Shown here piece after piece: positions 1 to 64,000 of a stretch of 64,000 bases of DNA. The translations under genes were made by a program, and so were the position numbers. The DNA is from Gammaproteobacteria bacterium. GTDB lineage: Bacteria; Pseudomonadota; Gammaproteobacteria; Pseudomonadales; Azotimanducaceae. The DNA lies in assembly GCA_007694905.1 (NCBI GenBank), contig REEU01000142.1, positions 1 through 64,000 on the forward strand. Reading direction: 5' to 3'. Position 1 is the stretch's first letter, and every line of letters starts with the position of its first letter. The notes below the pieces were generated by a model, which had not been told where the DNA came from, searched no databases, and saw nothing but the letters and a program-made list of their open reading frames with translations.

Positions 1-935
1 GTCCGAAGATCGCGCTCGGCCGCGACGGCGCGGTCTTCGTGAGCTGGACGCGGCGCATCGAGGGGCGCTTCGCCGGTGACGTTTATTTCAGCCGCTCGCT
101 GGACGGCGGTCGCAGCTTCGAGGCGCCGCGACCCGTGCGTGACACCCCCGAACCCACGAGCCATCGTTTCGACACCGTGACGGTAACGCCCTCGGGGCGC
201 CTGTACGTCGCCTGGATCGACAAGCGCGACCTCGCTGCGGCCGAGGCTGCAGGCGAGCCCTTTGCCGGCGCATCCCTTTACTACGCCACCTCGGAGGATC
301 AGGGCGCGACCTTCAGCCCCAACCGGCGCGTTGCGGCGCACAGCTGCGAGTGCTGCCGACTCGCGCCGGTGCCCGCCGGTGAGGATCGGATCCGAATCCT
401 TTGGCGCCACGTCTTCGACGGCAACATCCGCGACCATGCGCTCGCCGAGATCGGACCCGACAGCGCATCGGCGCCGGACCGGGTCAGCCACGAGGACTGG
501 ATGCTGCAAGGTTGCCCCCACGAAGGTCCGCATATGGCCGCCGGCTCCGACGGCGAGCACATGGTCTGGTTCTCCGGCGCGCCCGATGCCGGCGGCGTGC
601 ACTACGGCTATCGCGACCACGCACGCGACTCGACCATCCGCCTGCAGCACCTCGACGCTCGCCCGGGCGCCGGCAAGCCCCAGGTCGCTGTTCGCGACGG
701 GCACGTCGACGTGGTGTGGCTGGCCGTGGGCGCGGAGCGCAGCGAGCTGCTGCATGTCCACTCCCATGACGCCGGCCGCAGCTGGTCGACGCCCCGGGCG
801 GTGGCCACGAGCGCCGGCAGCGTGGATCATCCGCAATTGCTGACGGATGTCGACGGCGTGTGGATCGCATGGCATACGCAGGACGAAGGTTATCGACTGC
901 TGCCGCCTCCTGCGTCGAGCTTCGAAGAACCATGA
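1..935 (+). CDS. Sialidase-like Asp-box beta-propeller protein, 5' end outside the window
   Basis: The frame is open from base 3, so the N-terminus lies upstream of the window. About 310 residues are visible. Three Asp-box (BNR) motifs of the S-x-D-x-G-x-[ST]-[FW] type can be read: SRSLDGGRSF, ATSEDQGATF and VHSHDAGRSW. Such repeats form sialidase-type beta-propellers. The Arg triad of true sialidases cannot be confirmed from this part, so sialidase activity is not claimed; many bacterial members are exported propellers of unknown role. A C-E-C-C cluster (residues CECCRL) lies between propeller blades and could bind metal or form disulfides. The stop codon overlaps the start of the thioredoxin-like gene (ATGA), so the two are probably translated together. 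Confidence 0.7.
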   Translation, partial: PKIALGRDGAVFVSWTRRIEGRFAGDVYFSRSLDGGRSFEAPRPVRDTPEPTSHRFDTVTVTPSGRLYVAWIDKRDLAAAEAAGEPFAGASLYYATSEDQGATFSPNRRVAAHSCECCRLAPVPAGEDRIRILWRHVFDGNIRDHALAEIGPDSASAPDRVSHEDWMLQGCPHEGPHMAAGSDGEHMVWFSGAPDAGGVHYGYRDHARDSTIRLQHLDARPGAGKPQVAVRDGHVDVVWLAVGAERSELLHVHSHDAGRSWSTPRAVATSAGSVDHPQLLTDVDGVWIAWHTQDEGYRLLPPPASSFEEP

Positions 936-1402
936 TCGCCCGCAGCCTGACCCTGCTGCTCGCGCTCACGCTGGCCCACGCGGCCGGTGCCGCGCTGCAG
1001 CCCTTCGACACCGACGCCTTCGACGAGATCAGGACGCGCTACGCCAACGAGACGGTGCTGGTGCTCATCTGGTCCCTCGACTGCCACCACTGCAAGGACG
1101 GCATGGCCAAGGCAGCCGGCCTACTTGACGAGCGACCCGGGTTGAATCTCGTCCTCGTCAATGTGGACCCTGCCGATGAGGCCGCTGCGGTGGCGAGCAC
1201 GCTGCAGAAACTCGGTCTAAGCGAGGCGGACAACTGGCAGTTCGTCGATGCCCCGGCGGCGCGCCTGCGGGCGACCATCGACCCGCAATGGTTCGGTGAG
1301 CTGCCGCGCAGCTACCTCATCGACGCCGAGGGCAACAGCGCCGGTTTCAGCGGCCGGATCTCGCAGGACGCCCTCGATCACTGGCGACAGCGCTCCCGCT
1401 AA
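932..1402 (+). CDS. Exported thioredoxin-like protein with CHHC site
   Basis: This is a 156-residue protein starting at the ATG inside the ATGA overlap with the propeller gene. The N-terminus (MIARSLTLLLALTLAHAAGA) is a clear Sec signal peptide. The mature part has the layout of a short thioredoxin fold. A strand ending in VLIWSLDCHHCKDGM carries a C-x-x-C pair (C-H-H-C), and a later SYLID strand follows a proline-containing turn. It is therefore likely a periplasmic thiol oxidoreductase or a redox partner. The overlap suggests it serves the exported propeller protein, which has its own Cys cluster; that link is inference. The closest named families are TlpA-like and thioredoxin-like proteins, but I cannot assign one. 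Confidence 0.75.
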   Translation: MIARSLTLLLALTLAHAAGAALQPFDTDAFDEIRTRYANETVLVLIWSLDCHHCKDGMAKAAGLLDERPGLNLVLVNVDPADEAAAVASTLQKLGLSEADNWQFVDAPAARLRATIDPQWFGELPRSYLIDAEGNSAGFSGRISQDALDHWRQRSR

Positions 1403-1476
1403 TCCGCCGGCCGGCGCTGGCATGCCCAAGGAGGAGGACGCCGCCGCCAACAGTTTCATCGCGTGGACGCCGGCTG

Positions 1477-1914
1477 TCAGGACTCGGTCAGGGGATTGTG
1501 GACGGAGATGCCCTGGAAACGCGAGAAATCTCGGTCCGCGGACCAGAGCACCCGAACGCCGTGAAACCGGCACAGCGCTGCAACCCGGGCATCATGAATC
1601 ATGGCACCCTGCAGCTTCGCGGGACGGGCGATCTGGTCCAGCGCATCGAGATAACCTTCGCCTTCCGCAAGCACGCCTCCCGTCAGACTCCGCAGCAGTC
1701 GCCTGACGGCATCGAGCGCCGTCCCCATCGGAGTCGGTTCCCGGAAGATCCGCGGATTGGACACGACCGCCAGAAACTCGTGCACACAGGGCCACGGGGC
1801 GCAGACGGGCTCCGGTGCACCGACCGCTGCAGCGAGAACCTCCCGCGCACGCTGATGAAAGGGCATCTCGGGACGGTGCGCGTAGACCAGCAGGTTCGTG
1901 TCGATGGCGATCAC
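1477..1914 (-). CDS. vapC: VapC-type PIN-domain toxin
   Basis: A 145-residue PIN-domain ribonuclease, the toxin of a type II toxin-antitoxin pair. It begins at a GTG inside a GTGA overlap with the antitoxin stop. The opening MIAIDTNLLVYAHR is the classic PIN start with the first metal-binding Asp (D5). Further acidic residues expected of the active site are E46 (CVHEFLAV), D108 (MIHDAR) and D127/D129 near SADRDF. VapC enzymes cleave RNA, often tRNA, when the antitoxin is lost. Length and residue layout look intact, so the toxin is probably functional. Its target cannot be read from sequence. Confidence 0.9.
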   Translation of the reverse strand: MIAIDTNLLVYAHRPEMPFHQRAREVLAAAVGAPEPVCAPWPCVHEFLAVVSNPRIFREPTPMGTALDAVRRLLRSLTGGVLAEGEGYLDALDQIARPAKLQGAMIHDARVAALCRFHGVRVLWSADRDFSRFQGISVHNPLTES

Positions 1915-2156
1915 CCGCCGCGCCCTCGATAGATCTCGTCCCGGAGATCGTTCCACGAAGCGCCCTGAAAGGCATCGGTCAATCCGGTGCCGCCGAAGGT
2001 AGGAAAGTCGAACGCCCGTTCCGAGGCCTGCCGGCGTGCTTCCAGACTGCGCTGCAGCCCTTCCTCGACCAGCGCGCGCAGCGTGGTGCCTTCCCGTCGA
2101 GCGGTGCGGCGCGCCTGTTCGATCAGTTCGTCGGGGAGTTCGAACGTGCTCTTCAT
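1911..2156 (-). CDS. vapB: VapB-type ribbon-helix-helix antitoxin
   Basis: An 81-residue antitoxin. The N-terminal half (MKSTFELPDELIEQARRTAR onward) is a ribbon-helix-helix DNA-binding domain of the VapB/DUF2191 type. The C-terminal tail (residues about 45-81) would wrap the toxin. The upstream gene order antitoxin-toxin with a GTGA overlap is the usual arrangement for tight coupling. No Shine-Dalgarno sequence precedes the ATG. The best promoter places the transcript start within about ten bases of the start codon, so a leaderless or near-leaderless mRNA is likely. A perfect palindrome covers the start codon and probably mediates self-repression. Confidence 0.88.
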   Translation of the reverse strand: MKSTFELPDELIEQARRTARREGTTLRALVEEGLQRSLEARRQASERAFDFPTFGGTGLTDAFQGASWNDLRDEIYRGRGG

Positions 2157-2197
2157 ATGGGTAACCCATATTCTAAATATGGCTTGACCATATCCAA
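2155..2197 (-). promoter_or_regulatory. vapBC promoter with two palindromic operators
   Basis: On the minus strand, TTGGAT (2197-2192), a 16-base spacer and TAGAAT (2175-2170) form a plausible sigma-70 promoter. Two inverted repeats with the same ATATGG/CCATAT arms lie over it: ATATGGGTAACCCATAT at 2155-2171, a perfect 8-bp palindrome around one base, and ATATGGCTTGACCATAT at 2177-2193. The first also covers the vapB start codon. Their centres are 22 bp apart, about two helical turns, which would suit two RHH dimers on one DNA face. The sequence is directly visible; operator function is inferred. Confidence 0.65.
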
Positions 2198-2203
2198 AAT
2201 CGT

Positions 2204-2391
2204 CTACAACAGCAACGAGTCGCCGTTACCTGTCAGCCATGGTCGCAGCAACCCGGTCTGGCGGACGATCAGGCGGACAAGCAGAGATCTCGGCAGCTCC
2301 GACAGACCGCCGCCGCGACTCAGTCGTCCCCAGACCTGCCACCGCTGTGCCAGCACGAGCTCGACATGTCGACGTGGATACGCGGCGCAGA
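2204..2391 (-). other. Uncertain open stretch between vapB promoter and regA
   Basis: This gap downstream of regA holds about 60 codons without a stop on the minus strand, ending at the TAG at 2206-2204. The reading looks protein-like (AAYPRRHVELVLAQRWQVWG and onward), but there is no convincing start or Shine-Dalgarno sequence. It may be the worn C-terminus of a lost gene or a chance reading in GC-rich DNA. I do not recognise a family. Confidence 0.15.
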
Positions 2392-2394
2392 GAA

Positions 2395-2949
2395 TCAGCG
2401 GCGTACGGGCCGCTTGGCCAGCTTCCGCTGCAGCGTGCGACGGTGCATGTTCAGGGCGCGCGCGGTGGCCGAGACATTGCCGTCGTGGTCAGCCAGCACG
2501 CGCTGGATGTGCTCCCACTCGAGGCGGTCGATGGAGGGCGGTGCGGGGCTCACCGGCAGGGTGGGGTTGGGCTCGCCCTGTTCCAGCGCAGCGAGGATCT
2601 CCTCGGGGGTCGCCGGCTTCGGCAGGTAGTTGGCCGCACCGAGCTTCACCGCTTCCACGGCCGTAGCGATGCTGGCGTAACCGGTCAGCACCAGCACCCG
2701 TGGCGACGGCTCGAGCCCGGCGAGCATGGCCACGAGTTCCAGACCGGACCCGTCCGGCAGCTTGAGATCGACGATGGCGCGGCCTGGACAGAAGCCGTCG
2801 AGCACGGCGCGAGCAGACACGAGATCAGCCGCGACACGAACCTCGAAGCCGCGCCGGCGCAGCGCCGCGCCGAGCACATCACGGAAAACAGGATCGTCAT
2901 CCACCAGCAGCATGCTGCCGCGGCCCTCCTGCGCCTGGGCAGCAGTCAT
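2395..2949 (-). CDS. regA: RegA/PrrA/ActR-type redox response regulator
   Basis: A 184-residue regulator. The receiver domain (residues 12-125) has the acidic pair in LLVDDDP, phospho-acceptor D61 (AIVDLKLPDGSG), the switch Thr in VLTGYAS and the Lys in YLPKP. A short linker rich in Pro leads to a Fis-type helix-turn-helix whose end, NMHRRTLQRKLAKRPVRR, is the near-invariant RegA signature. In Rhodobacter and relatives, RegA controls respiration, carbon and nitrogen fixation and photosynthesis under low oxygen. The ATG at 2949 overlaps the kinase stop (ATGA), giving a regB-regA operon. RegB homology in the adjoining gene supports the assignment. Confidence 0.92.
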   Translation of the reverse strand: MTAAQAQEGRGSMLLVDDDPVFRDVLGAALRRRGFEVRVAADLVSARAVLDGFCPGRAIVDLKLPDGSGLELVAMLAGLEPSPRVLVLTGYASIATAVEAVKLGAANYLPKPATPEEILAALEQGEPNPTLPVSPAPPSIDRLEWEHIQRVLADHDGNVSATARALNMHRRTLQRKLAKRPVRR

Positions 2950-4184
2950 GCCGATGCCTGCAGCGCGTGCAGGGGCAGGCGGATCGCGACGTGCACGCCG
3001 CCACCCTCGCGCTGCCGGAGACTGACGGTTCCGCCGAACCGTTCGATCGTGGCATTGGCCAGCAGCAACCCCATGCCCATGCCCTCGCCCATGGCGCCGC
3101 TGCCGCCGCCGCGTGCCTGAAAACCCGGCCCCTGATCGAGGATATCGATCTCCAATGCATCCCCATGCCAGTGCACGCGGCACTCCACGGGCTGTTCCGA
3201 GGCGGCCGCCGCGTTGTCCAGCAGATTGAGCAGCGCCTGCTGCAGCGTGGGTTCCGGACGGATCTCGGGCGCGGCGCCGGAGCCGTTGCAACTCAGCTGC
3301 AACCGCGAGCGGGGGCGATACAACGCCAAGCGCGCGCCGAGTTCCTCGAACAACTCATCCACCGGCAGCGGCGGCGCGGACTGCTCGCCGCTGGCAGTCA
3401 TGCGCAAGCGACCGAGGGTGTCGCGACACGTTGCGACCTGGGCAAGCAGCATGTCGAGCTGCTCCCGCTGTGCGCCCTCGCTCTGGTCGGCCAGTTCGCT
3501 GGCGATCACCGCAATGCTGCCAAGCGGCGTCGACAGCTCGTGAGCGGTCCCCGCCGCCAGCGTGGCGACGCCGATGATCTGTTCATTGCGCAGGTTTTCC
3601 TCGCGCTCCGCCGCCAGCGCCTGCTCCCGCGCCCGCAGCAGGTTGACCATGCTGGTGCCGAAGTAGGTGATCAGCCCTGCCGCCAGCACGAAGGTCAGCC
3701 ACATACCCGCAACGTGCAGCGTGAAGCTGTCGAGATGGTGATGCTCCACCGCCACCACGGGTCGATGGTAGAGCACCAGCAGGCTGTAGCCGGCCACCGT
3801 CATCGCCATGATGATCCAGGTCCGGCCCCGATCCAGCATGATGACCGCGACGGCGATGGGGACGAGATAGAGGCTCACGAGCGGATTGGTCCAGCCACCG
3901 CTGAAGTACAGCAGCGCGGTGAGGCCGGCCACGTCGACGACGAGCTGCCATAACAGTTCGCCCTCGCGCAGCCGTTGGGGGCGACGCCGAACGCGCCACC
4001 AGGAGCCTACGGTGAGCAGCGCCAGCGCAGCGATGACGACGAGCAGCGGTGCAAGCGGCAACGGCAACTCGAACCCGTAATGCACGGCAAGCGTCGTGAG
4101 CAGCAGAGCCGTGAGCAGGAGCGCCCGAACGCTCAGCAACCGTTCGATGTTGGCCGCCAACGATACCGCGTGCTGCGTCGTCAC
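2946..4184 (-). CDS. regB: RegB/PrrB-type membrane redox sensor histidine kinase
   Basis: A 412-residue kinase if started at the GTG at 4184, which has a GGAG six bases upstream; a longer in-frame start lies at 4244. Six or so membrane helices fill residues about 17-185. The loop GGWTNP at 96-101 matches the RegB ubiquinone-binding heptad. The H-box GTAHELSTPLGS places the phospho-acceptor at H215. C253 in VATCRDTLGRLR corresponds to the redox-active Cys of the RegB redox box. N-, G1- and G2-type ATP-binding motifs follow (LLNLLDNA, DQGPGF, GMGLLLAN). All sensory elements seem present, so redox sensing through quinone and Cys is likely retained. Confidence 0.92.
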   Translation of the reverse strand: MTTQHAVSLAANIERLLSVRALLLTALLLTTLAVHYGFELPLPLAPLLVVIAALALLTVGSWWRVRRRPQRLREGELLWQLVVDVAGLTALLYFSGGWTNPLVSLYLVPIAVAVIMLDRGRTWIIMAMTVAGYSLLVLYHRPVVAVEHHHLDSFTLHVAGMWLTFVLAAGLITYFGTSMVNLLRAREQALAAEREENLRNEQIIGVATLAAGTAHELSTPLGSIAVIASELADQSEGAQREQLDMLLAQVATCRDTLGRLRMTASGEQSAPPLPVDELFEELGARLALYRPRSRLQLSCNGSGAAPEIRPEPTLQQALLNLLDNAAAASEQPVECRVHWHGDALEIDILDQGPGFQARGGGSGAMGEGMGMGLLLANATIERFGGTVSLRQREGGGVHVAIRLPLHALQASA

Positions 4185-4409
4185 CTGAGCTCCACTTACG
4201 GCTGCGAAATGCAGTATAGCGCCGCGCGCGGCAGACAGCGGCAAAGCCTGGCCGCCCGATGCAGAACGGGCTTACGGCTCGAGCGCCCAACGCGGCATCC
4301 TCAGATCGTCTTCCGGATCGCCCATCAAAGCGGGCAGTCGAGTGTGGCAGACTGAGCTGTCAGCCACGACACCGTTGGCCAACCCGACCCAACACACTGG
4401 AACCCGCGC

Positions 4410-5891
4410 ATGACCAGCAATCGAACCCGCTATCGAGTCGCCATCATCGGTGCCGGTCCCGGAGGCATCTGCAGCGCCATCAAGCTCATGGAGGCAGGCA
4501 TCCGGGACTTCGTCGTCCTCGAGAAGGCCACAGGCGTAGGCGGAACCTGGTGGCACAACCGCTACCCGGGCGCCGAATGCGACGTACCGTCGCACCTGTA
4601 TTCGTTCTCCTTCGAAATCAGGAAGGACTGGTCACGCCCCTATGCTGGCCAGCAGGAGATCCTGGAGTACATGCAGCACTGCGCCGAAAAGTATGCCGTG
4701 CTGCCGTTCGTGCGCTTCGGCGACGCGGTCTCTGCGGCGCACTGGCAGGAAGGCGCTGCCCGCTGGGAGCTGGTCACTGAAAGCGGTCAGCGTATCGAGG
4801 CCGACGCGGTGATCAGCGCGATTGGCATGTTCAACGAGCTCGCCTACCCCGGTATTCCGGGCCTGGACAGCTTTGAGGGGCACTGTTTCCACTCCGCCCG
4901 CTGGGACCATGACCACGATCTCGACGGACGCCGCGTCGCGGTCATCGGCAGTGCGGCCAGCGCCGTACAGTTTGTCCCGGAGATCGCCGAGAAAGTCGCC
5001 GGACTCGACCTCTACCAGCGCACGGCCAACTGGGTCCTGCCCAAGGACGACGCGCCCTACACTGCGGAACAGCTCGAGCACTTCCGTAGTCACCCCACCG
5101 CGGTAGCCGACCGGCGCGAGGAGCTCTACGAAGCCCTGGAGAATTTCATCACCTTCTCCAACACCAAAGCGCTGACGCAAGCCGAAGCTGCCGGGCTGGA
5201 GAACCTTCAGACCGTCCGCGACCCCGAACTGCGCCGCAAGCTCACCCCGACCCATCCCTTCGGCTGCAAGCGGCCACTGGCATCCAACCGCTTCTACCCG
5301 GTGTTCAACATGGATCATGTCCATCTGATCACCGATCCGATCGAGCGCATCACGCCCCGCGGCGTGGTCAGCGCCGACGGCACGGAGCGCGCCGTCGACA
5401 CACTGATCCTGGCCACCGGTTTTCAGACGGGGCGCTACCTCTCAGCGATCGATGTCACCGGCCGCGGCGAGCGCTCGCTGAATGACGCCTGGCGCGACGG
5501 CGCCCAGGCCTACCTGGGAATCACCACGGCGGGATTTCCCAACCTGTTCATGCTCTATGGTCCGAACACGAACAACGGGTCGATCCTCTACATGCTGGAA
5601 CGTCAGGTCGACTACGCGCTGCGCCGGATCCTGCAACTGGAACGTGAAAGCCTCGCATGGATCGACATCCGCGAAGCGGCGATGGCCCAATACAATACGC
5701 GACTGCAGCAGGACATCGACAAGGTGGAGGTCTGGCAAGCCGGCTGCAGCGGCTACTACCGGGCACCTTCGGGACGGGTGGTCACCCAGTGGCCGCACAC
5801 CATGGCCGAATTCCGGGCCCGGACCAACCGTGATGACAGCGACGCCTACGAGTCTGCGCCACGGTCGGGCGCGCGGGCATCATCCCGATAG
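4410..5891 (+). CDS. Flavin monooxygenase of the Baeyer-Villiger type
   Basis: A 493-residue class B flavoprotein monooxygenase. An N-terminal FAD Rossmann motif (VAIIGAGPGG, residues about 10-19) is followed by GGTWWHNRYPGAECDVPS, typical of Baeyer-Villiger enzymes. The fingerprint F-x-G-x-x-x-H-x-x-x-W is present as FEGHCFHSARW, and a second nucleotide motif (VAVIGSAASA) should bind NADPH. Such enzymes insert oxygen next to ketones to give esters or lactones, for example in cyclic ketone, terpene or steroid breakdown. The substrate is unknown. The PhyH-like gene follows 35 bases downstream on the same strand, suggesting a joint oxidative pathway. Confidence 0.85.
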   Translation: MTSNRTRYRVAIIGAGPGGICSAIKLMEAGIRDFVVLEKATGVGGTWWHNRYPGAECDVPSHLYSFSFEIRKDWSRPYAGQQEILEYMQHCAEKYAVLPFVRFGDAVSAAHWQEGAARWELVTESGQRIEADAVISAIGMFNELAYPGIPGLDSFEGHCFHSARWDHDHDLDGRRVAVIGSAASAVQFVPEIAEKVAGLDLYQRTANWVLPKDDAPYTAEQLEHFRSHPTAVADRREELYEALENFITFSNTKALTQAEAAGLENLQTVRDPELRRKLTPTHPFGCKRPLASNRFYPVFNMDHVHLITDPIERITPRGVVSADGTERAVDTLILATGFQTGRYLSAIDVTGRGERSLNDAWRDGAQAYLGITTAGFPNLFMLYGPNTNNGSILYMLERQVDYALRRILQLERESLAWIDIREAAMAQYNTRLQQDIDKVEVWQAGCSGYYRAPSGRVVTQWPHTMAEFRARTNRDDSDAYESAPRSGARASSR

Positions 5892-5926
5892 ACGAAAAAG
5901 CGTCGGCCTTCAGGGGAGAATGGCGA

Positions 5927-6781
5927 ATGGCTCGATCGACCGCGCTCAGCATCGACCCGGTTCTCGTGACCCGGTACCGGGAGGATGGCGTCGTGCATCT
6001 GCCGGGGGTGCTGTCGCCGCAAACGCTCGAGCGGGCGCAGGAAGCCTACCATTGGAGCCTGGCCAACCCGGGGCCCGGGGCGGCCCGGCTCCCGGACCGC
6101 AACCCCGGCACGTTCTACCAGGACCTTGCCAATCCCGCCGCGCTGACGCGCTACGCTGCGCTGACACGGGCATGCGAGCTCCCGGACCTGGTGGCCGCGC
6201 TGTGGGGCGAATCGCAGGTGTGGTTCATGTACGAGCAGGTCTTCGCCAAGTCCGGCGCTGCCACGCGGCGCACGCCATGGCACCAGGACGCACCCTACCT
6301 TCCCGTGCGCGGCGATCACCTCTCCGTCGCCTGGCTCTCCTTTGAGCCGGTCGCCGCGCCGGAGGCGCTGGAATTCATACGCGGTTCGCACCGCGGCCCC
6401 ATATACGACGGCTCGCGCTTCGACCCCGACGACGATGCCGCACCACTGTACGGCGACGGCAGCCTGCCGCCGTTGCCCGACATCGAAGCGCAGCGGGAAC
6501 GCTGGCCGATCGTTTCCTGGGCCACCGAACCCGGCGACGTGGTGATGTTCCACCCGGCGGCCCTGCACGGTGGCGCCGCAACCAGCGAGAATCGCAGCCG
6601 ACACACGCTGTCACTGCGGTTCTTTGGCCCGGACGCGGTGGTGGCGGCTCGGCCAGGCAGTCAGAGTGCCGAGCGTGCCGCGAGCTCCGGCGGCGCCGAC
6701 GCGCACCCCCTGACACGGATGCGGGCGCTTGCGGACGGGACGCCGTTCCGCGATGACGCCTTTCCCCGTTTGAGACCCTGA
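5927..6781 (+). CDS. Phytanoyl-CoA dioxygenase (PhyH) family oxygenase
   Basis: A 284-residue Fe(II)/2-oxoglutarate oxygenase. The metal-binding H-x-D is seen in PWHQDAPYLPV, and the distal His and the Arg for 2-oxoglutarate fall in DVVMFHPAALHGG and SRHTLSLRF. The length fits the PhyH family, whose members hydroxylate small molecules, lipids or secondary metabolites. An AGGGGAGA Shine-Dalgarno lies ahead of the ATG. It is probably cotranscribed with the preceding Baeyer-Villiger-type enzyme. I infer paired hydroxylation and ring oxidation of one substrate, but nothing in the sequence names it. Confidence 0.82.
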   Translation: MARSTALSIDPVLVTRYREDGVVHLPGVLSPQTLERAQEAYHWSLANPGPGAARLPDRNPGTFYQDLANPAALTRYAALTRACELPDLVAALWGESQVWFMYEQVFAKSGAATRRTPWHQDAPYLPVRGDHLSVAWLSFEPVAAPEALEFIRGSHRGPIYDGSRFDPDDDAAPLYGDGSLPPLPDIEAQRERWPIVSWATEPGDVVMFHPAALHGGAATSENRSRHTLSLRFFGPDAVVAARPGSQSAERAASSGGADAHPLTRMRALADGTPFRDDAFPRLRP

Positions 6782-6797
6782 CGGCGGCGACCCGGCT

Positions 6798-7241
6798 TCA
6801 TGCTCGGACGATGATGGTCTTACATGGGGCAGCGTGCATGACCTTGTGCGAAACGCTGCCCAGGACCATTCCCTTGAAGTCGCTGAGCCCGCGACTGCCC
6901 ATGACGATGGCGTCCACGTGGGACCGTTCCGCCTCGGCCAGGATCGCCTCCGTCACATCACCGAGCGCGACTTCGGGCACGATGTCCACTGCCGGGCTCT
7001 TCCCAAGTGCCGACAACAGGTCCCTTATGAGGTCCTGGCCCGCCTGCAGGACCTCTTCCCGCGTCACGTCCAGAGAAGGCGCTCCAGCCGCAACGCCAAG
7101 TGCATCATCAGCCTTAGGCCACTCGGGCACGTTCAGCACTCTGACGGTGGCCTCATCCCCGGCGGCCAGCGCCACGGCCACTTCGAGCGCATGACGCGAA
7201 TGCTTGGAGCCGTCGACCGGCACCAGAACGGATCGGTACAT
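6798..7241 (-). CDS. Universal stress protein (UspA family)
   Basis: A 147-residue single Usp domain. The start at 7241 is set by GGAGG just upstream and by the family opening [20 protein letters not shown]. The ATP-binding signature G-x2-G-x9-G-[ST] is present as [17 protein letters not shown], so it probably binds ATP. Usp proteins of this type often sit next to osmolyte or ion transporters (TeaD with the TeaABC ectoine carrier is the known case). Here it lies directly downstream of a decayed BCCT transporter and in the same direction, which suggests it once served that carrier. Confidence 0.9.
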
Positions 7242-7339
7242 GAATCCTCCTCGTGAGCCATGATCCGGCCCCACCGAGAGAAACATGTTTCGACGCCCGT
7301 GTCAGGCGCCGGCCCCGTGTGCGGACGACACCGCGCGAA

Positions 7340-7815
7340 CCTTGAATTCCCGGCGCAAAGCGATCCAGAAGCTGCAGCGCCGTACCACCATAGACGGCGA
7401 GCCAGACAAACACGAACCGTGTAGGCAGCAGCAGCGTACCGGAGACGAACTGACGGATCGTGCGACCTCTGGACACCCGAGCAATGAAGATGCCTAGGAA
7501 CGGTGACCAGGAAAGTCACCAGGCCCAATAGAAAATCGTCCACTGCTGCTGGAACTGCCCACCATCTACAGCGTCGTTGCGAAAACTCAGCTCGACGATG
7601 TTCTGGAGGTGGCTACCAAAGCTCTCCAGGAAGAGGCGCACGTTGAACAGGGTGTTGCCGACAGGAAACACGTACGCAATCAGCAGAACCTGGTTGGCCA
7701 CCGAGACATCGAGTCCGGTCAGGCGGTGCAGAACCGTGCCGACCACAGACCCGCGGTTTGCCCGCCCTGTGAGCACTCCGGATTCGGGCAAGGGCCATGA
7801 CGTTCCTTCCAACAT
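7340..7815 (-). pseudogene. Remnant of a BCCT-family osmolyte transporter
   Basis: Read on the minus strand, one frame gives NTLFNVRLFLESFGSHLQN, then QQQWTIFYWAW, a TGA, then [20 protein letters not shown] and [16 protein letters not shown]. This is the conserved core of betaine/carnitine/choline transporters around transmembrane helices 7-9, where the family normally has a second Trp exactly at the TGA (7518-7516). The remnant covers only about 140 of the usual 500 or more residues. The N-terminal part is missing, cut off near the aldehyde dehydrogenase stop, and homology fades after [12 protein letters not shown]. One nonsense codon plus both ends lost make it a clear pseudogene. Sec read-through is not plausible because the neighbouring residue pattern calls for Trp. 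Confidence 0.82.
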
Positions 7816-7860
7816 GCGACCACTCCGCTTATCGCCCGGGGCTGCGCGGCGGCAGCGACG

Positions 7861-9351
7861 TCAGACCCAGTCCCGGCAGAAGTACTTGATTTCGGTGAAT
7901 TCCTCCATGCCAAGCCGCCCGCCTTCGCGGCCGAGCCCCGACTGTTTCACGCCGCCGAACGGGATGGGCGCGCCAGTCACCTTGGTGCGGTTGACCGCCA
8001 CCATGCCAAACTTCAGCGCGCGGCCAACGCGGTAGATCCGGCGCGGATCCATGGTGTCCAGGTAGGCGACGAGGCCGTACTCGGTGTCGTTGGCCCAGGC
8101 AATGGCCTCGGCCTCGGTGTCGAAGGGGGCGATGGCGGCAACCGGGCCGAAGGTTTCCTCATGGAAGATCTTCGCCTCCCGGGGGACGTCGGCGAGAACG
8201 GTCGGCTGGAGGAACAGTTCCCCGGCCGGGTGGCGGTTACCCCCGGTGAGCACCTTCGCGCCGCGGGCGACTGCATCCTCGATATGGTCCAACTGCTTCG
8301 CGAGCGAGGCTGCGTTCATCATCGGACCGATGTCCGGATCGTCCATTCCCGGACCCACCGACATCGCCTCCGTCTTCGCCGTGAAACGCTTGCAGAACGC
8401 TTCGTAAATCGGTCGTTCGACCAGGATACGGTTGGCCGCCAGGCAGTCCTGGCCCGAGGTCGCGAACTTTGCCTTGATCGCCTCGTCGATGGCGTCCTCG
8501 AGGTCCGCGTCGGCGAACACCAGCACCGGCGCGTGCCCGCCGAGCTCCAGGATCAGCTTCTTCACCGTGTCCGCACACTGGCGATAGAGGAGCCGGCCGA
8601 CCTCAGTGGAACCTGTGAAGGACAGCGCCCGCACGCGCGTATCCTCAGTCCAGGGCGCACAGATGGTCGGAGCCTCGCCGGTCACGACGTTGAAGACGCC
8701 GGCGGGAATCCCAGCCCGTGCGGCCAGTTCGGCAAGCGCGGTGGCCGAGTACGGCGTTTCCTGCGACGGGTGCGAGACCACGCTGCAGCCCGCGCCCATG
8801 GCAGCTGCGGCCTTGCGGGCCAGCATGGCCGCCGGGAAGTTCCAGGGCGTGATCAGCGCGCAGACGCCGATCGGCTCCCGCCAGACCTCCATTTCCGCAT
8901 CCGGCAGGTGCGAGGTCACATTCTCCGTATTCGGTCGCTTCGCCTCTTCGGCGTAGTACTCGATGAACGAGGCTGCATAGTCGATCTCTCCGCGGGCCTC
9001 GGAAATCGGTTTGCCCTGCTCGGTGGTCATGATCCGGGCCAGGTCCTCCTTCGCGGCGACCACCAGATCGAACCAGCGGCGCATCAGCCGCGAGCGCTCC
9101 TGGGGCAGCAGTCCAGCCCAGTCGTCAAAGGCTGACTCCGCCGCATCTACGGCCCGCCGACTCTCCATGGCGTCGAGGGACGCCACGCGACCGATCAGCT
9201 GCCCGTCCGCAGGATTGTGCACCTCGATGCAGCGACCGTCGGCATTGTCGACCCATTCGCCGCCGATGAAGGATGAGTCGCGGATGAGCGCAGAGTCGTG
9301 GATTCCGTTGAATCCGGTGCCCGAAGTCGCGGCATGAATCGAATCAGCCAT
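7861..9351 (-). CDS. NAD(P)-dependent aldehyde dehydrogenase
   Basis: A 496-residue aldehyde dehydrogenase with the start set by GGAGG upstream of the ATG at 9351. Catalytic features are N171 (TPWNF), E269 (LELGGHAP) and nucleophile C303 (SGQDCLAANR). Overall it resembles succinate-semialdehyde dehydrogenases (GabD-like). The coenzyme-binding K-P-[AS] motif is changed: SHPSQETP has His at 194 where Lys normally contacts the adenosine ribose or phosphate. This could alter NAD versus NADP choice. It shares direction with the M24 hydrolase upstream, the Usp and the transporter remnant, so it may oxidise a semialdehyde from a nitrogenous osmolyte; that is inference. Confidence 0.88.
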   Translation of the reverse strand: MADSIHAATSGTGFNGIHDSALIRDSSFIGGEWVDNADGRCIEVHNPADGQLIGRVASLDAMESRRAVDAAESAFDDWAGLLPQERSRLMRRWFDLVVAAKEDLARIMTTEQGKPISEARGEIDYAASFIEYYAEEAKRPNTENVTSHLPDAEMEVWREPIGVCALITPWNFPAAMLARKAAAAMGAGCSVVSHPSQETPYSATALAELAARAGIPAGVFNVVTGEAPTICAPWTEDTRVRALSFTGSTEVGRLLYRQCADTVKKLILELGGHAPVLVFADADLEDAIDEAIKAKFATSGQDCLAANRILVERPIYEAFCKRFTAKTEAMSVGPGMDDPDIGPMMNAASLAKQLDHIEDAVARGAKVLTGGNRHPAGELFLQPTVLADVPREAKIFHEETFGPVAAIAPFDTEAEAIAWANDTEYGLVAYLDTMDPRRIYRVGRALKFGMVAVNRTKVTGAPIPFGGVKQSGLGREGGRLGMEEFTEIKYFCRDWV

Positions 9352-9493
9352 CGTCGCCTCCTTCCAAAGGAGCGCGCCCGGATTCCGTGAGGTCCGTACA
9401 GAACCGCCTCCGCGACGCGCAACGGGAAACCGGAACGGATTCCCGGATGTCGTCCGCATCAGCCTAACAGGTTGAAGGGGTGAGCTGTCCTGC

Positions 9494-9510
9494 CTGCGCT
9501 GGCAGCGCAG
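9494..9510. terminator. Possible stem-loop between the M24 gene and aldehyde dehydrogenase
   Basis: CTGCGCTG-G-CAGCGCAG is a perfect inverted repeat in the 203-base gap. As RNA it would fold to a 6-bp GC-rich stem with a 5-base loop just beyond the M24 stop. No U-tract follows, so intrinsic termination is uncertain; it may be only a transcript-processing or stability element. Confidence 0.3.
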
Positions 9511-9554
9511 CGTTGCGCGTCTGCAAGCACCGCGGTTCGGTTCGGGTGGCCAGG

Positions 9555-10787
9555 CTACTCGTCGTCACGCTTCGCCGCCTCGTCCGCGCTGACGGCCCCG
9601 GGAAGCTCGAATCGGCGCTCAGCATCCTTCACGGTGAAATCGCGGTCGAGCTGGGTGAAGAAGGATTCACAGCCATCCTCGGTGATGAGGATGGTATCGG
9701 AGATGCCTACGGTCTTGTCGCCGTCTACGCCCCACATCCAGGGGATGACATGGAAGGTCATGCCTTCACGCAGGATGGTGGACTCCCCTTGCTTCAGTGA
9801 GACGATGTAACCCTCGTCCCAGCTCGGCGGAAAGGCGATGCCAATGGAATAACCGGAGCGGGTGATGAGGCGTGCGCCCACGGTATTCGACGAGATGAGT
9901 GTACGAATCATGTTGTCCACGTCGGACACCGTCATGCCCGGTTGCGCCTGATCGTGGAGCAGATCGAGCGCGCCCTTCATCAGCTCCTGCGCCTGGCACA
10001 TCGAGTCGCTGAGTTCGCCGAGCACCACTGTTCGCATCATCGCCGTGTGATAGCGACGCAGGCACCCGCCGACCTCGATGAAGACGTGCTCGCCCTCACG
10101 CAGCTCGCGACCCTCCCAGGTGGCGTGACCGATCATGCTCCGTGGTCCCGAGGTGACGTAGGGCATCACCGCGGGGAACTCGCCGCCGGCCTTGAACATG
10201 GCCGAGCTGATTTCGGCCGCGACGTCGTTTTCGGTCACGCCGGGCACGCAGGCGTCGATGCCTGCCTGCATGCCCGCCTCGGTGGCAAGGGCGGCACGTC
10301 GCATGAGTTCGATCTCGTAGTGCGACTTGCAAACGCGGCCTTCCTCGACGACGCCGAAGCAGTCGAGCAGCTTGCCCTCGACCAGAGTCGTACGGATGAC
10401 GTCCTGATGGTAGGCGGGAAAGTAGTAGCTGTTGCGCTCGTAGCCGAGACGCTTGTTCGCCAGATTGAATTCCCGCAGCGCGTCGACGAGCATTTGGATG
10501 GCGTCCCCGGTATCGCCGTAGGGACGCGTGACCTCGACCCAGCTTCGGGCATAGACGTTGGATTCCTCCATCGCGCGCATGACCATGAACGGCTCGTCTT
10601 CGACGGGCACCACCAAGCTCTGGAAAAACGAATACCCGGTCGTCTGGTAGTTAGTCAGATAGAAGATGTTCTCCGGGTCGGTGATGATTACCGCATCGAG
10701 GTGGCGCTCGGCGATGCGCGCGCGCAGCGCCCCGAGGCGCCGTTCGTACTCGCAGAACGGAAAGGTCATGTCATCGCGCTGAATCAT
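9555..10787 (-). CDS. Creatinase-like M24-fold hydrolase with altered metal ligands
   Basis: About 410 residues: an N-terminal creatinase/prolidase domain (ITDPENIFYLTNYQTTGYSF) and a C-terminal pita-bread M24 domain. The five metal ligands of true M24 peptidases are not kept. The usual D...D pair appears as HVFIEVGG...YHTAMMRT (Glu and Ala). The His-containing GHG is GYSIGIAFPP, and the first Glu site reads MTFHVIPWMW. These changes resemble creatinase and ectoine hydrolase (DoeA), which do not depend on metal. With an aldehyde dehydrogenase downstream and an osmolyte-transporter remnant, ectoine- or creatine-like amidohydrolysis is plausible, but the sequence differs enough that I give no symbol. 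The start at 10787 is uncertain; GTG 10823 and ATG 10769 are alternatives. Confidence 0.75.
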   Translation of the reverse strand: MIQRDDMTFPFCEYERRLGALRARIAERHLDAVIITDPENIFYLTNYQTTGYSFFQSLVVPVEDEPFMVMRAMEESNVYARSWVEVTRPYGDTGDAIQMLVDALREFNLANKRLGYERNSYYFPAYHQDVIRTTLVEGKLLDCFGVVEEGRVCKSHYEIELMRRAALATEAGMQAGIDACVPGVTENDVAAEISSAMFKAGGEFPAVMPYVTSGPRSMIGHATWEGRELREGEHVFIEVGGCLRRYHTAMMRTVVLGELSDSMCQAQELMKGALDLLHDQAQPGMTVSDVDNMIRTLISSNTVGARLITRSGYSIGIAFPPSWDEGYIVSLKQGESTILREGMTFHVIPWMWGVDGDKTVGISDTILITEDGCESFFTQLDRDFTVKDAERRFELPGAVSADEAAKRDDE

Positions 10788-10889
10788 GCGGTCGCCACGT
10801 CTGGCCTGGTGAGGGTGTCCCACAGGATATCGGGAACGCCCGAAGATAGTACGTCAAGTCCATGCATTGCAGGCTGCCATCGCTGGAAC

Positions 10890-11453
10890 TCATGCCTCGG
10901 CAAAGTCGATGGCGGCATAACGCTCGATGCGAACCCCTCGAGGCCAGGCTTCCTGCTGCAGTCCCGCTTTCTCCCACAGCGCTGCGAGGAAGGACCGCGA
11001 GTCGGGTAACTGCTCCCAGACCTTCGGCAGAAACGTGGCGCGATGATCGCCGGCGACGACCAGCAAGCCGTCTTCGCGAGGCCGCAAAACAGACTGCAGC
11101 GCAGCCATGTCCGCAACGGCCAGCGGCTCCAGTGGTGTCAGGACAGAGATGGCGATCTTCAGTTCGGGCAGCTCCGCGGATGTCACCGGAGGAAAGCGCG
11201 GATCATCGAGGGCGGTCTGAACCGCACTCACCGCCACGTCCTGAGGCAACGGTTGCACCGCCTCGATGCGACCGCGGCAGCCGCGCAAGCGGCTGCCGTG
11301 AGTCAGGGTGACGAACGTGGCCCGGGGGCACCACATCGCGGACGGCCAATCTGCGGCGCGAACCGGGATCGGCAACGACGTGGCAAGGCCGTGCTCGATA
11401 CTGCTGCGCGCCAGCGTCAGCAGGCGCTTACGAAATGCATCGTCGAGCGTCAA
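10890..11453 (-). CDS. amrA: AmmeMemoRadiSam system protein A (AMMECR1 domain)
   Basis: A 187-residue AMMECR1-domain protein with the family hallmark LRGCRG (usually LRGCIG), followed by FPPV and the ISVLTPLEPL strand. It starts at a TTG that overlaps the AmrB stop codon (TTGA), so its translation must be coupled to that of amrB. Human AMMECR1 and its bacterial homologues have unknown biochemical activity. The genomic triplet with MEMO1-like and radical SAM genes is what defines the family name. A GTG or ATG start is not available nearby, which makes the rare TTG the most likely choice. Confidence 0.88.
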   Translation of the reverse strand: MTLDDAFRKRLLTLARSSIEHGLATSLPIPVRAADWPSAMWCPRATFVTLTHGSRLRGCRGRIEAVQPLPQDVAVSAVQTALDDPRFPPVTSAELPELKIAISVLTPLEPLAVADMAALQSVLRPREDGLLVVAGDHRATFLPKVWEQLPDSRSFLAALWEKAGLQQEAWPRGVRIERYAAIDFAEA

Positions 11454-12247
11454 CGCGGCGCATCCTCAAGCACCCACGCGCCGTAACCCACGACCCGGTC
11501 CGGCGGCCCGATGCTGTCAGCGGACGTGGCCAGGCCGATACGTTGAATGCGGCACCCGCGCCGCCGCGCGAGGGCGAGCAGGCCGTTCAACGGCGCCGCG
11601 CCACAGGCCTGTTTGCCCACCAGATCGGTGGCGAAGGCTTCGATGGACCGGGCGGTGTCCGCATCCAGACGTCGCGCCTGCTCGAGACCGTGAAAATGTG
11701 AGAGGTCGGTGCTGATCACGATCAGCGTCTCCGGCCCGCCCCAGACCGACTCCAGGACCGCCGCCACCTGCTCTGCCGTCGCGCCGCCCACCACCAGCGG
11801 CAGCAGGGTGAAGTCCTCGAGAACGGTCTGCAGAAAGGGCAGCTGCACCTCCAGGCTGTGCTCCTCGGCGTGGGCGGCATCGGAGACGCGCACGCCAGAC
11901 AGATCCGCCACGCGCGCACGGGCCTCGGCATCAATCGCGACCTCGCCAAGCGGCGTCGCGAAACGCTCGGCGGCGGGCAGCGCCAGCCCGGGAACCCAGA
12001 CCCGATGTGCAGGTCCGAGTAGAACGACCCGGCGTATGGCATCCGACTGCCCGGCAAGCCTCGCATAGGCCTCGCCTGCCAGCGCGCCGGAGTAGGCGTA
12101 GCCCGCATGCGGGACGACGAGCACTTTAGGTCGGCAAGGCGCATCCCGGGGCGCCGGAGCTGCAATCAGTTCGTCCAGATTCGCTCGCAGTGCGGCGCTG
12201 CTGCCCGGATAGAACAGCCCGGCGACTGCAGGGGTTCGCGTGTGCAT
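11450..12247 (-). CDS. amrB: AmmeMemoRadiSam system protein B (MEMO1 family)
   Basis: A 265-residue MEMO1-like protein. Family motifs are VAGLFYPG near the N-terminus, VVPHAGYAYSG, LLGPAHRV, EEHSLEVQLPFLQ and VISTDLSHF; the His and Asp/Cys positions in these resemble the metal site of extradiol-type dioxygenases. The ATG at 12247 has GGGAGC upstream. It is divergent from amrS (about 100 bases between starts) and overlaps amrA by four bases. The three genes form a complete AmmeMemoRadiSam locus, so the products probably act on one reaction series. Its chemistry is not settled as far as I know. Confidence 0.9.
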   Translation of the reverse strand: MHTRTPAVAGLFYPGSSAALRANLDELIAAPAPRDAPCRPKVLVVPHAGYAYSGALAGEAYARLAGQSDAIRRVVLLGPAHRVWVPGLALPAAERFATPLGEVAIDAEARARVADLSGVRVSDAAHAEEHSLEVQLPFLQTVLEDFTLLPLVVGGATAEQVAAVLESVWGGPETLIVISTDLSHFHGLEQARRLDADTARSIEAFATDLVGKQACGAAPLNGLLALARRRGCRIQRIGLATSADSIGPPDRVVGYGAWVLEDAPR

Positions 12248-12346
12248 CTCGGCTCCCGGCTTGTACCGCCCCATTGGCGCATCCATGTATGGAACCCATA
12301 ATGAAGATGGCTCGGCACGGATCAAGTGCGGGCCCTGGAGTCGAAC

Positions 12347-13426
12347 ATGAGTTCAGGCGTCACCACCCGCTACTGGCACCGGTTGGATGATGAGCGGGTA
12401 CAGTGCGATCTCTGCCCACGCCACTGCCGCATGCGCGAGGGCCAGCGCGGCCTGTGCTACGTGCGCGGCTGCGAGGATGGCGAGGTGCGACTGTTCAGCT
12501 ACGGCCGCTCCAGCGGTTTCTGCGTCGACCCCATCGAGAAGAAACCCCTGAATCACTTCCTGCCCGGCACTTCAGTGCTGTCCTTCGGCACCGCAGGCTG
12601 CAATCTGGCCTGCAAGTTCTGCCAGAACTGGGACATCAGCAAGTCCCGGGAGATGGACACGCTGGCCGATGCCGCGAGCCCGGAGCGCCTCGCGACAACG
12701 GCGCTGGAACTGGGCTGCCGCAGCGTGGCGTTCACCTACAACGACCCGGTCATCTTCCACGAGTACGCCGTCGACGTGGCCGCGGCCTGCCGAGAAGTCG
12801 GCATCCACAGCGTCGCGGTCACCGCCGGCTGGATCGATCCCGAGCCGCGGCGCGAGTTCTTCGCCGCCATGGATGCGGCCAACGTGGACTTGAAAGCATT
12901 CAGCGAGCGTTTCTACCGAGAGATCTGCGGCGGCCGGCTCGCCGATGTGCTCGACACCCTGTGCTACCTCAAGCACGAGACCGACGTCTGGTTCGAACTC
13001 ACGACGCTGCTGATTCCAAGCGAGAACGATTCCACCGGGGAACTCGAGCAGCTCACACGCTGGGTCGTGGACGAACTCGGTCCGGACGTCCCGCTGCACT
13101 TCACCGCGTTTCATCCCGACTGGAAGCTGCGTGACCGGCCACCGACGCCGCCTGAAACCCTCACCCGCGCACGCCGCATCGCCCTGGATGCAGGCATCCA
13201 TCACGCCTACACCGGCAATGTCCACGACAGCGACGGTGGCAGCACTTGGTGTCCCGGCTGCGGCACCCGGCTCATCGAGCGCGACTGGTATGCCCTAGGC
13301 AACTGGCGTCTCGATGCCGCCGGACGCTGCCTGGCCTGCAGCCGTCCCCTGGAAGGCCGGCTCGAGGCCGAACCCGGCCGCTTCGGCCGCCGCCGCGTTC
13401 CGGTACGCCTGGCCCAGAGCGGCTGA
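12347..13426 (+). CDS. amrS: AmmeMemoRadiSam system radical SAM enzyme
   Basis: A 359-residue radical SAM enzyme. The [4Fe-4S] motif C-x3-C-x2-C is CNLACKFC, about residues 78-85. An N-terminal C-x2-C-x3-C cluster (CDLCPRHCRM) and a C-terminal pair of C-x2-C motifs (CPGCG, CLACSRP) add possible auxiliary iron-sulfur or zinc sites. The family is related to pyruvate formate-lyase activating enzymes. The ATG at 12347 has GGAG six bases upstream; an in-frame GTG at 12326 is the alternative. It is transcribed away from amrB-amrA, so the intergenic region at 12248-12346 should hold both promoters. Confidence 0.92.
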   Translation: MSSGVTTRYWHRLDDERVQCDLCPRHCRMREGQRGLCYVRGCEDGEVRLFSYGRSSGFCVDPIEKKPLNHFLPGTSVLSFGTAGCNLACKFCQNWDISKSREMDTLADAASPERLATTALELGCRSVAFTYNDPVIFHEYAVDVAAACREVGIHSVAVTAGWIDPEPRREFFAAMDAANVDLKAFSERFYREICGGRLADVLDTLCYLKHETDVWFELTTLLIPSENDSTGELEQLTRWVVDELGPDVPLHFTAFHPDWKLRDRPPTPPETLTRARRIALDAGIHHAYTGNVHDSDGGSTWCPGCGTRLIERDWYALGNWRLDAAGRCLACSRPLEGRLEAEPGRFGRRRVPVRLAQSG

Positions 13427-13475
13427 TCCGGAGCCGTGTTCATCCGGCACTCGCGGCATTAATAGGCGATCGGTC

Positions 13476-14066
13476 TCAACCCATGCAGCGATTCGCGAAC
13501 ATGAAGGCTTCGTCCATGGTCCACTGGGACTCAGGCTTCTGTGCCATCTGCCGGCACCAATCGCGCGATCCCGGTTCCGCGCGCCCCGTGTTCGCGCTGG
13601 ATCCAGCTATAACATCCTCCAACTGCTCCGCGCGCATGCCCCAGGCCATGATCGCCGCCTCCAGCGCGCTGGTCAGGACCTGCGGCTGACTGTCGATCCG
13701 CATCGACTGGCGCTCGAAGCGCTGCATCGCGAGCTCCATGCGCCGATCCAGCGCAGGCAACTCGATCTTGCTGACCGTGGCATCTATCTGCTCTGCACCA
13801 AACTGCGCCACCAGCGAAGTCATGTTCTCCCCGATCGCTTCGAGCCGCGGCACGAACTCGTCATGCACCCGCTGCGCGACCGCATTGGCCGTCGCGGCAT
13901 CCTGCACCGTCGCCAGTGCCTCCCCGAAGTCCTCGAAGTACGCCACCACCATCTCGAGATGCGCCGTGAATGCGCTCTCCGGATCGCTGTGGGCACCCGA
14001 CCCACAGCCGACCACCGCCAGCAGCACGCCCATCACGAAACCATGATTCCAGGTTACCTTTCGCAT
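13476..14066 (-). CDS. Lipoprotein with DUF3012-like C-terminal domain
   Basis: A 196-residue protein starting at the ATG at 14066 with GGAGG five bases upstream. The signal peptide ends in LLAVVGCGSG, where C-G-S-G fits a lipobox and a lipidated Cys. Residues about 30-150 are mainly helical with many Glu, Gln and Ala. The last 30 residues (GSRDWCRQMAQKPESQWTMD and onward) match the small DUF3012 module, which has two conserved Cys (WC...C near the end) and a W-T pair. DUF3012 usually occurs as a tiny lipoprotein alone, so here it seems to be fused to a helical domain. Function is unknown. Confidence 0.6.
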   Translation of the reverse strand: MRKVTWNHGFVMGVLLAVVGCGSGAHSDPESAFTAHLEMVVAYFEDFGEALATVQDAATANAVAQRVHDEFVPRLEAIGENMTSLVAQFGAEQIDATVSKIELPALDRRMELAMQRFERQSMRIDSQPQVLTSALEAAIMAWGMRAEQLEDVIAGSSANTGRAEPGSRDWCRQMAQKPESQWTMDEAFMFANRCMG

Positions 14067-14278
14067 CGTGTCCTCCACCTCGTCGGCTGATCCGCCCCCG
14101 CAACAGGGAGCTCGGTGAATGCATCCTGGAACCTCGTGCCGAGGCAGGCATCCCCAGGTAGCGACCCTTAGCGTCAGCTAACGGGACTTTCGGATCAGGT
14201 CTGCACGCTCCCCGGGTCAACACAGGTCGTCACGGTCGGTACACTGCCCACCCCGTCGCCGCAGCGAGCCATCGAAGC

Positions 14279-14668
14279 ATGTCCGAACCCCAACCCCGCC
14301 GGGATCCCCGCATGCTGCATACCCGACCCGGTCCGCGACTGCTGGCGCTGCTGGGCGTCGGTCTGGTGTTCGTCTTCTACCGGCCCGGTGCCGACCCGAG
14401 CATCGTCCAGAGCGTCCTTTTGCCCCTGATCGGCCTGCTGGCCGCGTGGTACCTCACCGGATCCGTGGTGGCGGTGACGTTGACCATCATGCTGCTGGCC
14501 GGCGCCCACTCGGACCTCGATGGCACCACGACGGCGGAAACCCTGATCTATCCGGCACTGGCCGTCACCGCTGGCGCCGTGCTGCTGACTACATTGCTGC
14601 TGCGATTCCGCGACGCGATGCAGCGGCGTCGCGAAGCCCGTAAGCAGCAGAAGCCGGACGGGCCCTGA
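14279..14668 (+). CDS. Small membrane protein of unknown function
   Basis: A 129-residue protein with three hydrophobic segments at about 20-33, 42-72 and 85-106, and a strongly basic tail (RFRDAMQRRREARKQQK). This fits a small inner-membrane protein with the tail in the cytoplasm. The N-terminal stretch is also basic. I recognise no family. The 212-base gap upstream separates it from the divergent DUF3012-like lipoprotein gene. GC content and codon use resemble the neighbours, supporting a real gene. Confidence 0.55.
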   Translation: MSEPQPRRDPRMLHTRPGPRLLALLGVGLVFVFYRPGADPSIVQSVLLPLIGLLAAWYLTGSVVAVTLTIMLLAGAHSDLDGTTTAETLIYPALAVTAGAVLLTTLLLRFRDAMQRRREARKQQKPDGP

Positions 14669-14767
14669 ACCATCGGTCGGTAACGGTTGACGTAGGCCTC
14701 AGACAGGCCGAGATTCTCCATGGATCTGTTTACACAGAGGCGTTAATACCGTTGAATTAAGACCGTA

Positions 14768-14777
14768 CCGTATACGG
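14768..14777. promoter_or_regulatory. Palindrome upstream of acyl-CoA dehydrogenase operon
   Basis: CCGTATACGG is a perfect 10-bp palindrome in an AT-richer stretch, about 90 bases before the first acyl-CoA dehydrogenase. Such sites often bind TetR- or GntR-type repressors of lipid degradation. No regulator gene adjoins, and the function is inferred from position only. Confidence 0.35.
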
Positions 14778-14783
14778 AAGCGA

Positions 14784-14829
14784 AACGGGCGCATGCACAC
14801 CGGGGTGGAGCCTGTGCACTGCGCCCGTT
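14784..14829 (+). promoter_or_regulatory. Long stem-loop in the leader of the acyl-CoA dehydrogenase operon
   Basis: The arms AACGGGCGCATGCACA (14784-14799) and 14813-14829 pair over 16 bp with one bulged C at 14819, around a 13-base loop. No U-tract follows, so it is not a simple terminator. It ends 37 bases before the start codon of the first gene. It could be an RNA structure in the leader, a protein-binding inverted repeat, or a processing site. Confidence 0.55.
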
Positions 14830-14866
14830 ACCCAAAGCCGAACCAGCCAAGAGGGGCGAAGGATCC

Positions 14867-15994
14867 ATGAACTTCGAGTTCTCCGAAGACCAGAACATGC
14901 TGCGCGATCAGGCGCAGAACTTCCTGCGCGCGAAAAGCGACAGCAAGGCGGTGCGCAAGATCCTAGAAAGCGATCAGCATTACGATGAGGCGCTGTGGAA
15001 GGGGATGGTGGAACTCGGCTGGACCGGCGTCACCATTCCCGAAACCTACGGCGGCATCGGCCTCGGCCACCTGGAACTGTGCGTGATTGCCGAGGAACTT
15101 GGCCGTACGCTGGCGCCGACCCCGTTTTCCTCATCGGTGTATCTGGCCACCGAAGCCCTACTGCAGTTCGGCAGTGAAGAACAGAAGCAGGCCTGGCTGC
15201 CTAAACTGGCCGCGGGCGAAGTCATCGGCACCGTGGCCGTGGGTGAAGGCACCAAGACCGTGACCCAGCAGAACATGCAGGTGACGGCCAGGGGCGGGAA
15301 GCTCACCGGAACCAAGCTGCCGGTCGCAGACGGCGATGTCGCCAACATCGCCATCGTCATCGCCAAGGATTCCGACTCAGCTGCCTCCCTCTACCTCGTG
15401 GAACTCGGTGGCGAGGGCGTCACCCGCAGCACGGTGAAGACTCTCGATCCGACCCGCTCCCATGCCCAGATCGAATTCAAGGGCGCGGCCGGCGAACTGC
15501 TCGGCGGAGCGGGCGAAGGCTGGACGCAACTCGAGAAACTGTTCGACCGGGCCGCGATCCTGTTCGCCTGGGAGCAGGTGGGCGGGGCCGAAGCCAGCAT
15601 GCAGATGGCCCGGGACTACGCCATGGGCCGCTACGCATTCGGCCGCCCCATCGCTTCGTTCCAGGCCATCAAGCACAAGGTCGCGGACATGTACATCGCC
15701 CACACCCTGGCGCGGTCCAACTGCTACTACGGCGCCTGGGCGCTGTCGACGAACGCGCCGGAGCTGCCGGTGGCAGCCGCCACGGCGCGGGTCTCGGCCA
15801 CCGAGGCCTTCCACGAGTGCAGCAAGGAGAACATCCAGACCCACGGCGGCATGGGCTTCACCTGGGAATTCGACTGCCATCTGTTCTATCGTCGGTCGAA
15901 GCTGCTCAGTCTCAACCTCGGCAGCCTGCCGCGGTGGAAGGACATGCTGGTCACCCGCATCGAGCAGTCGAATCTCGACCACTCGAGTCAGTGA
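14867..15994 (+). CDS. Acyl-CoA dehydrogenase, small subunit type
   Basis: A 375-residue FAD-dependent acyl-CoA dehydrogenase. The N-terminal helical domain starts MNFEFSEDQNMLRDQAQNFL; the central beta domain has the GTVAVGEG region, less conserved than in classical enzymes; the C-terminal domain has YAFGRPIASFQAIKHKVADM and HGGMGFTWEFDCHLFYRRSK. GAGG precedes the ATG. It is followed 23 bases later by a second, different acyl-CoA dehydrogenase. Such unlike pairs form alpha2beta2 heterotetramers in cholesterol side-chain and other bulky acyl-CoA breakdown, where one subunit gives the catalytic base. I infer that arrangement here; the substrate is unknown. Confidence 0.88.
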   Translation: MNFEFSEDQNMLRDQAQNFLRAKSDSKAVRKILESDQHYDEALWKGMVELGWTGVTIPETYGGIGLGHLELCVIAEELGRTLAPTPFSSSVYLATEALLQFGSEEQKQAWLPKLAAGEVIGTVAVGEGTKTVTQQNMQVTARGGKLTGTKLPVADGDVANIAIVIAKDSDSAASLYLVELGGEGVTRSTVKTLDPTRSHAQIEFKGAAGELLGGAGEGWTQLEKLFDRAAILFAWEQVGGAEASMQMARDYAMGRYAFGRPIASFQAIKHKVADMYIAHTLARSNCYYGAWALSTNAPELPVAAATARVSATEAFHECSKENIQTHGGMGFTWEFDCHLFYRRSKLLSLNLGSLPRWKDMLVTRIEQSNLDHSSQ

Positions 15995-16017
15995 GCACGG
16001 GCTGAGGAGAAACGATC

Positions 16018-17241
16018 ATGGACTTCAGCGATACCCCGAAAGAAGCCGAGTTCCGCAAGCAGGCCCGCGCCTTTCTCGACGCCAACGCCACGCCCAAGAG
16101 CAAGGCGACACCGCGCCGGGACGAGAAAGAGGCCGACCTCATCAAGCGCGCCAAGGCTTGGCAGAAACTCAAGCAGGAAAACGGCTGGGCCTGCCTGAAC
16201 TGGCCGAAAGAGTACGGCGGCCGTGGCGCCACGCCCATGGAGCTGATCATCTGGGGCCAGGAAGAAGCGAAGTACGATGTCCCAACGGGACCCTTCGCCA
16301 TCGGCCTCGGCATGTGCGGCCCCACCGTCATCGCCTTCGCCGGTGAAGAGCAGAAAAAACGCTACCTGCCGAAGATGGCGTCCGGCGAAGAAATCTGGTG
16401 CCAACTGTTCTCAGAGCCTGCAGGTGGCTCCGACGTCGCCAACCTGCGCACGCGCGCCGTCAAGGACGGCGAGGATTGGGTCGTCAACGGCCAGAAGGTC
16501 TGGACCTCCGGCGCCCAGTACTGCGACTACGGCATCCTGCTGACACGGACCGACCCGAATGTGCCGAAGCACAAGGGTCTGACCATGTTCATCGTCGACA
16601 TGAAGGCTCCCGGCGTAGAGGTGAAACCCATCAAGCAGGCGTCCGGCCACTCCGGCTTCAACGAGGTGTATTTCGCCGATGTGCGCATTCCCGACGACCA
16701 CCGCCTCGGCGAGGTCGGTGACGGCTGGAAGGTGTCCATCGTCACCCTCATGAACGAGCGCTTGGCCGTCGGTTCCGCTGGTGGACCGGATGCAGGTGAA
16801 CTGCTCGAGCTCGCCCAGACCGTCGAGCTCGGGGAAGAGCCCGCCATCCAGAACCAGGCCGTACGCGAGAAGATCGCCACCTGGTACTGCGAGCAGGCAG
16901 GACTCAAGTTCACCAAGCTCCGAGTGCAGTCGGCACTGTCGCGAGGCGGCACCCCTGGCCCTGAGAACTCCATCACCAAGATCGTCTCGGCCAACAAGCT
17001 GCAGGGCATCGGCAACTTCGGCATGGACCTGATGGACATGGGCGGCATTCTGGTGGACGAGCAGCCGATGGAGGGCCAGTTCCAGGCCGCCTGGATGTCG
17101 GCTCCCGGCTTACGTATCGCCGGCGGGACCGACGAAATCCTGCGCAACATCATCGCCGAACGGGTCATGCAGATGCCGGGCGACATCCGGGTCGATAAGA
17201 ACGTGCCGTTCAGCGAGGTGCCCCAGGGCGGCAAGAGCTGA
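16018..17241 (+). CDS. Acyl-CoA dehydrogenase, large subunit type
   Basis: A 407-residue acyl-CoA dehydrogenase starting after a GAGGAG ribosome-binding site. Well-kept motifs are WCQLFSEPAGGSDVANLRTRA (FAD/substrate), WVVNGQKVWTSGAQY, and GGTDEILRNIIAERV at the C-terminus. It is more canonical than its partner at 14867. The second-gene position, the 23-base spacing and the difference in length (407 versus 375) fit the heteromeric enzymes of steroid or branched-acyl degradation. The Baeyer-Villiger-type enzyme and PhyH homologue lie about 10 kb away, which would suit a cyclic or isoprenoid lipid diet; that connection is speculative. Confidence 0.9.
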   Translation: MDFSDTPKEAEFRKQARAFLDANATPKSKATPRRDEKEADLIKRAKAWQKLKQENGWACLNWPKEYGGRGATPMELIIWGQEEAKYDVPTGPFAIGLGMCGPTVIAFAGEEQKKRYLPKMASGEEIWCQLFSEPAGGSDVANLRTRAVKDGEDWVVNGQKVWTSGAQYCDYGILLTRTDPNVPKHKGLTMFIVDMKAPGVEVKPIKQASGHSGFNEVYFADVRIPDDHRLGEVGDGWKVSIVTLMNERLAVGSAGGPDAGELLELAQTVELGEEPAIQNQAVREKIATWYCEQAGLKFTKLRVQSALSRGGTPGPENSITKIVSANKLQGIGNFGMDLMDMGGILVDEQPMEGQFQAAWMSAPGLRIAGGTDEILRNIIAERVMQMPGDIRVDKNVPFSEVPQGGKS

Positions 17242-17254
17242 GGCCGTAACGACG

Positions 17255-17647
17255 ATGGCCGAAGACGATCCAGTACTCGAATCCTTCGAGCTTGCGGCCG
17301 AGTCCGGCGAGGACATCACCACCGAGGCCTACGAGCGTTTCTACGCCCGTTGTCCTCCCGCGCGTGAGGTGATGAGTCATGTGGATCCGCACATGCAGGG
17401 CCGGATGCTCGAGGAGGTACTGGAGCTGTTGATGACGCCGACGGAGGCGGTGCAACCCGGGCAGATCGCCTTCGAGGTGGGCAACCACCGCGCCTACGGC
17501 ACGTTACCCGAGCACTATCGGCCGCTGCTCGAAGCCGTGCGGGACACGGTCAGAGCCGAGCTCGGGAGGCGCTTCGATGATCGCATCGAGCAGGCGTGGG
17601 ATGCGCGCATCACCACCCTGCTCGAGGCGATTGAAGCGCACGTCTGA
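17255..17647 (+). CDS. Globin-like protein in the acyl-CoA dehydrogenase operon
   Basis: A 130-residue, mostly helical protein 13 bases after the acyl-CoA dehydrogenase. Its layout fits a single-domain globin: YERFYARCPPAREVMSHVDP as the B-C-D region, MLEEVLELLMT as helix E, and a candidate proximal His in FEVGNHRAYGTLP before the helices LLEAVRDTVRAELG and AWDARITTLLEA. If it binds haem it could supply oxygen, act as an electron partner, or sense oxygen for the pathway. I have not been able to confirm family membership by search. A non-haem, globin-fold structural protein remains possible. Confidence 0.6.
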   Translation: MAEDDPVLESFELAAESGEDITTEAYERFYARCPPAREVMSHVDPHMQGRMLEEVLELLMTPTEAVQPGQIAFEVGNHRAYGTLPEHYRPLLEAVRDTVRAELGRRFDDRIEQAWDARITTLLEAIEAHV

Positions 17648-17683
17648 GGCGAGTACTTCGCCGAGATCGCGCTTCGCTGTGGC

Positions 17684-18334
17684 TCACGGCTCAACCAGAC
17701 CTTCGCGGACGCTCGCAATGGCCCTGAGGTAGGCCGCCTCAGGCAAAGCAGCCAGCTGCTCAGCACTCGCCGTCGCGGCCTTCAGCGCCCGTCCGGCACC
17801 TTCCATCCAGTCGATGAAGCCCGCGTCCACCGCCTCTTCCGGTGAGAACAGGCGCCCGAGCACGGTCGCTGGTTCGAAGAAGCGCCGGCTGAGCCGCTGC
17901 CGCGCCAGACGCACGAACAGCTCCGGAAGCGTCTGCCCCTGCCCAACTTCGGGGAAACCGACCTTGCTCGGACCCTTGGCACCCACCCGGACGTCAGCCA
18001 CCAGGAGCAGGGCGGCACCGGCGCCCAGGGCATGCCCGCTGACGCAGACCGCTACCCGCAGACGTGAGCTCAGCAGGGCCCGCAGCAGCGCATCCATCTC
18101 TGCTTGCAGGGCATTACCATCAGTTGCGAGGGCGACGGGATCCAGCCCTGCGCAGAAGATGCCCGGCCGCCCCGCAAGCAGCAGCACCTGACTCTCCGGA
18201 CGCGCCTCAGCGGCGACAAGCGCCGCCGTCAATGCGGCGACACCGGCATGGTCCAGCAGGTTGGGGCGTCCGGTGTTGATGCGGACGAACTCCACCGCGC
18301 CACGGCGATCGTGTTCCAGCAACTCCGTGGTCAT
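17684..18334 (-). CDS. Enoyl-CoA hydratase/isomerase family protein
   Basis: A 216-residue crotonase-fold protein. The start at 18334 is set by GGAGG eleven bases upstream. The two oxyanion-hole segments are visible as GIFCAGLDP and SGHALGAGAALLLVAD. The position of the usual catalytic Glu falls in VGFPEVGQGQTLPELF. It is shorter than typical hydratases (about 260 residues), with a reduced C-terminal domain. It converges on the acyl-CoA dehydrogenase/globin operon, so lipid degradation is a likely context, though the exact reaction (hydration, isomerisation or hydrolysis) cannot be told. Confidence 0.82.
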   Translation of the reverse strand: MTTELLEHDRRGAVEFVRINTGRPNLLDHAGVAALTAALVAAEARPESQVLLLAGRPGIFCAGLDPVALATDGNALQAEMDALLRALLSSRLRVAVCVSGHALGAGAALLLVADVRVGAKGPSKVGFPEVGQGQTLPELFVRLARQRLSRRFFEPATVLGRLFSPEEAVDAGFIDWMEGAGRALKAATASAEQLAALPEAAYLRAIASVREGLVEP

Positions 18335-18347
18335 CGTCGGCCTCCGG

Positions 18348-19238
18348 TCACCGATCACCCCGCCAGGGCCGCACCTGGTAGCCAACGGCCCGAAGCGCCT
18401 CGAGCAGCCCGTCCGGCCCGCCCAGATGACCGGCACCGACGAGGACCAGCTCCCGCTCATCGCTGTCGGCAAACAGTTTCAGGGACACCATCCAGGCTGC
18501 ATTGCGCTCGGTGAACAGCACCCGGTGAGAACGGGGGTCCTGCTCCCGTGACGGCTCGATGAGGTTGGCATGCAGGGCATCGAAGTCGCCGCTGCGCCAG
18601 TCCCTGATGGCCGTCTCGATCACGTGACGGGAGCGGTCGAGATCGTCAAGGTTGGCATCCAGGAAACCATTCGGATCGTCCGCACCTAGCCCCAGCAGCA
18701 TCTCCATCTGCTCATAGGCGTCTTCCAGGGGACGCAGCGATCGCCCGTCCGCCCGGGCACGACGATAAAAGTAGCCGTCAATGCCGACCTCTGTCACACC
18801 GAGTCGGCCCAGCACAGCCCGGGCGACGGTGAGGCCAGCGAACGATGGCTGCATCCGGGCAAGCATGTCCTCCGGGATCCCGAGTTCATCCGTCAGTTCC
18901 AACAGCCGGGTCCAGGTGTCGGCAGTGACGTCATCCGTCAGCGTGCGGCCCTGGGGTTGGAAGCCTCGCTCGAACATCAGCCGTTGGATTTCAGGCCGGA
19001 CCAGGGCACTGAGGTCCGCTTCGAGCACCACGGTGTCAGTGACGTCGTAGGCACGATCGAAGACTTCAGGCAGCGGGAAGTCCTGCGGACGCAGCATGTG
19101 GATGGTCCCGCCGAGCAGGAAGCCGCCCGCATCGCCCTGAACCTGCCAGACCGGACTGCTCGCAGACGCCGCCGGGCCGCAGGCGAGCGCGAGCAGCAGG
19201 CAGCAGGCAAGGACGAAGGGCAGCGTGCGTTGGGGCAA
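18348..19238 (-). CDS. TraB/GumN family exported protein
   Basis: About 296 residues if started at TTG 19238, which has AGGAG nine bases upstream; a second TTG at 19280 extends it by 14 residues. A hydrophobic signal peptide (LPFVLACCLLLALACG) precedes the TraB/GumN domain. Its two landmark motifs are present: GGTIHMLRPQDFPLP early and LVLVGAGHLGGPDGLLEAL near the C-terminus, both with the conserved Gly-His groups seen in this Tiki-like/EreA-ChaN fold. These residues may form a metal-dependent hydrolase site. It ends 13 bases before the crotonase start and so probably heads that operon. The cellular role of bacterial GumN-type proteins is unclear. Confidence 0.8.
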   Translation of the reverse strand: MPQRTLPFVLACCLLLALACGPAASASSPVWQVQGDAGGFLLGGTIHMLRPQDFPLPEVFDRAYDVTDTVVLEADLSALVRPEIQRLMFERGFQPQGRTLTDDVTADTWTRLLELTDELGIPEDMLARMQPSFAGLTVARAVLGRLGVTEVGIDGYFYRRARADGRSLRPLEDAYEQMEMLLGLGADDPNGFLDANLDDLDRSRHVIETAIRDWRSGDFDALHANLIEPSREQDPRSHRVLFTERNAAWMVSLKLFADSDERELVLVGAGHLGGPDGLLEALRAVGYQVRPWRGDR

Positions 19239-19296
19239 GAAGTGTGACTCCTGGAGGGCGTGCCAAGGATTGTCCCACAACGGCAGCGCATCGTGT

Positions 19297-19340
19297 CTTC
19301 GTTCGAGACCCGCTTCGTTCGGACGGACTGCCTTCGTTCG
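19297..19340. repeat. Three short direct repeats CTTCGTTCG
   Basis: CTTCGTTCG occurs at 19297-19305, 19313-19321 and 19332-19340, spaced 16 and 19 bases apart. They lie just before a perfect hairpin, GCGCTGC-TTC-GCAGCGC (19342-19358), and the REP-like element. The cluster sits between the nucleotidase stop and the TraB/GumN start and may be part of the same mobile or structural unit. Confidence 0.6.
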
Positions 19341-19352
19341 GGCGCTGCTTCG

Positions 19353-19393
19353 CAGCGCATCGGAGCGCCCCCTGCGGGGGCACTCTCTCCCAC
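19353..19393 (-). repeat. REP-like palindromic element, copy 1
   Basis: This 41-base element has the same outer blocks as a second copy at 36337-36375: CAGCGCATCGGAGC on the left and ACTCTCTCCCAC on the right. Between them is a hairpin with a TGC loop. Here the stem is GCCCCC/GGGGGC. In the second copy it is GCAGC/GCTGC, so both arms changed together. Read on the minus strand, the strand of the neighbouring genes, it starts GTGGGAGAGAGT, like the head of proteobacterial REP sequences. It lies between two tandem minus-strand genes. Confidence 0.7.
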
Positions 19394-19396
19394 AGA

Positions 19397-19981
19397 CTAG
19401 CTGGCTCTCTTGACGCGCGCTTCGACGAAGCGTTCGACTGCTTCCCAGTCATCGGCGCCCGGTCCGGGGAGGTCTCTGTTGGTGGAGTTGCGCAGCACCA
19501 GCACCTCATGGCCACTCTCACGCAGGGCGCGAATATTGTCAGGAGAGTCCTCCACGTAGAGGTCCGCACCCACCGCAGCCTTGTCGCGCATGAAGCACAG
19601 GTCCCAGTACGGAATGCCGTGGAACTCCAGCCAGTCCACGGTCTGCTGCACGGCTTCCTGATGAAACCACTTGATGTAGAGACGATGCGTGATGATGCGG
19701 ATGCGTACGTCACGGGCCGACAGACGACGCAGGGCGGCGGGCGCGCCGGGAATGGGCGGCAGGCGCTGAAACAGGTCCCGCTCCTTCACTGCGAACCGAT
19801 GCAGGGCCTCATAGCCGCCATAGCCTTCGAGTCGCCACTCCGGGAAGCCATAGCTGACGTCCAGCGGCAGCGCGTCTTCGGCAATGCCGAGCCATTCCGC
19901 GGCCACGGGGCGCAGGCCTTTGATGAAATCAGCAACCACGCCGTCGAGATCCACGCCGAACACGAACTTGTCGAACGCCAT
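19397..19981 (-). CDS. 5'(3')-deoxyribonucleotidase-like HAD phosphatase
   Basis: A 194-residue HAD-superfamily protein. The nucleophile motif D-x-D-x-[TV] is seen as FGVDLDGVVADF (residues 8-19), the second motif Thr/Ser as IRIITHR, and the acidic third motif as DLYVEDSPDN. These and the length match the NT5C-type 5'(3')-deoxyribonucleotidase group, which dephosphorylates nucleoside monophosphates. Another substrate is possible, since many bacterial members are untested. The REP-like element follows its stop codon directly. Confidence 0.75.
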   Translation of the reverse strand: MAFDKFVFGVDLDGVVADFIKGLRPVAAEWLGIAEDALPLDVSYGFPEWRLEGYGGYEALHRFAVKERDLFQRLPPIPGAPAALRRLSARDVRIRIITHRLYIKWFHQEAVQQTVDWLEFHGIPYWDLCFMRDKAAVGADLYVEDSPDNIRALRESGHEVLVLRNSTNRDLPGPGADDWEAVERFVEARVKRAS

Positions 19982-20055
19982 GACGCTGCTCCCCGAGAAA
20001 ACGCCTCACGCAGCATGCCGCATGGACATGCCACGAGCCAACCCGGCCATGCCGC

Positions 20056-20169
20056 GTGAACGAACTGCGTATTCCGCCGGAAACCGAAGCGCGCGATGAT
20101 TTCGAGTACCATGCGCTGCAGCCGCAGGTCGAGCAGATAGCGGATCTCATTGCCTGCGCGACCCGCTGA
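20056..20169 (+). CDS. Uncertain 37-residue ORF or gene remnant
   Basis: A GTG-started frame encodes ELRIPPETEARDDFEYHALQ and a short tail ending in ACATR. The composition is protein-like and lies in the 200-base gap before the 665-residue protein. The frame stays open for some distance upstream of the GTG, so it may be the C-terminal remnant of a lost gene. No Shine-Dalgarno sequence is evident. I do not recognise it. Confidence 0.2.
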   Translation: MNELRIPPETEARDDFEYHALQPQVEQIADLIACATR

Positions 20170-20187
20170 GGGCCCAGGAAGAGCTGG

Positions 20188-22185
20188 ATGTCTCCATCTG
20201 AGCGCAGGGACCAAACCATGGGTACCGGACAAATGACTCTCAGCGGTGAGGCGAGCAGCGACTTGGCGCGAGAGCAGCGCCGCTACCGGCGCGCCTGGAA
20301 AGGACTCACGCGCGCGCCTGATTATGCGCGCGACAGCCACAAGACCAAGCTGCGAGAGGCCGCCTTGCGGCTTCTGCAGGAGCCCGGGGGGCCGGAGACT
20401 GTCTACGAACATGCTCACCAGTTCGATGAGATCGGACTTTTCCTAGGCTCCGACTGGGCCGAGCCCGCCGCACTGCGACCGGAGATCGTCAGCGGCACCT
20501 TTGCCAGCGGCGCCGAACTCATCGCCTTGGAACTGCTCAGCGAACTGCGCCTGCTGGCCATCGCCGAAGGACACGGCTCGCACCCGGACGTGACGCCGGA
20601 GAACGCGCGAACTTTTCTCCAGACGACACTCGCGCTCAACCTGCACCGCCTGTTCCCCATGCACAACGAGGCGGACCGGATCCGCCTGGGAGACCGGAAC
20701 CGCGCCATCACCCACACACTGGAGTTCATCGTCGAGCACATCGGCTACGCGAGCGTGTTCGATGCGGTGATTCTGGAAGCCGAGAGCATGCTCGCGCAGC
20801 GGCCCATCCTCGTGCACCACATTTGCCGCATGGTCGCAGAGCTCGGACGCAGCCAGCCCGACCCGCGGGCCGCGCCGCTGTTCGACGCCCTGTTTCGCCC
20901 GTCGCCGGCCACAGCTGACGATCCGGGGATCGTCAGCTATCAGGCCCATCTCGGCGCCATGACGCACGAAGAGCTCGGGATCGAAGCGGCCGCCATGGCT
21001 GACCACGTGGACCAGACCGGCCTCGTCTCCACCTACCACACCGTGCTGATCCGCCACCTGCGCGGTGTCGCACCGAGCATGCTGCCGGCGGCGCTGGGCC
21101 TGTCGTCGACGGGGCGGGATGCGATGACGAACTATCAGGAGCTGGTCTTCCGCCTGATCGACGAGACCATCTTTCCGGAAACCGCCCAGACCGTTCTCGG
21201 CCTGCAGGCGCTCCTCGAACGGGGCGCCCTCTACTTCCCACCGGTGCCGGCAGGCCTGTGGCGGCAGATCGTTCACCCCATCAGGGAGGACGTTCAGGCG
21301 ACCCTGCGTGAGGTGTTCAGCAATGCTCAGCCCCCTAGAGTCTGGCTGCTCTCCGGGCTCGTTCAGCTGCTAGGCCTGCCACTGGGCATCGGCCAGGGTG
21401 ACAACCCGACCTGCCAGTCCGCCCGCGCACTGTCGCTGTGGGCTCAGAGCGATCCGGGCTACCTGCTGCAGCTGCTGCTTTGGGCGACCCGAGACGGGGA
21501 AATCATCATGAGCTTCGAGGGTGAGTCCATCTCCTCCAAGGATCTCGATCCCGGCCTGGCGGGGACGCTGCACACCGAGCTTGATCCCATCTCATTGATC
21601 CTCGTCCCTCACCTCGATCGCCTCTACGCCGAAATGTGGCGCCGGGTGGACGGCCGCGATGCCGACGGCCACCTGTGGATCAACCCGGAGTTTCACGGCT
21701 GGTGGGTCCAGCGCGGATTCGCCATCTGCGTGGACATCTACAGCGGCGCCATCATCGACTTCGACGGCTTCATCCGCAGCTTCTACGCCCACTACCATCC
21801 CTACTTCAACGGCAATCAGCCGGTAATCTTTCCGCAACCGGCCGGCATCGCGTCCACCACGTCCGGTGGCGAATTCGTGGGCTGGCACGCCATCGCCATC
21901 CAGCGTGTGGGCCTGGACCTGATCGGCGACATGCGCGTGTACTTCAGCAATCCCAATAACGAGGGGCGCCAGGACTGGGGCGGGGGCGTCGTCACCTCAG
22001 TCACAGGCAACGGCGAGCTCCCAGGCGAATCCTCCCTGCCCTTCGAGCAGTTCTGCGCCCGGCTCTACCTGTTCCACTACGATCCGCTGGAAGCAGGAGA
22101 ACCCGACGCGGTGGACGCCGAAGCCGTTGCCCGCATCACCGACGCAGCCGCCGAAACCTGGGCCGCAGGGCGAGATTTCATCTGA
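20188..22185 (+). CDS. Large protein of unknown family, possible papain-like fold at the C-terminus
   Basis: A 665-residue cytoplasmic-looking protein with no signal peptide or membrane helix. Residues about 20-370 are helix-rich. The C-terminal half holds three spaced motifs in the order of a cysteine peptidase or transglutaminase-like triad: C409 in GDNPTCQSARALSLWA, H567 in GGEFVGWHAIAI, and N588 in YFSNPNNEGRQDW. The text GWHA...YF-x-NPNNEG is like the His and Asn strands of peptidase C39/C58-type folds. I cannot name a family. Two starts are possible (20188 with AGGAAG, 20218 with CAGGGA). The gene stands alone between a convergent small membrane gene and the nucleotidase region. Confidence 0.7.
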   Translation: MSPSERRDQTMGTGQMTLSGEASSDLAREQRRYRRAWKGLTRAPDYARDSHKTKLREAALRLLQEPGGPETVYEHAHQFDEIGLFLGSDWAEPAALRPEIVSGTFASGAELIALELLSELRLLAIAEGHGSHPDVTPENARTFLQTTLALNLHRLFPMHNEADRIRLGDRNRAITHTLEFIVEHIGYASVFDAVILEAESMLAQRPILVHHICRMVAELGRSQPDPRAAPLFDALFRPSPATADDPGIVSYQAHLGAMTHEELGIEAAAMADHVDQTGLVSTYHTVLIRHLRGVAPSMLPAALGLSSTGRDAMTNYQELVFRLIDETIFPETAQTVLGLQALLERGALYFPPVPAGLWRQIVHPIREDVQATLREVFSNAQPPRVWLLSGLVQLLGLPLGIGQGDNPTCQSARALSLWAQSDPGYLLQLLLWATRDGEIIMSFEGESISSKDLDPGLAGTLHTELDPISLILVPHLDRLYAEMWRRVDGRDADGHLWINPEFHGWWVQRGFAICVDIYSGAIIDFDGFIRSFYAHYHPYFNGNQPVIFPQPAGIASTTSGGEFVGWHAIAIQRVGLDLIGDMRVYFSNPNNEGRQDWGGGVVTSVTGNGELPGESSLPFEQFCARLYLFHYDPLEAGEPDAVDAEAVARITDAAAETWAAGRDFI

Positions 22186-22222
22186 CACCTGCGCCCCCCA
22201 TCGGTGCGCGATGCGGGCTCAG

Positions 22223-22525
22223 TCAGCGGCAGGCGATGATGGTTGCCAGGGTTTCGCCGCGCACGACCGGTGCACCCGGTTGGCGATCGAGCCGCCAACG
22301 CCCACAGTGCCGGGCCTGGAACGCCGGGTCCCGCCACATGGACCGAAACTGATCGAAGGAGACGGGTTGGCCGTCGATGCGGATCTGCCCGCCGGATTCC
22401 AGCGTCACCACGGCAGTGACGGCTTCAGCGTGGTAGCGGCTGTAGCTGTTCACCAGAAAAATGAAGGTGCCCGCGAACAGGCCCAGTAACAGGAAGGCCG
22501 AGCAGGCGGCGAGCAGAACGCGCAC
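22223..22525 (-). CDS. Small membrane-anchored protein of unknown function
   Basis: A 100-residue protein with one N-terminal hydrophobic segment (about 3-26, ending FIFLVNSY) that would serve as a membrane anchor or uncleaved signal. The outer part is a small beta-rich domain with one Cys in RHCGRW and another at the C-terminus (IIACR), perhaps a disulfide in the periplasm. The GTG start lies 12 bases after the NUDIX gene stop, so the two are probably cotranscribed. I recognise no family. Confidence 0.5.
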   Translation of the reverse strand: MRVLLAACSAFLLLGLFAGTFIFLVNSYSRYHAEAVTAVVTLESGGQIRIDGQPVSFDQFRSMWRDPAFQARHCGRWRLDRQPGAPVVRGETLATIIACR

Positions 22526-22537
22526 CGGCGCCCGGTG

Positions 22538-22987
22538 TCAGCCTGCAGCTCTGCGCTCGCCCGGCATCATGACCGGACCGCGCAGCTGGCGAACGACATC
22601 GATCTCGTAGCCTGCGTGGAGCATGTCCCGCTGCGCGAACGAAGCAACGGCATCGAGACTGTGCCAGCCGATGTCCAGCAGCTCGCCGCGATCGAAACGC
22701 AGGATCGGCGCCGGCAGGGACGCCGTATAAACCCGATGCCAGCCGCCACGGAAGTGCCAGTCCCCGATTTCTTCGAGATCACTCACCTCGAGCTCGAGTT
22801 CCTCGAACAGCTCCCGCCGCACCGCGGCCTCAGGCTGTTCACCGAGATCGATGTGACCACCTGGCAGTCCCCAGCGCGGGCTGCGGTCGCGGCCGCCGCC
22901 GGCATGGATCACGAGCAGGTGGTGATCACCATCGGTCAGCAGACAGCGGGCGGTGCGAAGGCGGCGTTTCTTGAACAGGGACAGCAT
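22538..22987 (-). CDS. NUDIX hydrolase
   Basis: A 149-residue NUDIX protein. The NUDIX box G-x5-E-x7-R-E-U-x-E-E-x-G-U is present as GGHIDLGEQPEAAVRRELFE followed by ELELEV, with the catalytic RE..EE group intact; the final Gly is Leu here. Such enzymes cleave nucleoside diphosphates linked to another moiety. The substrate cannot be predicted. The start at 22987 is divergent from the metallo-beta-lactamase-fold gene, leaving 155 bases for two promoters. Confidence 0.88.
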   Translation of the reverse strand: MLSLFKKRRLRTARCLLTDGDHHLLVIHAGGGRDRSPRWGLPGGHIDLGEQPEAAVRRELFEELELEVSDLEEIGDWHFRGGWHRVYTASLPAPILRFDRGELLDIGWHSLDAVASFAQRDMLHAGYEIDVVRQLRGPVMMPGERRAAG

Positions 22988-23142
22988 GATCCGAGCGAAC
23001 TCCAGGCAACATTTGGACTCTTAAGTCATGCACATAGCATACCGGAAACGCGCGTCACCCGCTTGAGGCGAAGAAAATGAGCCCGGATCCGAGCGATGCT
23101 ATCGTGGCCGACCGACTTTCGATGCCACCCACGGAGAGTTGA

Positions 23143-24126
23143 ATGAGAGGTTCCGTCGCGCTATCGCTTCCTCTGCTGATGCTGTTCGCGCTGCCAGCTG
23201 CGCTGGCACAGCAGAGCCCGCCCGCCCTCGAACGCACCGTCACGGAGCGTCCCTTGGAAATCACTGTCGATCGCCGCCAGTGCGGGCGGGAAGGGATCTA
23301 CGTCCAGGTACTCGGCGCCAGCGCCGGGGAGCTCGATGATGGCCAGGCGTCCTCAGGCTACCTGGTATGGGTGAATGGCAGGGCCCGGATCCTGATCGAC
23401 GCCGGGCCGGGAACGGCGCTGCGCTTCGAGGAGTCCGGCGCCGAGTTCCGGGACCTCTATGCCATGGTCTTCACTCAGATCCACCCGCAGCACACGGCTG
23501 ACCTACCGGCCTTCGTAATGGGATCGATCCATGCCGGGCGCAGCGAAACGCTGCCCATCTTCGGCCCTGCCGGCAACGACCGGGTACCGGGCTTCGAAGC
23601 GTGGCTCGACCTCATCATGGGCCCGACCGGGGCGTTCCGGAATCTGGCGGACATCTTCTCCAGCCTCAGCCAGGCCGGTTATCGGATTCAGCCGACGGAG
23701 ATCGACACCAGCGGGCGTGGGACCTGGAGCGGTTTCCGCCAGGACGGCATCACCCTGAGCAGCGTCGGCACCGACCACGGCAATCAACCGGCGCTCGCCT
23801 GGCGAGTGGACGTGGACGGCATCGGCATTACGTTCACAGGCAGTACGGCCAACCGGCGGCAACTCGTCAATGACCTCGCGGCTGATTCCGTGATCCTGGT
23901 CGCCCATCACGCCATTCCAGAGAACGCCCGCGGCTTCGTTCGCGAGCAGTTCATGACGCCGTCGCAGATCGGCCGCCTGGCCGCCGATTCCGGCGTCAAT
24001 CGCCTAGTGCTGTCCCATCGCAGCGCGCGCACACGCGGTCGCGAAACCCAATCCCGCGATGAGATCCGCAACCACTTCCGCGGCTCCATCGTGTTCGCCA
24101 ACGACCTGAACTGCTGGCGCACATGA
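23143..24126 (+). CDS. Exported metallo-beta-lactamase-fold protein with altered metal site
   Basis: A 327-residue protein with a signal peptide (LLMLFALPAALAQQ). The fold resembles ribonuclease Z/arylsulfatase-type beta-lactamase proteins. The metal motif H-x-H-x-D-H is degraded to TQIHPQHTADL: Q112 and Q116 replace the first His and the Asp, while H114 and H117 remain. The later Asp of SGDT is Ser (S234 in FTGSTAN). A TDHGNQPALAWRV segment and LVLSHRS near the end keep other family features. It is probably not a standard binuclear hydrolase; it may bind one metal or act as a binding protein. GGAGAG precedes the ATG, and the stop overlaps the DUF924 start (ATGA). Confidence 0.75.
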   Translation: MRGSVALSLPLLMLFALPAALAQQSPPALERTVTERPLEITVDRRQCGREGIYVQVLGASAGELDDGQASSGYLVWVNGRARILIDAGPGTALRFEESGAEFRDLYAMVFTQIHPQHTADLPAFVMGSIHAGRSETLPIFGPAGNDRVPGFEAWLDLIMGPTGAFRNLADIFSSLSQAGYRIQPTEIDTSGRGTWSGFRQDGITLSSVGTDHGNQPALAWRVDVDGIGITFTGSTANRRQLVNDLAADSVILVAHHAIPENARGFVREQFMTPSQIGRLAADSGVNRLVLSHRSARTRGRETQSRDEIRNHFRGSIVFANDLNCWRT

Positions 24127-24749
24127 CCACGCCCGACGCAGCAAGCAGCGCGGCCGTCCTCGACTTCTGGTTCGGGGCATTCGACGCGGACGGCTTGATG
24201 GACGCCGGTCGCAGGCAGGCCTTGTTCAGGGCCGACCCGGCCTTCGATGCCCGGATTGATGAGCATTTCGGAGCCGCCGTGGAAGCTGCGCTGCGCGGTG
24301 AGCTGGACCATTGGAACACCACTGCGCGCGGACGCGCCGCGGCCATCCTGTTGCTCGATCAATTCACCCGCAACATCTACCGTGGCCATGCGCGCGCCTT
24401 TGCCGGTGACGAACGGGCCCTGACCATGGCCCGGACGGGCGTGGAATGCGCAGACGATCGCCTGCTCACCGTCGATGAGCGCGCGTTTTTCTACCTGCCT
24501 TTCGAACACTCGGAGAACATTGCCGATCAGGACACCTGCGTTGCCCTGCTCGAACGCCTGTTGTCCGAACAAGGCCCCGGCAACCCGTCCGCCGCTGTCG
24601 TCGGCAGCTACCTCGGCCATGCGCAGGAGCATCGGGCAATCATTCGACAGTTCGGCCGCTTTCCCCATCGTAATGCGGTGCTCGGGCGCGAGGACACCGA
24701 GGCGGAGGCCGCCTGGCGCCAACGGGATCGCCGCCGCTTCGGCCAGTGA
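24123..24749 (+). CDS. DUF924 family protein
   Basis: A 208-residue helical protein typical of DUF924. Motifs are VLDFWFGAFD at the N-terminus, AAILLLDQFTRNIYRGHARAF, AFFYLPFEHSEN and HRAIIRQFGRFPHRNAVLGR. The family has a TPR-like fold and no assigned activity. It shares an ATGA overlap with the metallo-beta-lactamase-fold gene, so the two are coupled. Whether the small cytoplasmic protein has anything to do with its exported neighbour is unknown. Confidence 0.88.
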   Translation: MTTPDAASSAAVLDFWFGAFDADGLMDAGRRQALFRADPAFDARIDEHFGAAVEAALRGELDHWNTTARGRAAAILLLDQFTRNIYRGHARAFAGDERALTMARTGVECADDRLLTVDERAFFYLPFEHSENIADQDTCVALLERLLSEQGPGNPSAAVVGSYLGHAQEHRAIIRQFGRFPHRNAVLGREDTEAEAAWRQRDRRRFGQ

Positions 24750-24813
24750 CGGCGATCCCGGTGCGCCCACTCCGGTCTTGCAATGTCACAGCGCAAACCC
24801 GACTCTTTTCCTC

Positions 24814-25392
24814 ATGAAGAAATCAGATGACGAACTGTTTGCAGAGGAAATGGCCGGAGTCACGCCACTGCCGGCGGACGGCCGCGCCGCTCCCAAGGGA
24901 AAGCCCGGGGAACCCACTCCAGCCCAACTCGCACGTCGGCGGGCAGCGGAGGCGAAAGCCGACGACCTCAACCCCCTGACCCTGGGCGAGGTGCGACCGG
25001 TTGCACCCTTCGATGAGCTGGCCTGGAAGCAGGATGGGGTGCAGGAGGGGGTGTATCGCAAACTCCGCCTCGGTCGCTACCCGCTGCAGGCCACCCTGGA
25101 TCTGCACCGAATGACCGTCCGCGAGGCGCGGGACGCGCTGTACGCCTTCGTCCTCGAAGCCGTGGCCCTGGATCTACGCACGGTCCTGATCACCCACGGC
25201 CGCGGCGATCGCAGTGCCACGCCTGCACGCATCAAAAGCTACGTCGCGCGCTGGCTTCAGGACCTGCCCGAGGTGCTCGCGTTCCACAGCGCCCAGCGAC
25301 AGCACGGCGGCTATGGAGCTTCCTACGCTCTGCTGCGCAAGAGTCCGGAGAAACGCATGGACAACAGAGAGCGGTTCGCCCGCAGGAACTGA
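24814..25392 (+). CDS. smrA: SmrA-type Smr domain protein
   Basis: A 192-residue protein of the SmrA (YdaL) type: the N-terminus MKKSDDELFAEEMAGVTPL and a C-terminal Smr domain (about residues 90-180) with LDLHRMT, the catalytic-loop motif THGRG and HGGYGASYALLRK. Smr domains are nucleases acting on DNA or on ribosome-bound mRNA; E. coli SmrB cleaves mRNA at collided ribosomes, and SmrA has been described as an endonuclease. It follows the DUF924 gene by 64 bases. The start is the ATG at 24814, chosen by family alignment. Confidence 0.85.
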   Translation: MKKSDDELFAEEMAGVTPLPADGRAAPKGKPGEPTPAQLARRRAAEAKADDLNPLTLGEVRPVAPFDELAWKQDGVQEGVYRKLRLGRYPLQATLDLHRMTVREARDALYAFVLEAVALDLRTVLITHGRGDRSATPARIKSYVARWLQDLPEVLAFHSAQRQHGGYGASYALLRKSPEKRMDNRERFARRN

Positions 25393-25410
25393 AGGGCGCG
25401 CCTGCTGACA

Positions 25411-25920
25411 TCAGGACAGGCGTTTCTCGAGTTCGATCAAGCGTTCCTGGAAACCCGCCGAGGCATAAAGCGAGCGTGCGATGCCGTTGGCCGCCAGCAC
25501 CTGCACACGCAACCGCTGCGCACCGCGCTCCCGGGCGAAGGCTTCGCCCGCCTCCAGCAGCCGACGGCCCATGCCCTGGCTGCGCTGCCGAGGCGCAAGA
25601 TAGAGCTCCCCGACCATGGCGTGGGGTCGCCCCTTTTCGTCCACCTGTTGTTCCGGAACGCGGGCGAGGATGCACAGGAAACCCACCACGGCGCCATCCT
25701 GCACCGCAACGAGCACTCGACCCTGATAGGCCCGGCAGCGCTGCATCATGGCGTCTACGTAGCGCCGCGCGACCTGGGCTCCTGGAGGAAGATCCGGATC
25801 CAGAGCGCGTTCGTAGTCCTGCAGCCCGACCACACACGCGATCACGTCTTCCCGGTCGTGGGCCGGTTCGTAATCGCGAATGTCGAGCTTCTCCGACGGG
25901 TGGCTGGTGGCGGCTGTCAT
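25411..25920 (-). CDS. GNAT family N-acetyltransferase
   Basis: A 169-residue GNAT protein. Motif A for acetyl-CoA binding is RQRSQGMGRRLLEAGEAFAR (Q/R-x-x-G-x-[GA]), motif D/C strands are GRVLVAVQDGAVVGFLCIL, and motif B is NGIARSLYASAGFQER. The ATG at 25920 is chosen because the domain begins directly after it. It acetylates an unknown amine. It converges on smrA with only 18 bases between the stops. Confidence 0.85.
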   Translation of the reverse strand: MTAATSHPSEKLDIRDYEPAHDREDVIACVVGLQDYERALDPDLPPGAQVARRYVDAMMQRCRAYQGRVLVAVQDGAVVGFLCILARVPEQQVDEKGRPHAMVGELYLAPRQRSQGMGRRLLEAGEAFARERGAQRLRVQVLAANGIARSLYASAGFQERLIELEKRLS

Positions 25921-26044
25921 GGCAATCGCTTCCCTCTCGTTGCTGCCGACATTTTTCGCACGCCGTGCGCTTATGGCAAGGTGATCGTGACCGCTTGCGG
26001 GCTCATCACAACCGTCATTCTGATGATGACCGGCGGCCCGATAG

Positions 26045-26072
26045 CTGCCAACATCAGGGGGCCCGTTGGCAG
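26045..26072. repeat. Inverted repeat upstream of the GPH symporter
   Basis: CTGCCAAC (26045-26052) and GTTGGCAG (26065-26072) form a perfect 8-bp inverted repeat around 12 bases, in the 277-base gap between the GNAT and symporter starts. It could be a repressor operator for the sugar symporter or an RNA hairpin. Nothing else recognisable is seen in the gap. Confidence 0.4.
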
Positions 26073-26197
26073 TCTTCGACCGGGCAATGAATGCCGGTCG
26101 GAAAGGCGACACGCCCAGTCGTCCTGCCGCTCAGGCCTAATCGATGACCCGCATGATCGACCCCTAGAAGGTCGGCTCCGGCAGGGGAGAAAGGTGC

Positions 26198-27640
26198 ATG
26201 CAGGCTCCGGTACGGCGCTTGTCGCTGGGCACGATGGCGGCGTTCGGTTTCGGGCAGACGGCCGAGGGCGTCAAGAACGCTGCTTTCAACACTTTCGTGC
26301 TGTTCTATTACCAGCAGGTGGTCGGCGTGTCCGGCACTCTGACCGGTATCGCCCTGGCCATTGCACTGTGCTTCGACGCGGTCACGGATCCGCTGGCGGG
26401 TGCGATTTCCGACAAGACGCGCACCCGCTGGGGGCGGCGCCATCCTTTCATGCTGGCAGCAGTCATTCCGCTGACGTTCTCATTCTACTTCCTGTTCAAT
26501 CCGCCGGGCGGCCTCTCCGAATTCGGCAGTTTCCTGTGGCTGGCGGCGTTCGCGGTGCTGGTGCGCGGCTCGCTGACCTTCTATCACATCCCGCACCTGG
26601 CGCTGGGCGCCGAAATGGCCATGGACTACAACCAGCGCTCGACGCTGTTCGCGTTCAGCACCCTGTTCAGCCTCGCCGGTGGCGCCATGACCGGTTTCCT
26701 CGCCTATCTTCTGTTCTTCCCCACGACTCCCGAGTACTCCCCCGGGCTGCTGAACCCCGACGGCTACGTCAGCTTCGGCGTCACGTTCGGCATCGTCATG
26801 GCCCTGGCCATCGTCGGCTGCGCCTTCGGTACCCGCAAGGAGATCCCGCACCTCAGGCAACCGGTCACCATCGTGCCTTTCGGGGTGCTACGCATGGTGA
26901 GAGAAGTCATGGAGGCATTCCGGAACCGATCCTTCCGGGCGCTCTTCTTCGGCATGCTGCTCGGCACCATGATCATCAGCGTCGAGGCCGTGTTGAGCCC
27001 GTTCATGGGTCTGCATTTTTGGGAGTTCACCACCGAGCAGCTCGCGCTGATTCCACCCATTGCCCTCGTCGGCATGCTGCTCAGTCTGCCGTTAACGCCG
27101 GTGGTCACGCGGCTCCTCGACAAGAAACTCGCCGTGATCATTCCCGCAGCGATCGCGATCGTCAACGGCAACGTCCTGATCGTCCTGCGCCTGCTCGACG
27201 TGCCCTGGTTTCCGACCAACGAATCACCCTGGATGCTGCCGCTGGTGATGCTGACGGTGTTCATCACCACCACCGTCGCGCCGGTGATCTTCACGAGCAT
27301 CAACTCCATGTTCGCGGACATTGCGGACGAGCATGAACTGGAGACCGGCGAAAGGCGTGAGGGCATCATCTACGCCGCGCGTTCGTTCTGTCTGAAGGCT
27401 ACGGGCGCGGTCGGCGTGATGCTCGGCGGCTTCATGCTCGACATCATCGCCTTCCCTCGGGGTGCGCCGGTGGGCAGCGTCGACCCCGACACCATCTGGC
27501 AGCTTGGCTTCGTGCAGGGTCCGGCGACGTCACTGTTCAGTTTCTGCGGCCTGATCCTGTATGCACGTTACCGCCTCAACCGGGCGCGCCACGCGGAGAT
27601 TCTGGAGGAACTCGAACGGCGTCGTGAAGCGGCGGGATGA
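26198..27640 (+). CDS. GPH family sugar:cation symporter
   Basis: A 480-residue membrane protein with about 12 hydrophobic segments, of the glycoside-pentoside-hexuronide (MFS_2) family. The family's early loop is present as DAVTDPLAGAISDKTRTRWGRRHPFM, with Asp and Arg residues known to shape cation coupling in MelB. An HELETGERREGIIYAA segment in the second half is also typical. A GGGGAGAAAG ribosome-binding site precedes the ATG. Members carry melibiose, glucuronides, xylosides and other substrates. No sugar enzyme adjoins; the beta-galactosidase lies 9 kb away on the other strand, so a link is possible but not shown. Confidence 0.9.
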   Translation: MQAPVRRLSLGTMAAFGFGQTAEGVKNAAFNTFVLFYYQQVVGVSGTLTGIALAIALCFDAVTDPLAGAISDKTRTRWGRRHPFMLAAVIPLTFSFYFLFNPPGGLSEFGSFLWLAAFAVLVRGSLTFYHIPHLALGAEMAMDYNQRSTLFAFSTLFSLAGGAMTGFLAYLLFFPTTPEYSPGLLNPDGYVSFGVTFGIVMALAIVGCAFGTRKEIPHLRQPVTIVPFGVLRMVREVMEAFRNRSFRALFFGMLLGTMIISVEAVLSPFMGLHFWEFTTEQLALIPPIALVGMLLSLPLTPVVTRLLDKKLAVIIPAAIAIVNGNVLIVLRLLDVPWFPTNESPWMLPLVMLTVFITTTVAPVIFTSINSMFADIADEHELETGERREGIIYAARSFCLKATGAVGVMLGGFMLDIIAFPRGAPVGSVDPDTIWQLGFVQGPATSLFSFCGLILYARYRLNRARHAEILEELERRREAAG

Positions 27641-27647
27641 TCGGGTC

Positions 27648-27983
27648 TCAGCGTGCGCAGTGGACGCAACGCTCCGCCGCAGGATCGATCTCGAGGCGGC
27701 CAGGCACAATGGGGGCGTCGCACTCGAGACAGCGACCATAGTGACCCTCGTCGAGGCGCAAAAGCGCCGCTCGGATGCGCCGTCGCTCATGCTGCCTGCG
27801 GGCCGCGCTGGCCCCTGCCATGGCCTGCCCCTGCAGCGCGTCCATCCGTGACAGACGCCCGACCCGGCTCTGGTCGAGCTCAACGGTCTTCTGCGCGTCC
27901 GCACCGGCAGCATCGAGCGCATCAAGCTCTTCCAGCCGCTCGTGCAGGGCGCGACGCGCATCATCGTGAGCAGGCGGTGACAT
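27648..27983 (-). CDS. DksA/TraR-type zinc finger protein
   Basis: A 111-residue protein with an N-terminal coiled coil and a C-terminal C4 zinc finger (CLECDAP...CVHCAR). This is the short DksA/TraR family, which enters the RNA polymerase secondary channel or serves as a simple zinc protein. The coiled-coil tip of DksA normally carries a D-x-x-D-x-A motif; here the acidic-alanine stretch DALDAAGADA might replace it. It starts 4 bases after the diguanylate cyclase stop and is probably cotranscribed with it. Confidence 0.8.
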   Translation of the reverse strand: MSPPAHDDARRALHERLEELDALDAAGADAQKTVELDQSRVGRLSRMDALQGQAMAGASAARRQHERRRIRAALLRLDEGHYGRCLECDAPIVPGRLEIDPAAERCVHCAR

Positions 27984-27987
27984 GCGC

Positions 27988-28983
27988 TCAGGCCTCGACA
28001 TCGGGCAAACGTTCGTAGGACTCGACGCGGTTGCGCCCGGCGTGCTTGGCGCGATACAGCGCCTTGTCCGCCTTTTCCACCATATCCTCAAGCGTTTCCC
28101 CCGCACCCTCGAGGCGCGCAATACCGATACTGACCGTCACCGGTATCTCCAGCCCCTTGAACTCCACCGGCCGGGAAGCGACCAGCGCACGCATACGCTC
28201 TGCCACCAGGCGGGCGTGCTCGAGTTCACTGTGCGGCAACAGCACCACGAACTCCTCGCCACCAAAACGGCAGTATTTGTCGCTGGACCGCAGGGAATCC
28301 ATGATCCGCTGTGTCAGCAGCTTCAGCACCGCGTCGCCACAGGCGTGACCGTGCTGATCATTGATGAGTTTGAAGTTGTCGAAGTCCAACAGCAGGATCG
28401 TTACCGGAATGCCGTAGCGCCGGGCGCGCTTCAATTCCGCACGGCCCGAATCGAAAAAATCGCGGCGCGTACAGGCGCCGGTGAGCGAGTCGAAGCGGGT
28501 TTTTTCCCGCAGCTCATGCTGCTGGAAGAGCAAGGCCAGATGCAGATTGATGATCTCGCGAAACTGGTCCAGCAGTCGTGCGGCACGATCGGAGTACAGC
28601 TTCTCCTCGCCATCAAGGACGCAGATGACCCCGAACGGTTCCCCGTCAGGCCAGCTCAACGGCAGGCCCATGTAGGACGTCATGCCTCGCCGCTCAGCCG
28701 GGCCGCTGCGCCAGCGTTCGTCCCGCTCCGCATTTGCCACCCGAAGCAGGGTGCGCCCTTGAATCGACGCCTCGAAAAAACTGTCCGGATGGCGTTCGGT
28801 GACGTCGCCGCTGGCGTAGCTGTTGCCCTCGGTATCACTGGCAACCAGCACCTCCAACTCGTCCGCGCCACGCACCTTCAGAATCAGGGCCGCCGGGACG
28901 TCGATAAGATCCGCCATGATGTCGACAGACTTCTGCCATGCCTCACCCGTGGACTGTGGAATCTCGATGACGTCGTGCTGCAT
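27988..28983 (-). CDS. GAF-GGDEF sensor diguanylate cyclase
   Basis: A 331-residue protein: a GAF sensor domain (about 20-155) and a GGDEF domain (about 165-325). The active-site motif is FGGEEFVVLLP, so catalysis is expected. The inhibitory I-site R-x-x-D (RSSD) lies five residues before it, giving feedback control by cyclic di-GMP. No signal peptide or membrane helix is seen, so it is a cytoplasmic sensor of an unknown small molecule or redox cue. The ATG at 28983 with GGAG upstream is preferred to the GTG at 28992. Confidence 0.93.
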   Translation of the reverse strand: MQHDVIEIPQSTGEAWQKSVDIMADLIDVPAALILKVRGADELEVLVASDTEGNSYASGDVTERHPDSFFEASIQGRTLLRVANAERDERWRSGPAERRGMTSYMGLPLSWPDGEPFGVICVLDGEEKLYSDRAARLLDQFREIINLHLALLFQQHELREKTRFDSLTGACTRRDFFDSGRAELKRARRYGIPVTILLLDFDNFKLINDQHGHACGDAVLKLLTQRIMDSLRSSDKYCRFGGEEFVVLLPHSELEHARLVAERMRALVASRPVEFKGLEIPVTVSIGIARLEGAGETLEDMVEKADKALYRAKHAGRNRVESYERLPDVEA

Positions 28984-29165
28984 GAGGCTCACTCCGGCCT
29001 GCGATCCTCATTGTTGTCGCAGAGTCGGCAGGGCGTCCACCCTGCAAAACTGGGACGGGGCCGACCATCGGCCTCGAAGCTGCCATCCCCTGCAGCGAGT
29101 GGTCGCGGCGATCGGAATCGCTCTGCTATCGTCTGCGCCATCCAAGACACCCTGGAGGCCGTTCC

Positions 29166-29675
29166 ATGACCTGCCCGCCCTGGCCACGCGCCACCACGCT
29201 TCTGCTTGCGCTCGTTCTGCTCGCCTGCCTGCCCGCCATCGTCCGCGCCGACGCGGCCCATGAAGCGGCTGCCGAAGAACTGCTTCGACTCATCCAGGTG
29301 GACCGCGGACTCTCACCCATGGCAGCCCGCATGCGCCAGAGCACGCTGCAGCAGATCCGCGCCCAGGACGTGGCAGTCGGCGAGGAGCCCGTCGCGGCAC
29401 CCTACCTGGCCCGCATAGGCGAACTGATCGAGCAGACGCTGAGCTGGGAACGGCTGCGCCCGGAATTCCTCGAGATCTATACTCAAACCTTCACCCGCGA
29501 AGAACTCGTCGCGCTGAACACGTTCTTCAGATCATCCGTCGGCGGTAAGTATCTGGCCAACGTCAGCAGCCTGAACCAGCAGGCCACCGAGGTTGTCCGC
29601 CGCCACGCCATGGCGACTGCTCCTGAGGTTCGCGCGATCACCGATGAGATGCGCGCCGCCCTCGACGGCAACTGA
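29166..29675 (+). CDS. Exported DUF2059 protein
   Basis: A 169-residue protein with a signal peptide (residues 1-28, ending PAIVRADA). The mature part is helical and carries the DUF2059 pattern: YTQTFTREELVALNTFFRSS followed by VGGKYLANVSSLNQQ. Members are periplasmic proteins of unknown function. It stands alone ahead of the TPP riboswitch, with no shared promoter evident. Confidence 0.88.
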   Translation: MTCPPWPRATTLLLALVLLACLPAIVRADAAHEAAAEELLRLIQVDRGLSPMAARMRQSTLQQIRAQDVAVGEEPVAAPYLARIGELIEQTLSWERLRPEFLEIYTQTFTREELVALNTFFRSSVGGKYLANVSSLNQQATEVVRRHAMATAPEVRAITDEMRAALDGN

Positions 29676-29705
29676 ACGCGAACGCGTGGCCGGAACGCCT
29701 TGAAA

Positions 29706-29735
29706 TTGCTCCCGCGACCGTTCCGATGCTATAAA
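29706..29735 (+). promoter_or_regulatory. Promoter of the thiamine-regulated receptor
   Basis: TTGCTC (29706-29711), an 18-base spacer and TATAAA (29730-29735), with TG one base upstream of the -10 hexamer (extended -10). The transcript would start near 29742, just before the riboswitch P1 stem at 29747. The position agrees well with a riboswitch leader. Confidence 0.6.
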
Positions 29736-29746
29736 GCCGCGCGACA

Positions 29747-29849
29747 ACCTAAGGGGAGGCCTTCTGGCGACAGCCACCAGGCCTGAGACATCCGGTGAGC
29801 GGATGGACCCTTCGAACCTGATCCGGTTAGCACCGGCGTAGGGATAGGT
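29747..29849 (+). promoter_or_regulatory. TPP riboswitch (thi-box)
   Basis: The consensus blocks of the thiamine pyrophosphate aptamer are all present: GGGG early (29753-29756), CTGAGA at 29783-29788, then ACCCTTCGAACCTGATC at 29807-29823, and GGTTAGCACCGG followed by CGTAGGGA at 29844. The ends ACCT (29747-29750) and AGGT (29846-29849) pair as P1. The variable P3 region (TCCGGTGAGCGGATG) is short. It lies 77 bases upstream of a TonB-dependent receptor start, so that receptor is under thiamine control, and high TPP should reduce its production. Confidence 0.95.
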
Positions 29850-29903
29850 CGAGTCCGGGACCACCCCGCCTCTTCTCTTTGCCTTCCGCGCCAGGATTCC
29901 GGG

Positions 29904-29921
29904 TCTCCTGCCTCCAGGAGA
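29904..29921 (+). promoter_or_regulatory. Hairpin masking the Shine-Dalgarno of the TPP-regulated receptor
   Basis: TCTCCTG-CCTC-CAGGAGA is a perfect 7-bp stem with a 4-base loop. Its 3' arm contains AGGAG, six bases before the ATG at 29927. This fits a translational expression platform in which ligand-bound riboswitch allows the masking hairpin and ligand-free RNA opens it. The alternative pairing partner (anti-sequester) is not obvious by eye. The sequence is direct; the mechanism is inferred. Confidence 0.65.
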
Positions 29922-29926
29922 AACCG

Positions 29927-32008
29927 ATGGCACGCTCGATTCCCATGCTCCGCCAAGTTGCTGCAACCTCGCTGCTAGCGACCGTCAGCTTCACCCACGC
30001 TGCCAGTGTCGATGAAATCGTCGTCAAGGGCGACCTGCGCGAGAGTCGCCTGCTCGAGCTTCCGGTGTCCGTCACCGTGATCGACGAAAGCGTCATCAGA
30101 AGCAGAAGCGCGACCCACCTCGAGGACGTGCTGAACATCGCGCCGAACGTGAATTTTTCCTCCGGGGCGTCCCGCAGCCGCTTCTTCCAGATCCGGGGCA
30201 TCGGCGAACGAGGCCAGTTCGTCGAACCGCTGAACCCCTCCGTGGGCGTCATCCTCGACGGCGTCGATCTCACCGGCGCGGCGACCGCTGCCACCTTGTT
30301 CGACGTGGATCAGGTCGAGATCTTCCGCGGCCCCCAGGGCACCCGTTACGGCGCCAATGCCCATGCGGGCCTGATCGTGCTGCAGAGTCGCGCGCCCACC
30401 TTCGAACCCGAGGCCCGCGTCGAGGCCGACATCGGCAACTTCGGTACCCGGCGCCTCGCCGCTGCCGTGTCCGGCCCTCTCGCCGGTGAACGTCTCGCAG
30501 GACGGTTGGCAGCCCAGCACTATCAGAGCGACGGTTTCATGAAGAACCGCTTTCTCGACCGGGACGACACCGAGGAGAAGGACGAACTGACCCTGCGCGG
30601 CCGGCTGCAGTGGCTGGCCAGCGACGCCGTGCTCGTCGACCTCTCGCTGGCACGCATCGAGATCGACAACGGCTACGACTCGTTCACCCTCGAAAACTCC
30701 CGCGACACGCTCACCGACGAACCCGGGTTCGATCGTCAGGACACCACCCTGGCATCCGCTCGCGTGGAGATCGCCACCACTGCTGGCTTCGGCATCGAGG
30801 GCACGGCAGCCATCGCCTGGTCGGACATCGACTACGGCTTCGACGAGGACTGGACTTTCGCCGGGTTTCATCCCGCCGGCTTCCAGTCCTTCGACCGCTA
30901 TCAGCGCGATCGCGACACGCGATCGCTTGAACTGCGGCTGGTGTCGGACCCGTCGGGTCGGCTGTTCGACGGTCGCAGCGACTGGATCCTGGGCGCCTAT
31001 CATCACCGCAACGAGGAGGACCTGGAACGGATCCGCACCAGCCCCACCCGGGTGCGCACCTTCGCAAGCGAGTTCGAGACACGACGCACCTCCCTGTTCG
31101 GCCAGCTGGATACGACGATCAGCGATCGGGTGAACCTGACCACCGGCCTGCGCTATGAACGACGCAGGTCGGACTACGAGGACTCCGCGGCGGTTAAGTT
31201 CTCCCCCAGCGAGCATCTGTGGGGCGGACGCATAGGCCTGGAGTTGCTCACCAACCAGGACACGCTCGTGTACGCCACGGTTTCCCGAGGCTACAAGGCC
31301 GGCGGCTTCAACACCGACGGATCACTCGATGCGGATCTGCGCCTGTACGACAGCGAGTACGTCTGGAACTACGAGATCGGCGTGAAGTCGAGCCAGCTCG
31401 ACGGTGCCCTGTCCACGCGTCTGTCGGTGTTTTACATGGACCGCCGCGACCAGCAGGTCGGCACTTCACTGGTGCGTCCGCGAGAAGACGGCTCCAGCGA
31501 GTTCATCGCGTTCGTCGGCAATGCCGCCGAGGGCCGCAACTACGGCCTGGAACTGGAACTGGACTGGGCCGCGAGCGAAAGGCTGCGCCTTTCCGGCAGC
31601 CTGGGCCTGCTGCGGACCAAGTTCCGCGACTTCGTCAATTCCGCCGGTGACGATCTCGACGGCCGCGATCAGCCTCACGCGCCCCGCTACCAGTTTCACC
31701 TGGCCGCAGACTACCGCTTCGACGCCGGCTTCTACGTCCGCCTGGAGGCGGAAGGACGCGATGACTTCTTCTTCTCTGGCTCCCATCAGGAGAAGTCCAG
31801 CAGCTACGAGTTGCTCAGTGCACGGGCCGGTTGGCAGGGCGAGCGCGTGGAGATCGCGCTCTGGGGCCGCAATCTGACTGACAAGGATTACGAGGTGCGC
31901 GGCTTCGGCGGCTTCGGCAACGATCCTCGGGATGGCTATGCACCCGGCCGCTACACCCAGTTCGGCGCACCGCGGACCCTGGGGGTCAGCGCCAGCATGA
32001 CGTTCTGA
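29927..32008 (+). CDS. TonB-dependent outer-membrane receptor, probably for thiamine or a precursor
   Basis: A 693-residue receptor. A signal peptide (residues 1-25, ending THA) leads to a plug domain starting VDEIVVKGDLRES with RIRG-like FFQIRGIGERGQF, VEIFRGPQGTRYGANAHAGL and the plug end. A long beta-barrel follows, and the last residues GVSASMTF end in Phe as barrel proteins do for BAM recognition. The TPP riboswitch and masked ribosome-binding site upstream are strong evidence that it imports thiamine, its phosphates or a precursor. The sequence itself resembles many TonB receptors of unspecified ligand. No inner-membrane thiamine permease adjoins. Confidence 0.9.
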   Translation: MARSIPMLRQVAATSLLATVSFTHAASVDEIVVKGDLRESRLLELPVSVTVIDESVIRSRSATHLEDVLNIAPNVNFSSGASRSRFFQIRGIGERGQFVEPLNPSVGVILDGVDLTGAATAATLFDVDQVEIFRGPQGTRYGANAHAGLIVLQSRAPTFEPEARVEADIGNFGTRRLAAAVSGPLAGERLAGRLAAQHYQSDGFMKNRFLDRDDTEEKDELTLRGRLQWLASDAVLVDLSLARIEIDNGYDSFTLENSRDTLTDEPGFDRQDTTLASARVEIATTAGFGIEGTAAIAWSDIDYGFDEDWTFAGFHPAGFQSFDRYQRDRDTRSLELRLVSDPSGRLFDGRSDWILGAYHHRNEEDLERIRTSPTRVRTFASEFETRRTSLFGQLDTTISDRVNLTTGLRYERRRSDYEDSAAVKFSPSEHLWGGRIGLELLTNQDTLVYATVSRGYKAGGFNTDGSLDADLRLYDSEYVWNYEIGVKSSQLDGALSTRLSVFYMDRRDQQVGTSLVRPREDGSSEFIAFVGNAAEGRNYGLELELDWAASERLRLSGSLGLLRTKFRDFVNSAGDDLDGRDQPHAPRYQFHLAADYRFDAGFYVRLEAEGRDDFFFSGSHQEKSSSYELLSARAGWQGERVEIALWGRNLTDKDYEVRGFGGFGNDPRDGYAPGRYTQFGAPRTLGVSASMTF

Positions 32009-32032
32009 ACGGGAATATCCGACGGTCGGACA

Positions 32033-32536
32033 TCAGTCGCGGTCGATCGGAGCGCAAGCCTGCAGGTAGATGCAGGCCAGCGCCTCGATGCCGCGTCGGT
32101 CGTCATCATCGAAGCGGGCCGGTTCGGGGCTGTCGATGTCGAGCACACCGATCAGGCTGCCGTCCGGCCCGTGCAGGGGTACGACGACCTCTGATCGAGA
32201 CGCCGTGTCACAGGCGATGTGCCCAGGGAAGGCGTCCACGTGATCCACCACCTGCGTCCTGCCGGTGGCGGCCGCGGTCCCGCACACACCCTTGCCGAGC
32301 TCGATACGCACGCAGGCTGGCTGTCCCTGAAAAGGCCCCAACACCAGCTCCTGGCCATCGAAGAGGTAGAAGCCCACCCAGTTGACCGCCGGCAGACTGT
32401 GAAAGAGCAGCGCAGCAAGATTCGCCGCGTTGGCGATCCGGTCCCGCTCGCACTCGAGCAACGCCTGCGCCTGTTGCGTGAGGCTCCGGTACTGCTCCGG
32501 TTTCGGCAGATCATCAATGGGCATGACTGGGTGCAT
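32033..32536 (-). CDS. msrC: Free methionine-(R)-sulfoxide reductase
   Basis: A 167-residue GAF-domain enzyme (fRMsr type). The three conserved Cys are C75 (PACVRIELG), C85 (GKGVCGTAAA) and C109 (HIACDTASRSE). Their spacing of 10 and 24 residues is exactly that of the E. coli enzyme (C84, C94, C118). Asp and Glu residues for substrate binding appear in SRSEVVVPL and VLDIDSPEPARF. It repairs free oxidised methionine in the cytoplasm. The ATG at 32536 has AGGAG six bases upstream. It converges with the TonB-dependent receptor, with a short perfect palindrome (TCCGAC-G-GTCGGA, 32018-32030) between the stops. Confidence 0.93.
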   Translation of the reverse strand: MHPVMPIDDLPKPEQYRSLTQQAQALLECERDRIANAANLAALLFHSLPAVNWVGFYLFDGQELVLGPFQGQPACVRIELGKGVCGTAAATGRTQVVDHVDAFPGHIACDTASRSEVVVPLHGPDGSLIGVLDIDSPEPARFDDDDRRGIEALACIYLQACAPIDRD

Positions 32537-32674
32537 GAGGCGCTCCTGCTGTCCGGGCGCGACATTCTACCCGTCCTGACCGCATGGCCTGCGAGCACAC
32601 GCGGCTTCAGTGGCCGTTCCCGCGTATGATGAAACGCTGACCTTCCATCACGGGCCAACTGGAGCCTGCAGTCG

Positions 32675-33190
32675 ATGGACACCACCGAACGCATTCGCAC
32701 ACTCGCGCGCAGCGGTGAGAACGGCCATGAGCAACTGCTGGCCATGCTCCGCGAAGACCCGGGACACACCCACGAACTGATCTCGGCTCTGACCTGCGAT
32801 CAGCGCGACGTGGAGGCGGGCGCGGCCGGCGCCCTGAGCCTGGTGGCGCGGGAGGCACCCGATGTCCTCGAGCCCATGGCCCGGCGTCTGTTCCGCATCG
32901 CGGCAGGCAGCGAAAACCAGGCGGTACGCCTGGCCATCGCCGAGACCATGCCCCTGCTCGAGCTCGGCCGCTGGCAGGCCGGGCGGCTGGCCTTCGTCTT
33001 CGAAAGCTGGCTCGACGATCGTGATCCAGAAATCAAGCGGGCAGCCATGGAAGCCCTGGTGGCCCTGGTGCCCCAGCGTCCATCGCTGGGACCGAGGGTC
33101 CGACGCGAAATCGAGCGGCGGGCTGCGGAAGGCTCACCCACGGCCATCAAGCACGGCGTGAAGCTGCTCGAGGGGCTGCGGGAATTCTAA
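32675..33190 (+). CDS. HEAT-repeat-like protein
   Basis: A 171-residue, nearly all-helical protein. Repeating units of about 35-40 residues with the pattern of HEAT repeats can be seen (VEAGAAGALSLVAREAPDVL, AVRLAIAETMPLLELGRWQA, EIKRAAMEALVALVPQRPSL). Such a small scaffold usually binds a protein or nucleic acid. There is no signal peptide. It is divergent from msrC and convergent with the lipoprotein propeller gene; no partner is evident. Confidence 0.6.
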   Translation: MDTTERIRTLARSGENGHEQLLAMLREDPGHTHELISALTCDQRDVEAGAAGALSLVAREAPDVLEPMARRLFRIAAGSENQAVRLAIAETMPLLELGRWQAGRLAFVFESWLDDRDPEIKRAAMEALVALVPQRPSLGPRVRREIERRAAEGSPTAIKHGVKLLEGLREF

Positions 33191-33205
33191 TCACGGTGAT
33201 GCGAG

Positions 33206-34330
33206 TCAGTCCGCCCGCCATGCCATCCGCGCCACCCGGTCCCCCGCGAACGTTCCAAGCCAGAGGTCGGCACCCACCTGCAGCGCCACGCTGACGGCTC
33301 CGATCGGCACGTCATCCCGCTCCAGCACCACTGTGGGCGTCAGATCCTCCGGATCCAGGGCCAGGATGGAGAACGGCAACGCACAAGTGCCGGAGTGAAC
33401 GTTCTGGCAGTTCACCACATCGAAAATGCTGCCTCGGTGGGATGCCACCAGCAGGCGGCCATCCTCGGCCCACGTGGCGTTGTCCGGGTACGGTACGCGG
33501 GCCACCGCGACGACTTCGCCCGTGCGGGTATCGATGCGTCGGACCTCCCCGCCCAGATAGGCGTTGAGATAGATGTAGCGCTCATTGCTGCAGCGGGCGA
33601 TGCCGTTGGGCATCGGCGCACGCGTTCCTGGGACCTCCATGAATCCGGAAGCGGGCCGCCACTCGATGACCCAACCGCTGTTGGTGCCGAACATGGCTTT
33701 GAGCACGGAGGACATCTCCGCATCACGTGCGTACATGTGGGTGGCCCAGAAACCGCCGTCGGACAGCGCCACCAGATCATTGAGGTAGCTCGGCTCCGGC
33801 ATCACCACGCAGCCGCGCCAGCGCAGACGCGGCAGACCACGCTCATCCGCATCGGCCTCGAAGTACTCCACGGACTCGCGGCCGCCATGATTGATCACCA
33901 GCAGGGCATGGCGGCCATCCGCGCGCTGAATCAGGTCCAGGCCATGAGGCGCAAAGGCCGGTCCGGGCGGCCCCGGACAGCCGGGCGACCCCCAGCCGGG
34001 CTCAGGGTGGTCCAGTCCTATCCCGGGATAGAGAAGATGGGCGCGGGGCGCCTTGGGATCGTAGCTGGCGAGACTGCCTGGAACGGAGCCGTCGAGGCTG
34101 CCGAACTGGCTGACAAGCACGCTGCGCGCCGGGGCGAAGTAGACGAGATCCTCGGGATTGGAAAAACCGCAGAAGGGTTCGACGCCACCACCGGGCTCGC
34201 AGCCGATGATTGGCGGGTCGAGTTTTCCAGAGCAGGCGCAGAGCGCCAGCAGCAGCAGGGCGGCAGCACCCGAGCGCACGCTACGACCGCCGCCAGGCCA
34301 CGCCCCTGTGGTCGCCGTCGATTGCTGCAC
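33206..34330 (-). CDS. Lipoprotein beta-propeller, SMP-30/paraoxonase-like
   Basis: About 374 residues from GTG 34330 (GGGGGG upstream); a TTG at 34357 would add nine residues. A signal peptide ends in LLLLALCACSG, where the second Cys fits a lipidation site. The mature part reads as a six-bladed propeller. PHGLDLIQRADGRHALLVINHGGRESVE is typical of arylesterase/paraoxonase and SMP-30 proteins, with NDLVALSDGGFWATHMY and PNGIARCSNERYIYLN as further blades that carry candidate calcium ligands (Asn, Asp). The enzyme may hydrolyse a lactone or ester at the cell surface. Several Cys pairs (CEPGGGVEPFC, CQNVHSGTC) suggest disulfides. Confidence 0.75.
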   Translation of the reverse strand: MQQSTATTGAWPGGGRSVRSGAAALLLLALCACSGKLDPPIIGCEPGGGVEPFCGFSNPEDLVYFAPARSVLVSQFGSLDGSVPGSLASYDPKAPRAHLLYPGIGLDHPEPGWGSPGCPGPPGPAFAPHGLDLIQRADGRHALLVINHGGRESVEYFEADADERGLPRLRWRGCVVMPEPSYLNDLVALSDGGFWATHMYARDAEMSSVLKAMFGTNSGWVIEWRPASGFMEVPGTRAPMPNGIARCSNERYIYLNAYLGGEVRRIDTRTGEVVAVARVPYPDNATWAEDGRLLVASHRGSIFDVVNCQNVHSGTCALPFSILALDPEDLTPTVVLERDDVPIGAVSVALQVGADLWLGTFAGDRVARMAWRAD

Positions 34331-34387
34331 GTGATGCCCCCCGCCCCCCGGACTCAAACAAGCATAGCCGAACCGGGCGCGGCCGCT

Positions 34388-35950
34388 TCAGGAACTGCAG
34401 GACAGGATGGAGCAGCCGGCCTTGTGCCGTGCCCATTCGGGGCGACGCTCTGCCAGATCAGCATGTTCCGATTGCTCGTCATAGGGCCTGCGCAGCACGT
34501 CGAGCAACCGTGCGATCGGGGCCGTGTCGCCCTCTTCCGCCGCATCGATCGCCTGTTGGGCGAGATAGTTGCGCAGGACGAACCTGGGATTGGCGCGATT
34601 CATGCGCGCTTTGCGCTGCTCCTCGCTGACGCCTTGCGCAGCCAGGGCTGCCGCATAGCGGTCGAGCCAGCCGAGCACCTCGGCCGCCGGCGGCGCAGCC
34701 GAGTAGTAGGCGTCCGCCAGCGGTTCGAGCCGGCTGGCCGCAGGCGCGTCCGCCGCCAGCGAAACCTGGGCCAGATTGCGGAAGAATAATGTCATGTCGG
34801 TCTCGACCCGCTGCAGCAGCGTGAACAGATCCGAGACCAGGGCGTCGTCGTCGAGATGGGTCAGACCGAGCTTCGCTGCCAGCATGCCCGGAAACGTCGA
34901 CTCGTAGGTGGCCCGATAGGCGTCGATGCCGGCCTCGATCCCGGCTTCACTGAGCCCCAGCGGGGCAAGCGCCTGACCGAGCCGGGCAAGGTTCCACATG
35001 GCGATGGCGGGTTGATTGCCGAAACAGTAGCGCTTGCCAGGAAGGTCGGTGGTGTTCGGCGTCCAGTCGGGCTCGAAGCCTTCGAGCCAGCCATAGGGGC
35101 CGTAGTCAATGGTCAGGCCCAACAGCGACATGTTGTCCGTGTTCATGACGCCATGAACGAAGCCGACCCGCATCCAGTGCGCCACCATGACCGCCGTCCG
35201 CCGACAGACGTCCGCAAACCAGAGGGCATGGGCCTCGGGTCTGGGACCGTCGCATTCCGGATACAATTCGGTGAGCACATGCTCGGCCAGCCGTTCGAGC
35301 AGCGCATGATCACCCCGGAGAGCCGGCAGCTCGAGATTGCCGAAACGGAGGAAGGAAGGCGCCACCCGGCACACGATGGCACCCGGCTCAGGGCGCGGAT
35401 GCCCATCGTAAAACATGTCGCGCACCACGTTTTCACCGGTAGTGACGAGGCTCAGGGCGCGGGTGGTGGGCACGCCGAGATGGTGCATAGCCTCGCTGCA
35501 GAGAAACTCGCGAACGGACGAGCGCAGGACGGCGCGACCATCGGCCATTCGCGAATACGGCGTGGGGCCCGCGCCCTTGAGCTGCAGCTCCCAGCGACCA
35601 CCCTCGGGTGCGATGAGCTCGCCGAGATTGATCGCGCGACCATCGCCGAGCTGACCGGCCCAGTTACCGAACTGATGCCCGCCATAGCAGGCGGCGAAGG
35701 GGGCCATGCCCGGAAGCAGGCGATTGCCCGCAAGGACTGCGGCAACGGCAGCAGGATCATCCGGTGCGGCGAGGCCGAGCAAATCGGCGCAATCCTGCGA
35801 CCAAGCGAGCAGGCGGGGAGCGGCCACCGGAGTCGGGCGGACTCGGCTGAAGCAGACGCCTTGCACCTGTCGTGGGCGATGGTCGGTCTCGGCCTCGCCA
35901 GGCAGAGACGACACCAGTCGCTGTTCGAATGTGGCTTCAGTCAGTTGCAC
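34388..35950 (-). CDS. selO: SelO protein adenylyltransferase (UPF0061/YdiU)
   Basis: A 520-residue pseudokinase-fold enzyme that AMPylates proteins. Motifs are YGGHQFGNWAGQLGDGRAIN, ELQLKGAGPTPYSRMADGRA (nucleotide loop), HGVMNTDNMSLLGLTIDYGP (catalytic and metal Asp/Asn) and the C-terminus GCSILSCSS. The C-terminal Cys pair stands where animal SelO has selenocysteine, so no recoding is needed here. The GTG start at 35950 has GGAG five bases upstream. In E. coli SelO protects against oxidative stress by AMPylating redox proteins; the same is likely here. Confidence 0.95.
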   Translation of the reverse strand: MQLTEATFEQRLVSSLPGEAETDHRPRQVQGVCFSRVRPTPVAAPRLLAWSQDCADLLGLAAPDDPAAVAAVLAGNRLLPGMAPFAACYGGHQFGNWAGQLGDGRAINLGELIAPEGGRWELQLKGAGPTPYSRMADGRAVLRSSVREFLCSEAMHHLGVPTTRALSLVTTGENVVRDMFYDGHPRPEPGAIVCRVAPSFLRFGNLELPALRGDHALLERLAEHVLTELYPECDGPRPEAHALWFADVCRRTAVMVAHWMRVGFVHGVMNTDNMSLLGLTIDYGPYGWLEGFEPDWTPNTTDLPGKRYCFGNQPAIAMWNLARLGQALAPLGLSEAGIEAGIDAYRATYESTFPGMLAAKLGLTHLDDDALVSDLFTLLQRVETDMTLFFRNLAQVSLAADAPAASRLEPLADAYYSAAPPAAEVLGWLDRYAAALAAQGVSEEQRKARMNRANPRFVLRNYLAQQAIDAAEEGDTAPIARLLDVLRRPYDEQSEHADLAERRPEWARHKAGCSILSCSS

Positions 35951-35965
35951 GACAGCTCCGGCAAA

Positions 35966-36331
35966 TCACAGCCCCTCGTAGGCTTCGGCCAGGCGGAACC
36001 GGATCGTGGAGCCGACGCTCTCCACCACGGTCGGTTCGCCGCCGCTGCGCGGCGGTCGATAGCGCCAGGTCCGCACGGCCGCCAGCGCGGCCTCATCGAA
36101 TACGCCCGGAGGTTCGGCCGCGAGTACGCGCAGATCGGTGACATGGCCGGACGCGGTCACCGTATAGATGAGCGTCACTTCGCCCTCGACGCCGCGGTCC
36201 TTGGCATCCTGCGGATAGACGGGCTGAGCGCCCTCCACCAGTTCCAGGACGGGTCGGCCGTCACCGGTCAGAGCGGCGCAGCCTGCAAGCAGGCCGATCA
36301 GCAGCAGTGCAGTCAGACGCAACGCGTTCAT
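35966..36331 (-). CDS. Lipoprotein carrying only a TonB C-terminal domain
   Basis: A 121-residue protein. The signal peptide ends in LLIGLLAGCAAL, a good lipobox (L-A-G-C). The rest is a TonB C-terminal domain: AQPVYPQDAKDRGVEGEVTL, TASGHVTDLRVL and FDEAALAAVRTWRYRPP. True TonB has an uncleaved inner-membrane helix, a Pro-rich spacer and ExbBD contact residues, none of which is here. It therefore cannot be a normal energy transducer and may act as an outer-membrane adaptor or competitor. The REP-like element copy 2 lies just upstream of the start. Confidence 0.8.
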   Translation of the reverse strand: MNALRLTALLLIGLLAGCAALTGDGRPVLELVEGAQPVYPQDAKDRGVEGEVTLIYTVTASGHVTDLRVLAAEPPGVFDEAALAAVRTWRYRPPRSGGEPTVVESVGSTIRFRLAEAYEGL

Positions 36332-36336
36332 AGGTC

Positions 36337-36375
36337 CAGCGCATCGGAGCGCAGCTGCGCTGCACTCTCTCCCAC
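36337..36375 (-). repeat. REP-like palindromic element, copy 2
   Basis: This 39-base element has the same outer blocks as copy 1 at 19353-19393 and the same TGC loop, but its stem is GCAGC/GCTGC instead of GCCCCC/GGGGGC. It lies between two tandem minus-strand genes, as copy 1 does, and in the same orientation. Confidence 0.7.
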
Positions 36376-36404
36376 CGATGACGTCCGGGACTGCAAAGGA
36401 ACGG

Positions 36405-39716
<3,312 letters not shown>

Positions 39717-39759
39717 TCAGGCGGGCTGTTGCGTGGGTGGCGCACCTGGGCATGCGGAT

Positions 39760-39775
39760 GGCGGGCCGTCCCGCC
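39760..39775. terminator. Possible stem-loop after tex
   Basis: GGCGGG-CCGT-CCCGCC is a 6-bp GC stem with a 4-base loop, 19-34 bases beyond the tex stop and upstream of lacZ. It has no U-tract on either strand, so it could be a weak or Rho-assisted terminator. Confidence 0.35.
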
Positions 39776-39793
39776 CGCGGATCGGCACAGAGC

Positions 39794-42121
39794 CTACCTG
39801 CGCCTGGCCTTGGCGAAGGCCGCAGCCAGGGCGCCGTCCGCCGCGGGGACCTTGGCCGGCTCGCGGTTGCGGCCGGGCGCCTTGTCCCCAGACCGCCGTG
39901 CCCCGCCACCACCGCCCTCGCTGCGACGCTCGCCCGGCGTGTCGTCGAGACGCATGGACAGGGCAATGCGCTTGCGTGGCAGGTCCACGTCGAGAACCTT
40001 CACGCGCACGATGTCCCCGGCCTTCACCACCTCCCGCGGATCCTTTACGAACCGATCCGCCAGGGCGGACACATGGACGAGGCCGTCCTGGTGGACACCA
40101 AGATCGACAAAGGCACCGAACGCGACGACGTTGCTGATCACGCCCTCGAGGACCATGCCGGGCTGCAGATCCTTGATGTCCTCGACGCCATCGGCGAAGC
40201 GGGCGGTCCGAAACTCCGGGCGCGGATCGCGACCCGGCTTCTCGAGCTCGGCGAGGATGTCGCGCACCGTGGGCAGGCCGAAGCGATCATCCGTGTAGCG
40301 CTCGGGATTCAGTGACCGCAGAAAACTGCTGTCGCCGATGAGTGCCCTGAGTTCCCGCGAGGCGTCGCCCAGAATGCGCTTCACCACCGGGTAGGCCTCC
40401 GGGTGGACGGCCGAAGCATCGAGCGGGTCATCGCCGTCGCGGATGCGCAGGAACCCTGCACATTGTTCGAACGTCTTCTCCCCGAGACGAGGCACGCTCA
40501 GCAACTCCCGGCGGCGCCGGAAGGCGCCGTGGGCATCCCGATGGCTGACGATGTTCTCCGCCACCGCAGGACTGAGGCCGGCGACTCGCGCCAGCAGCGG
40601 AGCCGAGGCCGTATTGACCTCCACCCCCACCGCATTCACGCAATCCTCCACCCGAGCATCGAGGGCCCGTGCCAAGCGCGTCTGGTTGACGTCGTGCTGG
40701 TACTGGCCAACGCCGATGGACTTCGGCTCGATCTTGACCAGCTCAGCCAGCGGATCCTGCAGCCGGCGGGCGATGGAAATGGCCCCGCGCAAGCTCACGT
40801 CTACGTCCGGGAACTCCTTCGAGGCCAGCTCCGATGCCGAGTACACCGAGGCACCGGCCTCGCTGACGACCAGCTTCTCGACGCCGAGCTCCAGGTGCCG
40901 CTGCTTGAGATCCGCCGCAAGACGATCGGTTTCCCGGGAGGCCGTGCCATTGCCGATGGCGATCAGCTCCACAGCATGGGTGGCGCACAACGCGGCAAGG
41001 CGGGCGATGGCCGCATCTGCCTGGTTGCGCGGGGCGAAGGGATACACCGTGTCCGTGGCCAACAGCTTGCCGGTGGCGTCCACCACCGCGACCTTGACCC
41101 CGGTGCGCAGGCCGGGATCGAGGCCCATCACTGCCTTGGACCCTGCCGGTGCTGCCAGCATGAGATCAGTGAGATTGGCGCCGAAGATGCGGATGGCTTC
41201 CGCCTCGGCCGTCTCCCGTGCCCGCAGCATGAGATCAAGACCCAGGGTGACCAGCAGCTTGAAACGCCAGGCATGGCGGAACGTCTCGGCCAGCCACGGG
41301 TCGCCGGGACGGCCCTGGTCACGCCAGCCCACATGGCCAGCGATGCGGCCGATCGCCGCCGCCTGCCCGGCGTCGGCATCACCGTCGAGTACGGGCAGCA
41401 GGTCGAGGCCCAGAATGCCCTCGTTGCGTCCGCGCAGCAGCGCCAGCAGGCGGTGGGAGGGAATCTTGCGCAATGGCTCAGCGTGATCGAAGTAGTCGCG
41501 GTACTTCGCCCCCGCTTCCTCCTTCCCCGCGAGCACACGGGACTGCAGCTGACCCTGCTCCCAGAGCCACTCGCGCAGGGCGCCGACCAGACCGGCCTCT
41601 TCGGCGATGGCCTCGATGAGGATGGCCCGCGCACCGTCGAGGGCACTCTTGACGTCCTCGACGCCGCGCGCAGGGTCCACGAAAACGGCGGCGCGTTCCT
41701 CGGGCACCCGATCCGGGTGGTCTCTGAGATCGAAGGCCAGCGGCTCGAGCCCGGCCTCGCGGGCAATCTGGGCCTTGGTCCGGCGCTTGGGCTTGTAGGG
41801 CAGGTAAAGGTCTTCGAGCCGCGCCTTGGTGTCTGCAGCCTCGATGTCCGCGCGCAGGCCCGCCGTGAGTTTGCCCTGCTCATTAACGCTGGCCAGCACA
41901 CTGGCACGCCGGTCCTCGAGTTCCCGCAGGTAGCCGAGACGCTCCTCGAGGGCCCGCAGCTGGATGTCGTCGAGCCCCCCGGTGGCCTCTTTCCGATAGC
42001 GGGCGACGAAGGGTACGGTGGCGCCTCCGTCGAGCAACTCGACGGTAGCGGTCACCTGATCAGAGCGGGCACCGATGGCCTGGGCAATGGCATCGACAAT
42101 GCGGGTCTGGGTATCTGTCAT
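39794..42121 (-). CDS. tex: Tex transcription accessory protein
   Basis: A 775-residue protein with the full Tex layout: N-terminal helical domain ([38 protein letters not shown]), YqgF/RuvC-like domain ([20 protein letters not shown]), HhH domains ([28 protein letters not shown]) and a C-terminal S1 RNA-binding domain ([30 protein letters not shown]). Tex interacts with RNA polymerase and nucleic acids. A Gly/Arg-rich tail ([14 protein letters not shown]) follows the S1 domain and may add RNA contacts. No strong ribosome-binding site precedes the ATG. Confidence 0.96.
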
Positions 42122-42208
42122 GGGCAGCTGCGCTTAAGTTCCGGAAGACGCGCACTCTAACCCGGACATCGCAACCGCCGACAGGCGGGAAGCGCGTATT
42201 CGCGTTCG

Positions 42209-42982
42209 TCAGCGTTCGACGAAGGCCCGCTCGATTACGAAGTGGCCGGCCTCGCCGGCGCGATACTCACGCATGCCGACATTTTCGAGCAGCGTCACCG
42301 TGTCATCGAGCATGGCCGGACTGCCGCAGAGCATGAACCGGTCGTCCTCGACGGACAGCGCCGGCATGCCGAGATCTTCGAACAGCTTGCCGCTCTCGAT
42401 CAGGTCGGTGAGCCTGCCCTGATGCAGAAAAGGCTCACGGGTCACCGTCGGGTAGTACAGCAGCTTGTTACGGATCACGTCACCGAAGTACTCGTTTTGC
42501 GGCAGGCGCGCGGTGATGACGTCCTGATAGGCAAGGTCCGAGACGTAACGGCAGCCGTGGGCGAGAATCACCTTGTCGAACTGCTCGTAGATCTCCGGAT
42601 CCTTGATCAGGCTCAAAAAGGGCGCCAGTCCGGTTCCGGTGCCGAGCAGATACAGGTTGCGGCCGGGCAGCAGGTGGTCGGCCACCAAGGTACCGGTGGG
42701 CTTGCGACCCACCAGGATCTGATCGCCTTCGCGGATGTGCTGCAGCCGCGACGTCAGCGGGCCGTCGTCCACCTTGATGCTGAAGAACTCGAGCTCGTCT
42801 TCGTAGTTAGCGCTCGCTACGCTGTAAGCCCTCAACAACGGGCGGTCGTCCACTTCCAACCCGACCATGGTGAAGTGGCCGTTCTTGAAGCGGAAACCCG
42901 GATCCCGGGTGGCCGTGAAACTGAACAGACGGTCCGTCCAATGATGAACGCTGGTGACGGTCTCGACGTTGAGATTGGCCAT
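42209..42982 (-). CDS. fpr: Ferredoxin/flavodoxin-NADP reductase
   Basis: A 257-residue bacterial ferredoxin-NADP reductase. The FAD motif is RAYSVASANYEDELEF (R-x-Y-S), the NADP-binding Gly motif is LLGTGTGLAPFLSLI, the C-G box is FMLCGSPAML, and the C-terminus ends FVER, close to Pseudomonas/Azotobacter Fpr (FVEK). It shuttles electrons between NADPH and ferredoxin or flavodoxin, for iron-sulfur repair and oxidative stress. The ATG at 42982 is chosen by family alignment. It is divergent from a LysR gene, as fpr and finR are in pseudomonads. Confidence 0.93.
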   Translation of the reverse strand: MANLNVETVTSVHHWTDRLFSFTATRDPGFRFKNGHFTMVGLEVDDRPLLRAYSVASANYEDELEFFSIKVDDGPLTSRLQHIREGDQILVGRKPTGTLVADHLLPGRNLYLLGTGTGLAPFLSLIKDPEIYEQFDKVILAHGCRYVSDLAYQDVITARLPQNEYFGDVIRNKLLYYPTVTREPFLHQGRLTDLIESGKLFEDLGMPALSVEDDRFMLCGSPAMLDDTVTLLENVGMREYRAGEAGHFVIERAFVER

Positions 42983-43051
42983 GCGACAGACCTCGTACTG
43001 CGCTGACACGGGAACAGCACTCTAGGCGCAACCTTTATATCGGTAAATAAA

Positions 43052-43065
43052 CATATTCTTATATG
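43052..43065. promoter_or_regulatory. AT-rich palindrome between fpr and the LysR gene
   Basis: CATAT-TCTT-ATATG is a palindrome in the 114-base divergent region, which is far more AT-rich than its surroundings. It may be part of the LysR-binding site that activates fpr and represses the regulator. A full T-N11-A box is not unique here. Confidence 0.4.
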
Positions 43066-43096
43066 GTTAATCTGTTTTTCCAATAATAGAGATCGC

Positions 43097-43983
43097 ATGC
43101 GCTACAGTTTTCGCCAGCTCGAAGTTTTCCTGGCCGCTGCACGCAGTGAGAGCCTGAGCCGCGCCGCCGAGCGCCTGGCCATGTCCCAGTCCGCGGCCAG
43201 CGGCGCCTTGAGGGACCTCGAACAGCACCTCGACATCCGTCTGTTCGACCGCGCCGGCAAACGCCTTAAGCCGAACGAACTTGGGCGTGCACTGCAGCCC
43301 CATGCTGAGGCACTGCTGCAGCAGGCCACTGCGCTCGAGCGCAGCTTCGACCAACGCGCCGCCATCGGCCGACTCAAGGTGGGCGCCACCCTGACCATCG
43401 GCAACTCCCTGGCCGTGGAACTGCTGGCCCAATACCTGGGGTTGTACCCGGAGGCGCGGGTGGATCTGGAGGTGGCCAATACGGCGCGCATTGCCGCTCA
43501 GGTGGCCAACTTCGAACTCGACTTAGGCCTCATCGAAGGTGAGCTGGCCAGCCCGGACCTGGACGTCACCCCATGGCGCGAAGACGAACTCGTGGTGTGC
43601 TGCGCGCTCCCAGCCACCCTTTGGCCGGCCAGCGGCAGATCGGTGACCGGGAACTGGTGGCGGCCAGCTGGATCCTGCGTGAATCCGGCTCCGGCACCCG
43701 CCAGACCTTCGATCGCGCCATGCGCGGCCTGCTCGGCCAACTGGACATCCGCCTGGAGCTGCGCCACACGGAGGCGATACAGCGGGCGGTGGCTGCGGGG
43801 CTCGGACTTGGATGCCTGTCGCGTCTGACCCTGGAAGATGCGTTCGCACGCGGCAGCCTGCTCCCTCTCGAGGTGCCTGAGCGGGACCTCCGGCGACGCT
43901 TCTACATCATCCTGCATCGCCAGAAGTATCTGAGCGCAGGCATTCAGCGCTGGATCGAGCTCTGCGAGGCCGCGGCCGGCTAG
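43097..43983 (+). pseudogene. LysR-type regulator (FinR-like) broken by a frameshift
   Basis: The first frame gives an intact N-terminal helix-turn-helix (RQLEVFLAAARSESLSRAAE onward) and effector domain up to DELVVCCA, near base 43604. It then runs into an unrelated reading. The expected continuation PSHPLAGQRQIGDRELVAAS, and the C-terminus to base 43983, lie in another frame. Removing one GC from the TGCGCGCTCC at 43601-43610 restores a normal LysR of about 295 residues. A GC dinucleotide slip therefore splits the gene. It may be a true pseudogene or a sequencing error; a programmed shift is less likely. In pseudomonads the divergent FinR activates fpr, so loss would change its control. Confidence 0.8.
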
Positions 43984-44804
43984 GACGGACCCATCCAGCG
44001 AGGCGGGCGCTTCTCGACCAGGGCGGCGACACCTTCGGCGAAGTCGGGCTCCCTCATCATGCGTTCGAGGCGCGCCTCGGAGTCGACCACGGACTCGGCG
44101 ACGCTGCGATGCAGGTCCGCGTAGATCTGCTGCCGGGTGGATGCCAGGGAGCCGGGAGCAATGGTTTCGATGAGTTCCGCGGCCCGCTCCCGGACGTGAT
44201 CCATGAGTTGGTCTGCCGGCAGCACGGCGTTGAGAAGCCCCATCTCCAGCGCCTCCTCGGCCAGGAACTTGCGGGAGGTCAGCAGGATGTCGTTGGCACG
44301 GGTCAGTCCGATCATGCGCGGCAGCAGCCAAGACAGGCCGTATTCCGCCGGCAGGTTGAGCCGGCCATGCGCCGCGGTGAACTTGGCACCTGACGCGGCG
44401 AAACGCAGATCAGCGTAGCAGGCCAGGGCAAAGCCCACCCCGGCGGCAGCACCATTGATGGCAGCGATCACCGGCTTGGTGAGACCGAAATGCCAGGCGA
44501 AGAAGGCATCGAACTCCGGGCGCACGCCGTAGCCCGGCCGCGCCAGCTCCGCCGGCGTCCCCGGATCGTAGCCACCCTTGGCCACATGGCCCTCGAGGGC
44601 CTGGGTGTCCGCTCCGGCACAGAACGCCCGCCCGGCGCCGGTGACGATCACCACCCGCACCGCGGCATCCGCCTCCGCCTGGGCAATGATCCAGCGATAC
44701 TCGGTGTGCATCCGCCCGGTCCAGGCATTCATGCGGGCCGGCCGGTTCAGCGTCACCGTGGCGATGCCGTCCGCCACTTCATAGCAGGTCGCCTTCAGCT
44801 CCAT
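43980..44804 (-). CDS. Enoyl-CoA hydratase/isomerase family protein
   Basis: A 274-residue crotonase. The oxyanion-hole segments are GRAFCAGADTQAL and NGAAAGVGFALACYAD, and the position of one catalytic Glu is seen in LNLPAEYGLSWLLPRM. The start at 44804 overlaps the glyoxalase-like stop by one base (TGATG), so translation is coupled. Length and motifs are standard, unlike the shorter crotonase at 17684. Its stop overlaps the last codon of the LysR remnant on the opposite strand. The acyl substrate is unknown. Confidence 0.9.
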   Translation of the reverse strand: MELKATCYEVADGIATVTLNRPARMNAWTGRMHTEYRWIIAQAEADAAVRVVIVTGAGRAFCAGADTQALEGHVAKGGYDPGTPAELARPGYGVRPEFDAFFAWHFGLTKPVIAAINGAAAGVGFALACYADLRFAASGAKFTAAHGRLNLPAEYGLSWLLPRMIGLTRANDILLTSRKFLAEEALEMGLLNAVLPADQLMDHVRERAAELIETIAPGSLASTRQQIYADLHRSVAESVVDSEARLERMMREPDFAEGVAALVEKRPPRWMGPS

Positions 44805-45229
44805 CAGGCGTCCCGCGCGAAGATGCGTGCCGGATCGGCGAAGGACTTGAATTCCAGACCGTTGCCCGCCGGGTCGCACAGGAACAGCGTGCGCTGCTCA
44901 CCGACCTCGCCGGCAAAGCGGACCTGCGGCTCGATCAGGAAGCGCACCCCGGCCGCCTCCAGCTTCTTCGCCAGCGCCTCCCAGTCCGCCGGCGGCAGAA
45001 TGACACCGAAATGCCGCACCGGAACCTGCTCACCATCCACCGGGTTGGTGGCGACCTCCAGCTCAGGTGCATCCACGCGATGTACGGTGATCTGATGCCC
45101 GAAAAAATCGAAGTCGATCCAGCGCCCGCTTTCGCGCCCGGTGCCGCAGCCGAGCAGCCCCGCATAGAAGGCGCGCGCAGCCTCCAGATCGTCCACGGGG
45201 ATGGCCAAATGGAAGGGCGGTTGCTTCAT
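44804..45229 (-). CDS. VOC/glyoxalase-fold protein
   Basis: A 141-residue vicinal-oxygen-chelate protein with paired beta-alpha-beta units. Metal-ligand candidates are H9 in [18 protein letters not shown]47 in [10 protein letters not shown]75 in VRHFGVILP and E131 in [11 protein letters not shown]. Such proteins include glyoxalases, dioxygenases and isomerases. The conserved N-G-[LN]-E-[FL]-K ending is common in uncharacterised VOC proteins of lipid or amino-acid metabolism. The overlap with the crotonase suggests a joint small pathway. Confidence 0.85.
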
Positions 45230-45261
45230 TGTTGCAGAGTGGCACAGCCGCACATGACGCT

Positions 45262-46299
45262 TCAATCGAGCAGCCGCGCGATGACGTCGGCGCGCTGTGC
45301 CAGAGCTTGGGCCAGGGCGAACTGATGCCGCGCGCGATCCAGATTCTGCCCGGGCCTCCGAATGCGAAAATAGTGATCGCCGACCAGAAAGTCCGTCAGG
45401 AAGCGGACGCCGAGCATGAACGCCATGTGTGCCGGAGCGGATGGCAAAGCACGGCGCTCCGCAGAGGACAGGCGTCCTTCGAGACCGTCGACATAGCCCA
45501 GCACGGCAGCCTCGAGGATGGCGTCCCGGACCCGGCCGCCCGCAGGATCATCTTCCGCGCCGGTACTCGCCGCCGAGCGCAGCATGTCACCGAAGTCCCA
45601 CTCGAGCCGGCCCGGCATCACCGTGTCGTAGTCCACCGCCAGCGCCGTACTCCGGTCTGCCGCGAACAGCAGATTGGTGAATTTGGTGTCACCATGAATC
45701 ACCCGCGAGTACGACGGCGGCTCCGAGCCCTGTGCATGCTGCTCGCGCAACTCGAGCACCGACTCGAGAGCAGCCCGAGCCTTGCCGCGCCGCGTGGCCG
45801 ACGCCTGCACAAGGGCACGGTCGAAGGCCTCGAGCCGCGCGGTCAGATCATGAAAACCGGGCAGCACCGGATGCAGCCGCTCGGGATCGAAGTCCGCCAG
45901 GGCGCCGACGAAGCGCGCAAAGCCCCCCGCTCCGCACCGCGCCTCATGGCGATCTCCGGGACGCTCGATCTGGAACCGATCCGGCAGCCAGCGCAACGCT
46001 CGCCACAATCCCGTGGCGTCCAGCGTCCTGAAAGCACCGTCCAGGGTTCGCACAGGACCCGGCCAGCCCGCGCTGGGATCCTTCGCCTCGAGGTGGCACA
46101 GCACGGCCTCGACGTTGTCCTGCACTGCATCCGGATCAGGGAACACAGCTGGATTGAGCCATTGCAGCAGCAGGGCTCCGCCCGCCCCCTCGACGCGGAA
46201 GCTCTCGTTGATGTGGCCACCGGCCACCAGGTCGACGGCGCCAGTTGCGCCGTAGCGCGCGGCCACGCGCTGCGCGTCCGCAAGCGATGGACGCTGCAT
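45262..46299 (-). CDS. N-acetylhexosamine 1-kinase-like phosphotransferase
   Basis: A 345-residue APH-fold kinase resembling bifidobacterial Nah[16 protein letters not shown] is the nucleotide loop, [20 protein letters not shown] follows it, and the catalytic and metal-binding Asp are in [13 protein letters not shown] and [11 protein letters not shown]. NahK phosphorylates GlcNAc or GalNAc at C1. The start overlaps the stop of a GH20 hexosaminidase (TGATG), so released GlcNAc or GalNAc is the likely substrate. The kinase is the second gene of that pair and ends 32 bases before the VOC gene. Confidence 0.82.
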
Positions 46300-48410
46300 C
46301 AGGAACGCGACTCCAGCCAGTCGCCGATGGGGCGAAGTGCCGCCAGCTCGGTTTCGGCAACGGCCTCAGTCGCAATCCGGACCAGTTCGCCAAAGCGTTG
46401 CCGCAGCGCCATTCCGGGTGTTTCGCCGGCGATGACCGCGTCCACCAGTTCGTCCAGAAGGTCCGCCAGATCCGCAAGCTGCTCAATGCGATCAGCGAGT
46501 GCCGCGAAGTGCCGCGAGCGCTGCTCCAGCGCGGCGAGCTGCACCGGCAGCATGCGCCAGCGGCCGGCGAAATCCCGCAAAGTCACCTGCGCGGATACGT
46601 CCTCGGGGTCCGCAGCCACTGCGAACAGCGCCGTGCGCAACTGCCACAAAGCGGGACTGTCCGGCGGCAGCAGATCCACGGGCCGGTGGAGGGGAGTATC
46701 TGCGTCGTAGGGCCGCTGTGGCGGACGCCCTTCGCGCCGCGACGCCAGCCCCCCGACGCCCAGCAGGCGCTTGTACCAGCGCACGGGCTCCAGCGCCTCC
46801 AGCAGCGTTTCCACGGCAAGACGTTCATAGGGCTCGACGCCAAGGCGCCACAGCATTGCCGGGTCGCCCGTCAGGGGTCGGCAGTCTGTGACCCGCTCGA
46901 GATGGGTCAGCCAACCGGGAAGCCGGCGTTCGAAGGACGCCTCGTCCGCCGCGACAGGGTCCGACCACAGGCGCTCGGCCACCGCGGCGAGGCGTCCGTA
47001 CAGACGCGCATCCAGCAGTTCCTGAGTCACCAGTTCCGACCACAGGCAGGCTTCGCCACCAAGTAGAGCGCCGCGACCGGCGACCGCCGTAACGGACCTG
47101 GCAGTGGCCGCCGCGGCCGCCTGCAGCGCAAGGATCCCATCCCCCACGTCCGCCAGCTGCGGCTCAGTGGCGAGCGTGGCTTCTGCTGCAGCCAGCTCCG
47201 CCGTTGGCGCGGCGGGATCGAAGCGGTAGTGCAGTCGCGCCGGATAGTTCAGGTCCAGATACCAGCCCGCCGAGTACAGCGCGTCATGACCCGCCGCCAG
47301 CGCAGCTTCCAGGGTCGCGGCGCCTCGCCAGGCTTGCACAGTCATGGCCGCCGGCATGGCCGGATGCAGCACCTCGTCCCAACCCACCGCCCGGCGATTG
47401 CGTTGTGCCAGCATGGCCACCACACCCCGGGTGAACCAGGCCTGCACGGCGGCCGCGTCGCTGAGCCCTGCGGCCGCCATCCAGGCCCGGCGGCGCGCGT
47501 CCTCGAAGGCGTAAACATCCGGATGCACCTCATCGCCGCCAAGGTGCACGTAGGTGTCCGGAAACAGCTCCACCAGATCGTCCAGCACAGCCTCGAGGAG
47601 CCCCCAGGTCGCGTCCAGAGATGGATCCAGGGCGTAGCGCGAGGGTCCGAAGGCCCGCGGCAGGGTAGCCGGGGCAGGCCCCGCCGCAAGCTCCGGGTGG
47701 GCATGCAGGATGGCGCCTGCATGCCCAGGCACGTCGAGCTCAGGAACGATGCGAATGCCGCGGGCCGTCGCCGCCGCCACCAGTTCGGCCACCTCCTCCA
47801 CCCGAAGGTAACCTCCGCTACCCGAAAGCTCATGCAGCCGTGGACAGCGCCGGCTCTCGAAGCGAAAGCCCTGATCGTCGTTCAGATGCAGGTGGAGCAC
47901 GTTGATTCCTGCTGCGGCCAGGCCATCGAGGGTTCGAAGCAGGGTCGGCAGATCGAGGAAGTGGCGGGCCAGATCCAGCAGTACGCCGCGCCAGGGCAGG
48001 CGCGGTGCGTCTTCGAGCAGCAAAGCCGTCAGGAACGTGCCCTCGCCGTCGCCATCGAGCAGCTGCAGGCAGCGCTCGAGCCCGTGGGCGGCGCCCCACG
48101 GCGTCGCAGCGTCGAGTTCGGCGCCGGTGGTCGTGATACGCAGACGATAGCTTTCGTCGTCGCCGAGTGCCGGATGGGTTCCTGCGGCGGTCGTGGTGCC
48201 GAGCCGCAGGGTGGCGGCATCCTCAGTCGCGGTGCCCAGCAGGCGGCCGAATCGGGCCTGGAAGCGTCGGGCGAGTTCGACCACCGGCGGCGGCGCGCCC
48301 GGTGGATACTCGATGCGAAGCCCCCCGCCGAGATCGAGTCGACCCCAACGCGGTTCCAATCGCAGCGGTCGTGGCAGCAGACCATGGCCCGCATGCTTGC
48401 TGGAGTTCAT
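46299..48410 (-). CDS. GH20 beta-N-acetylhexosaminidase without signal peptide
   Basis: About 703 residues from ATG 48410 (a GTG at 48419 is the alternative). The N-terminal GH20b domain is followed by the catalytic barrel, with WRGVLLDLARHFLDLPTLLR at its start, HLHLNDDQGFRFES, VPELDVPGHAGA, and the catalytic Asp-Glu pair in YVHLGGDEVHPD. The last third adds an unusual helical extension of about 200 residues. No signal peptide is seen, so it acts in the cytoplasm on imported chitobiose, muropeptide or glycan fragments and hands GlcNAc or GalNAc to the NahK-like kinase. Confidence 0.9.
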   Translation of the reverse strand: MNSSKHAGHGLLPRPLRLEPRWGRLDLGGGLRIEYPPGAPPPVVELARRFQARFGRLLGTATEDAATLRLGTTTAAGTHPALGDDESYRLRITTTGAELDAATPWGAAHGLERCLQLLDGDGEGTFLTALLLEDAPRLPWRGVLLDLARHFLDLPTLLRTLDGLAAAGINVLHLHLNDDQGFRFESRRCPRLHELSGSGGYLRVEEVAELVAAATARGIRIVPELDVPGHAGAILHAHPELAAGPAPATLPRAFGPSRYALDPSLDATWGLLEAVLDDLVELFPDTYVHLGGDEVHPDVYAFEDARRRAWMAAAGLSDAAAVQAWFTRGVVAMLAQRNRRAVGWDEVLHPAMPAAMTVQAWRGAATLEAALAAGHDALYSAGWYLDLNYPARLHYRFDPAAPTAELAAAEATLATEPQLADVGDGILALQAAAAATARSVTAVAGRGALLGGEACLWSELVTQELLDARLYGRLAAVAERLWSDPVAADEASFERRLPGWLTHLERVTDCRPLTGDPAMLWRLGVEPYERLAVETLLEALEPVRWYKRLLGVGGLASRREGRPPQRPYDADTPLHRPVDLLPPDSPALWQLRTALFAVAADPEDVSAQVTLRDFAGRWRMLPVQLAALEQRSRHFAALADRIEQLADLADLLDELVDAVIAGETPGMALRQRFGELVRIATEAVAETELAALRPIGDWLESRS

Positions 48411-48484
48411 GTCCTGCACCAGTTGTTCGCTGCCTGTCCTTCTGCGAGACTTCCGCGCCTTCCCCGATCCACCCCGGAGTCGCC

Positions 48485-49078
48485 ATGGACATCCAGGCCC
48501 GCATGCGGGAGATCATCGCCGCTGAAGCCCGTGCGGTCGCTGCCATCGAAGTCGACGACGACTTCGAGCGGGCCGTACGCATGATGCACGACTGCCGCGG
48601 CAAGATCCTCACCACCGGCATCGGCAAGGCCGGGTACATGGCGAACAAGTTCGCGGCGACCCTCTGCTCCACCGCGACACCTGCCCACTTCATTCATCCC
48701 GCGGAAGCCGCCCACGGTGATCTCGGCCTGGTAAGGCCCCGCGACTGCATCGTCGCCTTCTCCACCAGCGGCAAGTCCAACGAAGTGATCGAGATGCTGG
48801 AACTGGCCCGACACCTGGGCCTGGAGACCATCATCGGCGTCACCTCCCATCCAGACTCGGCGCTGCGGGAGTTGTCCGACGTGGTCTTGAACATGGGCGT
48901 GATCGAAGAGCCCTGCCCCCTCGGCCTGACCCCGAGCGCGAGCATCGCGGTGATGCTGGCGATCAGCGATGCACTGGCGCTGACCCTGATGGAACTGAAG
49001 GGCATCAATCAGCACGACTACGGCCTGCGCCACCACGGCGGCTACCTCGGCCGCCGCTCGCGCACCGACAACGTCTGA
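48485..49078 (+). CDS. Stand-alone SIS-domain sugar isomerase
   Basis: A 197-residue SIS domain of the KpsF/GutQ (arabinose-5-phosphate isomerase) type: ILTTGIGKAGYMANKFAATL, STATPAHFIHPAEAAHGDLG and VAFSTSGKSNEVIEMLELAR. The two CBS domains that normally follow in KdsD/GutQ (about 330 residues in total) are missing; the protein ends shortly after the SIS fold. GGAG precedes the ATG. It is divergent from the hexosaminidase gene, so it might act on an amino-sugar phosphate instead. Alternatively it could serve Kdo synthesis without CBS regulation. Confidence 0.85.
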   Translation: MDIQARMREIIAAEARAVAAIEVDDDFERAVRMMHDCRGKILTTGIGKAGYMANKFAATLCSTATPAHFIHPAEAAHGDLGLVRPRDCIVAFSTSGKSNEVIEMLELARHLGLETIIGVTSHPDSALRELSDVVLNMGVIEEPCPLGLTPSASIAVMLAISDALALTLMELKGINQHDYGLRHHGGYLGRRSRTDNV

Positions 49079-49154
49079 CCGGGCGGCGCGTACAGCAAGG
49101 GTTCCAGAGGCCTATGGAGGCAGGCCGACCGCGTGCGGCGGCCCGGAGGGCGGC

Positions 49155-50183
49155 TCAGCGACGCGGCGACATGAGGCTGTGAACGACGCCGTACTGGCTG
49201 CCGTCATCGAGGCCGAACAGCTCGGCGCAGGCCATGAAGAACATGCGCCAGCGCTGCAGCCAGATGCTGACGGATTCGGGACCGTAGGTCCCCACCAGCT
49301 GATCCGCCACCCGCGTCCGCTGCGCGTCCAGCTTCGCCAGCCAGTCGTTACAGGTGCGCTGGTAATGGGTGCCCTCCAACCACCAGCGCTGCTCCAGCGT
49401 CACTACATCCGGAAACTGAGCGAACTGATCCTCCCGCGGCATGATTCCGCCGGTGAAGAAGTGCTGCTCCATCCAGCCGTCACCCTGCTGATAGTGGTAG
49501 CCGACATCCCGATGGCAGAAGACATGGGTGAACAGCCTGCCGTCCGAATGCAGCCAACCGGCGACGCGGCGCAGCAGCGCATCGTAGTTGTGCATGTGCT
49601 CGAACATCTCCACCGAGAGCACGCGATCGAAGCGGGCATCGCTGTCGTACTCAGCGACGTTCGCCGTCACCACCTCCAGGTGGTCGTAGCCCGCCGCGCG
49701 GGCGCGGCCCTCGATGTGCTCACGCTGACCGTGGGAATTGGACAGCGCCGTGATCCGGCTCGACGGGTAGTGCTCCGCCAGCCACAACGCCAGCGAACCC
49801 CAGCCGCAGCCGAGATCCATCAACTGCATGCCATCCTCGACGCCCGCCCGCTCACAGGTCAGTGCCAGCATGCGCGCCTCGGCGGTGTCGAGACTGACGT
49901 CAGGCGCATCGTAATAGGCGCAGCTGTACTTCAGACGCCGGCCGAGCACGGTCTCGAAGAATACGGCCGGCACCTCGTAGTGCTGGGCGTTCGCGGTGTC
50001 CGTCGCGAGCGCAATGGGGCCCTCCCGCAGGCTGTCGAAGAACGCAGCCTGACGCCGGGCACGCAGATCGGGACGGCCCCCCGCTTCATCTCGCAGGCGC
50101 TGACGAATCAGCCGGCGCATACCGAAGCGGGCCAGGGCATCCGGAATCCAGCCCTGCTCGCAAAGCGTGGTGGCATCGATCAC
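49155..50183 (-). CDS. Cyclopropane-fatty-acid-synthase-like methyltransferase
   Basis: A 342-residue SAM-dependent enzyme of the CFA synthase/coclaurine methyltransferase group. The SAM motif is LMDLGCGWGSLALWLAEHYP, preceded by HYEVPAVFFETVLGRRLKYS and YYDAPDVSLDTAEARMLALT, typical of the family. VEMFEHMHNYDALLRR and HVFCHRDVGYHY follow. It is shorter than Cfa (about 380-420) at the N-terminus. The GTG start overlaps the end of the scar ORF (GTGA). The neighbouring acyl-CoA desaturase suggests it methylates unsaturated acyl chains. Confidence 0.85.
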   Translation of the reverse strand: MIDATTLCEQGWIPDALARFGMRRLIRQRLRDEAGGRPDLRARRQAAFFDSLREGPIALATDTANAQHYEVPAVFFETVLGRRLKYSCAYYDAPDVSLDTAEARMLALTCERAGVEDGMQLMDLGCGWGSLALWLAEHYPSSRITALSNSHGQREHIEGRARAAGYDHLEVVTANVAEYDSDARFDRVLSVEMFEHMHNYDALLRRVAGWLHSDGRLFTHVFCHRDVGYHYQQGDGWMEQHFFTGGIMPREDQFAQFPDVVTLEQRWWLEGTHYQRTCNDWLAKLDAQRTRVADQLVGTYGPESVSIWLQRWRMFFMACAELFGLDDGSQYGVVHSLMSPRR

Positions 50184-50616
50184 GGGTGCAGACCCCGCTT
50201 AACTCCCACCACCAGGGGCGCGGGCCAACGTGAGCCCGGTGGTTTCTTGAACAGGATTTGGACGTCACCGATGGTGCGTTCAAGCAAGCCGCCCTCGCAG
50301 TACGCCAGAACGAAGCGCTTGATGAAATCCACGGCATGCCGGTAGCGCTCGTAGCACTGATCCTCGGTGGTCGTGGCCAGGATCAGCACCATGCCCTCAT
50401 CCGTAAGCAGGTCTTCGAGGCGCCGGGTGAAGTTGGGGTCGTTGTAGACGATGACGCCGGTGTCCACGCGGACATCCGTGCCGTCGAGTTCGAGGCTACG
50501 GATGTAGCCGCCGGGACGAAGATCCCGCTTGAAAACAGTGACCTCGTGCCGGCGAGCCAGGAGGCCGGCGCGCTGAGGCCATAGACACCGGTGACGATCA
50601 GGCCGATTCGAGTCAT
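50180..50616 (-). pseudogene. Scar joining an amine-oxidase N-terminus to pieces of a Cfa synthase
   Basis: Read on the minus strand, this stretch starts MTRIGLIVTGVYGLSA, the FAD motif of a flavin amine oxidase. After a frame change it continues LLARRHEVTVFKRDLRPGGY and VDTGVIVYNDPNF of the same family, then breaks off after about 70 residues. It next reads ATTTEDQCYERYRHAVDFIK, from the middle of a Cfa-type methyltransferase, and directly AYCEGGLLERTIGDVQILFK, the C-terminus of such an enzyme. At least two deletions and one frameshift thus collapsed an amine oxidase-to-Cfa operon to 440 bases. The remaining frame is open to 50180, where the living methyltransferase begins. Confidence 0.75.
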
Positions 50617-50665
50617 GGGCACGCCTCGCTGCCGCCCGGAGGCGGCAGCTCATGACCATTGCCCT

Positions 50666-51625
50666 TCAGGCAGCCTGCATGCGACGGGGCGAGGGCATGC
50701 CTTCGCGCACGTGGTAGGGCACGCGTTTCAGATCCCACACCAGGCCAAACTTCTCCAGGACCTTCAGGAAGTACCAGCCAATGTCCAACTCCCACCAGTA
50801 GAAGCCGAGCCGGGCGGAGGCCGGGAAATGGTGGTGATTATTGTGCCAGGACTCACCGAACGTCACCGGTGACAGCCACAGGTTGTTACGGCTCTCATCG
50901 CCCGTCGTATAGCGCTTTTTACCGAACACGTGCACCAGCGAATTGATGGTGAACGTGGCGTGGTAGGCGAGCACGGTACTGATCACACCGCCCCAGACGA
51001 GGACCTGCCAACCGCTGGTCCCGGTCTGCGGCCAGATCGTCCCGACCAGCACGCCGAGGCCCCAAAGCGCCGTGAATGTCACCACGGGCACCAGGAGGTC
51101 AAACCGGTCTAAGAAGCGGATTTCAGGATACTTGGCGAAATCCTCGATCAGCTCGGTCCGAGTACGGAAGTTGCCCCGGGTCAGGAACCAGCCGAAGTGG
51201 CTCCAGAGGAAGCTGTGCGTCACCGGGGAGTGATGATCCTCCTCGGTGTCTGAGTGCTTGTGGTGATGCCGATGATGCGCCGCCCACCACAGGGGGCCGC
51301 GCTGCACCGCCGACGCTCCCATGAGCGCCAGGACGAACTGCATGCCGCGTCCACAGCGGAATGCGCGGTGGGAAAAATAGCGATGGTAGCCGACGGTGAT
51401 GCCCAGCACGCGCACCGCGTACATCGCGAACATCACGGCCACGGCAAACAGGCTGACACCGGTCAGAATGGCCGCCAGACAGGCGACGTGCAGCAGGATG
51501 AAAGGCAGGCAGCGCAACAGGCTGATGCTGTTGTCGTTGTCCTCTTCCCGTCCCGGCGCGCCATGATAGACGTCGAACCACTGGATCAGGCTCTTCAGCG
51601 GTCGGCGGAGGGTCGAACTGCTCAC
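50666..51625 (-). CDS. Acyl-CoA/fatty acid desaturase
   Basis: About 319 residues from GTG 51625 (AGGAG ten bases upstream); a TTG at 51649 adds eight residues. The three His boxes of membrane desaturases are HRYFSH, HRHHHKHSD and HNNHHHFP. About four membrane helices surround them (LPFILLHVACLAAILTGVSL, VLALMGA, LLVPVVTFTALWGLGVLVG). It is of the delta-9 stearoyl-CoA desaturase class and makes a cis double bond for membrane fluidity. It stands upstream of the scar and the Cfa-like gene, so its product may be the alkene that the methyltransferase modifies. Confidence 0.92.
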   Translation of the reverse strand: MSSSTLRRPLKSLIQWFDVYHGAPGREEDNDNSISLLRCLPFILLHVACLAAILTGVSLFAVAVMFAMYAVRVLGITVGYHRYFSHRAFRCGRGMQFVLALMGASAVQRGPLWWAAHHRHHHKHSDTEEDHHSPVTHSFLWSHFGWFLTRGNFRTRTELIEDFAKYPEIRFLDRFDLLVPVVTFTALWGLGVLVGTIWPQTGTSGWQVLVWGGVISTVLAYHATFTINSLVHVFGKKRYTTGDESRNNLWLSPVTFGESWHNNHHHFPASARLGFYWWELDIGWYFLKVLEKFGLVWDLKRVPYHVREGMPSPRRMQAA

Positions 51626-51816
51626 TCCAGAAACACTCCTCGAAAACAAGCGGGGACCGCGTCGGAATCAACGACGGCCACGATCGCGTGATGACTTGCC
51701 CTCAAGGAAGAATACCCGAAGGCGGGCGCCAGAACACCATCCCGCGGCATCATGCAGCGGGCCGATGAACCGCAGATGACTTCCAGTGTGCAGATGGCCG
51801 CCGCCGGACCGATGAT

Positions 51817-52641
51817 TCAGACGCTCGGCCGGCTGCCATGGATGGTGATCCGATGCATCAGCCGGTGGGCCGGGAAGTAATCGTTCACGGGCTTGTGCTG
51901 GGTGTGCCGGTTGTCCCAGAAGGCGATCGCGCCTGGCGTCCACCGGAATCGGCAGACGAACTCGGGCGCCCTGACGTGGCTGAACAGAAAATCCAGCAGC
52001 GCCCGACTCTCCCGCGGCTTCATACCCTCGACGTGGGTGGTGAACAGGCTGTTGACGTACAGCCCCCGATCACCGCTGACCGGATGGCGCACCACCACCG
52101 GGTGGGACACCGGGGGGTGGGCCGCCACTGCGTCGGCCAGCCGTTCGCGACCTCCAGGCGCCGCCAAGCTTTCCTTGAACCCGTAGCTGAAGTCATGGAT
52201 CGCCGTCAGCGAGGACAGGAAGGACTGCATGGTGTCGGACAGGGCCGCGAAGGCGGCGGTCATGCTCGCCCATTGGGTGTCGCCGCCTGTCTCCGGCACC
52301 ACACGGGCCAGCAGCAGGGTGCCGAGCGGCGGCTCCTCGCGGAACGTCATGTCCGAATGCCATTGCTCGATGAGCGTCGGCCGCTCCGACGTGCTCTCCA
52401 GAATGGTGACTTCCGGGATGCTATCCACGGTGGCATAGGCCGGATGCCCATGCAGCGGGCCAAACGCGGCGGCAAAGTCCCGTTGCTGCGCCGGCGTGAG
52501 ATTCTGGTCGCGAAAGAACAGGACGCCGTGGGTCGCCAGCGCCTGCTCGAACTCGGCCACCTCCTGATCAGAGAGCGGCCGGGTCAGGTCCGCGCCAGAT
52601 ACCAGCGCACCAATGTGGGGCGCAACCCGATCGAATCGCAT
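51817..52641 (-). CDS. TauD/TfdA family Fe(II)/2-oxoglutarate dioxygenase
   Basis: A 274-residue dioxygenase. The iron-binding H-x-D is in IEQWHSDMTFREEPP. The distal His and 2-oxoglutarate Arg are in FWDNRHTQHKPVND and RLMHRITIHGSRP. Length and motifs match the alpha-ketoglutarate-dependent taurine/2,4-D dioxygenase family. The substrate may be taurine, another sulfonate, an alkyl sulfate or a carboxylate; no transporter adjoins to decide. The ATG at 52641 directly follows a GTG (52644) that may also be used. It is divergent from the aldolase-like gene. Confidence 0.9.
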   Translation of the reverse strand: MRFDRVAPHIGALVSGADLTRPLSDQEVAEFEQALATHGVLFFRDQNLTPAQQRDFAAAFGPLHGHPAYATVDSIPEVTILESTSERPTLIEQWHSDMTFREEPPLGTLLLARVVPETGGDTQWASMTAAFAALSDTMQSFLSSLTAIHDFSYGFKESLAAPGGRERLADAVAAHPPVSHPVVVRHPVSGDRGLYVNSLFTTHVEGMKPRESRALLDFLFSHVRAPEFVCRFRWTPGAIAFWDNRHTQHKPVNDYFPAHRLMHRITIHGSRPSV

Positions 52642-52694
52642 CACCTCAATGCCGCTCCTGCGTCGCTGGCCGGCGGGCAGTGTAAGCTTGCCCG

Positions 52695-53309
52695 ATGACC
52701 GAAGCCGTCATTCAGTTTCAGTATGCTCTCGGGGCCGCAACCCCAGCTGCGGCAGCCGCCGCTGCCACGCTCGCGCCACTGCTGCAGCACGCCCAGGCGC
52801 TGGGAGTGATGGGCCGGGATCCGGACCGTTACGATAGCATCGCATTCGGCAACCTGAGCTTCGGCCCCGCCGCCGGACACGGGTTCTGGATCACGGCCAC
52901 GCAAACAGCGGATCAACCCATCCTCAATCAAGAAGATGTGATCTTAATTAAGGACTTCAGCATAGCAGACAACAGCCTGCGCGCCTCCGGCAGGCGACCA
53001 CCCTCGTCGGAGACCCTGTCGCACGCTGCCATCCACGGCCGCCGCAGCGGCCTGCCCACCTGGGTGCTGCACGGACACGCTCCCGCGCTCTGGGCCCGGG
53101 CCCGAGCCGCCCCCGAACCCGGCCTCTGGACCGTGACCGACCCCCGTGCGGCCAACGGTACCGTAGCCATGGCACAGGCGATCGCCGCTGCCACGACCGG
53201 CGCTTCCGGGCTCATCGTCATGGGTGGCCACCAGGACGGCGTGCTAGCCTATGGCCCGGATGCAGCGGCCGTTCTGGCCCTGCTCACCTCGGTACTCGAG
53301 GCCACTTGA
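52695..53309 (+). CDS. Class II aldolase/adducin-like protein upstream of mtnA
   Basis: A 204-residue protein that follows the class II aldolase/adducin fold in outline: YDSIAFGNLSFG with FWITATQTADQP (usually FGN-S-x-R...ISGTQT), SSETLSHAAIHG, and the metal-binding WVLHGHAPALW (H-x-H). The C-terminal metal His could be that in MGGHQDGVL. mtnA begins 25 bases downstream. Fuculose-like aldolases next to MtnA form the DHAP shunt for 5-methylthioribose in some bacteria, and MtnB (a dehydratase of the same fold) belongs to the full methionine salvage. Either role would fit; the sequence is divergent, so confidence is moderate. Confidence 0.6.
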   Translation: MTEAVIQFQYALGAATPAAAAAAATLAPLLQHAQALGVMGRDPDRYDSIAFGNLSFGPAAGHGFWITATQTADQPILNQEDVILIKDFSIADNSLRASGRRPPSSETLSHAAIHGRRSGLPTWVLHGHAPALWARARAAPEPGLWTVTDPRAANGTVAMAQAIAAATTGASGLIVMGGHQDGVLAYGPDAAAVLALLTSVLEAT

Positions 53310-53333
53310 GACACCTTTTCTCAGGATTCACCC

Positions 53334-54389
53334 ATGCCCAGTGTCGATGAACTGCCCCGCGCCGTCCGCCATCAGGACGCGACCGTGTTCCTGCTCGATC
53401 AGCGCCGCCTGCCCGGAGAGGTGGTGATCGAGGCGTACACGGACGCCATGAGCGTGGAGCGGGCCATCCGCGAGATGCGGGTCAGGGGCGCGCCGGCCAT
53501 CGGCATGGCTGCGGCATGGGCCCTGGTGGTCGAACTCGAGCGCTCCGCGGAGCGGGATCCGCAGCAGGTCCGGCGCCACATCGAGCAACTCGCCGGACGC
53601 CTGCGGGCAGCGCGCCCGACGGCGGTCAATCTGGCCTGGGCCGTCGATCGCATGCTGGTTCGCCTGGCCCGAGCACCGGCGGAGCGGGATGCACTGATCG
53701 CGCAGCTCGCAGACGAGGCCCAGCGCATCGAGGATGAGGACCGGGCCATCTGCCGGGCAATCGGCGAGCACGGCCTCACGCTGCTACGTCCCGACTGCGG
53801 CGTACTCACCCATTGCAATGCCGGGGCACTTGCCGTGTCCGAGCGCGGTACCGCGCTGGCACCGCTGTATGCCGCCGGGGAACGGAGGCTGCCGGTGCGC
53901 ATTTTCGCCGACGAGACCCGCCCGGTGCTGCAGGGCGCCCGGCTCACCGCCTGGGAACTGGGGCAGGCAGGCCTCGACGTGACCTTGATCTGCGACAACA
54001 TGGTGGCCGCGCTGATGGCCGAGGGGGCCATCGATCTGGTCCTCGTGGGAACGGATCGGGTCACGGCAAACGGCGACGTGGTCAACAAGATCGGTACCCT
54101 CGGGGTCGCGATCCTGGCCCATCACTTCGGCATCCCGTTCTACGTCGCCTGCCCGTCGTCCACCTTCGATGCGGCCACGGCGCGGGGCGTGGAAGTGGAG
54201 ATCGAGGAGCGGGATGCAACCGAGGTGACCCACGTCGGCGGGGTCGCCATTGCTCCGGCCGGAGTCAAGGTGCGCAATCCGGCCTTCGACGTCACGCCAG
54301 CGGATCTGGTCACCGGCATCATCACCGAGTACGGTATTGCCCGGGCACCCCTGGGCATCAATCTGCGGCAACTGCTCAGCGCGGCATGA
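53334..54389 (+). CDS. mtnA: S-methyl-5-thioribose-1-phosphate isomerase
   Basis: A 351-residue enzyme that isomerises 5-methylthioribose 1-phosphate to the ribulose form. Signature motifs are EMRVRGAPAIGMAAAWAL, the catalytic Cys in LTHCNAGALAV, CDNMVAALM, and the catalytic Asp in VGTDRVTANGDVVNKIGT. Length and motifs are standard. It overlaps the AAC(3) gene by four bases (ATGA). No mtnB, mtnC, mtnD or mtnK-like gene lies within the window, so either the rest is elsewhere or a short aldolase-based path is used. Confidence 0.95.
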   Translation: MPSVDELPRAVRHQDATVFLLDQRRLPGEVVIEAYTDAMSVERAIREMRVRGAPAIGMAAAWALVVELERSAERDPQQVRRHIEQLAGRLRAARPTAVNLAWAVDRMLVRLARAPAERDALIAQLADEAQRIEDEDRAICRAIGEHGLTLLRPDCGVLTHCNAGALAVSERGTALAPLYAAGERRLPVRIFADETRPVLQGARLTAWELGQAGLDVTLICDNMVAALMAEGAIDLVLVGTDRVTANGDVVNKIGTLGVAILAHHFGIPFYVACPSSTFDAATARGVEVEIEERDATEVTHVGGVAIAPAGVKVRNPAFDVTPADLVTGIITEYGIARAPLGINLRQLLSAA

Positions 54390-55201
54390 CGGCAGAAGCA
54401 CCGATCCGCACGCTGACGCCCTCCCGGCTGACGCGCGACCTGCGAGCCCTGGGCGTCACCGCCGGTATGACGCTGCTGGTGCACGCCGCGCTGTCCCGCG
54501 TCGGCCACGTCCTCGGTGGCACCCAGGCGGTGATCGAATCCCTGCTCGAAGTCCTGGGCCGCCGCGGAACCCTGATGATGCCCACCCACAGTTCCGAACT
54601 CAGCGAGCCGTCGTACTGGCGGCATCCCCCCGCCGAACCAGACACCTGGGAGGCCATCCGGGCAGAGATGCCGGCCTGGGACCCGGAACGCACCCGCTCC
54701 CGCGCCATGGGCGCCCTGGCCGAACACTTCCGCCGCTGGCCCGGCGTCCGCCGCAGCAACCATCCCCAGACCTCCTTCGCCGCTCTGGGTCCGGCAAGCC
54801 CGGACCTGCTGGACAGCCACCGACCTGGCGACGCCCTGGGCGAGACGTCACCGATCGGTGCCCTCAACCGCCTCGATGGTCACGTGCTGTTGCTCGGCGT
54901 CGGCCATGGCAACAACACGTCTTTGCACCTGGCGGAATACCGCGCCCGCTGGCCCGGCAAGCGCTTTCACGAGGAGGGCGCACCTTTGATGGCCGGCGGT
55001 GTCCGGCGCTGGCACTGCTTCACTGAACTCAAATTCGACGACGACGACTTCGAGGCCATCGGCACTGCCTGGGAGGCCGAGCCGACCCGGGCCGAGAATG
55101 CCCTGCGCATCGGCAAGGTGGGCGCCGCCGAGTCACGGCTGCTGCGGCAGCAGCCGCTGGTGGACTTCGCCACTGCATGGATGACGGCCACGCGGGCATG
55201 A
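54386..55201 (+). CDS. AAC(3)-family N-acetyltransferase
   Basis: A 271-residue protein of the aminoglycoside 3-N-acetyltransferase (antibiotic_NAT) fold. Motifs are LLVHAALSRVGHVLGGTQAV, GTLMMPTHSSELSEP, RRSNHPQTSFAALGP, and GETSPIGALNRLDGHVLLLG with GHGNNTSLHLAEY, the usual acetyl-CoA and His/Asp positions. Coupled ATGA overlaps on both sides place it inside a housekeeping operon (mtnA-this-greB). It is therefore more likely a native acyltransferase, as in B. subtilis YokD-like proteins, than an acquired resistance gene; aminoglycoside activity cannot be judged from sequence. Confidence 0.88.
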   Translation: MTAEAPIRTLTPSRLTRDLRALGVTAGMTLLVHAALSRVGHVLGGTQAVIESLLEVLGRRGTLMMPTHSSELSEPSYWRHPPAEPDTWEAIRAEMPAWDPERTRSRAMGALAEHFRRWPGVRRSNHPQTSFAALGPASPDLLDSHRPGDALGETSPIGALNRLDGHVLLLGVGHGNNTSLHLAEYRARWPGKRFHEEGAPLMAGGVRRWHCFTELKFDDDDFEAIGTAWEAEPTRAENALRIGKVGAAESRLLRQQPLVDFATAWMTATRA

Positions 55202-55686
55202 GTGGCCAGCGATCGCCCTACATCACGCCGGCCGGAGCCGCCGCCCTGCAGGCTGAACTGAAGCGGTTGTGGAAGGTCGAGCGGCCGGACATCACCCGTA
55301 AGGTGGCGGAAGCGGCGGCCCAGGGCGACCGCTCGGAAAACGCCGAATACATCTATGGCAAGAAGCAGCTGCGGGAGATCGACCGGCGGCTGCGCTACCT
55401 GTCGCAACGTCTCGATGAGGTGGTGGTGGTGGATCGCCGACCGCCGGAGCAGGACCGTGTGTTCTTCGGCGCCTGGATCCGCCTGTCGGGCCCTGAAGCC
55501 CGGCAGGTGGTCTGGCGCATCGTCGGCCCGGACGAGATCGATCCGAAACTGGGCTGGATCAGCATCGATGCCCCCACCGCGCGGACGCTGATCGGGCGCC
55601 GCATCGGGGATGTCATCGAGGTCCCCGGAGCCGACGGCGGCAGCGATTGGGAGATCCTCGCCATCGACTACGCGCAGGCGCCGTGA
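55198..55686 (+). CDS. greB: Transcription elongation factor GreB
   Basis: A 162-residue Gre factor. The N-terminal coiled coil carries YITPAGAAALQAELKRLWKV and the tip GDRSENAEYIYGKKQLREID, with the acidic residues that stimulate RNA polymerase cleavage. The lysine-rich YGKKQLREID stretch marks GreB rather than GreA. A C-terminal FKBP-like domain follows (VFFGAWIRLSGPEARQVVW). Its ATG lies in the ATGA overlap with the AAC(3) gene and its stop overlaps the syd start by one base (TGATG). Confidence 0.94.
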   Translation: MSGQRSPYITPAGAAALQAELKRLWKVERPDITRKVAEAAAQGDRSENAEYIYGKKQLREIDRRLRYLSQRLDEVVVVDRRPPEQDRVFFGAWIRLSGPEARQVVWRIVGPDEIDPKLGWISIDAPTARTLIGRRIGDVIEVPGADGGSDWEILAIDYAQAP

Positions 55687-56243
55687 TGCGAGCTGATCAC
55701 CCGGTGGTGGTGGCCCTGGACGCCCTGGTGGACCGCTGCCTGCAGAAGGCGGGCGGGCTGCTGGTCAGGCATGATCACGCCTGGCCCTCGCCATGTGAAC
55801 GCGGTCAGCCGGACGGCGACGGCTACATTCGCTGGGAACCTGTTCCCCGCGACGATTACAGCACCCTGGCAGGCCTGGAGAATGCCCTCGAGGAGCCAGT
55901 GCATGAGGACCTCAAGGCCTTCTACGGGCGCTACTGGTCCCACACGCTGGCCACCGAGGCGCCCCAGGGGCAGGTGGATCTGATCGGAGTTTGGAATCCC
56001 GACGACGCCGTCCGGCTCAACGAGAACCTGCTCGGCCATATTCTGCAGCAGCGGCGCTTCTTCGGTCTGCGCCGGCGTCTGCCCATGACCCTGTTCTTCG
56101 CCACCACCGACGCCGACTCGGAATACGTCCTCAGTCTCGACAACCACTCCGGCGAAGTCATCGTCGAGCGGCCGGGGACCCGCGACTGGCGGGTGGTGGC
56201 ACCCGGACTGGCGTCATTCCTGGTCTCCCTCGTACCGCGATAG
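55686..56243 (+). CDS. syd: SecY-interacting protein Syd
   Basis: A 185-residue Syd protein. Motifs are WPSPCERGQPDGDGYIRWEP, ENALEEPVHEDLKAFYGRYW, LIGVWNPDD, RLNENLLGHILQQRRFF and MTLFFATTDADSEYVLSLDN. In E. coli Syd binds SecY and monitors or disturbs faulty translocons. It is largely restricted to Gammaproteobacteria, which supports the placement of the organism. It is coupled to greB by a one-base overlap. Confidence 0.93.
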   Translation: MRADHPVVVALDALVDRCLQKAGGLLVRHDHAWPSPCERGQPDGDGYIRWEPVPRDDYSTLAGLENALEEPVHEDLKAFYGRYWSHTLATEAPQGQVDLIGVWNPDDAVRLNENLLGHILQQRRFFGLRRRLPMTLFFATTDADSEYVLSLDNHSGEVIVERPGTRDWRVVAPGLASFLVSLVPR

Positions 56244-56306
56244 CCCGGCGGTTGCCGCAGCCCGATGCCTGTGATCGAATCGGCGCCCCACCACCCCGGA
56301 GCCGAC

Positions 56307-57587
56307 ATGAAACGTCTCCTGCTCGAGCCCGTCGCCCGCATGGCCGGCACGCTCCGCGTGCCCGGGTCCAAGAGTCTGTCGAACCGGCTGCTCCTTCTGG
56401 CCGCGCTGGCAGAAGGGACCACGCGCCTGGAACATCTGCTGGACAGCGACGACGTCCGGCGCATGCTTGGTGCGCTGGAGCGGCTGGGCGTCGACGTGCA
56501 ACGCAAGGGCGACTGCGTGACGGTCACGGGGGTCGGCGGCGTGCTGCGGGCGCCCTCGGACGCCCCGGTGACACTCGAACTCGGCAACGCCGGCACTGCC
56601 GTCCGGCCGCTGACCGCCGTTCTCACTCTGGGCAGCGGGCACTTTCGGCTGCAAGGCGATCCGCGCATGCACGAGCGCCCCATCGGCCCGCTGGTCACAG
56701 CGCTGCGCAGTCTGGGCGCGCAGATCCGGCATCTGGAGAAAGACGGCTATCTGCCGCTTCAGATCACGGGCAGCGGCCTCGACGGCGGCAGCGTGTCCCT
56801 CGATGGCAGTCTGTCGAGCCAGTTCGTCTCCGCGCTGCTGATGGCGGCACCCTTGGCGCGGGCGGCGGTGACGCTCGAGCGCAGCGGCGAGCTGGTATCG
56901 GACCCCTACATCGAGATCACGCGCCGCTGCATGGCCCACTTCGGCGTCGACGTGGCCTGGCCGGAACCGCGGCGGCTGGAGATTCCCGTCGCCACCTACA
57001 AGAGCCCGGGAACCATCGCGGTCGAGGGCGACGCATCTTCGGCCTCCTACTTTCTCGCGGCAGGCGCCATTGCCGGCGGACCGGTGCGCGTCCTCGGCGT
57101 GGGCAGTGACAGCATGCAGGGCGATGTGGCGTTCGCCGACGTACTCGAGGCCATGGGCGCCGTGGTCCGCCGCGGGCCCGACTGGCTCGAGGTGGAGCGC
57201 GGTACGCTGCGGGGCATCGACATGGATCTCAACCACATCACCGATGCCGCCATGACCATCGCCACCACGGCCCTGTTCGCCGAAGGACCCACCCGCATCC
57301 GCAACGTGGCCAACTGGCGGGTGAAGGAGACCGATCGCATCGCGGCCATGGCCCGTGAACTGCGCAAGCTCGGAGCCAGCGTCATGGAGTACGCCGACGG
57401 TCTGCTGATCCGCCCGCCGCAAGCGCTGCGCCCGGCCAGTGTTCACACCTACGACGACCACCGCATGGCCATGTGCTTCGCGCTGACAGCCCTCGGAGGC
57501 GCTCCTGTGACCATCGAGGACCCGGACTGCGTCGGCAAGACCTACCCCGGGTTCTTCGCCGACTTCGCGCGCCTGCGGTCAGGCTGA
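56307..57587 (+). CDS. aroA: 3-phosphoshikimate 1-carboxyvinyltransferase (EPSP synthase)
   Basis: A 426-residue enzyme, close to the 427 of E. coli AroA, if started at ATG 56307 with GGAG six bases upstream; an in-frame ATG at 56265 has no ribosome-binding site. It joins PEP to shikimate 3-phosphate. Signature motifs are [36 protein letters not shown], and [20 protein letters not shown]; the catalytic Lys and Asp/Glu positions are near VPGSKS and [10 protein letters not shown]. The Gly-Asn-Ala-Gly-Thr-Ala stretch is of class I type. Confidence 0.96.
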
Positions 57588-57686
57588 CGGCAACGTCACC
57601 GGCAGTCCTGTCTGACACGATGGCTGGCACATCTTGGCGCCGGACGGGATACTTCACAGCTGCCCAAAGCCTCAGGAAACTTGACC

Positions 57687-58625
57687 ATGGGTCATCGTCT
57701 CCACATTGCCTCCGCGCTGATCAGCACCGCCTCCCTGCTCACCGCCTGCAGCGGCGAACCTGCCGTGGACTCCGGTTTCGCCGCCGCGACCGAAACCTGG
57801 CGCGCTGAACGCGAAGCGCGCCTGACCGCGCCCTACGGCTGGCTCAGCCTGGCCGGCCTGCACCAGCTCGCGGAGGGTGAATCACGCGCCGGCAGCGACC
57901 CGGAAGCCGACCTGCCGCTGCCCGGCGGGCCCGCCGAGTGGGGTGTCCTGGCATTCGATGGCGACACCGTGCAGTTCACTACCGCCGATGCTGAGGCGGT
58001 GACGGTGGACGGCGAAGCGGTCGGCACGACGACGCTCACCTGGCGCTCCGGTGAGGACGCGACCATCGTCGCGGCTGACGGGATCCGCTTCGAACTCATC
58101 GACCGTGGTGGCCGCCCCTTCGTCCGCGTGCGGGACCCGGATGCGCCGAGCCGCCGTGACTTCGTCGGCCTGACCTGGTTCGAGCCGGATCCGTCCTGGG
58201 CCATCGACGCCACATTCGAGGCCCATCCGGAGGGCCACACCCTGCGCATCGCCGACGTCACCGGCAGCGTCGCCGAACAGCCCAATCCAGGCGCGGTGAC
58301 CTTCCGCAGGGACGGGGAAGTACAACGCCTGCAGGCGGTGCAGTCGTCGCCGGAGGGCCGAATGTGGTTCATCTTTTCCGATGGCACCTCGGGACGGGAG
58401 ACGTACGGCCTCGGTCGCTTCCTCTACTTCGACCCACCGGAGAACGGCCGCGTTCACCTCGACTTCAACGAGGCCTTCAACCCGCCCTGCGCATTTAATC
58501 CTCATACCACCTGCCCACTGCCGCCACCGGCAAACCGCCTGACGCTGCGTGTCGATGCCGGCGAAAAAGCCTACACCGGACCGGTGGGGCTCGCGCCCGA
58601 GTCCGTGACCCGGCGCGAGCCCTGA
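57687..58625 (+). CDS. DUF1684 family lipoprotein
   Basis: About 312 residues from ATG 57687 (AGGA nine bases upstream). The signal peptide ends SLLTACSG, a good lipobox. The rest is DUF1684: WRAEREARLTAPYGWLSLAG, RRDFVGLTWFEPDPSWAIDA, GEVQRLQAVQSSPEGRMWFI, and the C-terminal hallmark LYFDPPENGRVHLDFNEAFN with NPPCAFNPHTTCPLPPPANR. The family has an unknown role; the Cys pair and Asn/Asp-rich end are invariant in it. It stands alone between aroA and nei. Confidence 0.9.
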   Translation: MGHRLHIASALISTASLLTACSGEPAVDSGFAAATETWRAEREARLTAPYGWLSLAGLHQLAEGESRAGSDPEADLPLPGGPAEWGVLAFDGDTVQFTTADAEAVTVDGEAVGTTTLTWRSGEDATIVAADGIRFELIDRGGRPFVRVRDPDAPSRRDFVGLTWFEPDPSWAIDATFEAHPEGHTLRIADVTGSVAEQPNPGAVTFRRDGEVQRLQAVQSSPEGRMWFIFSDGTSGRETYGLGRFLYFDPPENGRVHLDFNEAFNPPCAFNPHTTCPLPPPANRLTLRVDAGEKAYTGPVGLAPESVTRREP

Positions 58626-58793
58626 GCTTGCATTCCGCCGCCAGGTGCCGATGATAGGCAGCGGAGACGGGGGCCACCGGACACGACTGGAGCGCCTCCG
58701 ATGCACTGCCCCCACCGCCACAACCCCGGCCCAAGCAGGCTCGGACAGCGCGGCTCAGTAACCGCAGCCGCCTCGTCGCGGAGGCGTTGAGCC

Positions 58794-59636
58794 ATGCCTG
58801 AAGGCCCTGAAATCCGCCGCGTCGCAGACCGGCTCGGCGGCGTCCTGACGGAGCAGCCGCTGACGTCGGTCTGGTTCCGCTTTCCGCACCTGCAGGCCAG
58901 CGCGGAGGACCTGGCGCGGCACCGCATCAGGACGGTGCGCTCCTGGGGCAAGGCCCTGCTGATGGAGTTCGATGACGGCCGTACGCTCTACTCCCACAAC
59001 CAGCTCTATGGTCGCTGGTTCATCCGCCGCGCTGGCAATCGACCGCAGACCGATCGTGATCTGCGCCTCGCCATCGAGACCCCGAAGCATGCCGCATTGC
59101 TCTACAGCGCCTCGGAGATCGCCCTGCTGGCACCAGGCGAGTGGCAGGCCCACCCGTTCCTCGGCCGGCTCGGGCCCGACGTGTTCGCTCCCGGCACGAC
59201 GCCAGCGTTCCTGCGTCGCCGCCTGCGCTCGGACCGGTTCCGGAAACGGGCTCTGGGCGGCCTGCTGATGGATCAGCAGTTCCTCGCCGGCCTCGGCAAC
59301 TACCTGCGTTCGGAGATCCTGTTCAACTCCGGCGTGCATCCCGACCAGCGCGCAGGGGATCTCGACGACGCCACGCTGGCACTGCTGGCCCGGCAGATTC
59401 GCGCCCTGGCGCGACGCGCCTATCTGACCGGCGGAGAAACGGCGCCCAAAGCCTGGGTTCGCGCCCGCAAGGCTGCCGGCCTGCCGCGTCGCGCCTGCCG
59501 CCATCTGGTGTTCGAACGGGAGGAGGCGCCCTGTGCGACCTGCGGCGCGCGTATCCGGCGGGTCGAGTACGGCAGCCGTCGCCTGTACCTGTGCCCGGAC
59601 TGCCAGCCGAAGCCGACTGCAGGGGAATCAGCATGA
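58794..59636 (+). CDS. nei: Endonuclease VIII (Fpg/Nei family)
   Basis: A 280-residue DNA glycosylase/AP lyase. The catalytic N-terminus is PEGPEIRRVADRL with Pro2 and Glu3 (after removal of Met). Lys in WGKALLMEF, the H2TH region FLAGLGNYLRSEILF, and the C-terminal zinc finger CATCGARIRRVEYGSRRLYL followed by C-x2-C (CPDC) are all present. It removes oxidised pyrimidines. Its stop overlaps the ubiG start (ATGA). A GC-rich hairpin overlaps the presumed GGAGG ribosome-binding site nine bases before the ATG. Confidence 0.94.
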   Translation: MPEGPEIRRVADRLGGVLTEQPLTSVWFRFPHLQASAEDLARHRIRTVRSWGKALLMEFDDGRTLYSHNQLYGRWFIRRAGNRPQTDRDLRLAIETPKHAALLYSASEIALLAPGEWQAHPFLGRLGPDVFAPGTTPAFLRRRLRSDRFRKRALGGLLMDQQFLAGLGNYLRSEILFNSGVHPDQRAGDLDDATLALLARQIRALARRAYLTGGETAPKAWVRARKAAGLPRRACRHLVFEREEAPCATCGARIRRVEYGSRRLYLCPDCQPKPTAGESA

Positions 59637-60367
59637 CTGACGGACAACCCGCAAGCGTCGATCCTGAAGAGGTGGCGTTCTACACCCGCCTCGCGGATCG
59701 CTGGTGGGACACGGACGGGCCCTTCTGGCCGTTGCATGTGCTGAATCGGCTGCGCAGCCAGTGGATTCTCGAGCGCATCAATACCGAAGGCGATACGGAA
59801 TCGCCCCTGCGAAGCGTCAGGGTGCTGGACATCGGCTGTGGCGGCGGCCTGCTGGCGGAGGCCATGGCTCGCGGCGGCGCCCGGGTCACCGGCATCGACG
59901 TCACGGAGCGCAACATCACCGTTGCCCGACTGCACGCCGAGCGGGCCGGGCTGGAAATCGACTATCGTTACCAGAGCGCCGAAGCACTCGCTGCGGCAGG
60001 CGAACGTTTCGACGTGGTCCTGAACATGGAGGTGGTCGAACACGTCGCCGACCTCGGCGGATTCATGGCGGCTGCCTGCGACCTCGTGGCCCCGTCAGGG
60101 CACATGTTCGTGGCCACCCTCAACCGCACCCTCGCGGGCTTCGTGATCGGGATCGTCGGTGCAGAGTACGTCACCGGGCTGCTGCCCCGGGGCACCCATC
60201 AATGGTCGCGCTTCGTGCGACCCGATGAACTTTCAGCACACCTCGGCGGCGGCGGCCTGCGGGTGGTGGATCGCAGCGGCGTGCAGGTGAATCCGTGGCG
60301 ACGACGCATGGCGCTGACGCCCTGGCTGGGCGTCAACTACATGGTTCACGCCCGCCGCGTCACCTGA
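59633..60367 (+). CDS. ubiG: Ubiquinone biosynthesis O-methyltransferase UbiG
   Basis: A 244-residue SAM-dependent methyltransferase, near the 240 of E. coli UbiG. Motifs are FYTRLADRWWDTDGPFWPLH, the SAM loop VRVLDIGCGGGLLAEAMARG, ITVARLHAERAGL, VLNMEVVEHVADLGGFMAAA and NRTLAGFVIGIVGAEYV. The helix GFVIGIVGAEYVTGLLP is the membrane-binding insertion typical of UbiG. It carries out both O-methylations of ubiquinone synthesis. AGGGGAATC precedes the ATG inside the nei overlap. Confidence 0.95.
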   Translation: MTDGQPASVDPEEVAFYTRLADRWWDTDGPFWPLHVLNRLRSQWILERINTEGDTESPLRSVRVLDIGCGGGLLAEAMARGGARVTGIDVTERNITVARLHAERAGLEIDYRYQSAEALAAAGERFDVVLNMEVVEHVADLGGFMAAACDLVAPSGHMFVATLNRTLAGFVIGIVGAEYVTGLLPRGTHQWSRFVRPDELSAHLGGGGLRVVDRSGVQVNPWRRRMALTPWLGVNYMVHARRVT

Positions 60368-60380
60368 GCGCGGACTCGTC

Positions 60381-60566
60381 TCAGGTCGCCAACGCCCTGT
60401 CCGAATTGCGGCGGATCGGGGAAAAACTGAGCATGTCCACAACGGACACCCACATCAGATAAGGCACGAACACCCTAGCCGCCAGCCGATCCAAAGGCCA
60501 CATCTTGACCAGGGTACCCGCCACCGTGCACCACAGGAACAACCCGACAAACAGCGTCCGGTCCAT
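60381..60566 (-). pseudogene. C-terminal remnant of a TspO/MBR family protein
   Basis: The 61-residue reading MDRTLFVGLFLWCTVAGTLV, KMWPLDRLAARVFVPYLMW and VSVVDMLSFSPIRRN matches the last two helices of TspO, where the family has LxWxxxATLVLFWxVxxLAxxLLxPYLxWVSFA. The first three helices (about 95 residues) are missing and nothing TspO-like is seen upstream. It lies in the 327-base gap between ubiG and the coiled-coil gene; the rest of that gap shows no gene. Function is presumed lost. Confidence 0.7.
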
Positions 60567-60694
60567 GGCGCTCCAGATGATTCAGCGACCCCGTAACCCG
60601 CGCGGTGTAGGCCCTGCCGGTGCGATTAGGGTAACCTGCCCCTTCAGGCCTGGATAAGCAACCGGCCATGACATCATCCTGGAGGCTCGAGACC

Positions 60695-61027
60695 ATGACC
60701 AACGAAGCAACGAAGCTGCAACATCTGCCGCGCTGGCTCGGCGTGCTGTTGATGGCAGGCGCAGTCAGCCTCTTCGGAACAGCCTGCGGCGACGACCCGG
60801 GCCCTGCCGAGGAAGCCGGCCAGGCCGTCGACGAGGCGGCGGAAGATACCGAAGACTACGTCGAGCGCGCCCGTCAAGAGACCGAGGACTGGGCCGAGGG
60901 TGCACGCGAGCGGGCCGAGGAGGAACTGGAGCAGGCTCGGGAGGAGGCTGAAGACGCCATGGCCGAAGCAGAAGAAGAGGCCAGGGAAGCTGCAGACGAA
61001 CTGCGGCGGCAGATGAACCAGTACTAA
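60695..61027 (+). CDS. Exported acidic coiled-coil protein, possible lipoprotein
   Basis: A 110-residue protein starting at ATG 60695 with GGAGG nine bases upstream (another ATG at 60668). A hydrophobic segment (LGVLLMAGAVSLFGTACGDD) ends in a Cys that could be lipidated, though the residue at -3 is Gly, not Leu. The rest is one long Glu/Ala-rich helix (about 45-108) with heptad spacing, predicted coiled coil. It resembles small stress-type or envelope lipoproteins. I recognise no named family. Confidence 0.65.
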   Translation: MTNEATKLQHLPRWLGVLLMAGAVSLFGTACGDDPGPAEEAGQAVDEAAEDTEDYVERARQETEDWAEGARERAEEELEQAREEAEDAMAEAEEEAREAADELRRQMNQY

Positions 61028-61043
61028 AAGCAGGGCGCTCGCC

Positions 61044-61727
61044 TCAGCCGTTGCGAGGGAACCTCAGCGATGCCGGCTGAACGCCCAACTTAAGCCAGAT
61101 GCGGGCTCCGTTCGGCCCCGAATGGGCCCGCAGGCTCTTGCCGGCGGGCACACGCAACCAGGACAGGGCCTCGAACGTCTCTGCCGACTCCATGAATCGA
61201 CCCTCGAGCACGAGCACTTCCAGCCCGACGTCACTCGTCAGCACGACGTGGGTGTCCGGTGCCCAGCGTTCAAGCCGCACCGTTTCGTTCCGGTCGGCGT
61301 GCAGGGACATAACCTCCACGCCGGGACGCTCCGGAACCTGAGCCCAGGGCGCAGACCGGGTGGCGATCCGGACTGATTTCCGGTCGTCCGGATCGAACTG
61401 CCAGAGCTTGACGAAGATCGTGCAGCCGGACTCCGAGCGGGGCCGATGGCGGGTCGTGGGCGGATTGCGGACGTAAGTCCCGACCGGCTGGTCGCTCTCC
61501 TCGTCTTGGAAGACGCCCTCAAGCACCAGGTACTCCTCGCCGCCGCCGTGAGTGTGCGCCGGGAACGTGCTGCCCTCGGCATAACGCACGATGGACGTTG
61601 CCCGCGCCACCTCGTCGCCGATGCGGTCGAGCATGCGCCGCTCGACGCCGGGCGTGGGCGAAGGCACCCAGGGCTCACGGGCGGCGTGGACCACCGCCCT
61701 GCGGCTGAAGTCCGCGTTCAACTCCAT
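61044..61727 (-). CDS. Double-cupin protein of the ChrR type
   Basis: A 227-residue protein with two cupin domains. The first carries FPAHTHGGGEEYLVLEG with the metal-binding H-x-H-x4-E pattern, so it probably binds zinc or another metal. The second (VLVLEGRFMESAETFEALSW) is degraded. ChrR-type cupins are anti-sigma factors in some species; here no sigma factor adjoins, and the N-terminal zinc-binding anti-sigma domain is absent, so it is more likely an enzyme or sensor. It is the last gene of the operon with the aldo/keto reductase and quinone oxidoreductase. Confidence 0.8.
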   Translation of the reverse strand: MELNADFSRRAVVHAAREPWVPSPTPGVERRMLDRIGDEVARATSIVRYAEGSTFPAHTHGGGEEYLVLEGVFQDEESDQPVGTYVRNPPTTRHRPRSESGCTIFVKLWQFDPDDRKSVRIATRSAPWAQVPERPGVEVMSLHADRNETVRLERWAPDTHVVLTSDVGLEVLVLEGRFMESAETFEALSWLRVPAGKSLRAHSGPNGARIWLKLGVQPASLRFPRNG

Positions 61728-61752
61728 ACTGCTGCCACCCGCATGAGCACGC

Positions 61753-62739
61753 CTATTGATGCCCGAGGACAGGGTGCGGGCGATAGGCCGACTCGAGTTC
61801 GGCGATGTCTTCGGCGTCGAGGGCGATGTCCACGGCGCCGAGCGCATCCTCGAGATGCTCCAGTTTCGTGGCACCGATGATCGGTGCGGTGACGCCTGGC
61901 TTCGCCATGACCCAGGCGAGCGCCGACTGCATGGGCTTCACGCCAAGACGCTTGGCAACGGCCACATTGCACTCGGCGATTTCGAAATCGTTGTCAGCGA
62001 AGTACAGCTGATTGGCGAATTCGTCCGACTTGGCCCTGGCGGTATCGCCGCCACCACCCTTGTGGCGGTTGCCGGCGAGGAAGCCACGCGCCAGGGGACT
62101 CCACGGGATCAGGCCGACGCCGTCGTCGCGGCAGAACGGATTCATTTCCCGCTCTTCTTCCCGGTAGATCAGGTTGTAATGGTTCTGCATGGACACGAAG
62201 CGGCTCCAGCCCCGCTCACGGGCCAACGCCTGGTAGCGCGCGAACTGCCACGTCCACATGGACGACGCGCCCAGGTAGCGGACCTTGCCCGCACGCACCA
62301 GGTCGTTCAGCGCTTCCATGGTCTCCTCGATGGGCGTGCGCGTATCGAAGCGATGAATCTGGTAGAGGTCGATGTAGTCCATGCCCAGCCGCTTCAGGGA
62401 CGCATCGCATGAGGCAATGACGTTCTTGCGCGAAAGGCCGTGACGATTGCGCTTGCGGCCGTGGGTGCCGCCGAAGCACTTGGTGGCGATAACCACGTCC
62501 TCGCGATCGTCCACCAGATCCTTCATGGCGCGCCCGAGCACCTCTTCGCTGACGCCGTTGGAATAGACGTCCGCGGTATCGAAGAAATTGATGCCGGCAT
62601 CCAGCGCGCGCTCGTAGAAGGGTCGCGACGCTTTCTCGTCCAGCACCCACTCGCGCCACTCCGGCGCGCCGTAGCTCATGCAGCCGAGGCAGATCCGCGA
62701 CACCGACAAGCCGGTGCTGCCGAGATTGGCGTATTTCAT
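61753..62739 (-). CDS. Aldo/keto reductase
   Basis: A 328-residue aldo/keto reductase barrel. The catalytic tetrad is D54, Y59 (FFDTADVYSNG), K87 (VIATKCFG) and H129 (LYQIHRFD). NADPH-binding segments are IPWSPLARGFL and PIIGATKLEHLEDAL. The start is set by GGAGG seven bases upstream of ATG 62739, two bases after the quinone oxidoreductase stop. It most resembles YajO/voltage-channel-beta-type reductases. It would reduce an aldehyde or ketone that its oxidoreductase partner also handles. Confidence 0.92.
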   Translation of the reverse strand: MKYANLGSTGLSVSRICLGCMSYGAPEWREWVLDEKASRPFYERALDAGINFFDTADVYSNGVSEEVLGRAMKDLVDDREDVVIATKCFGGTHGRKRNRHGLSRKNVIASCDASLKRLGMDYIDLYQIHRFDTRTPIEETMEALNDLVRAGKVRYLGASSMWTWQFARYQALARERGWSRFVSMQNHYNLIYREEEREMNPFCRDDGVGLIPWSPLARGFLAGNRHKGGGGDTARAKSDEFANQLYFADNDFEIAECNVAVAKRLGVKPMQSALAWVMAKPGVTAPIIGATKLEHLEDALGAVDIALDAEDIAELESAYRPHPVLGHQ

Positions 62740-62741
62740 GA

Positions 62742-63887
62742 TCAGGCCTCCATGTGGGGACGGATCAGGTACTTGGCACCGGTGGACTGCCGGGCGTAGA
62801 CGGCGATGGCCTTCGGCTCCAGCGCACCGGCAAGGGAGACTTCCTGTGTGTACTGGCTCGCGAACGTGGTGGTGATCTCCGCGGCCACGCGCTCACGCAG
62901 TTTCTGCGCCGCCTCGGGGCCGATCTTCTGCAGGAAGGGCGGCAGCAGCCAGCCACCGAGACTCCATGCCATCCCAAAGTCCCGGTTGAGGACCGTGGGC
63001 CCACGATCGAGGCCGCCGTAGATGTAGACCTGCTTGTGCACGGTGGAGCCGTAGCGGCTGTACCCGCTCGCAGTCTTCAACGCGGCCGCTTCCATACAGC
63101 TCAGGATGCGCCCGGCCAGCTCGCCGCCACCGGTGGCATCGAAGGCCAGGGTGGCACCGGTGTCCACCAGCGCCGCGATCAGGTCCTCGCGAAAGCCCGG
63201 GGCGCTCGAGTCACAGATGTGGGTGGCACCCTGGCTGCGCAACAGTTCTGCCTGCTCCTTGCGGCGGACGATGTTCACCAGCGGCACGTTGTCGGCGAGG
63301 CAGAGCCGATTGAGCATCTGGCCAAGGTTCGACGCCGCTGCCGTATGCACCAGCGCCTTGTGCCCCTCCAGCTGCATGGTTTCCACCATGCCCAGCGCCG
63401 TGAGCGGATTGACGAAACAGGACGCCCCCTGCACCGCCGTCGTCCCCTCGGGCAGCAGAAGACATTCCTTCGCCTTCATCGCGCGGTACTCGGCGTACAT
63501 CGCACCGCCGAGGATGGCCACGGTGCGACCGAGCAGGGCCTGCGCCTTCGGTGATGATCCCGCTGCCACCACCACGCCAGCGCCTTCGTTGCCGGCGGGC
63601 AACGCCTCACCGAGGCGCGCATCCATGGCGCGGCGCGGCTTTTCGGGAATGTCCGCCGTCACCGCAGGGCGCTTGGCGTCACCGGTGGTTCGAATCGTGG
63701 TGACGTCGGCGGTGCCGAACAGCAAACCGAGATCCGAAGGGTTGATGGGCGCGGCCTCGACCCGGACCAGGACCTCATCGTCCTTCGGCTGCGGCGTCGG
63801 CACGGTGGCCAGCGCCAACTCGAGCGTGCCGTCGTCACGCACCGTAGACTGCATCTGCAGCATGTTGGCAGGGGAGCTGTCGGTCAT
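62742..63887 (-). CDS. Zinc-type/quinone oxidoreductase (MDR family)
   Basis: A 381-residue medium-chain dehydrogenase/reductase. The N-terminal GroES-like part has DDEVLVRVEAAPINPSDLGL and NEGAGVVVAAGSSP; the Rossmann part has ALVHTAAASNLGQMLNRLC and GATHICDSS. The catalytic zinc Cys of alcohol dehydrogenases is absent, as in quinone oxidoreductases and enoyl reductases. It heads the operon with the aldo/keto reductase and cupin. The 113 bases upstream to the window edge hold a short inverted repeat (GCACA-TGG-TGTGC) that might be an operator. Confidence 0.9.
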   Translation of the reverse strand: MTDSSPANMLQMQSTVRDDGTLELALATVPTPQPKDDEVLVRVEAAPINPSDLGLLFGTADVTTIRTTGDAKRPAVTADIPEKPRRAMDARLGEALPAGNEGAGVVVAAGSSPKAQALLGRTVAILGGAMYAEYRAMKAKECLLLPEGTTAVQGASCFVNPLTALGMVETMQLEGHKALVHTAAASNLGQMLNRLCLADNVPLVNIVRRKEQAELLRSQGATHICDSSAPGFREDLIAALVDTGATLAFDATGGGELAGRILSCMEAAALKTASGYSRYGSTVHKQVYIYGGLDRGPTVLNRDFGMAWSLGGWLLPPFLQKIGPEAAQKLRERVAAEITTTFASQYTQEVSLAGALEPKAIAVYARQSTGAKYLIRPHMEA

Positions 63888-64000
63888 GATTCGTCTCTCA
63901 CCTGAATTCGAAGAGCGCACATGGTGTGCCATTGAGCGCCACGGGGGAAGCGACGCCCACACTGGCGGACGCGACCCTTGGACTGCGCACCCGCAATCAC

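Follow-up and report, generated by a model that had tools for sequence, protein, structure and literature searches.

How is a TonB-dependent receptor gene behind a TPP riboswitch controlled, and what does the receptor bring into the cell? The question is raised by a locus in the window, the 64,000-nucleotide stretch of gammaproteobacterial DNA analysed here (contig REEU01000142.1, positions 1 to 64,000). The favoured reading, held at a probability of roughly 0.78 from sequence comparison, is that the riboswitch translationally represses a receptor importing vitamin B1 or its pyrimidine part. The features concerned are:

26198-27640 (+): MFS_2/GPH-type transporter gene upstream of the receptor, from Pfam
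29706-29735 (+): probable promoter, read from the sequence, with a weak -35 (TTGCTC, 29706-29711), an 18-base spacer and an extended -10
29742-29861 (+): predicted TPP riboswitch aptamer, RF00059, from cmscan
29820-29826 (+): GATCCGG, the 5' strand of aptamer P4-P5, a candidate antisequestor from a contiguous-helix scan and a family-wide swap test
29899-29905 (+): CCGGGTC, alternative partner of 29820-29826, overlapping the 5' arm of the Shine-Dalgarno (SD) hairpin
29904-29921 (+): SD-masking hairpin TCTCCTG-CCTC-CAGGAGA, from sequence and folding, extended by CGG 29900-29902 and CCG 29924-29926
29916-29920 (+): SD sequence AGGAG, six bases 5' of the ATG at 29927
29927-32008 (+): gene of a 693-aa TonB-dependent receptor, predicted omr1/OMthi type, from Pfam domains

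A first-pass annotation of this DNA had recognized a TPP aptamer, and the Rfam covariance search it called for bears this out. The RF00059 match on the forward strand reaches 72.8 bits (E 2.1e-12; gathering threshold 54.3 bits), spans model positions 1-105, the full length, and is the sole above-threshold Rfam match in the window. By covariance model the element is a TPP riboswitch, and it would be expected to bind TPP. The extended -10 that had been placed just 5' of P1 reads TG-C-TATAAA (TGCTATAAA) at 29727-29735 (TG 29727-29728, TATAAA 29730-29735); the motif is present and its position is conserved in the family, but a consensus scan returns no two-hexamer promoter. A -10-like hexamer occurs 16-34 bases 5' of the AGGGG run of the aptamer in 44 of 67 distinct family upstream regions, against a mean of 7.8 and a maximum of 16 in 200 shuffles. 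Immediately 5' of the riboswitch the window encodes a DUF2059 protein (29166-29675), and at locus L004 this place is taken by a 169-aa frame whose start looks similar by eye.

The receptor matches PF07715 (Plug, 65.8 bits) and PF00593 (beta-barrel, 125.3 bits), both over cut-off. Its N-terminus has a signal-peptide-like start followed by DEIVV (by eye), presumably a TonB-box-like motif. A protein-based scan of species genomes yields 68 receptor loci, comprising 61 close orthologues (36-92% identity), which span several gammaproteobacterial families, and 7 distant ones (24-26%). A TPP element lies 5' of the receptor in 60 of the 61 close orthologues, 59 by motif pattern and one (L033) by Rfam; at the remaining locus (L006) the contig begins inside the receptor gene. 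All ten close orthologue loci scanned with Rfam give a TPP match. None of the seven distant loci carries the motif by pattern, nor does the one scanned with Rfam (L064). In G197 (C1:588227-590323) the receptor match consists of two adjoining pieces within one 734-aa open frame, perhaps reflecting an insertion relative to the query.

A TonB-dependent receptor behind a TPP riboswitch is the arrangement of omr1 and OMthi, and the window receptor is accordingly placed, on sequence and gene order, as a putative vitamin B1 receptor of this type, a kind already known, although its gene context here is unusual. The earlier remark on how few TPP-linked receptors are known goes too far. The receptor omr1 is described as TonB-dependent and for potential B1 transport, with a TPP riboswitch nearby in SAR86 and Flavobacteriales (PMC10881298), and two other surveys list it among putative B1 transporters (PMC12442306, PMC10470507); deletion genetics are available for OMthi (BT2390) of Bacteroides thetaiotaomicron (PMC5613172). 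Thiamin and precursor transporters are among the common TPP riboswitch targets in another survey (PMC3766115). The companion remark that ligands are mostly untested agrees with PMC12442306, which describes omr1 specificity as unclear. The identity of the transporters for the B1 pyrimidines FAMP and AmMP is posed as an open question in PMC10470507.

Genes behind the receptor point in the same direction. At 15 of the 22 loci compared, the receptor is followed by a gene of PF04973 (PnuC/PnuT family), with Pfam confirmation in every case, and L011 has a PnuT-like frame there by eye. The six remaining loci are four of the window's own genus (L003-L006), L010, which reaches the contig end, and L023, where a PF04973 gene directly behind the receptor is absent. 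An APH-type kinase is found behind the receptor at all nine loci scanned; one of these matches the NCBIfam profile ThiK at 80.8 bits (cut-off 299), beneath a better GntI match, both sub-cut-off. The MFS_2/GPH-type gene upstream of the receptor was considered as an inner-membrane partner and is kept only as a weak candidate: it shares a contig with the receptor or its riboswitch in three of six genus genomes (G000, G001, G002; separate contigs in G003-G005), and it has many paralogues in the family. The MFS neighbour at L010 was rejected as its orthologue at 24% identity. Four of the six genus drafts have a contig that ends less than about 300 bases from the riboswitch or inside the receptor gene (G001:C81, G003:C317, G004:C152, G005:C18).

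The distribution of thiamine genes was followed in 38 related draft genomes, including the window's own (96.7% complete). ThiC is found in 10 and the receptor in 27, with no overlap; as the best 30 receptor candidates per genome were scored, absence of the receptor is less firm in the ThiC genomes G006 and G012. The ten ThiC genomes combine ThiC and ThiG without the receptor (PF04973 clear in one and a weak fragment in another; TenA in three). Another 22 genomes have the receptor and PF04973 in every case and lack ThiC; TenA occurs in one of them, and no ThiG match passes E 2e-5. In 7 of these 22 the distance from the receptor to the PF04973 gene behind it is at most about 1 kb, and in the other 15 the two genes are on different contigs. 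The PF04973 family also includes nicotinamide riboside transporters, and PnuT is the favoured identity because kinase profile matches occur nearby on the same contig in 17 of the 22 genomes. Exclusion between receptor and ThiC was dropped as a class-wide rule: at least 11 of 185 genomes across the class have the receptor (best 6 candidates per genome scored), and 5 of 10 receptor genomes outside the order carry ThiC.

The window's genus shows a third pattern. In its six draft genomes neither ThiC nor PF04973 is found (0/6 each), so the PnuT partner of the omr1/OMthi-with-PnuT arrangement has no match there, while a strong ThiG and TenA are found in all six (TenA of G003 as a partial match at a contig start). 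The receptor passes E 1e-80 in five; in the sixth, G001, with neither ThiC nor a scored receptor, the riboswitch, the hairpin and 38 initial receptor codons are present at a contig edge. Kinase matches are at background level only, with two of the six genomes at about 37 bits. In a quick tree the genus receptor branches amid its counterparts from PF04973 genomes, as sister to that of G015 (SH-aLRT 97; the G015 row is of odd composition). From this nesting, the receptor probably derives from a thiamine-uptake setting that preceded the loss of PnuT.

The host's own pathway is consistent with a need for one half of the vitamin. The genome contains two TPP elements, one in the receptor leader and one in the leader of a thi operon (L071:3554-3672, contig C89 11553-11671), the latter scoring 53.3 bits, just under the gathering score. 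The operon reads thiD-thiE-thiO-thiS-thiG-(thiE/tenI-like)-tenA, without thiC; thiS is assigned by sequence only, and tenA is over the Pfam cut-off and just under that of NCBIfam. The TenA aligns with Bacillus subtilis TenA through a PCxWxY stretch, which we take to mark the cysteine type. TenA_C is described as converting AmMP to HMP (PMC10470507). Absence of ThiC from the six drafts with ThiG in all of them, and ThiE in the host genome, is the gene pattern of an HMP auxotroph, and a genus so equipped should therefore need pyrimidine from outside. As far as its genes tell, the host seems to make thiazole and to join the halves, and seems unable to make the pyrimidine half. Thiazole would come via ThiO, ThiS and ThiG, the halves would be joined by ThiD and ThiE, and the receptor would be the likely outer-membrane door for the pyrimidine, arriving as thiamine, HMP or AmMP, a thiamine breakdown product for which TenA is present. 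ThiC-less cells with ThiG and ThiE are likewise described in Pelagibacterales, where in one cluster thiV stands beside a TPP riboswitch and tenA; ThiV is described there as a pyrimidine vitamer transporter and, unlike the window receptor, not as a TonB-dependent receptor (PMC10881298). The initial assignment of the receptor as a gene for uptake of thiamine or a precursor thus draws comparative support from its TPP element and from the PnuT-family and kinase neighbours in relatives, the ligand itself being deduced from this setting.

Molecules of the size of HMP and thiamine can pass through porins, so that a receptor is not strictly needed for either. Which of them the genus receptor would carry is weighed as follows. 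That intact thiamine is its main ligand, as in the PnuT-linked relatives, with other inner-membrane transport and phosphorylation proteins serving in the genus, has a chance a little short of even. The position of the receptor in the tree fits this, as does PF04973 in 22/22 of the other receptor genomes of the 38, and OMthi supports growth of Bacteroides on low thiamine (PMC5613172); on the other hand, the genus has no PF04973 match and only background-level kinase matches, and import of the intact vitamin would make needless the thiazole synthesis and TenA that all six genomes keep. It is a more doubtful proposal that pyrimidine is the ligand. By this account, offered tentatively, the receptor would have taken on, wholly or as an added role, the import of B1 pyrimidines (HMP/AmMP) across the outer membrane after loss of PnuT and ThiC, under a TPP switch with a P4-P5 antisequestor. 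If true, a pyrimidine vitamer would have an energised way in through the outer membrane. The genus, with receptor, ThiG and TenA and no match to ThiC or PnuT, makes the ligand question directly testable in one background.

A probable mode of control of the gene can be read from the leader. The SD hairpin had been annotated as a perfect 7-bp stem hiding AGGAG six bases before the ATG, and so it is: TCTCCTG (29904-29910) pairs exactly with CAGGAGA (29915-29921) across a CCTC loop (29911-29914), and the predicted pairing of the SD is 1.00, where 50 shuffled sequences average 0.40. In all, 81 leaders were extracted, some loci being one genome under two names, and the 66 distinct leaders of at least 30 bases were folded. 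Their SD pairing probability averages 0.885 versus 0.51 in dinucleotide shuffles and exceeds 0.8 in 48 of the 66. The hairpin stays at the SD although its stem sequence differs between lineages, distant relatives included, and this constancy of position with varying sequence is the strongest argument for its having a function. An SD held in a sequestering hairpin that is conserved among orthologues is the arrangement of a translational OFF switch, and the receptor gene is probably under such a TPP-responsive switch, its direction deduced from the fold. The earlier proposal of control at translation is therefore supported by comparison as far as masking goes, and the switching itself is extrapolated from it.

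A switch also requires a strand that opens the hairpin (sequestor/antisequestor logic in general is treated in PMC2258182). The helix formed by 29820-29826 with 29899-29905 has seven contiguous pairs, one of them G-U, and a score of 18; in the window it is not exceptional alone (p=0.147) and reaches p=0.037 when its place in the SD arm is included. In 50 of 65 leaders the best contiguous P4-P5/leader helix shares bases with the 5' arm of the SD hairpin; alone it has p<0.05 in 29 of the 65, and for 38 of the 50 arm-overlapping leaders p<0.05 is obtained for a helix of the given score lying in the arm. The pairing sequences vary by lineage: the window type has GATCCGG/CCGGGTC, many Rheinheimera and Arsukibacterium have GGATTATACCGGC/GCTGGTGTGATCT, and Alishewanella has GGATCATAC/GTGTGATCC. 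In the swap test, arms paired with their own aptamer score 16.84 versus 13.07 with permuted aptamer types, and one of 5000 permutations is as good. The test covers 51 distinct pairs in which the arm could be defined, and related sequences among them inflate its significance; in 16 of 22 types the own pairing outscores the others. RNAduplex with shuffles gives gapped duplexes that are strong in Rheinheimera-type leaders, and for the window 0.33 of shuffles are as good. An antisequestor in which the arm pairs with the CUGAGA box was also considered and was dropped, since both the contiguous-helix scan and the folds that several relatives adopt with an open SD favour P4-P5. The P4-P5 strand is a candidate antisequestor in many relatives and a weak one in the window itself. 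The collected leaders allow the coupling between TPP aptamers and SD hairpins to be studied by comparison.

Under the favoured translational switch, the aptamer would fold at high TPP and leave the strand at about 29899-29910 free, the SD hairpin would close and the receptor would not be made. At low TPP the P4-P5 strand would hold part of the downstream strand, most likely co-transcriptionally, so that the SD would be open and the receptor made. In the window, 14.0 kcal/mol is needed to open the SD hairpin, and the P4-P5/leader pairing is absent from the best fold with an open SD; because of this, the antisequestor proposed there must act kinetically or be wrong. If based on P4-P5, the switch in the window is likely set during RNA synthesis. 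The same opening cost would suit a hairpin that constitutively keeps translation low while the riboswitch acts mainly otherwise, e.g., by Rho-dependent loss of the message, and in Escherichia coli the mRNA levels of thiM, thiC and tbpA also change (PMC11487190). This alternative is improbable, as the hairpin keeps its position at the SD across lineages despite sequence change and its 5' arm fits its own aptamer better than permuted ones, kinship inflating that result. A receptor for an unrelated ligand (an iron chelator or a sugar) beside an accidental TPP element is very improbable: the closest NCBIfam profile is a TonB siderophore subfamily (205.9 bits, under the 223.5 cut-off) and, among proteins of solved structure, the pesticin receptor is closest in sequence, but the TPP element accompanies nearly all close orthologues in several families and PnuT-family and kinase genes follow many of them.

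The translational switch has precedents. In tbpA (thiB) and thiM of E. coli the SD is sequestered with TPP and an aptamer strand is re-paired without it (PMC11487190, PMC3280964). The K-12 thiM leader (L139) has, as computed here, an 8-bp TGATCTGG/CCAGGTCA complementarity of aptamer P4-P5 to leader, like the window, whereas tbpA re-pairs P1 (anti-P1, PMC11487190; GGCGAAGGG/TCCTTTGCC as computed) and the window candidate is the GATCCGG of P4-P5. The principle is therefore not new, given complementarity of the same kind in thiM and a P1-side version in thiB. A search of the open-licence literature turned up neither a TonB-dependent receptor reported to take HMP nor a reported P4-P5 antisequestor.

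Among receptors, OMthi is like the window family a TPP-riboswitch-linked TonB-dependent receptor with a PnuT-family partner, found here in the relatives. It belongs to another phylum and its host has ThiC and PnuT, whereas the window's genus has neither; in that host, the transport operons are described as without significant expression change with thiamine (the comparison is by description; PMC5613172). Unlike the omr1 setting, the genus lacks PF04973 and keeps thiazole synthesis, and the likeness to omr1 is by description, not sequence.

Farther downstream, the window encodes a SelO protein adenylyltransferase with cysteines near its C terminus (34388-35950, minus strand) and, on the same strand, a large GH2 beta-galactosidase adjoining Tex (36405-39716 and 39794-42121).
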